From assembly GCA_015501075.1 (NCBI GenBank), contig JADNYJ010000107.1, positions 62,001 through 126,000 of the forward strand: a DNA stretch of 64,000 nt, written 5' to 3'. The notes beneath the pieces are model-generated. The model was not told the origin of the DNA, did not search any database, and saw only the letters and a list, made by a program, of their open reading frames with translations. Origin of the DNA: Gymnopilus junonius. Its lineage: Eukaryota; Basidiomycota; Agaricomycetes; Agaricales; Galerinaceae. Within the stretch, counting starts at the first letter, position 1, and each line of letters begins with the position of its first letter. The position numbers and the translations under genes are program-made. This document shows, piece after piece, positions 1 to 64,000 of this stretch.

Positions 1-112
1 AGATCGGAATGCCAACCAGGGTAGAGGTGGTGTCAGCAGGTGGGCAACCAGGCAGAGTACAGCACCATCGACTCTTCCGCCTCCATATGAAATGAAAATG
101 AATTGTGTGTGA
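1..112 (+). CDS. 3' end of a mucin-like membrane protein gene (partial paralog)
   Basis: The reading frame that starts at base 2 and stops with TGA at 110-112 encodes about 36 residues (core GRGGVSRWATRQS, then PSTLPPPYE). It matches the C-terminus of the complete gene at 7249-9311 almost residue for residue. Most differences up to the proline-rich PPPYE are third-position changes; the last seven codons have diverged, so the stop falls in a different place. The rest of the gene lies to the left of the window. The family has an extracellular beta-sandwich part, a Ser/Thr-rich stalk, one membrane helix and a cytosolic tail; only the end of the tail is seen here. The synonymous pattern suggests a duplicate that was kept functional for some time. 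The protein function is unknown. Confidence 0.75.
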   Translation, partial: DRNANQGRGGVSRWATRQSTAPSTLPPPYEMKMNCV

Positions 113-243
113 TTGCCGTTGCACTCCCTGGGGTCCTCTTCACCTTCCAGCCAATGAGCAGCCTTGAAAAGAGGAGTGACTGAGGTCCATGTTGAAAAGG
201 AGTGCAAGTCGTTTTTCAGATTTGCAGTGTGCACTGACATAGC

Positions 244-271
244 TTCCCCGTCCCGAAGGCACTTGGTAGTT
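244..271 (+). repeat. 28-bp direct repeat, left copy
   Basis: Twenty-eight bases beginning TTCCCCGTCCCGAAGG are identical to 7036-7063. One copy lies about 130 bp after the stop of the partial paralog and the other about 185 bp before the start of the full paralog. The two copies therefore bracket the roughly 6.8 kb that separates two tandem genes. The rest of 113-514 shows no gene. Confidence 0.8.
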
Positions 272-514
272 TAAAATGGTCTGCAGACCAGCATAGTTTC
301 ACTCTATCTACGAGTTACAAAGAAAGGTCTATCTACGACTAGGCAGAGTTCAAAAATGGCAAGTTGTTGCTAAATCAGGCAAGGTGAGGACAATCATTCG
401 ACTTGACTATTCTCGCAAACATACCTGATCCAGCTTAAACGACAGACCCAGTGAGGTCCCAGTTAAGAAACCACTCACTCTTCTGAAATTAATGCTAAAA
501 CTTTGAGTTAGCAT

Positions 515-1119
515 TCACCGGAAATCAAAAAATAGGACTGAATATGTACGCACTTCTTCCCTGGCATCGATTATCCCTTTTACCCAGCACTGATATTGGA
601 ATTGCGAGATTGGCTCATACTTTTGTCCACTCTGGTCTCACCGTCTATGCAAAAATAAAACTGATAAGCCCTTTGAGACATTGATATGAAAGATATCTGC
701 TTACCATTGTCTTCCATTCATCACATTTAGATCAAAACCATGGGAGTCATTCTTCCAGCCAAAGCCAAGCTGACGAAAACCTGAGGACAGCCTGAGTTAG
801 TGAGTAAAATTTGAAAAAATCCAAGTCAACCATCAAACTCACTCCTTCATGAATATTGTGAGCTATGTAGTTGAGGCGATGCTCCAGCCTCCCGGTGATA
901 TAAAATAGTAATAATCCTAATATAGGTGTAAGTCATCATCGAAAAGTGATCAAAGAGATGGACATACAACAAAGACCCAATTGTCATTGACCATCTACTG
1001 TCCCGCACTCCTCATATTCATGATTTCTGATATTCCTACATAAATTAATACATACAAGTGAGTTCAAATATGATGTAAATAGAGATACAAACTTACCAAG
1101 TTGATCGACGTGGAGGCAT
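515..1119 (-). CDS. small four-exon gene, unknown function (82 aa)
   Basis: On the minus strand four short exons join in frame: 1119-1097, 888-843, 769-705 and 629-515. The introns are 208, 73 and 75 nt, with GTAAGT, GTGAGT and GTAAGC donors and AG acceptors. The sum is 249 nt, giving 82 residues that begin MPPRRSTWLEHRLNYIAHN and end in a Tyr/Phe-rich tail (SVLFFDFR). I do not recognise the family and see no signal peptide, membrane helix or repeats. The first intron is long and could hide one more exon near 1000-1030, which would also keep the frame. Agreement of phase at three junctions is the main support; there is no homology evidence. Confidence 0.4.
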
Positions 1120-3219
1120 GCTCGAAGTTGAGCTTCACATGACAGTATAGAGAGAGGTCTGATCAGGGTAGATGGGTATCAACGACAACATCTTGCAAAG
1201 GATGGACTGTCATAATGACAGTGTGGCGAGGGAAGGAAATTGGGGATCAACCCGCCAGAATGTGGCGACCTTTATACCTGAAATTAAAGGTCAGCTTCCA
1301 TCTGATCAAATGATTTTAGGTAAGTCAAAATCACGCCATACCATGCTAACAAGTTTCAGCCTCACGCTTCATCCTATCCTTTGTCTTCCTTCACGCTTAT
1401 CCGATCAATTCCTGCATTTTGATCCAAGGTTCTAGCACCAAAATTCTGAGCCATTTTTAGATTTTGTATCCCACTGCCAGATAAACTCATTGTCGCCTTT
1501 AGTTGTCCGGAGAGTATGCACTGTGATTGGATTGGATTTGTTTGGAGGTTCACAAATATTAGATGGACAGGTTGATATCTAAGTTAGAGTTTCCAAAGTT
1601 CAGTTCCGAACTCTCAGTTCGGACCTGAACCGGCTGAACCGAACATTCGGTTCTGTTCTATTCTGGTTTTGTTCAGCTGTGGACCACAGAAATTCTGTTC
1701 TCAGTTCTTATTTTTGGAGATATTTGCGAACTGGGTTCAAACTGAACTTTTACTTACAATTTTAGTAATTTTTTTGGGGTTAAACCAAGGGCAAACGGTC
1801 AAGATACTGAGCTTTTGCGACTTTGATGACCACTATGAGATTTTAGTCGGAGCTTGAATTGACTTACAGCCACACGCATGCAAAAAAAAATCAATACAAA
1901 CTTTATTTCTCTTACTCGCAGCACTCCTGCGTACAATGATGGACTCTGACATGATAGCCAGCTCTGATGTGGACGGATGCTCAAGATGCCAATGAAATAA
2001 TTTGGCTGAACTCCCCAAGTGACAAATGCTGCACAGTCAATGCCGTCGATGATATATTCTCCCCTCCACTCAAATTTTGAGTCATTGAGCACTCAAAATA
2101 TGTCAGTTGCATCATTGCCTTTTCAGGCTATGGGTGCCCGTTAAGAGCCCTTACTATATCTTCTTCACGTAAATTATTCTTCAATAGCCGATCTGTGAGC
2201 ATCTGAGTTGTCTTCGGTTCGAGTGTCCAAATTCATTCAAAAGAACAAATGCATTCTTTTCTTCATATGCATTATACATAAATTTAATATCACGTACTGA
2301 TACCGAGCTGATACTGAGTAAAAATTGCATGAGACGGTGCGCAGAGTGGACTTTGGCCGTGCAAATGATCAATCAAAGTAATGTGCGCCACACAAACAGC
2401 AAAGCTCGTGCAGCTGAATTAGAAAAGAAACAGCACTTTTAATCCTTTCATTGAAAAGACTGTAGTAGTAATAACCATCTTGACTAGGTCAATAAAGTGT
2501 GAGGAAGAAGAATGAGAGCCACGAAGGTAACGGCACTTGTTCACATCCCCGGACCTTCTCCTCCATCCCCGTTTCCAAATCGCATTCAAAAAAAGCGGTA
2601 AATTTTCGAAACACTCACCCTTGCGACGCCCATCAAGGGTCCTGTCAGACTATTACGTTTGCTTCTAGCTCGAGAATTCTGCGCTTGGAAGATGGAATTT
2701 CGAGCAGGTTGCGCATTTGTTGTCCATCCTCGCTTCGCAATTAGTGAATCCTCTCGTTTCCGCACTTCGAATAAAATTTCCCTTCATTTACAGTGGGTAT
2801 CGAAGCTCCGGTATCATAATATGTGGTCTGGACCACCCTCTTTCGAGCTGAGCCCCCAGTTTCAATGGTGTACGTAGTACTTGCATAGATCTGTTTGCAA
2901 GGGTTTCTTTAAATTCAAGTTAAAACGAATGCCACTAAACTTGTCTTCAAGGTGTAAATATTGTGATCTATCTCAACTGGTAGGCATTGAACTCGCCTCC
3001 AGCCACATAAGAATATAATTTACAAGCGAAAGAAACGGGAACGGAGAAAGGAAGGGAGGTGGTGAAATGACGGAGGCTCGCTTAACACTACAATCTCAGG
3101 GTCTCGATATCCGCCCACTCCTCCTACCTCCATTCGACCTATGATACACGCTGCTTCAGATACCTATGAATGTGTATAAAAGCCCTGCACATCCAACCGA
3201 ATTCTCCAGGCTCTCAGCC
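1120..3219. other. gene-poor stretch
   Basis: Only short overlapping ORFs without splice-consistent partners are seen on either strand. There are no recognisable domains. The stretch contains the GTTC-rich repeat listed separately. Confidence 0.5.
1590..1715. repeat. GTTC/GAAC palindromic low-complexity repeat
   Basis: The segment is built from repeated GTTCCGAAC, GTTCGG, GAACCGGC and GTTCTGTTCT-like words, so that short inverted repeats alternate with direct ones. It has no coding sense in any frame. It may be a decayed repeat or a foldable segment. Confidence 0.45.
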
Positions 3220-3262
3220 TTCTCCTCCTCCTCCTCCTCCTCCACTACCTTTCCTCCTCCTC
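3218..3262 (+). repeat. (TCC)n trinucleotide tract
   Basis: Uninterrupted TCC/CTC triplets run from about 3221 to 3243, followed by an imperfect continuation. This is a simple-sequence repeat without evidence of coding. Confidence 0.7.
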
Positions 3263-3699
3263 CCGTACGCCTTCGACACTCCTCACCCTCGGGATTGAGC
3301 TCGATGTCGGTGTAGTTGACAACACTGGTAAGTCTTCGACTGCTCATCTTCGTGTTTCAGGTTGCCTTGACGGAGTCTCCCGATCAGCAAAGGGCGGCGT
3401 TTAATACCTCGATTTCGAGGTAAGTGACAACCTCATAACGAAGAAACCTTGCTGACATACCTCTGAGTCTCCAGCGACCGCCTCTCACACTCTCGCTTGT
3501 CCACGGAATCAGGAACGAATGCTGGGAGACAGGTAAGTATTCACTTCAAGCTGTGAAGTACTTGACTAACCTTCCATCCCAATCCATCTGTAGCATCACC
3601 TTGTCCCGTCTCCCTCAGACTCTCAAAGTAACAGGACGCCATAGGCCGCCTTGGACGACCTCCACACGGGTCTAGGAGATAAGTAAGTGCTCAAATTGC

Positions 3700-4650
3700 T
3701 CCTGATCGACAAAAAACTTACCTCTCCACCCACACCCATCTCGCCATCCAGGATAAAGTACAGGGGCTATAGGAAAGGCCAGTTGTGGATTACGACGCCG
3801 ACCTTCACTGTGCCCCAGCAGCCTTCCTGGACCCGCCACCCATTCCCGCCACCCACAACTCGCGCTGGCTCCTGTTCCGCGGGTGCTGGTACGCCTACCG
3901 ACTCCATTACCTCCCTCCTCAGGTGCTCGCATGTCCGCCTACGCGTCGTGCTGCCTTGTATCGAGATTTTTGGCTCCAGGAGACAAGAGCACGTCTTGGT
4001 CGATCTCTCTAGTACGAAAGGTGAGGCCTCTGAATTGTCAGAAATTAGAAATAGACTTACTCGTTGTCCCACACCCGCAAAGGGACGGTATGCACGCTAC
4101 GCATTCTCGACATGAATCCTCGCCGCCCATGATTCGCACCAGAGGGTGCTCTCGAGTCCTGGTACGCCTACAGACTCCGATAAGCTCCTGACCACCCCAG
4201 CCCTCTTTCGATCCCACAGCGCCCGCCACCAACCGTCCTCGCGCCCAGAACTCGTGCTGATCGTTCCCCAAATGCTGGTAAACCCACCAACTCGGATTTG
4301 AGATGCGGCACGCTCTTGACGCGGTAGACGGGGCCCAGGAAGCGTTGGCATGTCCAAGAAGCATCAGATGGCCGCAAGCACCCATTTGTTATCCAGAGGC
4401 TGTAGGAACGGTAAGCAGTGAGTTCCGACCCAAAAAGTGAGACTGACCTTGATTATGCCCCAGCCGTCTTCCTCAACCTGCAGATACCACCACCCATCCC
4501 TGCCGCCCAGAACACACCGACATCCGTTCCCGAGGTGCTGGTGAACCTCCCAACTCCGATCCGTGAATACGACATGCTCTTGACGTCGGAGATGGATCCC
4601 ATGAAGTGTTGACACCCTTGCAGGGGGTCAGGCAACCTGCAGCGAGCTCA
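3700..4650 (-). pseudogene. three diverged tandem units, possibly C-terminal pieces of uS2
   Basis: Three units of roughly 250-300 bp (about 3770-3960, 4190-4350 and 4440-4620) share the same order of words. Read on the minus strand each contains a QHLGN- or PAPAE-like stretch, a Gly/Trp-rich block and a GWG or CWG triplet. None is open over its whole length and CTTAC-type splice remnants lie between them. They lie downstream, in the sense of the minus strand, of three clear uS2 fragments. The simplest reading is that they are amplified copies of the Gly/Trp-rich tail of the same gene. That assignment is inference; the repetition itself is visible. Confidence 0.4.
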
Positions 4651-4884
4651 AGAGCGATCTACACGCCGGATAAGTACAGTATCACCACAACATTCCACAC
4701 AACTTACCTCGTCCGAATCCCAACCAACTGCCCGCTCCCTCACGTTCTACACCCGCCCGGATGTCTGCCAAGGTCGCCGATCGTTATAGCCCTTCAGGTG
4801 GTGGTGACGCATAGACGACGGCTGTGGTGGGAGGAGAAAGACAGGTGGGTGAGCAATGTCAAATCACAGCAGGGGCGATGATGA

Positions 4885-5060
4885 TCCTTACTCACCTGTT
4901 CAAGCCTTCCCGCGAACGGTCCACGAATTTTAAGGGCGCATCGGTATTGCAAAAGGCAATAACAGGGATGTTGACATATGACGGCGGGTCGATGGCGTTG
5001 GCGACAACGAGCAAGCGGTCTCCTGCGAGCTTGAAGGAGGTCCTACAAACCAAGTAAGTA
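4885..5060 (-). pseudogene. 40S ribosomal protein uS2 (Rps0/SA) exon fragment, copy 1
   Basis: Read on the minus strand the segment contains [20 protein letters not shown], preceded by [10 protein letters not shown]. In uS2 the corresponding stretch follows the LxVTDPRTD segment, and [14 protein letters not shown] is a hallmark of the protein. There is no flanking intact gene: upstream and downstream frames are interrupted, and the same stretch recurs twice in the next kilobase. It is a non-functional piece of a ribosomal protein gene. Confidence 0.7.
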
Positions 5061-5294
5061 CGGTATCAACGCCACATTCCATGCGACTCACATCATCTGA
5101 ATCCCATGCTACTGCCTGCTCCCTCACATTCTACACTCGCCCCAGCGCCTTCCAAAGCCGCCGATCATGGTGTTCATCAAAAGTGGGTGGTGTGGGTGGT
5201 TGGTATCCATAGGCAAAGGCTTTGGTGAGAGGAGAAAGACAGGTGTGTGAGCAACGACAGAGGGGTTGTCATGATGCTTGCTCACCTTTTCAAG

Positions 5295-5510
5295 CCTTCC
5301 CGCAAACGCTCTGTCTCATGAATTTCAGGGGCGCATCAGTATCGTAAAGGGCGATAACAAGGATGTTGACGTGGGGTTTCATGAATAGGTGGTGGTCAAC
5401 CCGGAGGTCGGTGTCGACAATGCGGCTTTGGTTCCTGTTGGTGAAAGAACCGGAGATGAATCGATCCGGTGGTAGCTTGAGGCGGAAATCACGCAAACGT
5501 CGTTGGGTGG
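5295..5510 (-). pseudogene. uS2 (Rps0/SA) exon fragment, copy 2
   Basis: The minus strand reads a SGSFTNRNQSR stretch followed by IVDTDLRVDHHLFMKPHVNI, then VIALYDTDAPLKF. This is colinear with the GTFTN...RLLIVTDPRTDHQ...SYVNIPVIA region of uS2, with several substitutions at normally invariant positions (Asp-Pro-Arg replaced, Ser-Tyr replaced). It ends in a remnant of the neighbouring intron and is followed by the same unrelated spacer as the other copies. It cannot encode a working ribosomal protein. Confidence 0.7.
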
Positions 5511-5639
5511 GTAGGTGGTTGGTGACGCGTAGACGAAGGCTGTGGTGGGAGAAGAAAGGCAAGAGGGTGAGTGATGCGACAGCACAGCGGAGGACGACAT
5601 CGTGATGCTTACTCACCTGTTCAACTTCAAGCCTTCCCG

Positions 5640-5945
5640 CGCACGGTGCCATCGGACGTCGTCCACGAATTTTAAGGGCGCATCGGTATTGACAGCGCAA
5701 TTCGCAAACGATGACAGGTCGATGGCGTTGGTGACAACGAGGTGCCCCTCTTGGAAGGGACTATTGGTGAAAGAACCGGGGGGTGAGACGTTCAGCGGTA
5801 GTTGGGGCGGAAATCACGCAAACGTCGTTAGGGTCCTCAACGGCAGTGATGATACGAGTAGCCTGCGCAATGTAGATGGCTGCGTGTCGTCATACACAGC
5901 TCGACTTCAATAGGCCTGGACGGTGGGCGTGGGGTTTTGGATGAG
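5640..5945 (-). pseudogene. uS2 (Rps0/SA) exon fragment, copy 3 (N-terminal half)
   Basis: The minus strand reads AAIYIAQATRIITAVEDPND followed by VCVISA, which matches the A-x-x-I-I-x-x-I-x-N-P-x-D-V-x-V-I-S block of uS2. After two frame changes it continues to an LVVTNAID and NTDAPLKFV stretch like copy 1. Residues upstream resemble a spliced N-terminal exon (GALIQNPTPTVQAY). The frame changes and in-frame stops mark it as a pseudogene. It is the longest of the three copies and shows the order of the ancestral exons. Confidence 0.65.
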
Positions 5946-6440
5946 GGCACCTCGAGGTGTGGGCTGAGGCAGTTGAAAGGTTCTGTGGGCAAAGGTAAGT
6001 GTTGTTGAATGCGAAAGAGGAACTGAACGGCACATACCTAGATTTTCCGACCTCCCAAACCCATTGCTATTACTCACCGATTGTCCTCGGTTGTGATTGG
6101 TACCGATGCACGATGTTCTTAGGCGGTGGAGGTAGCGATCTGTAAGTAGAGAGGTCAGCTACAGGCAAAGTCATGAAAGAAGAAGTGGACTTACTTGACT
6201 GACTCCAGGCCGACGTCCTGGCCCTATGCCACACCACTTTGCACTGCCAAATGCCTGTCGCCGTTGTGAGATGTGCTTGCAAAGACGCGGCCTGGTGGTT
6301 CTTCAAGATCGCGTGCTTGGTTGGCGGTGTACAGCTGCTGGAGGTAAGCAAACCAAACTTGCTTGAAAAGATAAAGTGCACTTACGCTGGCAACTCGCAA
6401 GGTTACTTGACGCGATATGAACCCCTCCCCGCTCTTTCGA

Positions 6441-6661
6441 TCGTCCTCGATTTCGACTAGGGTGAAGGCCGTGCTGTGAATAGCGAGCTCAGTTAACATA
6501 AGCTGGTACTCACTTTATTTTGAATTCCCCGTCCATACACGACTCGCGTCGTCCACGTTCATCGCTCAGGAGCTCTCTGAAGTCGGGTCTTGCAGATGAA
6601 GATCGTGGCAACCTCCGACACCCATTGCGATCCTCCCGATCGCCCTCGATTTCGACTAGGG
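6441..6661. repeat. duplicated segment around CGATTTCGACTAGGG
   Basis: The words at 6441-6462 and 6641-6661 share TCGATTTCGACTAGGG with similar flanks. On the minus strand both read LVEIE-DR. This continues the pattern of tandem exon-like repeats from 3.7 kb onward. No gene can be assembled from them. Confidence 0.5.
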
Positions 6662-7035
6662 CCGTTGCTTGAACGATGACAAGGCGGTGCAGGTCGGGCC
6701 TTGAGATCGTGGCGTCGGCTGGGAAGAGGATGGGACAGTGAAGCTGTGAAAAGAACGGTAAGCGAATAATGCAAGGTTGATAAGATGAATGCTCACCCAG
6801 CATGTAAGGTGTCGACGGAGACAAGGGGAAGGTGTGCCGTGTCCAATCTCGTTACAGAGCGGAAGGATGAGGGATGATTGGTTTCGGGTCTTTAAAGCTG
6901 AGTTTCCTTCCCCCGCCATTATGCCGCTTCTTTTCTTTTCTCGTCTGGTGTCTTCTCGTCTCTTCTCATCACACTCGCTCCTTCCCTCCTTTTGCCGTCG
7001 CGCCTATCCTATATCCATTAGCCCGTTGTCAATGT

Positions 7036-7063
7036 TTCCCCGTCCCGAAGGCACTTGGTAGTT
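7036..7063 (+). repeat. 28-bp direct repeat, right copy
   Basis: This segment is identical to 244-271. It sits about 185 bp upstream of the ATG of the full mucin-like gene, so it may be part of that gene's promoter or 5' leader. Confidence 0.8.
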
Positions 7064-7248
7064 CAGATTGCAATGTCCCCTGTAGATTAACTGTGCTAAT
7101 TTTAGTTCCTCGCATGTTGATCGTTGCCCAAGTGCTTCGGCACCATCTTTCGTTTACAATGTTGCATACGAAAGTAACACAGGGTACGGCGGTCCTGGTT
7201 GATACGGGTATCCGTCTTTGTTCCCTATGTTCACCCTCGTTTACATTC

Positions 7249-9311
7249 ATGGCCAACGTTTTCCTTGACGAAACCACACCTTCCTTCAAGATCACGGCGG
7301 CGGATCCAAGTCTTCAATCCAATGCCTTTATAGGGGGCACGGCACTCCCTCTGGCAGGCGGTACCGTCTCATTAAGTTTTCAAGGTGTGTTATTCTCATG
7401 TCGTCTTCCCATCACGCCCTTCTAATAATGAAATGGGGCCAGGGACAGCTGCAGCGTTTTATGGCGAACTTGGATCCGCAAATTTCTCCACCACATTCGC
7501 AGAGTTCACAAGTCTCACCATTGACGGCGGGTCTCCCTCAAGCACAACCATCCCTGAGCAAGGGACCGACAATCTATTCTACCAAACTCCCACCCTTTCC
7601 TCCGGCAGTCATACTGTCAGCTTCTTCACCCTTTCCAACCTCAATTTCGATTTTTTGTCATTACTGCGGCGAAAGACACCAATCTGTCTGGGCAGACATT
7701 GATTGTGGACGATACGGATTCTTCAATCGTATATAGCGGGGACTGGACGAAGAACTCGGGTGTTCTGCAAGCATCGACAAATTCTCGGACTCCCTATGGA
7801 GGTTCAACCCGTCAAACCAATTCAGTAGGCGCCTCAGCTACATTTTCATTTGCTGGTTCGTCTTCCAAGGTCAAATTACTTTTCGTTGTCTGACCAACTT
7901 TCCAGGTAGCTCCGTATCTGTACACGGCGTCGTCAATGACGGTCCGATCTCAGTATCATTCATCATGGACGGCGTGCCATTACCAGCCACCCAGTTCGCA
8001 GCCAGCAACGGAAATCTGAATCCTACCTTCACCTGGTACTCGAGCGACTCGCTCACTCCGGGCAACCACATTTTGGAGATGAAAGTTGCGGAGACGAGCA
8101 GTGGTTTTTTCACACTCGACTACATCTTGTACCAGCCGTCTTTCAGTACTTTGGCATCGAAGCCAGCACCAGGCTCAATATCGCCAAGCGCAGATGGCAC
8201 GACCAGTGGAAGCACAGCCAGCGGAAGCCCGACCAGTGGAAACCCAACCAGTGGAACCCCAACCAGTGGAAGCTCTACTAGTACGAATACTTCTACTAGC
8301 ATCACATCAACTGGGAAAGGCGTGACCAACACGAGCAGTGGAAGTCCTACTAGTACGGATACAAGTGCCAGTAACACACCGAGCAGGAATGGGAACGGTA
8401 CCTCAAATCCTGGTTCAGATACTTCTGGCAGCGGAGTGCCTCCAAGTTCGTCAAAAACCTCAACCTCCCGAGGGGTTATCATCGGAGCGGTTGTTGGAAG
8501 TTTAGCAGTTATAATCATTCTGGGTCTTCTTTTCTGGTTATGGCGGAAACGCGCAATAAGGCGGCGCGGAGCACCTGCTGATGGCAAGTCTTTTCTGTCA
8601 ATTATCGTCCCCATTGTTTTTTAATAGTAACTGCATATTCTCCCAGCCGACGATGCATATGACTCAAGCACAACACCCATCCCATTCCCACCTCCATCTT
8701 ATGTCGAAAACAGGACGAACGCTTCTTCCGACCTTCTCATGCAAATCGGAAAGCCTACTCGAAGGATAGATAGCAATAATACGCCGGGTCCAACAAATGA
8801 AGAATCTGGGATGCATATTAGCACACAGTCCTCTTCTTCCTTGTTACGCGGTAAGCCATCATCCATATTTCAGCTGTTGACTACCCTTACCCCTCTCAAA
8901 CATTCAGTGGATCCCTTCAATCTCCCCGCTGAGCACACTCACTCCAACCCCTCCCTTCCTCAAAGCAAACTCGAACTTTCCCGCCTGCAGTCAATGCAGA
9001 ACCAACAACCACGGCCATCTGAGCCCCCTGGCCCATTTGAGCAAGATGAATTGGCGGGGAACAGAGAAGGTCTAGAAGGAGATAATCCTCGCGTGCAGGA
9101 ACTGGTAACAGAGCTGCAGCGAGAACTTGCCAGTAGCAGTTCTGAAGGACGCGATGCCTTGTTACGGGGCCTTCTAGATCAGAATGCCAACCAGGGCAGG
9201 GGTGGTGTTAGCAGGTGGGCGACCAGGCAGAGTGCGGCGCCATCAACTCTTCCGCCTCCGTATGAGCCTGATGCTAATGTCCAACGTCGTCGGTCAGGAA
9301 AAATTTCGTAA
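7249..9311 (+). CDS. mucin-like single-pass membrane protein
   Basis: Five exons can be joined: 7249-7384, 7443-7855, 7906-8583, 8647-8850 and 8908-9311. The introns are 50-63 nt; the one at 8584 has a GCAAGT (GC-AG) donor. The product has two beta-sandwich modules, the first starting VFLDETTPSFKITAADPS and the second VDDTDSSIVYSGDW. These are followed by a Ser/Thr/Gly stalk of repeated TSGSPTSG-like units (about 8180-8450), one membrane helix (GVIIGAVVGSLAVIIILGLL), a basic stop-transfer and a proline-rich cytosolic tail. This architecture is common in Agaricomycetes; the ligand is unknown. No signal peptide is visible at this ATG, so the start may be upstream. Exon 2 needs one extra T in the T-run at 7651-7656 to stay in frame; the allele is either a fresh pseudogene or carries a sequencing error. 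The tail is duplicated at 1-112. Confidence 0.75.
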
Positions 9312-10205
9312 CATTTTTGACATGTACAGGTTATATAGTCTTTTAATGGGCGTGTTGTAGAACTTACGCATAGAGACTTGATTTGTATGTATGTACCTTA
9401 GGATGTCATTTCTGAGGCGTCTTCGCATATATCGATATCATATTGATTGCCTCTCCGAACGCAACAACACACCGTATACATTCCTCCTCCAGCCGCCTGC
9501 ACGAATTTATCTGTCTATTTAATCCTCCAGCGGCCTGTGCTTAACTCCATCTGAGTTGATTATGGTGGGGCTGTATTCCAGTTGGCAAATGTAGGTCGCT
9601 CCACCACATCGGAACACGCATCTAATTTTGCATTTCAAAAGGTAAGGATAAATACGAAATACGCCTGATCTGGAATATCCTGGGTGCAGACCTCGGGCAT
9701 CTCATCTATATCAAGTCCTAGCCTGCTACATGTCTTTCGAATTCTAATCTAATGAGTCGCGTCTATTTAGTTTGACGTATCCCCCACTAGGACTTCTTAG
9801 CTGCTGTGTTTCGTGCGTTGCCTTCTCAGGGCGGAGCTATAAAAATGGCCTTATGTTTCTCAGAAGGCAAGATTAAGTTGGACAGAAAGAAAAAATAGGG
9901 AGACAAATAGCCCAAAGTACCAAATCGAGCACCAATCAATTGCTACGTGCACCCCTGCCCTATGACCACGACATGAGAGCACCAAGTCTAAAAATACACG
10001 ACAATCGTAGGCGCTCATGAGGCCTCGCGCGGCTGTCCATTCTTGAATGCCTCATGTTTGTGAAAATAGCGCATGTCACAGAACATAGGACACGTCCCCG
10101 CGGCGATGTATCCGCACCAATTACATGCCGACTGCAACTAGGAACCTCTAGGATTACACGGGGTGAGTCTCCAAATCTTCGCCAGCGATTCCGTGTTAAA
10201 TTAAA
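9312..10205. other. intergenic region without recognisable features
   Basis: I see no coding frame supported by splice signals, no RNA gene and no clear repeat here. It holds the 3' flank of the membrane protein gene and the 5' flank of the next gene. Confidence 0.5.
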
Positions 10206-11447
10206 TGATTGGTTCTAGTCTTCGACACAGGTAAGTAATTCATTTATCCACGAAAGTCGAGTCGATGCATGACATCGGTCTAATATAGATCTGGCTTTGA
10301 TGGTATGATTACTCGCCTTTATGCAGAAAGGCCCTGATGCAATTTACAAAGGGTATCATTGTTACCTCAACTCAATTATTCTTCGCATGGAGAATATATG
10401 CCTTGACCAAGAGGAGATTCCTTTCTCTTCTCATCGTTTTTGAGGAGGTCAGGCTCCGCATTCTATTACCTTCCAATCATCATGCTGAAGAAAAAGAAAG
10501 ATTACAGTTTCCGCTATGGTAACTGCCGTGAAAATCGCTGACGCACCCATATTTGCGTTGTTAGCCAAAGTCAGGGTAAGCTCGAGATGAAATTCTCTAC
10601 AATTCTTTTGTTGAATAGGTGTAGGTACCCATTGTCGTTTGGCTATCCGCCGAAGTCATTGGTGATATTCTCATTACACTTAACCTCGTCACTTACTTGT
10701 AAGTGGGCCTCGAATTTATCATTTTCCTACTGTCCTTGACTCGACTTTAGAGTAAGTCCTAGCAATACTCACTCGACCTAGGACCTATTTCACTTGCTAT
10801 TGGTGCAGTCTAAACAGAGAACGGGTTTTCACCAAACGGACATGCTCATTGATCGTATCATCAGAAGTACGTTTAAGATCTGTGACTGGCCCAAGCATGC
10901 GCTAATCCTGGCTTCAGCGACGGCCCAAACCGGATTAATCACAGCGGTCGTAGCCACGATAGACTTATTCGTCTACGTTTTCGATGTGCGTCCAAATTAT
11001 TCATTCAACGTTCAGCCTATCCTAACAAAGATGGAATACAGCCTACTGGCTTGTACGTCCTATCATGGATCTACAAACTTTCAACAAAATCTAATAAATA
11101 AGACAAGGCATCTCATTTTCAACTTCCCGCTTTGCAAGCTGTACTCCAATTCGTTGATGAGCACCTTTAACTCTCGCGGTGTTTGGATGGGGTCATCCAG
11201 AGACGACATGCGAGACAGCAATGGGCCAAAGAATTCCTTCAACAGCACCGCCTCAACAGAGCGTGGCTTTAAAGCGGTCCCATCACCTGTCAAACCAGTA
11301 GGTTGGTTTCGAAAAGCAGATTTCCTTTTGTGCTTAATATATGGAATTTCTCAAGGCAGCGCTATTGGTCCAACCTCCCCACAAACCGAAGTGTACGTTA
11401 ATGTCGAATCACTAGAGCTGCAGAATCGACACATGGACATGGTTTAA
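10206..11447 (+). pseudogene. DUF6534-type integral membrane protein, probably decayed
   Basis: Several exons carry signature stretches of the basidiomycete seven-helix DUF6534 family. They are STQLFFAWRIYALTKR (10367-10415), VTAVKIADAPIFALL (about 10535-10580), PIVVWLSAEVIGDILITLN (10627-10685), QTGLITAVVATIDLFVYVF (10926-10985) and IFNFPLCKLYSNSLMSTFNS (11117-11175), with a Ser/Asn-rich cytosolic tail to 11447. The N-terminal helices cannot be found, and splice phases do not match at several joints, for example between the exons ending near 10440 and starting near 10517. A truncated or decayed copy therefore fits better than an intact gene, although I may have missed small exons. Function of the family is unknown; members lie in membranes and are often expanded in mushrooms. 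Confidence 0.55.
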
Positions 11448-11548
11448 AAAAGAGTAAGCATATGAAATTCTGTTTATACGAAAGGGTATATGCTAGTGGT
11501 TACCGGATTATGCATCTTCGTCAATACCTCAATCATATGTATTCCGAC

Positions 11549-12822
11549 CTAAAGAAAAGTCTTGTCTAGCCATTCCAAGATGAAGGGAATCAATTTCGCC
11601 CGGTCTGGTTGACCCACTGCGAAGAAGATGAAAGGCTCGACATGAATGCATCCTTCATCCATGTAAAAGGCGGCATCAGGATGGAACTTTTCGACCGTCT
11701 TTGCGTAACTAACAATCGAGTCCCTCAAGACCTCTTCCTCACCAGCACTAATCAGAATATGCTTCACGACCTTATCAATGCCTTCAAACCAATTCGACGG
11801 CGCTCTGGTTCCCTCAAGGTATGGTACCGCTTCCGCAGGGACGTCCTTAAGAACCTTGGCTCCCCAGTACACGACTGTAGGTGGGTCCAGTATATCTCCA
11901 CGATTGACGTTATCATGAAGAATTTTGTCGTCCCTCATTATGACCCAAGGAGACATGAGGTAAGCACCTGCGAGAGGAGCTGAGAGCTTCAATTCGGGAA
12001 TACCGTCCAGAGGATGAAGCATATGGGATAAGAGCCCGTGCACCATAGCACCGCCAGCTGAATCACCCGCAATGATGATATTTTCTGGCTTAGTCCCGGA
12101 GTCAATAAGGTGCTGAACAGCGATGACGGACTCTTTAAGTGTCGTGGGGAAGGTCGCGTCCGGGACCAGTGCTGTGATTTATGTTAAATACCAATTTGAC
12201 ACAACCTTCGTTGTACTTACTGTAGTTCAACAACGCAACACCTAAAGGTTTCCCCCTTTGTTTAAGGTTATCTTGCATATGAATCCATAACTTTGGTACA
12301 GCGTCAAGACCCCCAAAAAGGAATCCACCCCCTATTAAAAGGGTATTCGATGGTTTTTAGACAATGGACATGGCAAATGATGACAAAAACCGAACCGTGG
12401 AAGTAGAGAACAACGTGTTCAGTCCTCTTCGGCCCGACCCACAACAACCTCCCGCTACCATCAAGTTCCTCCACCAATGGTTCCATTTTGATGGATTTCA
12501 TAAAACCGTTGTACGTGTCCAAAGTTTCTCCAAATACGACTCGTACTTGTCGGCGGTTGAGACGACTGAATACCCAAAAACAAAATTGGCTAAAGGCGAC
12601 TCGTCTCCAGCCTTTGGATCTGGCAGAATTAGAGAACACAGATTTTAATAGTGTCCATGAAACGACAATAGCTGGAAGATCAATCGGAGCATTGCTTCAG
12701 TTAAGGAAATTCAATAAGTGGATAGGGGACTTACGGATTGGCAATAAGTTGAGAACGAGACCGACCTTCTCAGAGGCCGAAAGTCTGTTTCTCGGAAGAA
12801 CTTGTCCAGAGCCAGAGGCCAT
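11549..12822 (-). CDS. alpha/beta hydrolase, HSL-like (365 aa)
   Basis: Four exons join exactly in frame on the minus strand: 12822-12735, 12671-12396, 12331-12221 and 12171-11549, 1098 nt in total. The product shows the hormone-sensitive-lipase/steryl-deacetylase layout. It has an HGGGFLFGG oxyanion loop created across the exon 2/3 junction, the nucleophile elbow GDSAGG, and the catalytic His in CIHVEPF near the C-terminus; an Asp follows the ISAGEEEVLRD region. The N-terminus has a hydrophobic stretch (PIVVSWTLLKSV), which could anchor the enzyme in the ER as in related fungal deacetylases. It would hydrolyse small carboxyl esters; the substrate is unknown. The start ATG gives a conventional MASGSG beginning, and no lesions are seen. 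It is convergent with the DUF6534 gene on the left. Confidence 0.85.
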
Positions 12823-13605
12823 ATCGTTGAGTAAGGGTATAAGCCTCCAAGACGGTAGTAGGACGGAAAGAAGAGCGTAAGAGTGAGAAATGAGAATTAT
12901 TTGCCCCGTCAATAAAACATAGGGGGGTGGCTAATCTAAAAATACCTTCATTGTCACACGCTTCAATCACGCGTGCTTCACTAGAAAAGCCCGCTAAGAG
13001 GGTAGGAAGATCATAAGTAGCTAGCTCCAAGTCAATAATTAGTTTCCCACCGTTCCATAGAAAAGTCAAAGCCGCATGATGACTTCTGCGAAAAGAAAGT
13101 ATGTAAAGGGATTCTTCAAATGACGGCAGACACAATGAGTGAGTACAGAGCCCAAAATAAACAGTGTCCATCGGCAACTCGGATAACAACTAAACACCGC
13201 GGAAGGAATTCCCAAGTCCAACTGCTTGACCATTTGCGCGTGTTAAAGTCCATGGCCAATCAGTTGGGCCTTGGACGTTGAGCAACGCGGATAAATCTCT
13301 CAAATTGCAGCTCATGTAGGGAGGATTGAGTTTGAATGGCACAGGATAGACAAGCAAGTTCAGAAATCGGAGTTACATAGCAGCGTTCAACTGGAGTTTG
13401 CGAAAATGAGAAAACACATAAGTAATAAAAACGAGAAGTTATGATCAATTCACTCACAATAAATGAATTTGCCAACAGAGTAATATTCAAAAAAAACACA
13501 CATCTATCACTCTGCATAAGGCAAGTATTCAGCGCTCAGCCGTTGAGAGGAAGAGGCGCATACTTACCGTACTTCGAGAGAGTATTGTCTCCGCCGAAAC
13601 AGACC
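12823..13605. other. intergenic region between two minus-strand genes
   Basis: This is the promoter side of the hydrolase and the 3' flank of the phosphoesterase. The open frames here (for example 12770-13189 minus) overlap the hydrolase start and have no recognisable domain, so I treat them as chance ORFs. Confidence 0.5.
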
Positions 13606-14892
13606 TCAGTCTTTGAGGTCCACAACGACGGCCTGAAAGCCAGGCCCACCAAATATCTTGACTCTAACTCCACCGCGCACCGTCCTACTTCCCATCGGCC
13701 AATTTGCCGCATTGACGAAAACAGTCCGCTCTACATCCTCATTTGTTTCTTGAATAACATGGCCAGTGGTCACGGCCGGATCATCATTTTGTACAACTGG
13801 AGGCTCGAAATTAGATGAAGGGTCCCAGGTATGGATGTATGACCCATGTGCCTCATGGATGTGCCCAGCAAGGTGTATCCGAGGTCGCAACTCTCGTAGG
13901 CGAGCACGAAGCGCCTCACATCCTACTTCTTCACCTTGCTCGACTCGGTCAAGGATTTGATAAGCTGGGCCATGAGTTAATCTTGAAGACGTATATGAGT
14001 AACATCTGTTGTTATCGTCCATACAGTGGCATCTTACTTACAGGATGTCTACTTTTGGGAACGTCGCTACCAGATCTGAAGGACAAAAAGAGCGATAGCT
14101 CAGCACAACTGCCAAGATTAAAGATGTTCAGAAAGCATAAACCTTGGCCGGTATGGCGTTCGTAATTGAAAGCCCAGTTGAAAAATTCTGGAGACCACTA
14201 AATTAAAATTTCAAATATTAGATCTATCAAGGCATGGGGTATGCATAAATAAACGCACAGGAGAGCCATATACGCTCCATAGCTTTCCGTTTTCTTTCAC
14301 TCTAAACTCATACCTTTCGCTCTCGAGGTAGACTATGCCAGCTTCCTTCGCTCGGTTGCCTTTAAGTAGTTGCATGATAACACCCAAATCCTAGAATAAC
14401 ATTCGTCAGGACATGTCGGTTGAATTTCAACCACAATTCAGATGATGATAATTAATGCGGGTTTTCGACGGACCTGTTTCTCCTCGTGCCACCGATCATA
14501 CTCCTTGTCATACCAGTCTGCGTGCAAGGTCAAGTCATGATTTCCAGCGATGATACTATATCGGTTTAAATAACCTGCAATGAGGATTACGCTGAGATAG
14601 ACAAGCCATTGTGACGTACTCACATCTTCTCCTTCTGCGGCAGCCCGCATAACCAATCCACTGTCTTCTCAAAGTCAGAAACAAGGCCCGTATTCGTCAA
14701 ATCCCCGCTATGTAAGAGCACATCTCCGTCTGGCACGTCAAAGCTGTGAAAATGCGTGTCGCTCACGCAGACAAATCGTGTCCACTCTTCCGATGGCTTG
14801 GGAGGCAACGCCGAAGGAGAATAATCAAGATATACAATTTCTCGAGGAGATTTCAATACAACGTCTCCATATCCGACAGTGGTTCCTGACAT
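13606..14892 (-). CDS. metallophosphoesterase, MPPED-like (315 aa)
   Basis: Six exons on the minus strand (14892-14624, 14555-14474, 14390-14259, 14197-14143, 14075-14042 and 13981-13606) sum to 948 nt with all phases agreeing. Calcineurin-like motifs appear in order: VCVSDTHFHSF (D-x-H), GDVLLHSGDLTNTG (G-D-x-x), IIAGNHDLTLH (G-N-H-D), LLTHGPAYQIL (TH) and LAGHIHEAHG (G-H-x-H). These are the ligands of a di-metal centre. The GSPWSPEFFNWAF block matches the MPPED1/MPPED2 (239FB) subgroup of phosphodiesterases. It would be a soluble phosphoesterase; the natural substrate in fungi is not established. The intron between exons 2 and 3 has a weak GTCCGT donor. No lesion is seen. Confidence 0.88.
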
Positions 14893-15290
14893 AGTATGGA
14901 GATAAGCAGAAGGTAATTATGAATGAGTTTGAAGTGTGCCAGTTGTTGTGGGCGTGACTCGAAAGCGAATTTCCGGGTCGGTGAATCCGGATGCGGAGTC
15001 CGAATCTGACTTAAAATACCCACAGCTTGCCCACAGCGCTCATGAAGGCAAATCTTGCACCAAAACACAAGAACCGAGATATAAAGCTGCTAACCCATGG
15101 CTATGGAAGACAGTAGGCAAATTTAGTGAGTCTAGGACTGACGACCTTCAAGTTAATCTCGAGTTTTCACCCACAGAATGTCCAAGTGTCATGTCCTTCA
15201 CATTGACGACGCGTGAACTGAACCTTGGTCCTTCCAATAAGCAAAATATTGAGGGCTAATAATGGATTCGAATTCCTTAAGGTTCCCGCA

Positions 15291-15296
15291 TATAAA
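15291..15296 (+). promoter_or_regulatory. TATA box of the secreted trefoil-like gene
   Basis: TATAAA lies 59 bp upstream of the ATG at 15355 in otherwise non-coding DNA. The upstream stretch 14893-15290 holds no gene I can support. Confidence 0.5.
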
Positions 15297-15354
15297 CCGC
15301 TTCGACTATAGGCTTTAATTGGTACCCTTGTCCGGAAAATTTCCTCTGTCGCTC

Positions 15355-16133
15355 ATGGTTCAATTGTCATTCAAAATCCTCAGTCTGACGATTCTTTGTT
15401 CCCTTGCTCGGGCTCTCAGCCCTGGCACATATTTCATCCACAATGTAAACTTCGCTGATAGAAGAGTTCTTACTGGCTCTTCGAAAGGCGTAGTTCTGGC
15501 CCAAGAGGGTTTCCCTGTTACTGCATTTGGGGTACGTCTGCATGTTTAGGATGGTATAGTAAGCGGGACAGTTAACGGATTCTACGCAGCCACAAAGTAT
15601 CTCTGACACTGTTCTCTCAAACCATATCGTCAGCACATCCCTTATTTTGTTCTGTAGTACTTATTTTTAAAAGGGATGTAACTAGTTCACAATCGATTCC
15701 ACGATGACCACCATGTTCAACGAGGAGACTCAGCAATTCGCAGTCGTGGATGCAAGTGATAGTGGAAGCGCAGGAGTTGGAGTTATCCTATGCAACACCA
15801 CATTCCCGGTCCCTCCATTCATTCCTATCGGCAATTCGGATTGGTCTTTCCAGCAAGGCTCACATGGTACCATGTGCGCTTTTTATGCCTCAATTCCTGG
15901 ATCTTTATTTACTTGATCAATATTTTACAATTCCATCAGAATTTCCCTCTCAGGCGGTCGTAACCTCGCCTGGAGTCTCCAGACAACAGGCTTTGGAACA
16001 CAGGTAAGTTCTTCCATGTGTGAATGTCCCGTTAGATGAATCCTTATCATATTATGTTCAGATTACCTTACAGCCTTTGAATCCTTCTGACCTAAGACAA
16101 CAGTGGACGTTTATTGCACACAATCTGGTCTAG
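15355..16133 (+). CDS. small secreted beta-trefoil (ricin-B-like) protein, 172 aa
   Basis: Five exons join in frame: 15355-15531, 15590-15628, 15686-15866, 15954-16003 and 16062-16133 (519 nt). The N-terminus MVQLSFKILSLTILCSLARA is a typical signal peptide, cleaved before LSPGTYFIHNV. The mature part has trefoil-like repeats: GTYFIHNVNFADRRVLTG, a DWSF unit, an LAWSLQ unit and the closing LRQQWTF, which resembles the Q-x-W element of ricin-type lectins. The 39-nt second exon was recognised because the paralog at 16540 has a matching segment. The fold assignment is inference from these motifs; sugar binding is not shown. It is followed directly by a truncated tandem copy. Confidence 0.7.
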
Positions 16134-16539
16134 AATGATCAAGAGAAAGTTTGGCCCAAGCGGGAGCGTATAATATCAGCCAATTCTTTTCTTGCGACAT
16201 TCTTTCATCCCTTATTTCCGGAAGATATTAGAGCTGGGTGTTGATTACTGCGCATTAGACTTGATAAGGTTTTGAAAGTTCTTACAGGAAGGTATGTGAC
16301 TCGAGTCGATTTGAAGGTACTTAAACGGACATGTGAGAACCCGAAGCACTATTTTCTTTGTCCATGTGCCCATGATTGAATGGGCGCAATTCTGGAAGAT
16401 TCGAACTCGCCCACAAGTGTCTAAGTGCCAGCGCTCGTTTGAGCCCTGAATATAATTAGCTCTACATGGAATATAAGCCTCTATCCCACGGAGTAATGCT
16501 TCAACAGCTTGTTTTCCACCAGAGTATACCTTACCGCTC

Positions 16540-16855
16540 ATGGTTCAGCTGATGTTTACGATAGTCCGACTAACAACAGGATTTCCTCTCTTATTTTCTT
16601 TTGCGGCAGCGCTCAGTCCTGGTTCATTCTTCATCCACAATGTCAACTTCCCTGACCGAAGGGTGTTCAGTGGCTCTGGACAAGGTGTAGTCCAGTTCCA
16701 AGATTTTTCAGAGGGATATACTGTCACGGCAATTGGAGTATGTCTACTCCTTTGGCCGTCCATGCTATAATGTACTCTGTGATAACTGGTGTTTCTCATA
16801 TTGCGCGGCTGCAAAGCGTAGACAATCCGGTTATCTCGAATGAAATTGTCAGTGA
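16540..16855 (+). pseudogene. truncated tandem paralog of the secreted trefoil-like gene
   Basis: Exon 1 (16540-16737) encodes a signal peptide, FSFAAALSPGSFFIHNV and PDRRVFSGSGQGV, clearly homologous to the gene at 15355. The second small exon is present near 16811-16852 (LQSVDNPVISNEI), but the base before it is CGG where an AG acceptor is expected. About 30 bp further on the sequence breaks off at the poly(T) tract of 16886. Exons 3-5 are missing. The copy is therefore a pseudogene, cut within its second intron by an insertion or deletion. A possible TATA (ATATAAGCC, 16471) remains upstream. The interval 16134-16539 holds nothing else I can identify. Confidence 0.65.
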
Positions 16856-16882
16856 GTTTGAAATTATTTCTGACGTTGCCGA

Positions 16883-16885
<3 letters not shown>

Positions 16886-16918
<33 letters not shown>

Positions 16919-17165
16919 AAACGTTTTTATGCCTCTGGAGGGTGGGCCCTCGCCTTGGCTTTGTACCTACATGTAGTGCCTAATACACAAATCTTTGCGG
17001 TCCCACCGCCTTTCACCCCGTACCCAGCTGCCATTGAGCTTTTGCACCTCCCGGGGCGCATACGTCCCCGTGCTAGAGGCCCAGCTGATCCACAACCGTT
17101 TGCAGCTCCTCCGGCACTTGCCTGCTTGGGCCAATGCAGAGCATGGCATGAACGAGTCCTACTTT
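16886..17165 (-). mobile_element. short retroposon-like segment with a 32-nt poly(A) tail (minus strand)
   Basis: Thirty-two consecutive T residues (16886-16917) border about 250 bp of GC-richer DNA that has no long ORF. On the minus strand this reads as a unit ending in poly(A), as expected for a SINE or for the 3' end of a LINE. It lies exactly where the trefoil paralog is truncated and is followed at once by the AT-rich Helitron. I could not find a target duplication or an internal polymerase III promoter, so the class is open. Confidence 0.4.
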
Positions 17166-17184
17166 TATTTTATTTTATTTTCTC

Positions 17185-18084
17185 CTAAATCTTGAGGGTA
17201 TATATGGCAGCAGATGCATGTCTATCACGAAAGCTTGAAAGGTCTGGAGGGTTGTTTTCTGTGTGTCCAATGTACTCAGGCTGGCCACCATCAACCATGC
17301 CATCATAGTACCAAATTTGTCCATCAGATTTGATAATGATAGTGGTAAAGTGTGCTTGACCATAGTAAATAATGCCTGCTAGTCTGTAAGTATGAGAAGC
17401 AATACCTCGTTTAATCTTAAAAGACATATCAGCAGCTATAGCATTAACAGTAAGATCAAATACTAGAATGTGAGGCAGACCAACAAGTGTATGGTTACTG
17501 TATCCTGCTTCATGACATTCAGTGCAGGTCCGAGATGAACTGTAGTTTGGCTTACATAGAGCCCAATCTTTTACTGACTCACATCCATGAGTGTTCAGTA
17601 CTAGACAGTTGTGGCTGTTATTGATAATATGATTATGATTGTTGCCACAAGAGTGAAATACATGATGGGTACTAAAGTTGACTTCAAATATTGCTGCAAA
17701 GACATGCTCAAGGGATGTATATCGTCCAAAAGACATTGTTGCAGGATTCAGTGCCTGCAATCTATGGCGGATATTGTCTCTGGTGTCTTCCAATGATTTT
17801 TGATTTCTTTCATGCAGTAGAAAGCCCTTGTGTAAGGCAGTAAGAAATTGATTTCCTACAGAAGTAAAGAATGATTTCCACCTATGTTGGTCTTCTGTCC
17901 AGATTGAAAGAAGAAGTGTAAAAACAGAGTCATATGCACAGCTATTGTTGCTCCATTTCATTCCAGTTGGCACAAGACAATGATGTGGTGAAGGCAGTTG
18001 AATGGCTGAAGTCCTTTTCTGTCGCTTGGTCTTCTTTACTGAATCTTCAGTAGAGTGTTTTCTCTTTTGTTTCTGTTGCTGCAA
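17185..18084 (-). pseudogene. Helitron C-terminal cysteine protease/deubiquitinase-like domain
   Basis: The 299-codon frame has no ATG start of its own and its N-terminal basic stretch (KKTKRQKRTS) lies just after the helicase. It shows a cysteine box WSNNSCAYDSVFTLLLSIW, in which N-x-x-C-x-x-D-S resembles the catalytic loop of ubiquitin-specific proteases. Near the C-terminus YGQAHFTTIII supplies a candidate catalytic His and WYYDGMVDGG a following aromatic/Asp box. A C-x-x-C pair (RTCTECHEAG) could bind zinc. I read it as a papain-fold deubiquitinase-like domain fused to the helicase. A one-base frame change near 18.09 kb now separates the two parts. Function within the element is unknown. 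Confidence 0.6.
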
Positions 18085-18100
18085 ATGAGTGTCTGACTGC

Positions 18101-19960
18101 TCAGTCTTTGTATCTATAAGCCAAAGGCACCACAGAAGAATCTATAGCATCCACACTACTTTCAATGAAAGGGTCAAATTTTGACCACCGAATTGCTGAA
18201 TGGACAGTTGCAGGCACATGATGAATACCTTTCCACTTATGAAATGTATGTATGAGTGAGTTCCTTGTGTCCCCTGTGACACTGAAGTGGAGTTTGCCAT
18301 TGTATCGCAATTTTGTAATTTCATCTAGCAATTCTAGCTCTCGAAACTCTTGTCGCAAACCTCCATACAATTTTTTCCCTGTTATTTTTCTCTCATCAAA
18401 ACCTTGAAGAATCATAGTACCCTTTGCCGTAGAGCTACGGGACAATGCCATATAATATGCCTGATGTGAATTGAGGTTGTTAAGATCTGCAGTGTTAACA
18501 CCCCTTGTCTTTCCCTGAGAAACAAAGTCGGTCATTGCAAAATTAACCAGTATCTCTGCCTGAGTACGATTGATCAACACAGTATCATCATTTGGAAGAG
18601 CAGCAGATATGGCAATCTTTGATGGGACAATTGGAACCACATTCTCAGGAAGACCCTCAAAATGAACACAGGACGGAGGATCCTTCAGTTTAACAAATAG
18701 AGTGTCCAATACTCTTTGTCCTTTTTTACCCAACTTTGACTGCCAACCATGTACAAAACCTTCTTGACCTCTTGTCATACAAAGCTCAGTAGCATAATTT
18801 GTGCGTATCATAACTGGCAGTCCAATACATAAACTCAGTTTTCCAGAAATATGCTTGTCTGTTGTTGAAGGAGGAAGCGCCCATAGACCTTCTTGCATTT
18901 CGTCTGTTATGTGATTAACTCATTTAATATTAATTGAGTTTTCCTTGTCAGTTTTTCCTGCTCTAGGTTCATCCTCAGAAAAGAAGTCTGTGAGCTGCTG
19001 ACCTGTTTCTTGGGCAAACCGGATTGCTCCAAGCCTATTGATTTCATCTTTGTGTAGGTTTCTTGCTGTAATCACTGATACATTTCTAAATTCATCATCA
19101 CATACGGAGCGCTCACCTGGCTTGTGAGATGATATCAGCGTTTTTAAAAAAGCAATATCTTTGATTGAACATGCCTTATATCGCATATTCTCTAGGGCTT
19201 GTCTGAGGGATGAATCTTCTTCGGATTGTGTGCGCTGTCTCATGTTCTGCCGTAGTATAACGACAGTTGTAACCTGGTGCCATAATGCCTTTCCAATTGA
19301 CTGTTCCTGTGACCTTGAACCTGTTGAAGTCAACCCAATGCTATGAGAATATAAAGATATACTTTCTCCACCCATAGCAGGAGGTAATTGTGCAAAGTCA
19401 CCTGAAAAAACCATGTTAAGACCTCCAAAAGGGACATCAGCACAGCCTAAAATTTTAGCCAGCTGGCTGTTTATTCTAAAGAGATCTCTTGCAGACAACA
19501 TTGAAACTTCATCAAAAAATACATATTCCACTCCTCTAAGACCTGATTTTATTTCTCCTAGTTTAGCACAGCTCATATAGTCATTTATACCAAATACTGA
19601 ATGATAGGTATTTCCACCTAGTAGAGCTGCTGCAGTACCAGTCGGAGCAACAATAACGAAACGATGACTCTCTTTTCTTTCTATAAAAAAATGTGATAAA
19701 GCTTTCAGTACTTGAGACTTGCCTGTGCCTCCCATACCACCAAGATACATTTTCAATTGCTCAGGATTTTTGGATATTGCATGATTGGCAATAATTCTGA
19801 AGGCTCTCTCTTGCTCTTCGTTAAGACTAAATTTTAAAATAGTATCTTTTACAAGGTCTGAATCAGGGACAACTTCAAATTTCTTTTCTAGATATGATTT
19901 GTCTACAATTTTTACTGTCCCCTCCTTGACAACATTATTTGTGTAAGAGCAATGCTCTCT
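18101..19960 (-). pseudogene. Helitron Pif1-family helicase
   Basis: From about 19960 the minus frame reads NEEQERAFRIIANHA and then the Walker A loop YLGGMGGTGKSQ, followed by VAPTGTAA (motif Ia), VFFDEVSML (Walker B) and FSGDFAQLPPA (motif III). After an in-frame TGA at 18920-18922 it continues with GLPVMIRTNYATELCM and the motif VI block AYYMALSRSSTAKGT. These are the motifs of the superfamily 1B Pif1 helicases that unwind DNA during Helitron transposition. The single TGA and frame shifts at both ends make it non-functional. Confidence 0.8.
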
Positions 19961-20170
19961 TTCTTCAGCAGTACGTGTATATGAGCGTTGTGTTCATTTT
20001 TTTCTCCTGTATTTCTAACTTTTTTTTATCGACTTCATGCTTCCATTGAGAACCATTTATCATCCGGTCAGGTATGAAAGGCTCTGAGCCAGAACAATCT
20101 GGTTGCTTTGGATTAATCCAGCCAAGCCTTGTTAAAATTGAATTCATTTCAGCAGCTTCCCTTAGACGTC

Positions 20171-22393
20171 TTAACTTTTTACGCCACACTGCAAAGGATG
20201 ATCAGGGGCTTCATCATATTGTGGGTACATTCCATTGGACTCTGCACTATCATCAGCACCATCCCCACCATTCTCATCCATCCAGCTACCTATGAGTGAC
20301 ATGTCCACACCTTTCTTCAGCTGAGCACGAAAATCGTCTCTTGCATCTAAACACTCATATCTGACATTGAAATTGTCCATCAGTTGAACATCCCTTTTTG
20401 AGAATTTATGCTCAGAAAAACACTGGTCCCATGAACCAGCAGTTTTGAGCTCACTTGGTTGGCGCCATGGCTTGAAAAGGGTCAGCATAGTGCAACAATA
20501 GTACTCTCTGTCACCTTGGTCACGTCTAGGCAGATTTCCCCCCAGGAAATTAGGTACTCGGTGTGTATTGTTTTTGATGTACCGGTGTATATGGCTCTCA
20601 TACAAAGGGTGGTTGTGTTTGAAATAGTAGCTGCCATCTGGAAGGTCTTCGCGATCCACTGGAACAGACTTGTTTGACTCTTCCAGCGATGCAGTGGAGT
20701 CATCATCATCATCATCTATGAAGGATGACTCATATGAGTCTGAAATAAGACTGCTATCTCCATCTTCCTCCTGCTTATTTTTACTACCTTTTGTATTCTT
20801 AACTAATTTTTCTCTGGTAAAGCATCGTATCCACTCATACAGTGAAATATTCTCCAGTTCAGCAGAGCGATGAACATAATCCAAAACAGGTGATATGCCC
20901 ACAACCCTTCCATTGCTTCGTACAATTGCCACCTTCACTTGCTCACGGCTATCATCTAGTTCACTAAGCTCACGACGGACATAAGTAACAAAACTTTGCC
21001 AATAGAAAGGTACAAAGCTGTGCCCAGTGTAATGATCAGGATTGCCCAGAAGGTACATACAAATCATGGGAGCACCCATTTCAGCTCTGGCACTTAGAAG
21101 ATTTACAACTTTGGTCATAAAACGTCGTGCCTTTTCTTTCATTGGTAATGTGCCACCTAACATTTCTCCATTTTTCCGAAATATGGAACGGATAGAATCA
21201 AATATTGTATGGGTTTTCAAAGACGCTTTGGTTATGTAGTCAGATATATAGATAACAATTGCTTTAATTGCAGTTCCTGATGACAGACAAGTAACATCTG
21301 TGTTGCACCGAAATAGATAAGTGACCAAAGGTGTGAAGGTGTTGATCCATTGCTCTCTCTTCCTCATCTGAATTGCACCCAGCTTGTCTATCAATGTTTC
21401 AAGGACAACTGCTCTTGGAAATCTGGCTTTACACTTTCCCCATATATTATCAAGACAACCTTTGAAAGAGCTTGTCTTTTTTCTACTCCCGTCACGTTTT
21501 GCACCATGACTGCAGCTATGAACATTAGATCGATCAAGGGTATCATCTGTAATAATGTTATAACTATCCTTCCATCTGCTGTAATTACAACAAAGTTTAC
21601 AACTGTCCTCAAAACCACCAGCATGGGTTTTGCACGCAGGTGGTGGAGCAGCAGGAAGGCATTGGGTTGGGTCAGTATATCCCTCTGCTTTCCGGAGGGC
21701 ATTGCATTTCTCAAGAACTTCAGCATGTGTTCCTGTGAGAAAATCTCCAGAGAAGCAGCTTTCTAGCCAGTCAGTTACCTTCTTTCGCCATTCTGAATCA
21801 GCTGCCAGAATACGATCACGGAGCTCTTGTGGGTTCAAGCAATTTGTGATCCATAATAGCATATGTAAGTGTAATGTTAACCGTCCTTGCTGCTCAACAG
21901 TACCATAGTATGCACTTGTATGACCATACAAACCTCTTTGTTTCTGTCCAACACCAAGTACGTCTCTTATAAAAGTCTCAACTATAAAGTGAAAAAATCG
22001 TGCACCTGCAACTGGGTTTGCACAAATTAATCGAATGCGTTCATCATAAGGTAAAAGTAGCTCAGGTTTATACTCTGTCTTTGTATCAGCAAAGTACAAA
22101 CAAATTGGATGCTGTATATCAGCAGGAGACAGTGTAATGTACCAGCTCGGTGCACCTAGAGAATTTATCAGTGACCATATTTCGTTTCGCATGTACTTTT
22201 TGCTGGTTGTTGACCCATTGACAGGGCCCTGCATCGCATCCAGATCATTAATGATCTGAAAGCAAAGCTTTTCGGGCTCAGATTGAGGCTTGACATATTC
22301 ACCCTTCTCCAATCTTTCCAAGATGGTGTCCAAGACAGACCAATTGACATCCATGAGGTGTTGGCTAATGTCAACAAAGGTTCTGCTCTGCAA
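20171..22393 (-). pseudogene. Helitron HUH endonuclease (Rep) domain
   Basis: The 740-codon open frame starts without ATG because a one-base shift near 22.39 kb cuts off the preceding codons. It contains LGAPSWYITLSPADIQHPIC, then the metal-binding histidine pair RLTLHLHMLLWI, and the twin-tyrosine element IVIYISDYITKASLKTH. These define the rolling-circle nucleophile of Helitrons. A Cys/His-rich insert (about 21600-21440) and an acidic serine-rich segment (20640-20730) follow. The C-terminal part ends at a frame change near 20.19 kb, beyond which the continuation toward the helicase is found in another frame. Confidence 0.8.
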
Positions 22394-22573
22394 GAAGAAA
22401 TCCTTGTGTATTTACGGTTTTGATTTGCTGGTGTGAGAATGCTACAAAAGGAAAATTGGTATCTGTTTGGAAGCGCTTATCATGGTACATAAGAAGGTGT
22501 CATATGTGAGCCTTTTCGGACAATGGTGTTGTCCCGATCCCACCTCTTCCATATGGAAATAGCCAAGGAAACA

Positions 22574-23911
22574 TCATTGGATATAGCTGGGATTATCGTA
22601 GATGGATTCAAGCTTACTACTATGACCGACAGCTAGCATCTTTCCATTGCTGTTTAAGTGCCGGAGTGCAATGGCCTTTATTTCGTTGGTTGACATACTT
22701 TGTAGGCTTTCTGCTGTAAGGCCATGTACCGTAAAGGGGCAATCCCCTTCTTCTGCACCGTCTTCTGTGTCCTGGTCAAAGACACTTGTTCCCTCTGGCA
22801 CCTTATTTGTCTCAGATTCTCTATACTCAATCGAGAGGGGGCATGTCTTCGGGATATGACTCAAGATTGCTGTGAGATATCTCTATATTTGCATAGTCGC
22901 AATGGTTGAGTTTAAGCCAGTTTAATGCACGAACAACACAGTTTCTTCTTACCAGAAATGGGTTCTCTTAAGGTCATCAGGTGTGGGCTTACATGGACCT
23001 GTGAAGAGTATTGCAAGGACATCATCCATATCATCACGGGGTGGAGGAAGTATATCATATATCTTAGGAATGGGTGATTCAAAAGCAACCATATTGGCCT
23101 TCATTTTTTTCATGCCAGAAGCAACCTTTACATATGCACATGTGTGTCTCACTCGTGCAATAAGAAGTTTTTCTACAAACCGCAAGTCTTTCAGCTCTTT
23201 CGGTACAGTGCCAATCCATAAATTGTTAGCAAGGGCTTGACGGGGAACAACACCTTTCCTGACCCGGCCCCTGCAGTCATGACATATTTTATCGCAAGTG
23301 TAATCAAGAACAGGACCATTATACTCCTGCACAGGACGATCTGGTGTTCTCCTTTCGCGGCAGTAACGCCAGGTGACTCAAGAATATGTAGCATCTTTTT
23401 CACTGCCTTCAGCCTGCTCAGCTCTTTGAGAGGTTTCAACTGACCACATACAGCACAACCAGCTTCTTCTGTGCTTTCCTTCGACATAGACTTGCAAGCT
23501 CTCTTCAGAATGTCATTGAAAAGATCATCACTCAAAGGTTGGGGGGAACTCCAAGTTGACAGAATCATCCTCCACCTGAACACTTGACCTGTATGCCTTG
23601 ACACGTGCATTGGAAAGCTTAGTTGTACTTGAATCAACTCTAAAAACATAATAACATGCGGCACAAGACTCGCAGTTGTGATCCACAGATTCCACAAGAA
23701 GATCCGCCAGCTTACACCTAGAACCCAGGTTGATTCCATGTGCACAGGCAATCTTCCGAGCCTCAGGCAGAGTCACCAAGTTCAGAATTGTGCCCAGAGG
23801 CACCCTGGCACATATATGACCCTGACAGACAAAGGTACTATAATCGGGATCAACAGAGCATTGGAGGAAGCAGCTTGGACCTATGGTCAATTCCACTGAT
23901 ATCTGTGGCAA
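22574..23911 (-). pseudogene. Helitron N-terminal region (DUF6570-like)
   Basis: Three overlapping minus frames form one interrupted protein. It carries a Cys pair (CAVCGQLKPL), CDKICHDCRGR, and the block ANNLWIGTVPKELKDL with LLIARVRHTCAYVKV and YDILPPPRDDMDDVLA, all typical of the DUF6570 domain at the start of fungal Helitron proteins. Further on it reads GHSSKLESIYDNPSYIQ and, after a frame change, FPWLFPYGRGG, the junction into the Rep domain. More upstream (23911-23528) is a CESCAACYYVF stretch preceded by a helix that may be a SAP-like DNA-binding motif. Several shifts and one TGA (22500) break it. Confidence 0.65.
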
Positions 23912-24625
23912 TATATGGCCGGAGTACCTGAAATTCTATAAAGCTGAGTGCCCTACCACCACCCTTAGCTGAAAGACTGGGTCTGTCAACAGTAGGCGCA
24001 TTCACATGACCCAGAGGAATACCACGATGGAACAGGAGATGACGAGCAGGGTGGCATGAAAAGACTGCAACATGCAAGAAAACAGGAAAGATACTGCACA
24101 TACATGATCACTGCATAAGAAACCAGTGGAGTGAACGCCTGAAGTGCTTGGAAGGCCATATGAACCACTCCAAGAAGGTCGAACAGCCATTGCAGACAAG
24201 GCCCGAGATGCCTCAAAAGGTTTACCAGGACAGGGCTGGCATAGACGCAACACCTTGTAAAGGCATCCACAAGAACGCGGAATATACATTGAGCATGGGT
24301 CAATGCTGTAATACACCAGGTAGATAAGAATACATCCAGCGCAATGGAAGGGAGAAAGATCTGCAACCGGAAGTCAGAGAGGGTCAGAGTCCACCATGAA
24401 GGAAAAATACCTCTTAATTGGTCTTCTGACAAGTGAGTCAAATGGTGCAAAGTCCCTCTAGACTGAAACAAGTCTGAGGCAAAAGCGCTCGAACAGCAGA
24501 TGTAGATCAACGGAACGAGCGCGAGCAGAAGGCCAACGCACAACGGTGACATGTCGGGATGAAGGCAAGAGCAAGGCGTGCGCGATCCTCAAAGTGAACC
24601 GTGAGACGCGAAAGGCACGTGCAAG

Positions 24626-25177
24626 TTAAACATGATCCAAATTCAACAAATACAAACAGCAAACGCGACAACGGGAGGCCTTGCAGTTCAAACAGACATC
24701 AACAATTGCAATTATCAACTCTTGTCTAGTTCGATGGTAACTACGATTCGACGCTAGCAGACCTTCCCGGAACCCTGTTAACACATGCACCACCCTCCAA
24801 GTAGTCACCCGGCACTCAGTGCTACTCAATCTGAATCCGGAAACATACGATGGTGAGCCCTCGCACTCGATACGGTAGAAGCAAAACCATACTGACCAAG
24901 TGTTGATGTAATGGGCATACTGTTCCAAAACAACCCATTCCTGGCGCCTCGCATAACTAAAGTACGGATGGTCGACGAGATCTGCTGGAAGGTCTGCATG
25001 ACTTGAGTAAAGTTCAAGGAGAGTATCAGTGAGGTGCGTACCTATAAAGGCCTTGAAGGCAGCTACACCACTCTCTGATGTGTGCTCCAGTATAACCTTG
25101 ACCTCCTTGGGATCGAACAAAAAGACAGGACGCGCAGCGCCAGAGGACGACACGTTAGCGGAGGTTGAGGTGCTCAT
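24626..25177 (-). CDS. unrecognised protein, first gene of the accessory block
   Basis: The minus frame starts at the ATG at 25175-25177 (MSTSTSANVSSSGAARPVFL) and stays open for 183 codons. A GTACGC donor near 25042 and a CAAG acceptor about 40 bases further on would remove a short segment, so the true exon structure is uncertain. The product is predicted soluble, with an aromatic-rich middle (YFSYARRQEWVVLEQYAHYI). I do not recognise it. Its start faces the small ORF at 25392, with a 200-bp shared promoter containing TATATAAATA (25315-25324). It is separated from the Helitron by about 600 bp that shows only weakly supported frames. Confidence 0.4.
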   Translation of the reverse strand: MSTSTSANVSSSGAARPVFLFDPKEVKVILEHTSESGVAAFKAFIGTHLTDTLLELYSSHADLPADLVDHPYFSYARRQEWVVLEQYAHYINTWSVWFCFYRIECEGSPSYVSGFRLSSTECRVTTWRVVHVLTGFREGLLASNRSYHRTRQELIIAIVDVCLNCKASRCRVCCLYLLNLDHV

Positions 25178-25391
25178 GGTACGAATTGAAAGGATTCACC
25201 CTCGCATGTCTGCCTTTATATTGACTTCTGGAACGGACAGGCAGTCACCAGGTGATTCTCCCATCGATTCGCCTCGCAGACGCAAATCGTACGATATGAG
25301 ATCCAAACCAAAGCCTATATAAATACATCCAAGAGGAGGCAATCCACCCCAGCTTTCCAGCTTCAAACTCCAGCAGTCACCGCAAACGCAA

Positions 25392-25607
25392 ATGCCACCT
25401 CAATTCACGTTGGACTTGAATGGGTGGTATCACCCTCCGCTGGCATATCAAATGCTCATTCACACTCCCCGTTTTATGATTGAGGACTTCAAAGAGACCA
25501 CCTCCGTGAGTTTCGATGCAACAGTCGATTTCCTTCTTGCTAACCCTCATGCAACAGGACTGTCTGCTGAGTTGATGACCCCACCCCTTCTTCTCCTATG
25601 AAAACTG
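25392..25607 (+). CDS. small ORF divergent from the previous gene
   Basis: ATG at 25392 follows TATATAAATA by about 68 bp, a good promoter distance. It opens MPPQFTLDLNGWYHPPLAYQ. A GTGAGT donor at about 25506 and a CAACAG acceptor near 25558 suggest one intron, after which a stop soon follows. Without an intron the frame runs 69 codons. No family is recognised, and the stretch from 25610 to 26090 holds no other feature. Confidence 0.3.
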
Positions 25608-26093
25608 AGCAAATGGGTTGTGCTCGCACATGGTTGGACTACATGATGGCAACGTGCAACAGCGACAGCGACAGCTCAAGTGAAGCCAAGAAGACAGTGT
25701 CTAGTCGCCGGATTAGTTGGAGGGCTTGGACAACAGCATGACGGGGGCGCATCGAGTTCATGTATCCCTTTAATTGACTCATCTGAACAATATACGCGAC
25801 ACATGGCATGATTTATTGAGAGGAAAGCTACGTAAAATCGAAATTAAATGAGAATAAGGGTTGCGGAACAAAAGAATGGCAGGACAATTAATGCGTGAAT
25901 ACATCTAGTTAGTGGGAACGTCGAGCACAAGGCGTTGGACTGTGGGGTGTCAAGTTGAGATGTGGACCCAGAATTAGTACCTGCAGTGGAATGGTCCCGA
26001 AGGGCCTGGAGGTACTTCGAATCGAAAGGCGGTCATGCCCAAGGCAACAAAATCTGATGAACGATCAGTTTCATCCATGCTGGTATGCAGAAC

Positions 26094-29000
26094 TTACCAA
26101 TTGAGGGAGACTTCCACTTCGCTTGCAACCAAGGGACCAGGAATTGAATACCTTTCCTTGTTGGCCAGCTTCAAGGAGTCAGACGGCATGGATTCTCTGC
26201 AAGCCCATGCAGCAGCGAGGGCATTATCGGGAGCCGAGAGAATGTTTTCGATCTGGGACTTCAGCTTGGAATAAGTACAATGCGGAACACCTGGGAGCCG
26301 TCTCCTTGAAGCTGTAAGCTTATAATTTTGGAGAGATTGTAAGATCTGCACGAGAAAGCGATACGGAAAGTCTTTCACCACCTCACCAGGAAGGCCCACA
26401 GATTGTTGCACAAGCTTGTATCCACTGCATGACATAAAACGCCACACCCCTCGCATAGCAGCTGCAACGCGCTCGTTGTAAGGAATGCATTGATGTCGCA
26501 ATTCTGAAGCAACGATGCCTGTTCCTCGCTTGCCTCGTCGTCATCCGATTGATTTGGAGCCTTGTAGGTTCGAAAATCTAAAACATTGCCAAGCACCACC
26601 AAAACGCACGCTGACAACAAATTGAGCACGCCGTCTATCGATTTTATGTCAGGCAGATGCACGGCTGCACGATCTTGAATAGAACGTTCAGCGGATGAGT
26701 AAGAGATGCAAGGAACACCCCTCACCCGAAGACGGGACACAGCCTTCTACCAGCCCAAGGTGGTAAAAGAGAAGAATACGGCGAAAGATTTGACGTGTAG
26801 GCCAATGTGCCGTGTTTGTAAGAAAATTATTGAGCACAAAGGCATGGATAACACCTTGGAGAGTGTCCTGCATGAGAGACGTCATGTAGTAGTGCCCACC
26901 ATGACAGACAGCAGCAGTTATGCCATACACAAAGTGTGGCGTGCTTGGCTTCATAAACCTACAAGTAAAGCTTAAGAGGCGCGCACCACATCACGATGGA
27001 AACAAAACACGTACAACATGTCTGTAGATCTCAGGACAATGCCTTCGAACTTATACTCGGCGGCTGGAGGCACATCATCAAGACAGAACTTCTCCTTGTC
27101 GACGAAAAAAATAGATCGACGACAGCGATCTACCTCCGGCAATGGCTCCATGACAGCCCATAGCTTGTCGCCACAGATCGGTCCATCGTTCGTATTCAAT
27201 CCATCCACAGTCCAATATGAAGAAAGGTGAACGGATCCTTGGTCGCGGCTGCACCCCAGCGCATGTGCTCCATCGGATACGATGAAGCCAATGGAATTCT
27301 GTGCTGGCCACGAGTAACGTCCCAAGCATCGAGGTCAACGGCGTACTTGTTAGGCCGTCAGTCAGCATCCCCCATCGGAAAATCCAGCCCATTGAGGATC
27401 CTGCCGTTATTCATCACTTGGTAAGAATGTCGCTCGCATAGCCACTAACGACGGTAGCCAGACTACAATCATCGCCATTAGTTGGAGGAACAGAGAAATC
27501 TTGAACGATCGACGGTTAAGGACATAGTATGCCAGCAACAGCGCGACGTACCATTGATGGACACCTGACAAGAGAGAGAGCCTATCAGGGTACGCATAGC
27601 GTCTTCGTCAAATTTCCTCCCCTTGTTGAATGGTATATCGGTGACCACCACGTGCTTTTCAGACATCAAACCTTGAAGTGTAGGCGCATCCATGGAGATG
27701 AAAGATGAATATGGGATGAGTTTAAAGAGGGAGAGCTCAGGGCTAGACAAAAAAGGAGGCTGGTCATTGATAAAACCACTTGTCAATTTAGTCATGAAGC
27801 GTTCCATCCGAGTATGATAGATGGGATACTTTAAGCATGAAAGAAAACAAGTTGCGACATTGACGGGGCATTTAGTGCTGCAAAGGAACTCACATGAAAT
27901 TCGGGCGAAAATGTTTCCTTATGTCCATAGGCATCCCAGGCAACATAAGACTGGGTCGACTTTATCTTGGGGGGCGGAGCATGCGATCCCAGAGAGATCT
28001 CCTCTTTCTTGACCTGAAAATGCACGGCAGTGAGCAAAATTTACTCCACACAAAGAGAAGGAACATACATAATCTTGGCCCAGAGCAGGCTCAAGCAAGA
28101 GCGGGCATGAATCCACATTAATGGGATTCTCTGCGGAGTTCCCAAGATGCAGAAAATTTTTTGCACCGGGAGGCTTGGGGATGCCAAGGTGGCTTAGGCT
28201 TCTTCTTCTTCTTCTTTTTCTTGGGCTTTGCATCTTGCTCGCTTAAGTCAGAGTCGGAATCAACTGTCGAGCTTGAGATCGGGGATTTCCTATGCTTCCT
28301 CTTCTTGTCTTTGTCGATGGGGGTGGTTTCGCTCGCTGCCTTTCCTGCAGGATCAGAACCAGCCGCACCCAGATCAGGTGCAACTGGGACTTGTTTGCTG
28401 TTGTCGGTTGCTTCTACAGGATCATCATCTAAAACCCAGAAAGTTAAAAACGAGCAAAACAAAAAACAGAGAGGGAAAGAAAGAGATACCAGAATCCATA
28501 GCAGAAGGTTCTGACAAGGGGGACATCGGAACATCAACCAGCTCTTGTGAGCTTGAGAGCAAAGCCAGATCGACGGTCCCAGGTGAATCGGGCAAAACAC
28601 CTTCAGACAACCTGAATGCTGCATTAAGAGTCTCAGCCAAAGAAACTGTGAAGTCGGTCGGAGGAACAGGAGGAACAACATCGATAGGAGTCGAAGGATC
28701 TTGACCTCCTCCATCGAAGGTGGGAGAGGAAATGTTATCATGCGAGGAGGCTGAGGCAGAGACCGAGTTTGCTTTGACAGGATCAGGCAACATTGAGACA
28801 GGGGTGGTAGTCCCATTCGTTACTGATTCACGTTCCGGAGGGCACGAGATTGACGGGGCTCCAGGAGCGGCAAGTTCGGGAGCGGATGACGAAGTGCCAG
28901 AATCGAGAGTTTCGAGACCGGACTCATGGGCATTGGAGCAATTAGAGGGTGAAGTCGGGGAAGCACTTTTATCGTGGCTCGGATGGATGTAGGTTCAGAA

Positions 29001-30569
29001 GTAACGACGGCGGGGGCAGACGAGAGTGCGCCAGAAACGAGGGGTGGGCAGCTCAACCCTAGAGAATCGAGCTGTTGCTTTCCGGGAAGAAATATCAGCA
29101 TCATTCAAAGTTGCATGTGAGGAATCTGAATATAGCAAGAAAATAAGCAAACAGACTAGGAAGTCCAACGAGCAACACACCATGTGAGCAGACAAAGAGA
29201 TGACGTTGGTCAGTGTTCGACGCTGCCTCTATTTCACTCCATGGCAATACATCCACCAAATCAAGCAAGACTCTATCTGGATGGATGTCACCCCTCGACA
29301 ACCTCTCGGCTGACTGCAATACATGCGACTCGCAGGTTTCTACCAGGGGATGTTTACATCTAGCATGTTTCGCAAAGGTCTCGAGCGCCAGACGGCGACT
29401 GAAAGACTTCGACGAGATACAAAAAGTGAGAAGAAGGTACAGCGGAGAGACAAGAAGAGCAAGGTGAAGAGCAGCCCGAAGGCCGGCGGCGCTGCGAGAC
29501 GACGATGCACTTTCTCCGTGATGGTCCTCGAGATAGAAACTACCATCATTAAGCTCTGCGAGGTATTCGGCGTCATTGAGTTCGTCCTTGAAGATGCTGA
29601 CGTGGACAACGTCACCGCGTGCAACAAAGATATGGATAGCGGGGACAACTCACTTGTACCTCCGAGAATCAAGGTCGGCTGGATAATCAGGAACAGCGCC
29701 ATCAGGTGCTTCAAGCATCCTCATCAGATACAGGTGGATGGCGGCAGATAGAAAGTTGTCGACAATATTGGAATACCCTCGCATCTGCCTGACCTGGCGC
29801 CTTACGCAGAGTAGCGAAAGCAAAGGACTACCCTGAGGAACAAGCTCAGTGCTCCCATCCTTCTTCGTTGCCGCAAGGACGAGACAACGAAATTCTAGCA
29901 TAGCTTTCGGCCAGTCGTCCAGCTTATCTAGACCCTAACAACATGTCAAGTGAGAGAATCGTGCGAAAAACTGAGAGGCTCACGAATAAGATGCCACTTT
30001 CTCCATAGGGCTTCGGCAGGGACAAAGCAGGCATAGACACAGACAATGAGGTCCGAGTAAGAACACCTTCCTGCAGCCCGAGCACTTCAAACAGGCGGAA
30101 GGTGCAGATGTGTGAACAGATCTTTAAGTAGTCGAAGATAGAAGATGCAGAAGTTGCTGCAGCGTGAACGGCGATGACGTGAGGTTGAGAGACATCGGCA
30201 TCTGCGTAACGAACGTCGATACCAAGCAGCTGGAGGAGCTCGGCATTGGAACGTTTACTTGCGAACGACAGTAGGTGGGATTCATAGGCATGTAGAGCGA
30301 CAAGAAAGTGCTGAACAATAGGTCTGAAGACGTACATTGTGAGGCAATATGAAACGCACCTTATGCCGAGGCATCACATCCACGAAATCCAGAACTCTTC
30401 TCGGTGATTGTACCAACTCTTGGGTGGCCCACGGAAGAGACACGAAGACAGGAGAGAGAGCACGGCGGTCGTGTATTGCTGCATATACACCGAGAGATTA
30501 GTAAAGGCAGAAGATGAGAGGAAAGAGCGTACGCATGGATACATCGTAGGCACGAGCGCGGGAGGCCAT
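26094..30569 (-). CDS. large JmjC-like protein, multi-exon, possibly damaged
   Basis: Minus-strand exons line up from an ATG at 30569 (MASRARAYDVSM, then IHDRRALSPVFVSLPWAT) through a helical N-terminal region (30340-29650). A Ser/Pro/acidic low-complexity linker follows (29100-28500), then a lysine run near 28200. The C-terminal part carries VVVTDIPFNKG (27.66 kb), GDKLWAVMEP (27.16 kb), VLRSTDMLYV (27.02 kb) and PSTPHFVYG with CHGGHYY (26.9 kb). The latter series is the order seen in Jumonji-C (cupin) proteins, with the second metal His in PSTPHFVYG. The usual H-x-D pair should fall near 27215. There CATATT is followed by GGACTG, so the frame or the Asp appears disturbed. Phases also fail near 30360. 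It may be a decaying or miscalled gene. If active, it would be an Fe(II)/2-oxoglutarate enzyme; the substrate is unknown. Confidence 0.45.
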
Positions 30570-31076
30570 GGTGTCCCCACCAAGAGCCAACCGCTGCACG
30601 CAGACAAAGGATGAGAAGAAAATTTTGTTGAGGCTGGAATAAGGAATTGTTTGGGAATATTATTTCTAAAAGCCCTCCCAATGTCAGAGATAGAGTTTGA
30701 CATTGTTTATATCGGACTTAAATACACCACTGCGGAGATGCATCGGTGTCCGTAGTCCCCCTTCCTCTCATTCTTTGACGTTTGTTTAATTTACGACTTC
30801 CTACTCAGATTCGCAAATGCGACTCTTCACGTCAGGCCGACGCGAATTACAGAGGTCCTCTCTATGGACGGAATCGAGATACAGGTAGCACGAAGGCAAC
30901 GAAGATTCTCAACACCATTTGACGGGTATATATACAAGCCCATCTTTCTTGCGCACTCCGTCACCTTTCTGTTCAATATTTGAGAAGGTAAAGGTTGTGC
31001 TTGCTACAATACCGGTGAGCATTGTTGTATCACACTATTGGATACCAGCGCGGCCATACTTACGGACATTGAAGAC

Positions 31077-31832
31077 ATGCTTTCCTCAACTGCTCGCGAA
31101 CGCTTCCAGCGCCTCCTCGATATCTTCAAGCTCGGGAACGCGGAGAGCATGAAGCTTGACATGAACGTGGCTAGCTGTGTAATATCGGGATCAGCAGCCT
31201 TATTTATGTTCCACCCAGACGCGTTCATACCTAATGATGTCGACTTTTACGTTTCGTCCAGCGGCGCGGACAAATTCACGACCGCACTCCACGCAAGAGG
31301 TTACAGAGAGAAAGAAGAGCAACCGATGCAGACACTCTATGGGAAGACATTTGCCCTTCGCGTGGGTCGCCTCTACAAGATTGGTGTAACTGGCATGGTC
31401 AACCTCATTATCACACGCGACGCGAATCCTTTCAACACTCTCGTTCAATTTCACACCACCCTGGTAATGAACGCCATCACTTCGGACGCTGTTATAAGCT
31501 TGTATCCAACCACAACCCTCTCTGGCGAAGGCGTAGTTACAGTCAACACGGAAAAGACCCGCCGCTGCTTTATGAAATACTTGACATGGGGATTTAAACT
31601 GTCAACGCTTTTTTCACCGCACACTTGCTTGACCACCGCCTACTGCCGCAAAACTACACGTTCGATCGAGGACAAGGATGTTCTTGTCATCCCGTTCACC
31701 GAGACGGGGTCAAAAGAGACAGCCCTCAGCGACTTCTCACCTTTCCACTGGCGCATCGACGCGTTGGGCAGGAGCAGGACAGGGTTGCCAGGTAAGTTGT
31801 TATTGTTCCCGAAAAAAAGGGTTTATTTCTGA
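31077..31832 (+). CDS. nucleotidyltransferase-fold protein
   Basis: A continuous frame from ATG 31077 (MLSSTARERFQRLLDIF) to 31832 encodes about 251 residues. The stretch VISGSAALFMFHPDAFIPND with VDFYV matches the minimal nucleotidyltransferase pattern (G-S followed by D-x-D; here ND-V-D). A second Asp-containing strand and a cysteine/tyrosine-rich C-terminal half follow. A GTAAGT donor at about 31792 suggests the true 3' end may lie in another exon. Similar proteins are common in mushrooms and their role is unknown; a toxin-antitoxin-like or adenylylating role would be speculation. TATATATA near 30925 could be its promoter. It is transcribed away from the JmjC-like gene. Confidence 0.55.
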   Translation: MLSSTARERFQRLLDIFKLGNAESMKLDMNVASCVISGSAALFMFHPDAFIPNDVDFYVSSSGADKFTTALHARGYREKEEQPMQTLYGKTFALRVGRLYKIGVTGMVNLIITRDANPFNTLVQFHTTLVMNAITSDAVISLYPTTTLSGEGVVTVNTEKTRRCFMKYLTWGFKLSTLFSPHTCLTTAYCRKTTRSIEDKDVLVIPFTETGSKETALSDFSPFHWRIDALGRSRTGLPGKLLLFPKKRVYF

Positions 31833-32130
31833 AATCGATGCTAAGGCTCAGCATTGCGAAGTTATGCGCAGCTCTTGATGGATCCGTAGCACGATGATGA
31901 GGGAAGTAGTGGAGTATGCCTTGGGCCAAAAAAAAAATACTCGTTGATACAGTTCGACTTTGTAGAAAATGCGCGCCATATGACAATACAAAAATTGACT
32001 CGCAAACTTAGTACCTCTTCACAAAACAGGCTGAACAGCAAGGAGAGCCAACTAAGTGCATTCTCACAATAGAACTAGATCGGATATACGCATACAGGAA
32101 ATGGAAGCAACATGAAGGTTGATAGAGTAG

Positions 32131-35100
32131 TTATGCCTGGAAAACGTTCTCGGAAGTCCCTCCCAAGTAGATAACAAACTGAATATTGAATGACGCGGAG
32201 AGTTCATTTCCTAACGCATTGAAGGTGTTGAACGTATAGCCCAACATAACAATCGAGGAGACTGGAAGATCTCTGCCCTGCCTGTAGATAGGGAGGTTCT
32301 TGATGCTGTCCAAATCATCAGCCAAAAAGAGGAATGGCTTCCTTCTGCCATCATATATGGGCACTAGAAAGGGGTACACATAAGAATCAAGGACAACAGA
32401 CGAAATGGAGCTGACCTGTATCAGAAAAAGCCAAGGAGGCAGGATAGTGGGCAAGGCCCGCGCCGTTGGCGTTGGAGGAAACAAAGAAAGACGCCTTTTT
32501 AGCAGGAGTAGACCCTAAGGATAGGTAGTCAAGTCTCGACATGTAATAGAAAACGAGCAGAGAAAATGACACACCAGGAGAAGCAGGGCCTTCCTTCCTT
32601 GTCAAGAACAACAGCGAGGAATTCACCCAGTGGGCAAAGACATCGTCGAAATTGGCCACAGTCCCCAGGAAAGATATAGTGCGAGGGTGGTCCTCGTTGA
32701 AAGGGCACAGAAGTATCTTCTTGAGCTGGTATCCATCGCCGAACCCATGCTTGGCGCCAGTATGAAGCTTACATTCCGCAACCGCACCTGAGGTCATGAA
32801 CACGGCGTTGGCTCCTGAAGCCCTGTGCACAATCCTATTCTTATCAATCCGGAAAAGGTCCGGCTGAGCTCGAGCAGGATTGGCATAAAAACCATGAGAC
32901 GTGAATTCGCGAGCTGCACAAAGAACACTTGAGGGAAGTAAAGTCAGAACCAGGCAAAGACGAGGGAGGAACAGAGCGGACGTATGCTACACTGGCCTCC
33001 CGAGTCAAAATCTTGCTAATTGCATCACAGGAAAGCAACATCGTGTTATCGGGATCATCCGTGGCAGACTGTTGAAGGCGACGATATGGCTTCAGAACTG
33101 CAAACCTCCTAGAGTACCGATCAGATCAGAAAGACGGGCACGCAAGGACAAACTCACTTCAAACGAGGGAGGCTGGGGTCTGCCTCATGAAGGGCAGCAA
33201 GGTCCGGAGAGATGTCATCCTCGGAGACATCACTATTTGTGTCAATGTCGTCCTCGGCACTTTGATCCTTTTCGGCTTTGGAAGAGACATCTCTAGAGAG
33301 AGAGAAAGAAGTGAGAAATGAACCAACAAAATTGCACCAAAGACAAATGAATAGAGTGAAACGAAGGACGCACACTTTGGATGACTTGCCAGGTTGTTTG
33401 GAAACCTTCTTGACCGGTTTGACAGGAGACGGTGAATCAGATTCATGACCATCGTCAGTCAAATCGCCCTCCGACCCCGAAGAAACTGATATTCTGAGAG
33501 AAGAATGGCACAAATATGACAGAACAAGACACATACGCCTCCGTATGACAAAAGAAATGGGCTTTCCATCCTTGCGACGCAGACGAGATTTTGACGGCGA
33601 CTGCACGGCATCTGGATCGGGCTTCACGCGGGGTTCATTTGCACTGACACCAGCACTACGAGGAAAAGTCAGAGAGCAACACATACAACAGGGACAAGAC
33701 AAGCATACTCAAGAACGACAAGACTTTACTTTTGACGGCACCCGGGGAGATGCCAGCCGGCAAAAGCTGGCTTTCTTTGCCAGAAGGACCGGACTTGACA
33801 GAATGCGAAACTAAAATGCCGCGGGGGACCGAAGCATCCGATTCATCCTCGCTAAACGCCCTAAGCATCCACAAAATGAACAAAGCACAACAGATGAAGG
33901 CTGAAGTAAAACACACTCAGCCTGAGCAGGTTTGCGAACAAGAGGCTTGGACTTCTGAGCAGGGGCCTTGCCCTTACGGGCAGACAACTTGGCCTTGTTA
34001 CGAACAGGTGTCGAAATTTCGGGATCACTAAGTGGCATGAATAAGTGAAGACGTGAAAACATAAGAAATAGGAAAAAGGCTACATACTCAGAGCTTTCCG
34101 AGGCAGTCATGGACGCCAATTCGTCCGCGGCATCATCGGCCGCAGGGGGACCATAGCGAGGCAAAACACCATCAGCAGGCAGGCTATCGGCCATCTGAGC
34201 AACAGCATCATCAATAGAACGGGGAGCATCGCCAGATAAGGCAGATCTATGGTGAAAAAAAAAATCAGAAGAGCGGCCAAGCTTGTAAGATATAGAGGAC
34301 ATACGCCTTCCGGGAAGCTTCCTTAGATGTCGTGGCCTTTGCCTTGCGAGGGCTGGCGACATCCTCTCTAGAACTAACAAAGGACAAAATGAGAAACAAC
34401 TAAAGAGCAGAATAGAAGATTGGGAACAGACCTTTCAACAAACACGTACGCCTCACTCTCAGCAGCGTCCTTGGCTCTTTGAGAAGGTTTGCGACTGGAG
34501 GCGAGAACATGTCAGAAACAACATATCAAAAATAAAAAGAAAACACGGGAACTCACACTCTCTTCTCGGGAGTAGAAGCTTCAGCACTGGCAAAACAGGA
34601 TAAACGTGATAAGTATTATAGATTCGCAGCAAAGAGACAGATAACGAACGGGATGTCGCCAAAACTGAGCTTCCTGGCGACGGCTTTGACGGCAGAGTTC
34701 TTGGCACTGAAAAACACATGAGCAATGCAAACATAATAAGGTTAGAGAAAAGGGGCATACGTGATGGTCACAGCGGGCTGCTCATCAAATTCTGGAGTAT
34801 TGGGACGGGGTTTGCTCGCCATGGGATGGTCGACAATCTCGCTAACAGTACGGATGAGTAAAGGAGAAGACAATACAAAAAGGAGGAAGACATACAAGTC
34901 AGACTCCACCTCTTCGCGGACGCGCTTATGAGTTGCAGAAGCCCTTTACGATGCTTGGTGGGGCCTTCCACGACCTCGCTGCGAACAGAGGGTCAGTAAG
35001 ACAGCACATGGAACCCACATAGAAGAGACAAGTCCACACATCAGAGGAAGGCTCATGAGCCGCATGGGCCCTTTTCTTGGAGTGGACAAGGCGAGGGTCA
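32131..35100 (-). CDS. long charged nuclear-type protein, about ten exons
   Basis: Short minus exons with matching phases run from about 34822 (MASKPRPNTPEFDEQPAV) to the stop at 32131. Introns are about 50-60 nt. The N-terminal two thirds are low-complexity Lys/Arg/Ser/Asp-rich (SSGSEGDLTDDGHESDS, KPVKKVSKQPGKSSK, VRNKAKLSARKGK), as in chromatin-associated proteins. The C-terminal third, from about 33.2 kb, is globular: REFTSHGFYANPARAQ, KNRIVHRASGANAVFMTSG, YQLKKILLCPFNEDHPR, PVSSIVMLGYTFNTFN. Exons further upstream (AHAAHEPSSD near 35060) may belong to it, so the start is uncertain. I do not recognise a named domain. It faces the plus-strand gene at 36244, with which it may share a regulatory region. 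Confidence 0.5.
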
Positions 35101-36243
35101 ACAGTAGACACATTGCAGCATATAAAGCACAAAAGAAAGATGTCGAGAAAGATATGCAACCGGAAAAACGTACAGACCCAAGGCAAAGCCAACAGCCCTT
35201 TTATAAGAAGGCCATTCAAAAAAATGCAAAACCAAAAAACCAAAAGGAATGCCGAAATGGGTAAATGACCAAACAGAGGGCGACGTAAGATACCAACCAT
35301 CAATGAACAGAGACAGAAACCCAAACAAAATTTATCAGGGAGAATCAGGGCAAGAATCTGGCATGATGAATTAGATGACACGTAACACACAACGCCGCAA
35401 TCAAGCATAAGAGAGTTACGCCCAAGACGACGAAGAAAATGGCGTATGACGAGAAAACAACACAGAGCCTCAAACACAGTAGAACCATTCCAATAGAAAG
35501 GAACAAAAACTGAGAAAATATGAGATCAAACAATAGATCGGAAAGAATATAGAAAGAAGATGGGGCGCGGTTCAATGACCAAACACCAGATGCGTGGATC
35601 CGCATGAGGATGAGGACGACTTCAATGGACGAAAAACGGACAAAGACGAGGCATCTCGGAGCATATAGGCAGGAGCCAACCATGGAGATGAACAAGCAAA
35701 ACACCTCGGACTTCATTTAAAAATTATATATCCAGAAGGAAGCTGACAGCACACAGGATGACAGACAGTCAGAACAGGCAAGAGGTGAATCACATCGTAG
35801 CGACAAGACACGACAACGGGGATGGAGAATCCGATAAGACACGAACGACCATGTAGTGTAACACAGGCGCCAACGAGGAATGACAGGCAGTCATTAACAA
35901 GGTTCAAGGAAGCTGGGGACCAAATGCAGTAACAGTGCAGTCAGATATGGAAAGCACTTCACCTCCCATCCTGAACCAGGAGTCCGAAGCAAGACCAGAC
36001 AGGCAAACAAATACATCAGCGGTCGAGGGCGCCCAACGCAAACAACGCAGAAGCAGGTCCGTCAAGCCCTAGACACACGCGCCCACCAGCCACGAGCACG
36101 AAACCACTATGGACCAAGCATACGAAATGCAGAAAGCAGGCAAGTCTGGTATTACAGAAAGAAACAAACACTGACGAACCGCAGGTGCCGCACTGGAGCG
36201 CATCGCACTTGAACGAATTTCCAACCCCCATGCGATTCCAAAC
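35101..36243. other. spacer between divergent genes
   Basis: The strand is purine-rich on top, with open frames on the minus strand that are rich in Phe, Cys and Leu and lack splice-consistent partners. I see no gene here beyond possible 5' exons of the flanking minus gene. Confidence 0.4.
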
Positions 36244-37391
36244 ATGTCGGAACTGACAAAAGTGAGTGCTCCCTTACATGACCACTCTGCCCAGGACTCA
36301 CAGTCTCAAAGGACACCAATTGGACCACCATTCACGACGTTGTCCACTGTGGCACCCCGGCCGTGTGGCGCCTGGTCGAGCGCATCGCAGGGACAGACGA
36401 GGCTCAGCTGAGTCAATGCGAAGCGGTGCTCAGCATCCAAGGGATAATCGCAAAGAAGGACCTGCCACCCTTCGAAGAGAAGATAAGGTGAGTGAAACTC
36501 GACAGAAAAAGAAATTGTTACTCACAATGACCAGTCCCAACAGCAGCCACGCCCAGTATCTCAGACAAAGTGTTACACTCGTTGGATTCCAGCAGCCCAC
36601 GTTCCAGAGGACCATCGACAATATACTCGAGATTCATGCCCACCTGGGCCGGTCAGTCGGACACAACAACATCGAGACCTGCGGAATCATAGGGGATTTC
36701 GAGGGTCAACCCTCGATAGAAATGACGAACCGATACTTCACTCACAAGAGACAAGCGGGATTGGCGAAGGACATTACATTCTCTGAACACGTCGACCCAA
36801 AAGGCTACCTTGAAAACGCGAAAGGGAGGAACTACGTGCACATCGAAGACAACGCGGTGTATTACTATGAAATGACAACAGACAAGTTTGGGGAAAACAA
36901 GTAAGTGATTACGTCGGATGTTTAAGCAAGACTAACGCACCAGTAAACCATAGATTCGTTCCGACGAAACCCGTCCGAGTACAGGTGGGCGACATAGTGG
37001 AAGCTCAGATCTCCGTCATCCTCGCGCCACTCCGAGACAAGAAGTACAAGTCAAGCATGATTATCCGTAGTCTGTCGATAATAGATGGCAGCTACACTCA
37101 GGCAAGTCAAATCTCGGAGACACTAGACCAAAAGACTAAACACACCCGAATGAACAGCAAGCCGTTAGGACCCGCTTGCAACAAAATCAAGCACTCAACG
37201 CGAAGCAAGGAAGACCGGGGGCAATCCTGAAGCGCCGGGTGGGATATGTCGATGAGGAATTGGGGATGACGAAGGCAAAATTGAGCAGGATGGAAATCGA
37301 GGACGCAGAGCAGGCAGACAGGGGAACGCTCGCGCGAACGGCGATGCTGACTTGGATTGAGGGTCAAGAATGCCAGCAGACAAATGTTTAA
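36244..37391 (+). CDS. unrecognised four- or five-exon protein, divergent partner
   Basis: Exons about 36296-36487, 36533-36901, 36953-37101 and 37163-37391 join in frame. The third intron has a GCAAGT donor (GC-AG). The product carries HAQYLRQSVTLVGFQQPTFQ, NNIETCGIIGDFEGQPSIEM, RYFTHKRQAGLAKDI and VRVQVGDIVEAQISVILAPL, and ends in a polar helix after LKRRVGYVDEELG. The VQVGDIVEAQ segment reads like the start of a small beta-barrel, but this is not proof of a fold. The first coding exon is uncertain; an ATG at 36244 followed by GTGAGT does not match phase. I recall related sequences as multi-copy in mushroom genomes, which fits an accessory or mobile block. No function can be assigned. Confidence 0.5.
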
Positions 37392-37451
37392 AGGGAAGTC
37401 AGAACTTCCCACGCCAGCAGATGTTGTCAGGCAACAAAAAATAGACGGTGT

Positions 37452-37733
37452 GATAAATTCGACTAAGTCCGTCCTGTATCAGAGCGTATCTTCCTATAGA
37501 AGTGAACTTTAAAAAAACATGTAAGCGGGCCAATGTTGGCGCACACAAACGTGCATGGCAAGCCATATCATTATCATAAAGGACATAGCCTACGGCTATG
37601 TTCGTTTAGGAATATTGACAGGCAAGAACAAGCGACGTCTGGGACGCGTAAACAAGACCTGCTGATGCTATTTTCAAGTCCACAACAGAGGAAGGTAGCT
37701 TCGCTGTACAGGACGGACTTTGTAGAATTATAA
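37452..37733. mobile_element. small inverted-repeat (MITE-like) element
   Basis: AAGTCCGTCCTGTA at 37465-37478 recurs as its exact reverse complement at 37707-37720. The pairing continues outward with about 7 of 10 matches (AAATTC side against GAATTA side). The enclosed 280 bp has no ORF of note and contains an 8-bp-stem hairpin (ACATAGCC, GGCTATGT; 37583-37601). Size and structure suit a non-autonomous DNA element. No target duplication could be fixed. Confidence 0.5.
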
Positions 37734-37882
37734 CACACCAAGGTCTGCCGAAGACAGTCCGAGGAGTGGCAGGAAGACAGGACAAACAGAAGTAAACACT
37801 AACCTCGACTTGTCGAGGTAGCCACGTGATGATAAGTACATAATCATAGTCAAATCAATCAATAGTCAAATCAATCAATCAA

Positions 37883-38599
37883 TCAAAGTCGTCCGGAATT
37901 TGCCGGCGTGTATAGCGTTACATGGCCTCTGGGTAAAAGGACGAATCCTATAAATAGGACTCGTAACTTGAATTTCGAGCCTTCTCTGGGATTCTCATAG
38001 AGGTACTCGAGGATGGCGGTTTTCAGTTTCGAAGTATCATCGCCTCGAGATTGTCCAGATGCTTCAGTAATCTGGACGGTGTCTATCAAAGGTCATTATG
38101 AGCCGCATATAGGCACTTACAAGATGAATGAGTCCAAGGAATGAACCCGCATCTGTTGAGCACACATCGACGATGAGGGAAAAGCCTTGTTCGAGCTTCA
38201 TAATCGACTTGAAAGCGCGAACTTTGTCTTCGGTGTACCTGGTTTTTATCTGCAATCAAAAATTTACCACATATAATCAGTGAGCTCACTCTTGGTTGTC
38301 CACCTCAGCTTTCTCCGGCTCTTCCTCTTCCTCTTCTTCCTCGAGTTTGGCTGCATCAGGTACTCCAGCATAGAACATACGTTCAATGGCCATGAATGGA
38401 TGGATGGTCTGTGCGATGATGCGCAATTTCTGGATGTATGGCTTGAGGTACTTGTTCCTGAAAGTTCATGTGAGCGCAAGGTTCTAGATGGCAGAGGGAA
38501 AGCTTACACTCCTTTGTCATGAGCACAACGTCTAATGGACCTGAGTTCCTTATTAGACAGGCCATTTACTACTCTCTCGACGGCCGTGGGTTTAGGCAT
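37883..38599 (-). CDS. DUF6698-like protein, C-terminally shortened
   Basis: Minus exons begin at ATG 38599 (MPKPTAVERVVNGLSNKELR). They continue with NKYLKPYIQKLRIIAQTIHP and a Glu-rich run (EEEEEEEEPEKAE, 38320-38345). Next comes YTEDKVRAFKSIMKLEQGFS and the block EASGQSRGDDTSKLKTAILE. The SRGDDTSKLK-type block is the signature of DUF6698 proteins of basidiomycetes. Family members usually continue for about 100 more residues with a conserved GWGxNHxxxxxLLCP-like region, which is missing here; the frame ends in ANSGRL next to the MITE-like element. The role is unknown. It is divergent from the Plavaka transposase gene, with about 120 bp between the starts. Confidence 0.5.
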
Positions 38600-38717
38600 G
38601 GTGGTGGTGAAAAGAAAAGAAGCGAACACCGACGCGTCAAAGTGCGATGTGCCTAATTTAGATTTTCCACGCTGTGGCCCAGACACATCATGTGATCTTG
38701 AACGCCCCGAAGCCAAT

Positions 38718-41700
38718 ATGGTTCGATTTCGTCTTGGTCTCCTCGAACTCGGCTCTCAGGCTATGGCTGGACTTAAATGTCCCAGGTGTAAATGTTTCTT
38801 TCCTGGCAATAAAAACTTTAGCAGCCATAAATCAAAATGCCGCTTTCTGGTTGCTCGTGTACAGAAAAAGTTGAAGAATAAGAAATCTGACGTCAAAACA
38901 ATACTCGACCATAAAAAGGCCAAAATACATTGACGGCCAAGTCAAACTTCCCAGAGACGAACCTTGTCTGTTTCTACAAATCCAACTGTATGTAAATCTA
39001 TTTTTTTTGCTGTAGCCAGACCCGAAAATTGCAAAGCAGACACCCAAACACCCCAAAGCTTACCATGATGAACTCCCCCCTGCACCACCATACATTCCTC
39101 AGACAGCGGAAATGATGGATTGCTCAGATGATGATGATGAACAAGGTTCATCCAGTTCAGAAGACAGCATGGGCAGAACGGAACCCTTTGAAACTGATCC
39201 AGACAATTATGGTGTTTTCCGTATCTATGGTCTTGGCAAACCGAGTATCATGCTGGATCAATTCCATTCGATCTCTGATATTTTGAATGCACCCCATCTA
39301 GCTCTTGGCAACTCTGGCAAATCACCTCTTTCTCAATTCGGTGTGGTGCTCGACAGAGTTAAAGCTCATGTTGTCAAGGCTGTGACAAATTTTTTTTCAC
39401 CATTCCAAAATGCCTCAGTCTTTCATCTTATGTCCTGGTTCTACCGGTCGTCTAATATGAAGTCTATTACTGAGCTCAATTCATTGGTTCATGACGTCCT
39501 TCTGGCTCCAGATTTCCAGACTGAAGATCTCCTTGGCTTTGATGCCAAGAAAGAAAACACATGATTGGACAACTATCATGAGGATCATACGCCTGGCAGC
39601 CCTCCTCTTCCTTTCTCCTTTGACGACAAATGGATCAAGAGCACTGTTGAAATTCCAGTACCTTGTCGAGGTTTTTGTTTCAAATCTGAAGCAGAAGCAC
39701 CAAAGTTCAAGATCGAGGTACATCACAGGAAGATCACTGAACTGGTCAGGTCTGCATATGCTGAAGCAGGGTCTGAAAAATTTCATACATTTCCTTTCAA
39801 GGCATATTGGAAACCTTCCGAGGATCAACCAGCCGAGAGGATCTATTCTGAAAGCTTTACTGCCAATGCGTGGAATGATCAGTACAAGGAAATTTTGCAA
39901 AGTGCTCCTGATGAATCATGGGCTCACCTGGAACAATTTATGATTGGTCTCATGATATGGTCTGACTCAACGCACCTTGCTCAATTTGGGAACACTGAAC
40001 TCTGGCCGTCATACATTTTCATTGGAGGCCAATCAAAATACGACCACGTGAAGCCCTCCAGTTTTGCAGCACATCATCTTGCATATATGCCAAAGGTAAG
40101 TCATCATCTGATGCGAGGTCAATTTTATATTACTGATAGGTATGAAGCTTGATGACAGCTTTCAAGAGTGGTATATAGATCAGTACGATGAACCAGCCTC
40201 AGCAGAGATGCTCACGCATATCTGACGCGAGTTGGCACAGGCAGTCTGGTTATTAATTCTGGATGAAGATTTCATCGAGGCATATGTCCATGGCTTGGAA
40301 ATGAAGCTCACTGATGGGGTTGACCGCCTTGGTCTTCTCTGACTGGTAACTTACTCAGCTGATTATGTTGAGAAGTAAGTCTTTCAAGCCTAACTTACAT
40401 GGCATCCCTGATATAGTTCAAGGGTTTTAATGGCATGCATCAAGTATCTTTCACAATGTGCATGTCCCAGATGTTTAGTCCTCAAATCCAAGTTTCCTAT
40501 GCTTGGCTCAAAGTGAGATATGCAAGATCATATCAAATTGAAACAGGTCAATGATGAAACTAGACAAGAAGCAGTGGATTTGGCACGCAAATTGATATTT
40601 GAGAAGGGCGCCGGCATAGGGAGTAAATGGGTCACTGATATCCTGGGTCCAGAGTCATTGGTTCCAACACGAGTATGTTTTTTGTTAATTAGTCCATCTT
40701 CTGTTCTGAATAATGGCCTTCCAGAATGCATTTTCGGAACAGCTGTCCGAATTTGGATTGAATTACTTCGAACTATTTGTGGTCGACCTGCTTCATGAAT
40801 TCGAACTTGGTGTTTGGATGGCAACATTCAAGCATCTACTGCGCCTCTTGTATGCCATCGGTGAAGATGGAATTCAAAAGATGAATGAGCAGTGAGCTTG
40901 AGCTTGTATATGCTGATATCTTGACTCATGATAGTTAGCTTTCGCCAAATTCCAACATTCAGCCGGGGTACCATACGCCATTTTGGGAAGAATGCCTCAT
41001 CTCTCAAGAAAATGGCAGCTCAAGACTATGAAGATCTACTTCAGGTAAGACTGAATTAACACTGCTTGGGACATTACTGACTCATCACAACTAGTGCGCA
41101 ATTCCAGTTTTTGAGGGATTATTTCCTCTGAAAGAAGACGCAATTGTACGAAAACTCTTGTTTGAATTAGCGACCTGGCATGCACTGGCCAAGCTCCGCC
41201 TGCACACTGAGACGACTGTTAAGGACCTCGAAACATCCACCACGCGTCTTGGTGAAAACTTGCGCACATTCCAAAAGGACGTGTGCGATAATCACGTTAC
41301 CTATGACCTACCTCCTGAGGAGGCTGCAAAAGGGCAGCGCAAGTCAGCTATCAATGCCAAGAAGAGCACAGCTGTGCAAAAGAAAAAGTGACAGGGACGA
41401 AACCAACAGCAACTCGTCGCCCACATGTCTTTCTGCTTAACATGGTCAAGCTTCATGCACTTGGCGGGTACGCAAAAGCGATTTGGCTGTATGGAATGAC
41501 AGATAACTATAGCAGTCAAATGGTATTTACACTTATCATTTATAAAGCTATCTGACATGTATTAATTCTTATCAATCTAGGGCGAATTTGAACATTGGCA
41601 CGTCAAACGCATGTATCGATGGGTACACAAGGGCAAGCACATTTTAGGGATAGGAATTCAAGTACAACATGAGCGATATATGCATTTACTCCAGCAGCAG

Positions 41701-42992
41701 AAGACTGTCGATCATGCTGCTATCGAAAATCCTCCAGAACCTGCCACAGTTCCCTTCGATGAAGAAGAAACATTACCCGCTACACAACTGGAGCAGCGAT
41801 ACCACATCGCCAAGGATGATCGTCACAAGATATTTCTTCTTCGATGGTTAGATGGAAGTAGGAATGATCCGGCTCTCAATGTAAGGACTGATTATTATTT
41901 TTTTCACTCTGTTAATGGTCATGTCACCAGGATTTCCTTCCGCGCCTGAAAAATCACCTTCTCTCGCGACTCCTTGGGTTGAAGTATGATGGTGATGAAC
42001 TAAATTTCACATCTTTGGACCAACGATCAGTGATCATCGAGAACAATACCATTTTCCAGCACAAGATTGTTCGAGTCAATTATACAACCTACGATCTGCG
42101 ATGCGATCAAGATTCCCTTAATCCTCGTGTACCTGGGCATGCAGATTTTATGGTACTTTCACCGGAAAATGAGGAAGATAACAGCGATCGACACCCATAC
42201 TGGTATGGTCGCATTCTCGGCATCTTTCATGCCAACATCAGGCACACGGGTCCAAAGTCAAAATCTCGTGAACCGCAAAGAATGGACTTCCTATTCATAA
42301 GGTGGTTTGGACGTGGCATGACACCAAAAGCTGGGTGGAAGGCAAAAAGGTTGATTGCCTTGGCTTTGTCCCCGGAAATGACGAAGCCACCTTCGGTTTC
42401 ATTGACCCTGCTCAAATTATTAGAGCTGTTCACCTCATTCCGGCCTTTCATTGGGGTCTTACTATGAAATACCTTCCATCATCGCCCATTGCCCGTGGTG
42501 AAAAGAATCCGAATGAAGATTGGCAACTCTATTATGTTGGGATGTAAGTGCCCTTTCGTCTTTTATTTGAGTCTTTGCTTACCGGCATCCTGGTGCAGGT
42601 TTGCTGATCAGGACATGATGATGCGATTCCGTGGTGGTGGCGTGGGTCACAAGGCCACATGACAGGCTACTGACTATTTCAAGAAGGACCAAGATAGGCT
42701 TGACTGTGACATATCTAAGCCTCCCAGTGAAGCAGAGGATCAAGCCACAGCAGTGGAGAGTGAAACAGAAGAAGTGGAAGTCACAGGATTGCGCAACGAT
42801 AAAGAAGATCAAGAAGTTCATGACGAGGAGGAAGATTTCGGTATAGCAAAGACTCAAGCCATATACAGTGACAGTGAGGAGGACGAGGATGAGGGAGAGT
42901 CGGATAATCCTGAAGAAGAGGATTTCAGGCCAGAGGGCAATGGAACAGAGATGGACCCCGAGTTAGAGGACCTGGGATATGATGTGCTGTAA
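38718..42992 (+). pseudogene. Plavaka-type (CACTA superfamily) transposase
   Basis: The gene opens with a C2H2-like finger (CPRCKCFFPGNKNFSSHKSKC would bind zinc through its Cys/His pairs). It then follows the known order of Plavaka transposases: FRIYGLGKPSIMLD, the hallmark MIWSDSTHLAQFGNTELWPS, YIFIGGQSKYDHVKPSSFAA, CACPRCLVLKSK, ELFVVDLLHEFELGVW, FEHWHVKRMYRWVHKGK and a long acidic tail ending at 42992. Introns with GTAAGT donors are seen near 40096, 40373 and 41045. In-frame TGA codons at 39562, 40223, 40340, 40514 and 41389 interrupt it, so it is dead. No inverted termini could be found, and the element limits are unknown. Confidence 0.8.
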
Positions 42993-45900
42993 TAATACAC
43001 CATCCCTGGCCGTTCGAGGTTGGAATGCAATGCAGTCACATTACCGTAGTTGATAATGCAATTCACGAAGGCAAGAAAGCCTGTAATTCCATGTAAGCCT
43101 CCCACGAGCTTGGTTTTTCAATGTCTGGGCGTCAGCGAAAAATGTGGGAGCATCACATTGACTATGTAAGCAATGTACATTTTCAACATTCCCTGCAGTC
43201 CAATCTCAAGGTAGCAGCAATGCACGTTGTTCTATGTACAGAGACTCGCATAGCTGATTTCGCAATGCGAAAATGACTGCAAAATTCATACTGTCAATAC
43301 ATTGGAGACCCCTCTATTTATAGAGTTACATCGCCGTGCATCCAGCACTGCTGCCTTGGCAGTGACCTGCGAATGCCAATTCCAGACTTGTATTGGCTGC
43401 AATCTCATGTATTGCGATACATCAAACCCGATCTTTTACTGATGGTCCAGATGGGAAGCAGACCATAGCTTGTAGGGTCCGGCAAAGGTTTTGTATGGGC
43501 GTGACTGACTCTGCAATTTCTTCTGGAGGATCATCTTTCCATATGGAAGCTAAGAAATTTTTGGGGGTTTTAAGTATGGGTTCTTAATCTTTGTCTTGTT
43601 ACGTATGTTCGATGCCATTGTACTTGATATAGGGACGAATTCATATGCCGTTTACTTTGCTGACCATGCAGGTTTAAGTATCAGATTCAAATCCATGAAA
43701 AAAGAAACAAAGCATTAGGTGCACCATAGGTTTTTTCATCATTAAATAGCTCACTGGAAAAGGTCTGATCATGCTGGGGCGCAGGGAAGTGGCGAAGTGG
43801 TTGAAAGCAAGCCATGCCCGAAGATAGCGGAAGCAGCCATTGGAGAAAGAATTTTCCAAACACACTATCGTAGACCTGCCACTCGTCACCCGTCACTGCG
43901 TCACCCGTCACGTCGTGTATTTGCAAACGTGCTCCCACGCGCATGCTACTTACTCCCAGATTTTGTATATACTCGACATGGATCCTGACCTCAATCCACT
44001 ATGTTCATTGCTGTATCTCGTCAGCCTGCTTCCATAACCCTCTAATAGATTATTATCCAGTACTCTGGCCATATAGCCAATCTTTCATGCATTTCTCACC
44101 CTTCTATGCTTGAAGCAATCATTGACACTTTTGCGTAGATCTTATCAACTTCAATCATCAGACCGATATCAACTCTGCAGCCCTACCTGCTGTACTTCCA
44201 TCGACGCATCTTCTCCGCAAGCCCTGTGGCCTTTTTTGTCGTATATCTATTCACCATCATTCTCCAGTTTTCCGATGGCTATGGCCAAATCAGACTCTTA
44301 TTTCTCAGCTCTACAGATTCAGTACAGCATATCTGCCACAATGTCAGCACTACTAGGTCACACTACATGTGACAAATCTTGGGTCGATGCAATCATCATC
44401 GGATATCCCATACTCAATTCATCGCGGTTGACTAACAAGCACCGTCTCAGCTCTGTTTCCTCATAACTCTGCGGTGTTATACCATAATTTTGGCGCATAC
44501 ATTCAACATATATTCCCAGTCTCTTCATCCTTGTTTTTTTTTTCTATACATCATCCAATCACTTATTTTCCCTCTATCTTTTCATTGATCTTTGTTCCTA
44601 GTCTTCTCATCTTTGTTTTCGTCATGTTTTCTTTAGCTTTCCATCGCCATCTTCATCTGAGTCCTTCCCATTATCATTAGCTCCATTAATCTTCCTCCTC
44701 CTTTCTTTACATCCTTATTCTCTCCTCATTCTCTATCTCCTTACCTTCAGATTCTCACTTTGCTTCTTCTTATTTATTATCCATAAATTATTATTTTTCT
44801 TAAGTTATCCTGAATTTGCTTTTCCTTTCTTTTAATGCATCCTTGCTCTTAGCACCTCTTTCCTTCATACCATGCTTTACAAAATGCCCACAAAAGTGAA
44901 GTCAGCTTCTCCTTCAACTCTCTCTCTTTCACTATGGAATCCAACCCCAAGGTTTCTGCAAAACCTTCCATGAGTCCATTCTACTTTGTTATGGATACAA
45001 CCCTTCCATCACATATATTCTTTGACCATTCCCTATTAAAGATGTACATACACACCATTGGAGCTAACTTGCTGCATGTTCTTGCAGTCATTCTGCTACA
45101 TGTCTCTTAGACGTGCTCTTACTCTCGAGGGGCCTGGTGACATGAAACTTTGCGCATTTGGTAGCGAGAAGTCCATTTGTTTCACAGTTCATGATTGCTG
45201 ACACATTTCTTTTTCTCCCCTCCACTTCATTTCAACCCATTCTGCCAACCCTCTAGACTGCTGCCTCTTACAGTTTTAAACTCAGGATTGCTGGATATTT
45301 CCAGGAGTGGCACCCCTTCCTGGTCTTTGGTGTGCCTATCTCTATCCTTGTCATCCTTTATTGCTGTGCCCTTCTTTTGTACATCTTCCCTCTTGAATGA
45401 CTCAACCATAAATCTCTGAACCCTTCCCCTCCAGCATGTTAATTCCTATTTTATTATAACTGGTGATATGTCTGCTTTTCCTATGCAACCATCTTGGTTC
45501 ATTTCTTTTTCCCTGATACACTTCTTCCCTGGCTTATTTTTTGAAGACGATGCGCAAAGAAGCATAACATTCAAAAAAAGTGTGAGGGAAATTTCCGGAA
45601 TCAACCTCGAATCTCTCATCTGATTTTATTTTTGGATCTGAAATCTTCAGAAATTAATTTCTCACCAAAATTTACCTTAGAAACCGACATACAGTCCAAT
45701 TCCAAAATTCCAATTCCCTTTGATTTTACGTATCTGACGGGAAGTAGCACGTGACAGATTCGTAAGCGAGTCGCGCAAGGCAAGCTCGTCATCATTGGCA
45801 ATTCTCCTTGACCCGCCCGCGCCTCCTTCCTCATCGCAGGAAAAAAATTGATTCGTAATTCGATTACAAAAGCTGAACATTTCGGAATGACTCTTTCTTC

Positions 45901-46069
45901 TGCTCTTCCTCGGTCCTCCTTCGTCATCTTACCCCCTTGAAAGTGCTTTTATAGCCCTTGCAAAGTTTACGTGGTCGATTATCCGTTATCGATCATTCAT
46001 ATCCTTTCCTGTCGCCCCTGACCCAATTTCGACCGTCCATCGATCTTCGATCTTCCTTCCTTCCACATT
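42993..46069. other. 3-kb gene-free, partly pyrimidine-rich DNA
   Basis: From 44.0 to 45.5 kb the top strand is T/C-rich and short frames are Leu/Ser/Phe-rich, as expected from composition alone. I see no domains, RNA genes or complete repeats. The last 150 bp are the CYS3 promoter. Confidence 0.5.
45748..45753 (+). promoter_or_regulatory. CACGTG E-box upstream of CYS3
   Basis: CACGTGAC (reverse GTCACGTG) lies 317 bp before the CYS3 start codon. TCACGTG is the binding core of the Cbf1-type bHLH factor that, with Met4, controls sulfur amino-acid genes in yeasts. The match in the right place suggests sulfur regulation here, but one hexamer can occur by chance. Confidence 0.4.
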
Positions 46070-47585
46070 ATGTCGCCTTCTCTATTATTCTCATCGACAT
46101 CACACGTCAATGATGGTGACGCACACACCAACGGCGTCGTTCACAGCAATGGACAACTTGTGAATGGATACCAGAAAGCTCACCAGGATGGCTTTGGCAC
46201 GCGGGCGATCCACGTTGGCTCAGAGCCAAACCCAGAAACGGGCGCTGTCATCCCACCTATCTCGCTCAGCACGACGTATAAGCAGTCTGCTATCGGCGTT
46301 CACAAGGTATGTTGCCCGAATTCTGACTAGGTTTGCTCTGTGCGTCGTCTAATTGTTTGTTACATAGGGATTCGAGTACTCTCGCTCTGGCAACCCGAAC
46401 CGGAACGCCCTCGAATCCACCCTTGCTTCTATAGAGGCGGGCGGAGCTTATGGTCTGGCATTCGCTTCCGGGTCGGCAGCGACAGCCACGGTCCTCCAAG
46501 CCCTCGGACCCAACCCACATATTGTCAGTGTTAATGACGTGTATGGCGGCACGTTCCGCTACATTCGCCGAGTAGCAGCTGAGAACCAGGGATTGGAAGC
46601 CACCTTTCTCGACCTGGAATCCGCCAGTGATGATGAAGTCTTTGCTGCGTTCAAAGAAAACACAAAGGTTTGTTTTTTTGTTATTTTATTCCTTCTCGAA
46701 CATACGAATTGAACTATCTTCCTGTAGCTCGTATGGATCGAATCCCCAACCAACCCAACCTTGCGCCTCATCGATATCACGCGCATCGCCCGTCTAGCTC
46801 GTTCACACCCCTCAAAGCCTCTCGTCCTCGTAGACAACACCTTCCTCTCACCCTTTTACTCCTCCCCACTCCTACTCGGCGCCGATATCGTCATGCATTC
46901 CCTAACCAAATACGTCAACGGCCACTCGGACGTCGTCATGGGCGCCCTCATCCTCCCCGCCGAACACGCAGCCTTTGCTGATAAGCTGCGGTTCCTCCAA
47001 AACGCTATCGGCTCCGTTCCCAGCGCATACGACTGCTGGCTTGCCCAGCGCGGTGCGAAGACCCTGCATCTCCGAATGAAGGCTCACGGGAAGAATGCGT
47101 TGGCTGTAGCCAAGGTACTGGAGAAGGAACCCGGGGTGCTCGAGGTGGTATATCCCGGTATACCCGGTAAGACGGAGGCGTCGAAGAGGAAGAACGCCCT
47201 GGCGTGGAAGGTCCTTGCACCCCATGCCATCAAATTCGTCGGCTCATCTCCCGAAACGCACGCTACGTCAGCACCGCCTGCTGAGGGGTTCCCATTCAGC
47301 GGTATGATCTCCGTACGTCTAAGGGGAGGCCAAGAGGAAGCTGAGAAGTTCCTGACTTCCCTGCGACTATTCACCTTGGCGGAGAGTCTTGGTGGTGTCG
47401 AGTCGCTGGCTGAGCACCCGGCAGAGATGACCCATGGGAGCATACCACCTGCTGACAGGGAGTTGTTGGGCATTGGTGATAATCTGGTGCGGTTGAGCGT
47501 TGGTGTGGAGGAGGAGGAGGATTTAGTGGCGGATGTTGTGCAGGCTGTGAGAGCTGCTACGGGTACTGGTGCTAGCAAAGCTTAG
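46070..47585 (+). CDS. CYS3: cystathionine gamma-lyase (464 aa)
   Basis: Three exons (46070-46306, 46368-46667 and 46728-47585) sum to 1395 nt; introns are 61 and 60 nt. The enzyme splits cystathionine into cysteine, 2-oxobutyrate and ammonia in the reverse transsulfuration pathway, in the cytosol. The family blocks are in order: GFGTRAIHVG near the N-terminus, YSRSGNPNRNALE, ASGSAATATVLQ, DVYGGTFRYIRR, IESPTNPTLRLID, VLVDNTFLSPF and the pyridoxal-phosphate lysine in MHSLTKYVNGHSDVVMG, followed by LRLFTLAESLGGVESL and RLSVGVE. An N-terminal extension of about 40 residues (Asn/Gly/His-rich) precedes the catalytic part. The related cystathionine beta-lyase and gamma-synthase share these motifs, so the exact reaction is likely rather than proven. 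No lesion is seen. Confidence 0.92.
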
Positions 47586-50500
47586 AGCGACGGGTGCATT
47601 GGTTGTGTGGATTTCTAGACAATTTGGACTTTGTCTTCTTTTTCCTATGTTTTTTTTGTTTTGTTGTTATTCTGCGTTTTTACTTTACTTTACTTTATAT
47701 ACGTACCCTATTAGACGTATACCCTTCGCTGTATAGTTTATGTTCGCTCTTGCGATTGTTGTATAAAGACAGCTCAATTCAAGTTTCCAACTTTTCGTAG
47801 AATTTAAGGTGGATGTCTTTGAAGGACTTTGGTAAGATGATGATATGAGGTTAAGTGTGACGTACCCTATACTGATGCTCAGTCTTAAACCGATTTTTCA
47901 TGTCCATAAAGCAACGAAAAAAGTCCGTTAATTGTTAATGTTCATCATACAGGCGGCAGTGTCGATGTAGATACCTTATTGCTGCATAGGTTGTACTTCA
48001 ACCAGAGTAGGCAAATCAATCCTTGTCAGGTTGAAGTCAGGTTGAATGTGACTTGTCCCATATGCATTATATTGGATGACATCCACTGCTCACTAGGTTG
48101 AGTTGCACGGCTTTCCACGGTTAGTGTCTTTAACCACCGGCTGTTGACCAACGAGGCTCAAAGCTGCTCACAGTTCAAGTTGTGGTAGATTTTCAATTAT
48201 GTAGAATCAATGTAGAACATATAGCTTGGCTTTATCCTACGGGAAGAATTTTTTTTTAGACGTAGATTAGGGCTAATTAGAGGTGGGTTCGCGTCGGAAA
48301 ACCGCGTCGGTCGCGGTCTGAGTCACCTGAAGCTTCTGACGCGTTTTGACCACGTGCGCCTTATCATCTGACAAGTGATTGATCCTTATGTAATAAAGCT
48401 TCTGCGTTTTGGCTGTTTTCTCTTCTTTCTCCTCGCAAATCGTCTCCTTGTTCTTCTCTTGCCTTTTCTGAACAAAATGAGAGTATCGTGATATGACTTT
48501 ATCACTTGAAAGCATAGAAGAGATAGGACACCTCCTAGGTGGAAAATGTTTGACCACAATTTCCTCTTGGTTTCCTCGATGCCGCGGATCTATGGTGGGC
48601 GATGCATGTGGTGTGGTGGCGATATCCTGATCACGGAAACTTTGGTCTGAAGTTTTAAACGAAACCATTCGCAAGCTCTTTTTCGATTTGCAAATTCCAC
48701 TGTTTGGTCTCTTTGCAGTCCAGTATGCACCCTCTTCTTATTTCAGTTTTTCATGCATTTACTTCGCATTTGCTCTTTCCTGCCGCTTCAGCACCGAAAG
48801 TTAAAGTCATAACTGCTCGACATCTGACGCATCCTCTCAACCCTCAGCGCTCTCTTGGCATGAGTCTTATGTCGCCCAAAGCCCATTGCTTCCTCGAAGA
48901 AAGGAGAAACAGTATATACTTTCTTCCATACAGCTATCCAGCACACGTCGACGGGCGGGAGGGCGGGCGTATGCATTGTGATTGTGATCTGCAACATGTG
49001 CATATGTTGTTTATCCCCAGGTGGACGGGATAAGCTGTACTCTGTCGTGCTGAACATAGTGATGATCTCTTGATCATGATGACTCTGTTTTCCCGAATTA
49101 TTTTATCTTTTGCATCCTTCTTCTAGTTCTAGCTCTTGACTCTCTGCTTGGCGCGTCGGTGGCGCGTAATTACTTGGTATTTTGTGCCTTTCGCTCTCTC
49201 CATATGCCCTTGTTTGCGAGATCTTGAAATTTCCAGGACTGGGTGGCCTTGGTCCGGTCTGCTCCTATTAGTATTTCCAACTCTACATATCCCATCATTC
49301 TTCTTATTTTTCAGTTTTTGTTTTTCTCTTTTCATGTTGGTGTTCCCTCATCCCCTTAAGCTACAGCGCCAGCGAAGCGAGCGTGATCCGGGATGCACAT
49401 ACTACTTATGATAGTGCATGACTCCTCTCAAGTGGATGTGATGCGAGGAGGGCGCATACTCTTGCACAAGCGACCTTTTTCCGTTCAGGATCGTGGTTCG
49501 GGGGGTAAAGCTCCCTGTTTTTTTTGTCGCCCGCTTCGTAGTGATCGCTTCGCGACGTTGCACTTTGATTTTAGTACACCAGGGTTGAGAGCCTTTCAAC
49601 TGCCGGTGTTTCCGCTTTCGCTTACGATTTGTTTCATCTTTTCTATGTCTTTGCAACCTTCTTCGCATTCACGTTCTTTTTTTCGCCACCATAAGCGAAA
49701 CGAGAGTGATTTGGGGAGAACATGTTAAACAAAATTATTCACGACAGTGCTTGTTTCTTTCCAGATCTTCGACCCATCTTACGCATGCTCAAACTGATGA
49801 GCGATGTGGATAAAATTACTGGCGCGAAGTTGTGTCCATGATCTTTAACATGATTTTGTATTGGCACTGCACTGATCAGTGAACTTGGAAGTTCAAAAAC
49901 TCTCCGCCTTCTGACCGAGTCTGCGTCCGATGCTAACGGTCGTGAATTCACTCAATTATTGTCCTCTTTGCTTTCATGTTCGAACTTCGGGTGACTAAAG
50001 ATGCCCGTTGTTAGTTTATATTTTTATTCCACCTGATATCTAATGGGCTATTACTTTACGGGCGGCAAAATGAGTAAGCCTGTACGTACACTGTACGTTT
50101 GCCTTGCTACGTTGCTGAATTTCTGGTTGGAGGGTTCAATACGACGTTTTGAATTTCCAAGGTGTTTCAATGAAAACCAGGCTATATCCATGGAGGGACT
50201 TTGAGACGGCAATAGGAGCTCCTGATACCGAAATTGTGGGTTGTATTCCTTTACCTTGGAAGTACCTCTGGGATTAAAATTCGTATGGTATTAGAAGACC
50301 TCGATTCCGGAATACGAGCTATGTTTGCTTTAAAGGTACTAAAGTAAAACGACTAAAGTAAAACGAGAAGAGGGGGCGGAGAGGTTCCGTCGCATTACTC
50401 AGGGCGAAAATACAAGGAAAATCGGCAATTTCCGTGTGAACTTCATTCGGCAAACCCGACCAGCCAGACCTTGACACACTTTTCTTCCTTCGCGGCACCT

Positions 50501-50856
50501 CAGCTCTTGAAGCTCGGAGGCCAGGGATGGGCCAATGCGCTCCTATTTCCAAAAAGATGTCTAACCTCCAGAATTTTCTATAATTCCCCTAAAAGCCTGC
50601 CGGAATGGTGAACAATTGTCCACCCCAACGTCGGTGTGCCTGTGGATCGTCGGCGTTTTCCCTAAATCGTCTCCATTCACGTTTCAGGCAATGATCTCAG
50701 TATTTTATGGATGCAAATTGAGTCATTACCTCTCTTTGAAGATTCCCCTGTGAGTTGGCTTCAACTTTCATCTGAAGCTCTAACTAGTCCGGATGACAGG
50801 TCACAACTCCGAGCGCCAACTAACACACCCATTTTCTGCGAATCCGCCTAAGGTTC
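47586..50856. other. gene-poor stretch downstream of CYS3
   Basis: Only isolated short frames occur. A 133-codon minus ORF (48273-48674, Lys/Glu-rich, no domain) is the longest and could be chance. The segment 49.3-49.7 kb repeats a word like AGCGAAGCGAGCGTGAT (49371 and, varied, 49693) after T-rich DNA, suggesting an old non-coding duplication. Confidence 0.4.
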
Positions 50857-51219
50857 ATGAATTATCAGCATATCGGCGCTCAGATGATTTATCCACTTGA
50901 AGGTAAGTGTCTTCAAGCACGAGTCAAGGTATGTCGCTGTGTGTTGATGGTATTCCAAATAGCCCGATTAGGCGGTTCATTGACAAATTGTCGAGAACAC
51001 TTATCCAATACCCCCGGAGCAGGTCAGCCTAGGTATCTCGATATGACCTATGACGCAATAAGATCACAGGAAGAAAACCTACCGGAATATGGTATAGCGC
51101 GAGCAAAGGACCGAGAGAAAGATCCGCACTTAGCACAAGACCAGTTGAGTATGCCTATGTTCTATTTCTCAACTGCGTCGGGATCACCAACTCAGGTAAC
51201 GGTTTCAGAATCCAACTGA
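50857..51219 (+). CDS. possible 120-aa ORF upstream of the DUF6593 gene
   Basis: The frame from ATG 50857 contains GTAAGT-like signals (50902) that may mark an intron. Its second half is polar (PRYLDMTYDAIRSQEENLPE) like a cytosolic tail. I do not recognise it; it could be the last exon of a decayed gene or noise. Confidence 0.25.
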   Translation: MNYQHIGAQMIYPLEGKCLQARVKVCRCVLMVFQIARLGGSLTNCREHLSNTPGAGQPRYLDMTYDAIRSQEENLPEYGIARAKDREKDPHLAQDQLSMPMFYFSTASGSPTQVTVSESN

Positions 51220-51380
51220 GCGCTTTGCTCACAAAATGATCTACATCTTTCGCGTATGCTTTTCCTATTATGGTCACCCGTCTTTCTTGCCTCCCTGCAC
51301 CCATTTAAAAGGCGCCTGAGCACTATGAAATTGTCTACCATCTACTACAACCAATTTCGCATTTCAAGCTCATTCTTTAG

Positions 51381-52079
51381 ATGTTAGGGAACAATCCGTA
51401 TACAGCGGCTGGGTGGTACAACCCTCAGAATCCACTTTCTGGCCCGTGGAGACCCGCTTCGTCTGAACCTCCTACGTTCGGGGCCCTTCCTACTCAAGGC
51501 GGCACGGATTCTATTTTGACGTTTGAATTTTGCTCCTTCAACCCAGACGTCCTTAACTGTACGGTTATTGGCCCCATGAAACGCTCCTTTTTCACAATCA
51601 GAACCAACTCAAGCAACACTGTCATTTCAAAGCCAGAGGGCGCATTCGCCATTATTCATTGGGCTCAGAGACCCACAGTAGAAGCGTCTGGTGTTATTCC
51701 CTTCCAGCGTGCAGCTGAGTTCGTAAGATTGTCACCGGATCGCTCGTAAGTTCCCTCAATTCTATCTTCTGTATATTCTCATACCCTCGTTAGACATAGG
51801 CTTATGAAAGTTGACGGTAAAACTTACGCATGGGTACCAGGATCAAACGGGATATGTGTTCGTCCATTTTCATTGATTTTTTTTTCCTTGGATTTTGACA
51901 GCCGTTTTTAGCTCTATACAACGGGTCCAAGCCCTCCGGAACAATTCGCTAGATTACGGATGGTTAGCGATAACTCGAAGGTTCTGCTAGAGATTACCAG
52001 CGAAGCATTTCAAGCTGGCCTCTTCGAACCAAGCGTCGTGTCCACTGTCCTGCTTTTTAGCTCCAGAAATATTGACTGA
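51381..52079 (+). CDS. DUF6593 domain protein (198 aa)
   Basis: Exons 51381-51745, 51794-51857 and 51912-52079 give 597 nt with matching phases; introns are 48 and 54 nt. The product is one compact domain after a proline-rich start (NPYTAAGWYNPQNPLSGPW). It contains LTFEFCSFNPDVLNCTVIGP, AIIHWAQRPTVEASG, FVRLSPDRS and YAWVPGSNGICLYTTGP, the pattern of the basidiomycete DUF6593 family. Members are small, probably soluble proteins of unknown role, often in multiple copies. A TTTAAAAGG element lies about 75 bp upstream of the ATG. The transposon at 52360 begins 280 bp after its stop, so its 3' flank may have been altered by the insertion. Confidence 0.75.
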
Positions 52080-52359
52080 CACATTCTCTTTGAATTTGAT
52101 TTTCTCAATTTGACTTTCATTACGCTGGTGATATTCTATTTCTATAGATTTATAGACTAGACTAGACTTCTAAACATTCTTTCCGATTAATTTCGATTAC
52201 TCCGACTACTATGCACGAAACCTTTCTGTGGATATAGTACTTTACTTTCTAATTTAATAACGTCCTTAGATGTAACAAGCTCTCAAATTTGGTCTTGAAT
52301 GATGTTTTCCCCGCAGACATACAGTTTTTTGGGGTTGACGGAGTCGATGAAAATCATAT

Positions 52360-55300
52360 CTTCAGCTCAAGGGGGTTCTGGAAAAATAAAAAAATACCCG
52401 GGGTCGAATTTTTTTTTAAGGCCACCTAAGCCTGGGCTATCTACCTATGTAATCAGGCACGGGTCTATATATAGAAATATGACATCATTTGCGCAAGCGC
52501 TTGGCCGCTCTCCTTGTCTCCGGCGCGCAAACATCGCAAATCCAGTTGCGTGGTGCTATCTCTGTCTTAGGTCCACACCGTAGATGAAACTAAAATATGA
52601 ATGTGAGTGAAAGGGAACATTGATCGTGTTTTGAGAGACTTACCCATTGAGTTACACAGGTGGCCTGTTTGCACTTTATAAGGGGATCCCTTTCGGATAA
52701 CGAATGGTCCACGACTTCCCCGCATAGGCAGATATTTAAAGCTTCGCCCTCTTGAACTTGTTGTCGTGGAAATTTCTTGCGTTTGAATCGCCCTAATTCT
52801 TCGACAGGTGCATCTGTGCTTGTATCCATGATCTTCGAGTTAGCGTCGTTTGTTTCTGGTTCGTTCGTTTCTAACCCAATACCTGTCGCTTCATTCTCAG
52901 TTCTTTCCTGTGGCAACAACAAGGAGTCATCCCTCTTGAGTTTCTTGCAAGTAAGTACAACACGATTTCCCATCTAGTGATAGGAAGACTCACGCTGTCA
53001 GCCAAGCTATCAATCATTTCGACGTCCTCGGAGTTTGACACGGAAACGCTAACGCCAACGTTTTCCTCTCTTCCCACATCCACCTCATTCTCCTGTTGCA
53101 TATCTACTGGTTCCCAAAACCCCGATGTCTCTTCTGGTTCCCAAAACCCTGATGTGTCCCGCTCCAAGTCGACGTCAGTCTCTCCATCTGGATCGAGATC
53201 GCTCTCATCCGTTGGCAACTGGTCCTGAAGTTCGTCATCGTCGGAATCGCTCAACTCGTGTTCAAGGTCATGGTTATCAACCATTCGGGTCTCATCGCTA
53301 GGATAAAGGTATGTAAGTTATTGGTTTCTATCAATTTGGGGCATTCAAATAGGAAATACCTTCGAGGAATTTGGGCGCGATGGTCTTCTGAAATGACCAG
53401 AATGGATTCTTCGGTTTTCTGGTGCGTGTCACCATTATAACCTGTCGCTTTGCCCATATTTTCTTCATTTCAGATGTCTCAAAATCCGAGAGTTTCCAAA
53501 GGTTGTCGTACTTCAGAAGAGGCGCGTTCGATGCTTCTCTTGGAAGTGTATTCGCAGAGAGTAACGCCAGATTGCAGGATCGGTTTTGGGACAGAGCGGA
53601 CATTGGATGGGCCGTTTGAACATGGGGAAGAAGCTGTAGATTGTGACGCAACATGGTAGGAATATTTAACTTTCATATGGCAGCCTTTCGATAATGCTGC
53701 ATTGATTCCTAGGCGGCCGTTAGCACCTTTGCCCTTCTTCAGGAAGAATTGGCATAAAGGCGCTGGCCGAAGACACAAGCCGCACAAAGCTGTTGATCGT
53801 CGAAGCTTGGATCGTGAAGAATATGTGCGCCCATATGTTCGAGTACCCTTTGGCCTTGTGTCAGGTCCAATGTGACAGTTGGCGAGCATCGAGGACAATC
53901 TCCACTTCTGATATCGACCACCTGTGAGTCTTCACTACAGATAAAGCATGCAGCACCTGTGCAATAACACAGTGAGTTCATTTGAATAAGAATGTGAATA
54001 TTCACTCACCTGATGCTTGACGGTACGGATAGTCTTTGTTCGGCGCCAGCTTTGGTATGTTTTTCAAAGCGGAGAAAGACATCTGTTGGAATACACTGGC
54101 CGCCAAGGCAACAAGAAAAGTTCCCTGAAAAAGATACCATGGAAGACCAGTATGGGTCCTCGAAATTGTGGGGTTGATGGGTTGGACGAGCTTTCCTGGT
54201 ATGGTAAATGATTTTTCCTCCATGCAGTAAGTTCGCCAGTCATTCTGATTGTCTGGGTCATCATCTACGGTTGCAGGCCGCATACCAAGCACCTGATAAG
54301 AAACGGTGACCGTGTCTTCCAAGATTATATCTAAGTTGAGATAAGGACATCTTTCTCTATGACTCGATGTCGCAGTAATGTGCTGGCTTCATTTTCAGCT
54401 GCGGCAATTTCTTCGAGCGCATCCTCAACCTCGACACGAGTTTCAGCAGCCTCGTCATCTGGAACACTGGGAGGAGGGGATGGAAACTCGAGGCTCTTGT
54501 CGATATCGTCATCGGCGAGGGGTACATCGAAGAGTATCGTTCCAGAGGGTGCAAGAATGGTAATGTCTTGATTTTTGTCAAGCTCGGCAAGAACTGACTT
54601 CAAGAAATCGCAGTCCTGTTCAGCAAGAAGTTGTCCACGTTCCACGAGGTTTGGAGGGAAACATCCTTTACTTTGACATTACCTCTCCATGATGCCGGTT
54701 TAATATGGTCTGCATGATCAGGAATTGCTTCGGATTTACATGTAAGAGCGGGTAGCTTGAGGCATTGAGGGGCATGATCCCACTGGGGATATTTTGCTAG
54801 AATATTGGACACCTCGGTAGTCCCAGATAATCGAGAGACAAGTTGAAGCATATCCAAGTTGGCATCGTTACCAACCATCGTCCGAAGGATTCCAAACAAC
54901 TCCTCGAGTCGGTCAGTGCCAATAAGATTATCCAAAATTCTCCATCCGGATCGTCGACCTTTGCTTTAGCAATGCAAAAAATGACATTCTTTATCATGAT
55001 CATCAGGTCAATTTGCAAGTTTGTTGGTATAAAATTTTCCCCCCCAATTTGTATAGTCTGAGAGCAAGGTGAGCAGCTGCGCTTAGATGCTCAATCTGCT
55101 CAGACAGGGAAAGATCAACACAGAGGTAGGGATAGACAATGTGAAAGAGAAGTTTCCCGAGGATCCATAAAGCCTCCCTTGTTGCTGCGACTCCTGGGTT
55201 GGGGTTTGTAGACTTCCGAGGTAAGGTCCAGATATCCTTGAGCATATCAAAAGCCATTTTAACGTCCTGCTGGTCATCTGGGTTGAATACAGACCTAATA

Positions 55301-58078
55301 TGATCAGCAGACGAGCCCGCAGATTTGAAATGATCACAGATGGTATCTGGTGTAATTCTGATGTTATTGATCATGACGCCTCATTGCCGGAGAAGAAGAT
55401 TGTGGAAGCATTTAAAGACATGCTTCCAGTCTTTGTCCCATGTAAGATCGTCATCTCCAACATGAAGGTCAAGGAATTTGAGAGGGTGGAGAAGGTGATA
55501 AATTGGCGAGCCGACAGATAGTTTTTGTTTAAATGTGAGGAGAATAAACGCTGATCCACGGCGAGATTCACCATCAGATGCTATAGACACGGTGCATAAT
55601 TTAGTCTTTTCTTTCAGACCATCTATGCCATCGAGGATGGTTTGAATCAGTGTGGAATATTCCTCTCCAGTTTCGCATTTACAATCTCCAGATACAAGGA
55701 CAGGTCGGGCAGGGTATATGTGATGATCTTTGCATAGAATTCCTAAGGCACCCACAGTAGCCTATAATTAGAGTCATTTAGCCTCGGATCAGAAGCAAAG
55801 TTCCAAATGGAGCCAAAACTGAAACGTTCTCACCTCTCCTGCATAATGCACCTTCTCGCTCTCACTCTCATTGTTGAGGTGGCGAAACAGCTCCTCCAAG
55901 TCCCCTTCATTGATGAATTCCAAGGATGTCCTATGCCGTGCTCTCTGCAGACTCCCAGAAAGTAATTGGACTTTGGATCCCAACAGATCCTCTTTTCTGT
56001 AGCAAGCTATCGAACATCACCATGGTATGCAGTACGTTTTCTTCGATCTGATTGTGAATAACTCCAGCACACTTTCCAGTGAAGCTTGAACGTTGGATTT
56101 AACCTCTCCTGTCATCGGCTGTCCACAAGAAGGGATGATTGGTGGGACAATTGAGCGAGTTCTAAGGTACGAGACACTTGGTCCACCCAGCGCTTTCTGA
56201 TAGATTCCAGCAACACGATTTCCAGATAGTCTCCATATGAGCAGGGCCTTCATATCCTCCTCCTCCGTGTAGCTTTTCGGGCGGTAATGGCCCTGGGCAG
56301 CTGTGAGCACTGAGGCAAGAAGACCCCAAGCGCCCTTTTTTTGCTGAAGGCCAATGCTGATAATGCGGTTGACACGTTGAACCTCGCCACTAGCAATCGC
56401 CATCAGCAATCGCTTTTGTTCCGACAATGCAGCTGTTTTTCCAAGCAGTTTCTTGGCCTGGTTCAATCCACGAAACCGATAGAACTCGATCTCCTGGTTT
56501 TTTTGCTGAAGGAGCTCTTGGAGGCCGCCGCAACCATGGTATGCATACGGAGCATTTGGATGGACTCCATCCGTCATTCTTGTGAGTATCCCTTCGAGGC
56601 TGGTGTTTTTAGCTAGCTGTCGGCATGGCTGACAGCTCTCAAAACTTCCTGCTGACCGCCCAGTACATGATCGCACAAAAAGCGTCAATCCTCTGTCATC
56701 AAATGTGCAGTTCCATGGAAGGGGATGGACATCATGTAATGCCAAGGGGTAAGTGCTATGTGGTGATTTGTCGTCTGGAATGATGAGTCGATATCCACTG
56801 CATCTGGGAACTGCCTTCTTGTTCTGCTTTTCAGGCGCGAATGATTCCACATCAATTATCTCCTGTTTGTGCTCTGCTATGCTCAATCCGTCATGGATTT
56901 CATTGGGTACGAGGTCGTTTGGGTCTGATATTGGTAGGATTCTTGATACTACTGAACCTTGTGCATCCGATGCCCTGATCACAATGGTGAGTTGCATGAT
57001 TGTCCATGATACAAATAACCACTCACTTCTTCTCCAAAGCCGCCATCAAGTACGATAGCTTGCCTTCAAATAGACCCTCCTTCACCCCGCATTTTACAAC
57101 AAAGTGTTTCACGAAGTTTTCCAGGCCGTCCAACCCTTTTCTCCCTCACCAAATGATGGGATCCATGTCTTCCTCCATCCCCCAACCTAGAACCACTTTC
57201 AAGAGTGCATTCAAGACTGTTTCCCACAGCTCATCTGCATCCAACAGTGGATCATCAAATCGTGTTGGGTCTCCTTCAAAGATTGCCAATTTATCATTGG
57301 CTGTAGCTTCAGGGACAGTATCTGGTAGGTTCTTGATTAGATCATGTAATGTCCCAAGGAAGCCTTTGACAATTGGCTCTGCAGCAGGTTCTGATGATGC
57401 TCGTGGAGTGTGTTGCATGTTTATGGTGGGTAAGACTGTCTTCTCTGCTGGCTGAGCAACTTTGCTTCCCTGGATGAGTTCAGATCGAGGAATTGTCAAA
57501 GGTACATGAGCGGCTTTCGGCTGGGCAAAGAAGTTGAGTAGGGTGGGGCGTTTTGCTGTCTTTTCATTCTTTTCATGTTTCTCCTTTGCTTTTATGCATG
57601 TCTTCTTTCCGCGATGGTTTTTTTCGAGATTGGCAAGGCCGGCAGTGCCACAATGGATGCAGGTTTTGCAATCTGGGCAAACTGCATACCCGTCAGAGTC
57701 GAGTGTGGCTCCCTAATGTGTCATTAGTATGATATAAACATAGATTCCTGGTCTTACCTCTTGATTTGAGCTACTCTCCATGTAGATTGGCAATGAAAGG
57801 GTGTCAGGAGCAGTCGTGACAGTCTGGGGGCTGATCACCGCTACTGATTAGATAAACTTCAATCTTTTGCACATTAATCAATATTTTTACAAGGACTATG
57901 GCTATTCTAAACATCTGAGAGTCTCGTAGATGCATGTTAAAGGCTCTAAGCTCATCTAAAAGCCATTTTGAGGCCGATTTGGGAGGTGTTCCAAAAAAAT
58001 TTTAAGCCGGCCTATGGCCGGGCTACCTACCCAACCCCCGGTCCGGGATTCTATTTCCCGAACCCCCTTGCTTCAGCT
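52360..58078 (-). mobile_element. complete 5.7-kb DNA transposon with 8-bp target duplication
   Basis: The element spans 52368-58070. Its left end reads CAAGGGGGTTCTGGAAAAAT and its right end, reverse-complemented, CAAGGGGGTTCGGGAAATAG, so 17 of the first 20 bases agree. Just outside, CTTCAGCT occurs at 52360-52367 and again at 58071-58078, a perfect 8-bp target-site duplication. Inside both ends are GC-rich palindromes built on AAGCC and GGGCT (about 52410-52435 and 58003-58025). One minus-strand gene fills the interior. Eight-base duplications are typical of hAT and P-like superfamilies. The gene does not look like a classical hAT transposase (no BED-hAT dimerisation end is seen), so I leave the superfamily open. 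Confidence 0.85.
52495..57781 (-). pseudogene. transposase-like gene with N-terminal zinc finger and C-terminal PHD finger
   Basis: The frame starts at ATG 57781 (MESSSNQE) and, after one intron, enters a Cys/His finger (AVCPDCKTCIHCGTAGLANL, then H and C) with a basic end. A long middle follows: VSGDCKCETGEEYSTLIQTI and VSIASDGESRRGSAF (55.7-55.6 kb), FNPDDQQDVKMAFDMLKDIW (55.27 kb) and TDRLEELFGILRTMVGND (54.9 kb). The G-x-D-x-L-E-x-x-F pattern with upstream Asp residues resembles the split RNase H core of P-element/THAP9-type transposases. The final exons encode a PHD finger (CLCGEVV ... CKQATCVTQW, FHLRCGP ... NWICDVC) and a basic tail, stop at 52495. Lesions: TGA at 57146-57148 and one-base shifts near 55025, 54930 and 54640. 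It must have been active until recently, as the termini are intact. Confidence 0.7.
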
Positions 58079-58382
58079 GTCTCTACCTTTTTGATGCAAC
58101 TAGGCCTAGGCACATCAGAATAAATTCCATCAGTGACTATACATTCTTGATCCGTCACCTTGCGCATTCATTCCTTGCCTCTCACCACTACTTATATGCG
58201 ATGCTATCTGCAAGGTCAACACAACATTTTCTCAGATACAACTTCCTACTAAGATCCTAGGGATGGGACATATCTACTCCCCTTATAATCACCAGGTGTC
58301 ACAATTAGAATTCAACAATTTCGGCTATAGATGTAAGTACACTTGTCAGATCCTCTTCACACCGACTACTTACTGAGCCCGA

Positions 58383-60086
58383 TCACATAGCAACACCAGC
58401 CACCTGTACAGGAAATCGCCTATTTACAAGCTGGCGGTCTTCAGGCTTTCCAGTTACTTGAGCCCTTCTAATTTGCCATTCTACAAGCAACAACACTTGG
58501 AATCGTAAGGCATGCTCTTCACCTGAATGACATACCTCCAGCAGTAGGGATCTTCCCCTCGAATTCTTCAAAGATGCCATCTGGAAGAGGACTCATGAGA
58601 GATGCCAGCGCTTTAAATGGTTGTAGAGGTATCTCTGGCAACATTGTAGCAAAGTAGAACAATCCAAGTCTGGGGAGACTTTGAGCAGTGAGTAGCTAAA
58701 ACTTTTGAACGTTCTGAGGATAACTTACTACCTCTGGTCATCAGGTGGCTCGTGGACTTAGACAAAGGCCAGTTGAATACTACTAACCACATGAGGTTAG
58801 CAGAATATTCTTACCTCGGTGGACGGCCGCCTTCAGTAACCCGCCTGTCGTAAATTCCATCGCATCTCCGACATTTACAAGAATTCTGCTTGGGTAATGT
58901 TGTATGTATTTCCATCGATCATTTACAAATACCTGCAGACCGGCAGTGGGTTGCAAGTCTAGGAAGGCTAGGGAGTGAACATTTTGATAGAGGGTACGTC
59001 CATTCGCACAAAGAAATGTCAATGATCCACTATAAATTGAATCAGCATAACTTCTTATTAGGATGGTATGTCCTACCGATCTGTGTGTACTGGAAGCCAT
59101 AATTTCTTCATTTTACTGCGGTCTTCTTCGGACGGCGGGTCTGACGCACACAAGAGTCAGTAATATTGATGTGAAATACACCACATGACTTACGGTACAT
59201 GGCTCCACGGAATAAATCTCTGGTATGGATGATATCTTGTGGACCATCCTTTCGACGATGCATATTCCAAAAGCTGTCTTTTGTGATGAGACTACGAGTA
59301 AGTCTCATGAAAGAAGGGAACCCACCTATCTCTGTCCATCCCTAGTCCTTGAGATATAATCAAAAGCAAGGTATGCAATAGAACAAAATGGGTATACTGG
59401 ATTGTTACGTTATGCAACTGGTAACTTCGTCGTCACTTCCGCACGCACATTGTAAAATTCTCGTATTTCATCGAGGTATGGCCAGAAAACGGCAGGTTGA
59501 AGATCTTTGATGACCGTCTTAGGATAGAAGTCGTGCGACTTTTTTTTCTTTCATTAGCCTTTGCATCATTGAACTTCAAGCAGAAATTTACTTCTGTAGT
59601 GTCTCGTGCGCAGTTGCTGCGCTTATAATAACCCTGAGGCTATTTTTCTAATCAATAGTTAGAACGTATGTAAAAGAGGCTTCACTTGCCTTATAGCCCG
59701 CCCAGCTTCCTTCCGATATCTTTGTGTGGAATTCATGTTTTACCTTCTCACTCACGGAGAGCCACATATAGGCTAAATCAAACTGTCGACTAATAGTCTC
59801 TGGGGTTAACCCATGGCCAGTAATAACAATGAAACCAGTCTCCTGAAAAGCCCGAATCGCCTCATCAATTGTGTGCTGTGCAGTAGCTGACATCAAGTCG
59901 GGGTTGGCAATAAGGCTTGATATGTCGATTACGGTGAGGTCCACATATTCACCTGCTAATTTCAATGAAGAAAGGGCTGAAGTACAAATGACCCTCACTG
60001 TCAGGTATGCAGTCTGTCTCTTTGGAAGCCAGCCAAAGTAGTGTTTGGTGGTAGGGGAGCCAGGTCAGCCGTATAGTGGAATACAT
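58383..60086 (-). CDS. 2-oxoglutarate/Fe(II) oxygenase, isopenicillin-N-synthase-like
   Basis: Minus exons carry the DIOX_N part (EYVDLTVIDISSLIANPDL, then AFQETGFIVITGHGL), CARDTTE, DFYPKTVIKDLQPAVFWPYL and DSFWNMHRRKDGPQD. The catalytic region follows: KLWLPVHTDRGSLTFL, giving the H-x-D iron ligands, and AGLQVFVNDRWKYIQHYPS with GDAMEFTTGGLLKAAVHR, giving the distal His. It ends at 58383 after an AEEW-like TAGEW exon. One intron (donor near 59694) is GC-AG. The order matches fungal members of the isopenicillin-N-synthase/clavaminate-synthase-like group, which oxidise small molecules or metabolites. The N-terminal 20 codons, from ATG 60086, show two possible frame changes, so the start is uncertain. 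The transposon right end lies about 300 bp beyond its 3' end. Confidence 0.7.
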
Positions 60087-61637
60087 GCAATGAGAAGCTG
60101 GAATTGGGAGTAAGGCAAGTGGCAAGGCACTCAGGCCCATGAGGGAGGAACAAATGAAGCGTTGGGAACTTCCCTGTCATCGCTGGCCCTTTCAGCCATA
60201 TTTATACCATTGTTATTTTTATCAGCAACTATGTGCATCCCATTGCGCTTTCTGTTGTTCCAGAACATGAATTATTTTTTTTCCCTGTCTCTATTTGAAG
60301 GTTCTTATTGCATATTCAATAGCCTTAGAGCCTAAGAAAATAGAGGATGAAGCCATTGAACAGATGTTTGCTAAAAATTGAGAGGCCAACACAATTTGGC
60401 GCTAATTGCAGCATGGCCTTCCTTGACATCTCCCCACTTGCTTTCCCCATTTCATAGTGAATGACTCACACCATAGTCAAATAATTATAGTTAAGAGGTC
60501 TGCTGACTAGATTTTTAGTGGCTACGTGCTGGGCTGAGTTCCGCCTCGGAGAGAGCTTCGCTGATGTTGCACTAGTGGTTTATTCTTGTTATAGTATAAA
60601 AGTGTAGCATCTGGATTTCTGTTTCAAAGGTTGGAATCATTGAGATGTGTTAGGTTTCTGAACACTTCTTTTCAATATTGATCACCTTACGGACCCTAAC
60701 CAATACTCCACTTATGGTAACCTGTGTACTCAACTACAATTCGCGGAGTTCTACAGTTTGGACTATCCCGAACTGGCTAAACGTGGTGTGGCACCCTGCA
60801 TTGAGCTTGCTTCCTCTCTTCTTCCTATCGTGTCAGAGTTATAAGAATGCAATCTTCTTCGTATGGTCAAAGTTGACCCCAGACACATGGCTGCAGATTG
60901 AGGTACTGTAAATAACCCGTTCTGTGTGGGAACGGTATAAGATGAGGGGAAATCCGAAGGAACCGAGTAAGACGATTGACGGAACAATCAAATACTAGGG
61001 TACTATGTTCAAGTAGATAGTGGTGAAATGAAAATAAGTCTTGATGCTTTGAGGGTGTTTGGTGGAATAAGAGAGCCTAAGGATCACCTCGAGTGTCCTT
61101 AGCGAGCTCAAATGAGAGAATACGAGTGGGTAAGGAACTTTGAGTAGATTCCAAAGTTCCCTGTACCCATGAGAAAGTGAGTAGGTTTGGAGATTTTGAC
61201 TTCTTTGCAAGTCAGATAGAGCTCTTGTAGCTCTCATTTTGAGTGGGGAAAAATGCACTGAAATTAACCGAAGAAAATATGTAGCTACTACATGGTTTAT
61301 ATACCTCTTTTAGCTACGAAAATTTCCTTGAAATTTTTATAGGAATAAATCTAAGGCTGAAATTTGAATGGGGACAAGTCAGGGCGCCAAAGAGATGAAT
61401 GAAGGAATAAGAAATTAGCGAGGTGGTTGCCCTGACAAGGAATAAAGTAAAAGGAAACTTATACATATATGGTAATTTTCTGTAATCACGTTGCCAGTGC
61501 GAGTTGAGCAGGTGGACGGAAACAAATTCTTTCAATTCAGTGGCTTCGAGCTGGGCCGTTGGTGGTGTCGCAGCTGACTCACTAATAGATCGAGGTGAGT
61601 CTGCCGCCATAACGATTTTGCGTAATTCCGTGCTCAG
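60087..61637. other. intergenic region
   Basis: This is the promoter side of the oxygenase and the upstream flank of the 61638 ORF. The short frames present (for example 60678-60911 plus) have no supported gene structure. No repeat or RNA gene was recognised. Confidence 0.45.
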
Positions 61638-62483
61638 ATGGAGTACCGTCTTCACACCTCCCGGGAAGTTTTGAATGCTGACATCCCTGTCAGCTCGTGT
61701 CGGAATAAAACACCCATGACAGCCGCCATTGATGAATCTTTGAGCGATATGTCGATGTCCGAAAACGAAGAAGACTCTCTACCCCAAGAGAACCAGGAGC
61801 AGCTCCCAACTATCTGGGACATATATCCACGTGACACCGAGTCGTACAACACAATACTTGGAAGCATCGCTGGGTACTACCGTGCTGAACTAGCCACCAT
61901 CGAAGCCACCGTCAACCAACTATTGATCTACCTGGTGTTCTGTAGCCGCGACATGGTGACACTTGAGCACCTGCTCAGCCAGCTATGTGCTGCCATAGCT
62001 CTCCAATGGGGAGCTGAAGACGCAGGTGGTGAGACCAAAATTCCGACGTCATTCTTTGAAACGGCTCGGGCAGCCTTGGTTGCGAAAAGAAATGGGGCCA
62101 ATCCAGAGGCAATAGCGGTGAACGATACCTGCTTCGAAGTGTTCCTTGAGCTGGCAGTTGACAGGGAAAATAGCGAGGCCATGCAGAGGCTAACATGCGA
62201 GGCCGCTGCCCAAATTCTCCAAGTGGAAGCAGCATGCCGGCGCCTATCAATTTCCAACTGTCTTGTTGAAGCAAATGCTACGCTTATGCGCGCTGGTGAA
62301 ATCGCCGTGAATGCAGAACAACTCGGAATTGGCGATGAATCCAGGGCGATACAGACATTGGTGGAACGGTTGGAGGAACAGATGAGGCGCTTGCGAGGAG
62401 AGTTGCGAGTCGTGGGTCACCATCCCACCGCATCCACTCCGGACCTTCACCAGATGTGGCATCCTTCAACAGAGTGGGAGTAA
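61638..62483 (+). CDS. unrecognised intronless 281-aa protein
   Basis: A single uninterrupted frame starts MEYRLHTSREVLNADIPVSS. After an acidic Ser/Glu stretch (SLSDMSMSENEEDSLPQENQ) it becomes strongly helical (YYRAELATIEATVNQLLIYL, then AGEIAVNAEQLGIGDESRAI and LVERLEEQMRRLRGEL). Coiled-coil-like heptads near the C-terminus suggest oligomerisation. An intronless frame of this length is unusual here, and it faces the end of a Ty3/gypsy pol gene 215 bp away. It could be an accessory antisense ORF of that element, a captured gene, or a host gene. I cannot decide between these. Confidence 0.5.
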   Translation: MEYRLHTSREVLNADIPVSSCRNKTPMTAAIDESLSDMSMSENEEDSLPQENQEQLPTIWDIYPRDTESYNTILGSIAGYYRAELATIEATVNQLLIYLVFCSRDMVTLEHLLSQLCAAIALQWGAEDAGGETKIPTSFFETARAALVAKRNGANPEAIAVNDTCFEVFLELAVDRENSEAMQRLTCEAAAQILQVEAACRRLSISNCLVEANATLMRAGEIAVNAEQLGIGDESRAIQTLVERLEEQMRRLRGELRVVGHHPTASTPDLHQMWHPSTEWE

Positions 62484-62697
62484 AGCCTGGCATGTGAACG
62501 AGAAGCGAAATGAAAAATCTTGAATTAAATGGTCGAAGAAAAGAAAACGAGAAAATATAACTGAGCAGGGTGAGGACAAAACCTATATTTGAGTCGATGG
62601 TGACTCTCAATGAGTCTATTTTTGTTACGGCTTCCAATGTATTTTTAGGCCATGACGTGGGACTATACGTCCCTTTTGTACTTGAATTTCTTGAAGT

Positions 62698-64000
62698 CTA
62701 TTCTTCATCGTCCTCCACTTCTTCTGCCAATGCATCCAGGTCGGAATCAGCGATATCAAGAATCCGAGTAACCGGTATGGCGTGCATATTACGTGGGTAA
62801 TACGGGAAGAGGCGGAATGCGGCATAACGAAGTTTTGACAGCGAACCATCAAGCTCAGCGAGAAGGTAGGAACCACCTTAGGTTTGGTGTACGACAAGCA
62901 TGGGACCAAAGTACCTGGGCTTAGTCTTGCTTCCCAGGTCTTTGTCGACCGTGGAATTACGAACCAGCACAAGGGAACCGGGTTTAAATGAAAACACCAC
63001 CTTGCTCGCAAGGTGGTCCTTCTCCCTTGCTGCTATTGCTGCCCAGCGAGCCGTCAATATTCTTTCTTTTACAATGGCGAGCTGCTCAGGTCGTTTCTGG
63101 AGCATTCTCGCCCGTTCTACAATGAGGTCCTCTGTACCGAGTTCACCATTGGGCGGTGGCGCCAGGTAGGTAGCTTCGGCGAGATCGAAAGGAAGCAAAG
63201 GCTCGACACCATGGGCGAGGTAAAATGGTGAGTGCCCCGTCGATTTCATAATAGTAACTCGCTCCGCCCAGAAGATCGAAGGCATGACATTTGGCCAGCG
63301 AGACTCATCACCGTCCGCCGCCTTGACCACCGCTTCTTGAACATCGAAGTGGCGTCGCTCAATGGGACCTTGAGCTTTCGAGTTGTAAGGCGAGATCCTA
63401 ATATAATGGATGTGGTACTTCACTTGCAGAAGCTCGACAGCCTGAATACACTGAGGTGCGTTATCTGTAACAATTTCTTCCACTGCTCCCTATCAGCAAA
63501 GAATGTCGTTAAAAATAAACTTTGAAATTGCCAGGGCGTTTTCCTTGCGAAGCATAGCCCATTCAGGCCATGCAGTGAGCGAACAGCGGGCATGTACAAT
63601 ATATCGGTATCCCGCGGCCTTGGGCATGAGCATAGTATCGATATATGCTTTGCGAAATAATCCACGAGGAGTGGGTATGGTAGGCGGAATATGAAGCTTC
63701 TTGACTTGATGAAGCTGACATTCATGACAGGTACGAATATACCACTTAACATCATTTTCGAGGCATGGCCACCAGAATCGTTCGAGGAGGCGAAGTCAGA
63801 CTGAGAAGACACCTTTATGTCCAAGATCATCATGGGCCTGAGTTATTAGGATCAAGCATTTTTCGCGAGGTACGTATAGCTTGTGCCATCCAGAGCGATC
63901 CTTGCACCAAAGCTGACCCCCTTGAATAAAGAAATCGGAGGCCTGATGAATAAATCGGGAGAATTCCAAGTCCGTAACATCGTCGGGCCTGACTGGATTA
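62698..64000 (-). mobile_element. 3' part of a decayed Ty3/gypsy retrotransposon (integrase end of pol)
   Basis: The minus frame enters the window within pol and ends with TAG at 62698. It carries the integrase zinc-binding end (TCHECQLHQVKKLHIP), then AYIDTMLMPKAAGYRYIVHA with the first catalytic Asp. Next are EEIVTDNAPQCIQAVELLQV with the second Asp, and ISPYNSKAQGPIERRHFDVQ with the cat-alytic Glu. The C-terminal chromatin-side tail is KPRYFGPMLVV followed by GGSYLLAELDGSLSKLR. Stops interrupt it at 63796-63798 (TGA), 63493-63495 and 63490-63492 (TGA and TAG adjacent) and 62878-62880 (TAA). Reverse transcriptase and gag lie beyond the window. I could not mark an LTR in 61.0-62.7 kb. Confidence 0.8.

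Follow-up and report, generated by a model that had tools for sequence, protein, structure and literature searches.

A putative P-superfamily DNA transposon with a C-terminal PHD-type finger in the mushroom Gymnopilus junonius

Fungal P elements are already known from rust fungi, where they were reported in 2011 as 'previously unknown in any Dikarya' and produce 8-bp target duplications (PMC3164196); the rust elements in Repbase (P-1_PSt, P-1_MLP and others) resemble the one studied here in being fungal and making 8-bp duplications, a comparison by description only. GTP serves P transposase as a cofactor, a property described as shared by no other transposase (PMC7776569). Duplications of 8 bp are also produced by hAT transposons and by Zisupton, as stated in a paper on TET-encoding fungal transposons whose main text contains neither 'PHD' nor 'P superfamily' (PMC12730594). 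Zinc domains of PHD or PHD-like type also accompany other recombinases, namely RAG1/RAG2, derived from Transib, and the domesticated piggyBac proteins Tpb2 and PiggyMac (PMC4411706, PMC8086355). All of these belong to superfamilies other than P, the PHD finger of RAG is on the partner protein, and the PiggyMac domain has no true PHD fold. Our literature search covered titles and abstract openings, with subscription papers and Repbase outside its scope, and within it neither a P element from a mushroom nor a PHD finger on a P transposase came up; the term 'P element' does not occur in the consulted part of PMC10799480.

Here we describe an element in a 64,000-bp stretch of G. junonius DNA, referred to as the window, in which a sequence-only reading had noted a DNA transposon at positions 52360-58078. 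The observation is confirmed. Like the P superfamily (Drosophila P element and THAP9-type), the mushroom element combines profile homology, a D/D/E set of acidic residues, a DxxHxxKxxRN block, an 8-bp duplication and CA...TG ends. It differs from that superfamily in having a C2HC finger in place of THAP, an extra insert past the first aspartate, altered residues at the GTP-contacting positions, added Cys/His-rich regions and a PHD-type finger at the C-terminus.

Outline of the element and its insertion sites

The element is 5,703 bp long (window 52368-58070) and has the following ends:

52360-52367: left target site duplication CTTCAGCT, found as one copy at the empty site on C212
52368-52387, plus strand: left terminal inverted repeat CAAGGGGGTTCTGGAAAAAT, 17 of 20 bases agreeing with the right end
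58051-58070, minus strand: right terminal inverted repeat CAAGGGGGTTCGGGAAATAG, pairing with the left end
58071-58078: right target site duplication CTTCAGCT, the second copy of the duplication

Re-checking the inverted repeats gave the same 17 of 20 bases as first reported, and the 8-bp duplication claimed with them is borne out by the single CTTCAGCT at an uninterrupted site elsewhere in the genome. When the window flanks are joined at one CTTCAGCT, they match C212 (L077) across the junction, with 96.6% identity over 2,806 aligned columns and a 2-base difference just past the single CTTCAGCT. The element has thus been mobile in the past. A second empty site was found for a shorter copy on C41, whose joined flanks match C412 over 200 of 200 bases (97%).

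The 58.0-Mb assembly of 898 contigs that contains the window was scanned with a 17-base terminus pattern, allowing at most one mismatch, and with the reversed pattern as a control. The pattern matched 23 times versus 0 and 1 for the control. These 23 matches comprise 11 pairs, the window element among them, and one unpaired end on C201. Identical 8-bp flanks border all 11 pairs (window copy counted), which represent 10 distinct insertions as C548 and C778 have a common site. On C41 (339 bp) and C360 (599 bp) lie copies that have lost the interior of the window element and are 97-100% identical to it where matched; such near-identical deletion derivatives show recent movement of the family. A short non-coding family was also observed, with eight pairs of 183-412 bp carrying CAAGGGGGTGC termini and exact 8-bp duplications on C1, C2, C239, C548, C756, C762, C778 and C894 (L030-L046). 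A search with one member recovered all eight plus one diverged match, on C896, and the genome searches identified no coding partner with CAAGGGGGTGC termini.

Coding matches were located by protein searches of the genome on C10 and 13 other contigs, at least 14 in total, a count that is a lower bound (27 of 84 candidates were scored in one search); the copy number of the coding family in this genome is modest. Around the matches on four of the 13 contigs, a scan made independently of the terminus sequence detected exact 8-bp duplications and CAAG ends, and another scan, in which that sequence was assumed, added a fifth element:

C209: 6,402 bp, exact 8-bp duplication, CAAG ends
C138: 5,973 bp, exact 8-bp duplication, CAAG ends
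C106: 5,880 bp, exact 8-bp duplication, CAAG ends
C50: 5,883 bp, exact 8-bp duplication, CAAG ends
C131: 4,131 bp, found by the scan assuming the terminus sequence

Complete elements are therefore present on 6 of the 14 coding contigs, and the five besides the window copy have exact 8-bp duplications. In the terminus-free scan, 9 of the 13 other contigs lacked a convincing end pair, C131 later gaining one and C56 showing only a poor pair 595 bp apart; as the sequence examined often ends about 1.5 kb from the match, missing pairs say little. With the terminus assumed, no end pair was found on C201 or C423, and C166 has two good ends with 8-bp flanks that do not match.

The elements on C106 and C50 are 97.7% identical and have different target duplications. 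In the empty-site test of C50, its two flanks matched different contigs, C123 for the left and C680 for the right, and were not joined. A coding match lies on C123 beyond the flank resembling the left flank of C50, which suggests that C50 and C123 may carry a single insertion on two haplotypes. Flanking sequences that resemble those of the element copies at 96-100% identity, whether or not they enclose an insertion, were seen at L077 (C212), C412:117820-118020, C123 and C680. Their occurrence on several contigs is a hint of two haplotypes and suggests that the assembly contains both.

The transposase gene and its relationship to P transposases

The element had been described as complete, with a single gene filling its interior. 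Its outline is indeed complete, but the gene has been disrupted. The start, MESSSNQE at 57758-57781, is 289 bp from the right end as stated, while the last base of the stop codon, 52485, is 117 bp and not 127 bp from the left end. At least eight breaks, two in-frame stops and six frame changes, interrupt the 1,102 residues read. The Cys/His finger, VSIASDG, TDRLEELFG and PHD finger of the first description were all located on the minus strand, where the gene has these parts:

52485-57781, minus strand: broken transposase gene with introns
57596-57679, minus strand: N-terminal C2HC-type finger, conserved in relatives
56152-56271, minus strand: stretch aligned before the P catalytic domain, the probable helix-turn-helix position, by profile alignment
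56009-56035, minus strand: VLHTMVMFD block, putative catalytic D230 equivalent, mapped via P0010
55555-55593, minus strand: SIASDGE block, putative catalytic D303 equivalent, mapped via P0010
55384-55461, minus strand: DKDWKHVFK...N block, equivalent of P D339xxH342xxK345, mapped via P0010
54840-54920, minus strand: GTDRLEELFG block, equivalents of P D528 and putative catalytic E531, mapped via P0010
53531-53787, minus strand: further Cys/His-rich region (LCGLC..., CPLC...HFQEKH) in more than one frame, from the alignment consensus

C106 and C50 (L049, L062 versus L050, L060) differ by 119 transitions and 5 transversions, with 101 of the transitions in CpG context, a deamination-like signature; in the short copies differences are fewer and the CpG bias is weaker. 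The observed/expected ratio of CpG falls to 0.16 in C209 and 0.37 in C138; for the window element, C106 and C50 it ranges from 0.67 to 0.82, close to the value of 0.78 for the remainder of the window. The pattern is consistent with older copies having been methylated and then deaminated. Elsewhere in the window, minus-strand ORFs at 17185-24000 appear Helitron-like by eye, with parts of a replication initiator and a Pif1-type helicase, and the 6-kb block 18001-24000 has a CpG observed/expected of 0.40 versus 0.78 for the window outside the element.

The joined pieces, used as a query, matched 324 proteins at E <=0.001 among 7,999 scored. Among the best 120 of these 324, near-full-length relatives are 57-62% identical and partial ones up to 76%. 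Nearly all of the 120 are named hypothetical or uncharacterized, 7 having the UniRef name 'PHD-type', and their genera include Psilocybe, Pholiota, Galerina, Mycena, Pleurotus and Armillaria, all of which we take to be Agaricales, along with others. One relative used as a query, P0079, returned six proteins including itself, a low number since the query words come from its first 500 residues. The suggestion in the sequence-only reading of high-copy unnamed genes in mushroom genomes is right as to the many unnamed relatives; the copy number counted in this genome, a lower bound, is modest.

Pfam gave no match at E 1 for the joined 1,102 residues and, for single exons, only a weak unrelated one to Nmad3 (E 0.095). 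In 28 relatives, TNP-like_RNaseH_N (PF21787) matched 18, all weakly and below the cut-off (best E 0.0014). Five other families matched one relative each, three of them unrelated at E 0.0016 to 0.0043, and as these reach similar E-values, PF21787 stands out in number of members and not in strength. Pfam contains a KDZ model. At E 0.1, none of the 28 relatives matched a hAT, KDZ or THAP family; several P transposases among those listed also have no THAP match in Pfam, and THAP is not found in every P member.

Homology to P transposases is evident from profile comparison. A reference alignment of 42 P transposases was taken from a search with the Drosophila protein, and hhalign aligned the 28 fungal relatives with it over 362 columns (probability 97.7, score 120.8, E 1.7e-12 for this one pairwise comparison), versus scores of 16.8 to 23.5 for nine controls, one reversed and eight shuffled. 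With only the Drosophila sequence as partner, probability was 4.4 and E 0.0093, the motifs again being in register. In P0010 the counterparts of P residues D230, D303 and E531 are D563, D681 and E905, which 27, 28 and 28 of the 28 relatives conserve; as the first description had proposed, these would be the acidic motifs of an RNase H-type transposase. D339, H342, K345, R348 and N349 correspond to the DxxHxxKxxRN block, kept in 28, 28, 28, 27 and 28 of 28. The second and third acidic residues are 224 residues apart versus 228 in P, and the first and second 118 versus 73. A PDB search returned no chain for the family profile at E 1 and none for the core consensus at E 10, so 6p5a was not reached from sequence. 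The first description had left the choice between P-like and hAT undecided; Pfam, the profile comparison and the motif mapping resolve it, at the level of sequence, in favor of a probable place in the P superfamily.

Among the GTP-contacting residues of P transposase (PMC7776569), V401 and D528 are kept, whereas K400 and S409 have given way to other residues, as has K385 (still K in 1 of 28). F443, D444 and N447 fell outside the alignment, which is less certain here, though K400 and S409 adjoin well-aligned positions. As to the GTP-binding insertion domain of P, none of the 28 relatives matched PF21788. GTP use may be changed in the mushroom enzymes.

The C-terminal PHD-type finger

The full C4HC3-type PHD finger first reported at the C-terminus has all eight ligands, and a 54-bp intron splits it directly past its tryptophan:

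52644-52730, minus strand: first half of the PHD finger, CLCG to TQW, by pattern and alignment
52590-52643, minus strand: intron inside the PHD finger (GTAAGT...TTTTAG), 54 bp, with splicing predicted from sequence
52485-52589, minus strand: last exon, containing the second half of the PHD finger (52527-52589) and ending with the stop codon

Some relatives' gene models end at this intron. Of the listed proteins, 39 reach 1,500 aa or more; 12 of these have a whole C4HC3 pattern, 8 only its first half and 19 neither. In the genome, the second half is found by pattern in C209 and C138, with the C-terminus of a relative aligning over this part of C209 (E about 1e-7), and C106 and C50 have by eye an atypical Cys-rich finger. 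In an alignment of 13 fingers, the window finger and 12 picked by the C4HC3 pattern itself, the eight ligands, one threonine and the tryptophan are invariant. Pfam PHD (PF00628) matched 4 of 4 relative fragments at E 0.0025 to 0.098 and the window finger at E 0.11, all below the curated cut-off; as whole proteins, none of the 28 relatives matched it at E 0.1. PF00628 is also absent from the Pfam column of 120 listed animal and metagenome P proteins, a weak observation since that column fails to show it for the fungal relatives too.

A profile of the 13 fingers matched 22 PDB sequences at E <=0.01 (best 5.2e-8), 20 of them of the ING family. ING fingers read H3K4me3. Those of ING1-5, Yng1, Yng2 and Pho23 are thus the closest solved fingers, with the same ligand pattern and tryptophan, while the mushroom finger differs from them in being fused to a transposase and in lacking an aromatic residue before the first cysteine. 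At what we take to be the methyl-lysine cage positions of ING fingers, the tryptophan is kept in 13 of 13 and the preceding aromatic residue in 0 of 13, and the residue following the third ligand is basic or polar where ING4 has aspartate. The cage looks incomplete from these residues. Histone binding by the finger is plausible.

A model of transposition and the competing readings

Taken as a whole, the locus is best explained as a cut-and-paste DNA transposon of the P superfamily, to which, together with the steps that follow, we give a probability of roughly 85%. The transposase would recognize the CAAGGGG termini, probably by its N-terminal C2HC finger and helix-turn-helix region, and an RNase H-type active site formed by the equivalents of D230, D303 and E531 would excise the element, a chemistry suggested by homology. 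Joining to target strands 8 bp apart would then give rise to the observed 8-bp duplication. Contact of the ING-like PHD finger with the tails of histone H3 would most likely tether the complex to chromatin, although for this step taken by itself we would put the odds slightly short of even. The window copy is now broken, and the near-identical deletion derivatives indicate that the family moved recently.

The chief competitor accepts a P-superfamily transposon but holds that the PHD-type finger is no histone reader, and instead binds DNA or another protein or only stabilizes the transposase. With a non-aromatic residue before the first cysteine in all 13 fingers and a basic or polar one after the third ligand, the finger departs from the ING cage, and those of C106 and C50 look atypical; yet 20 of the 22 nearest solved sequences are ING fingers, and the tryptophan and all ligands are invariant. 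We consider this reading a serious one that falls only a little below an even bet. The remaining alternatives concern the identity of the element. Assigning it to another RNase H superfamily that makes 8-bp duplications, for instance KDZ/Zisupton, or to a new one that only looks P-like, would accord with the duplications made by Zisupton (PMC12730594), the longer insert between the first two acidic residues (118 versus 73) and the differing GTP site. It is improbable given that no other superfamily model matched the 28 relatives at E 0.1 and that 362 columns align with P with motifs in register; KDZ itself was dropped on the Pfam result. A hAT transposon, which would share the 8-bp duplication, similar CA...TG terminal bases and an N-terminal zinc finger, was likewise dropped, the strong P profile match and the lack of any hAT Pfam match in the 28 relatives at E 0.1 making it very improbable. 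That a host gene happens to lie between chance repeats, as the listing of relatives in databases as hypothetical proteins might suggest, is refuted by the empty site, and like termini with exact duplications surround diverged genes as well; we give it practically no credence.

Returning to a P-superfamily transposon as the preferred explanation, a bolder version would have a mushroom P clade in which THAP was replaced by a C2HC finger, an ING-type PHD finger was gained, the GTP pocket fell out of use and the PHD finger steers insertion through H3. We regard this version, drawn from sequence comparisons, as rather doubtful. If true, reading of H3 tails by the PHD finger would steer insertion to a chromatin state, making integration unlike that of classical P elements. 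With its ING-like finger built in and its GTP pocket altered, this naturally occurring P-type transposase would allow chromatin choice and GTP use to be tested by point mutants. The mushroom hypothetical proteins of this set are probably products of transposons, and gene counts should mask them.
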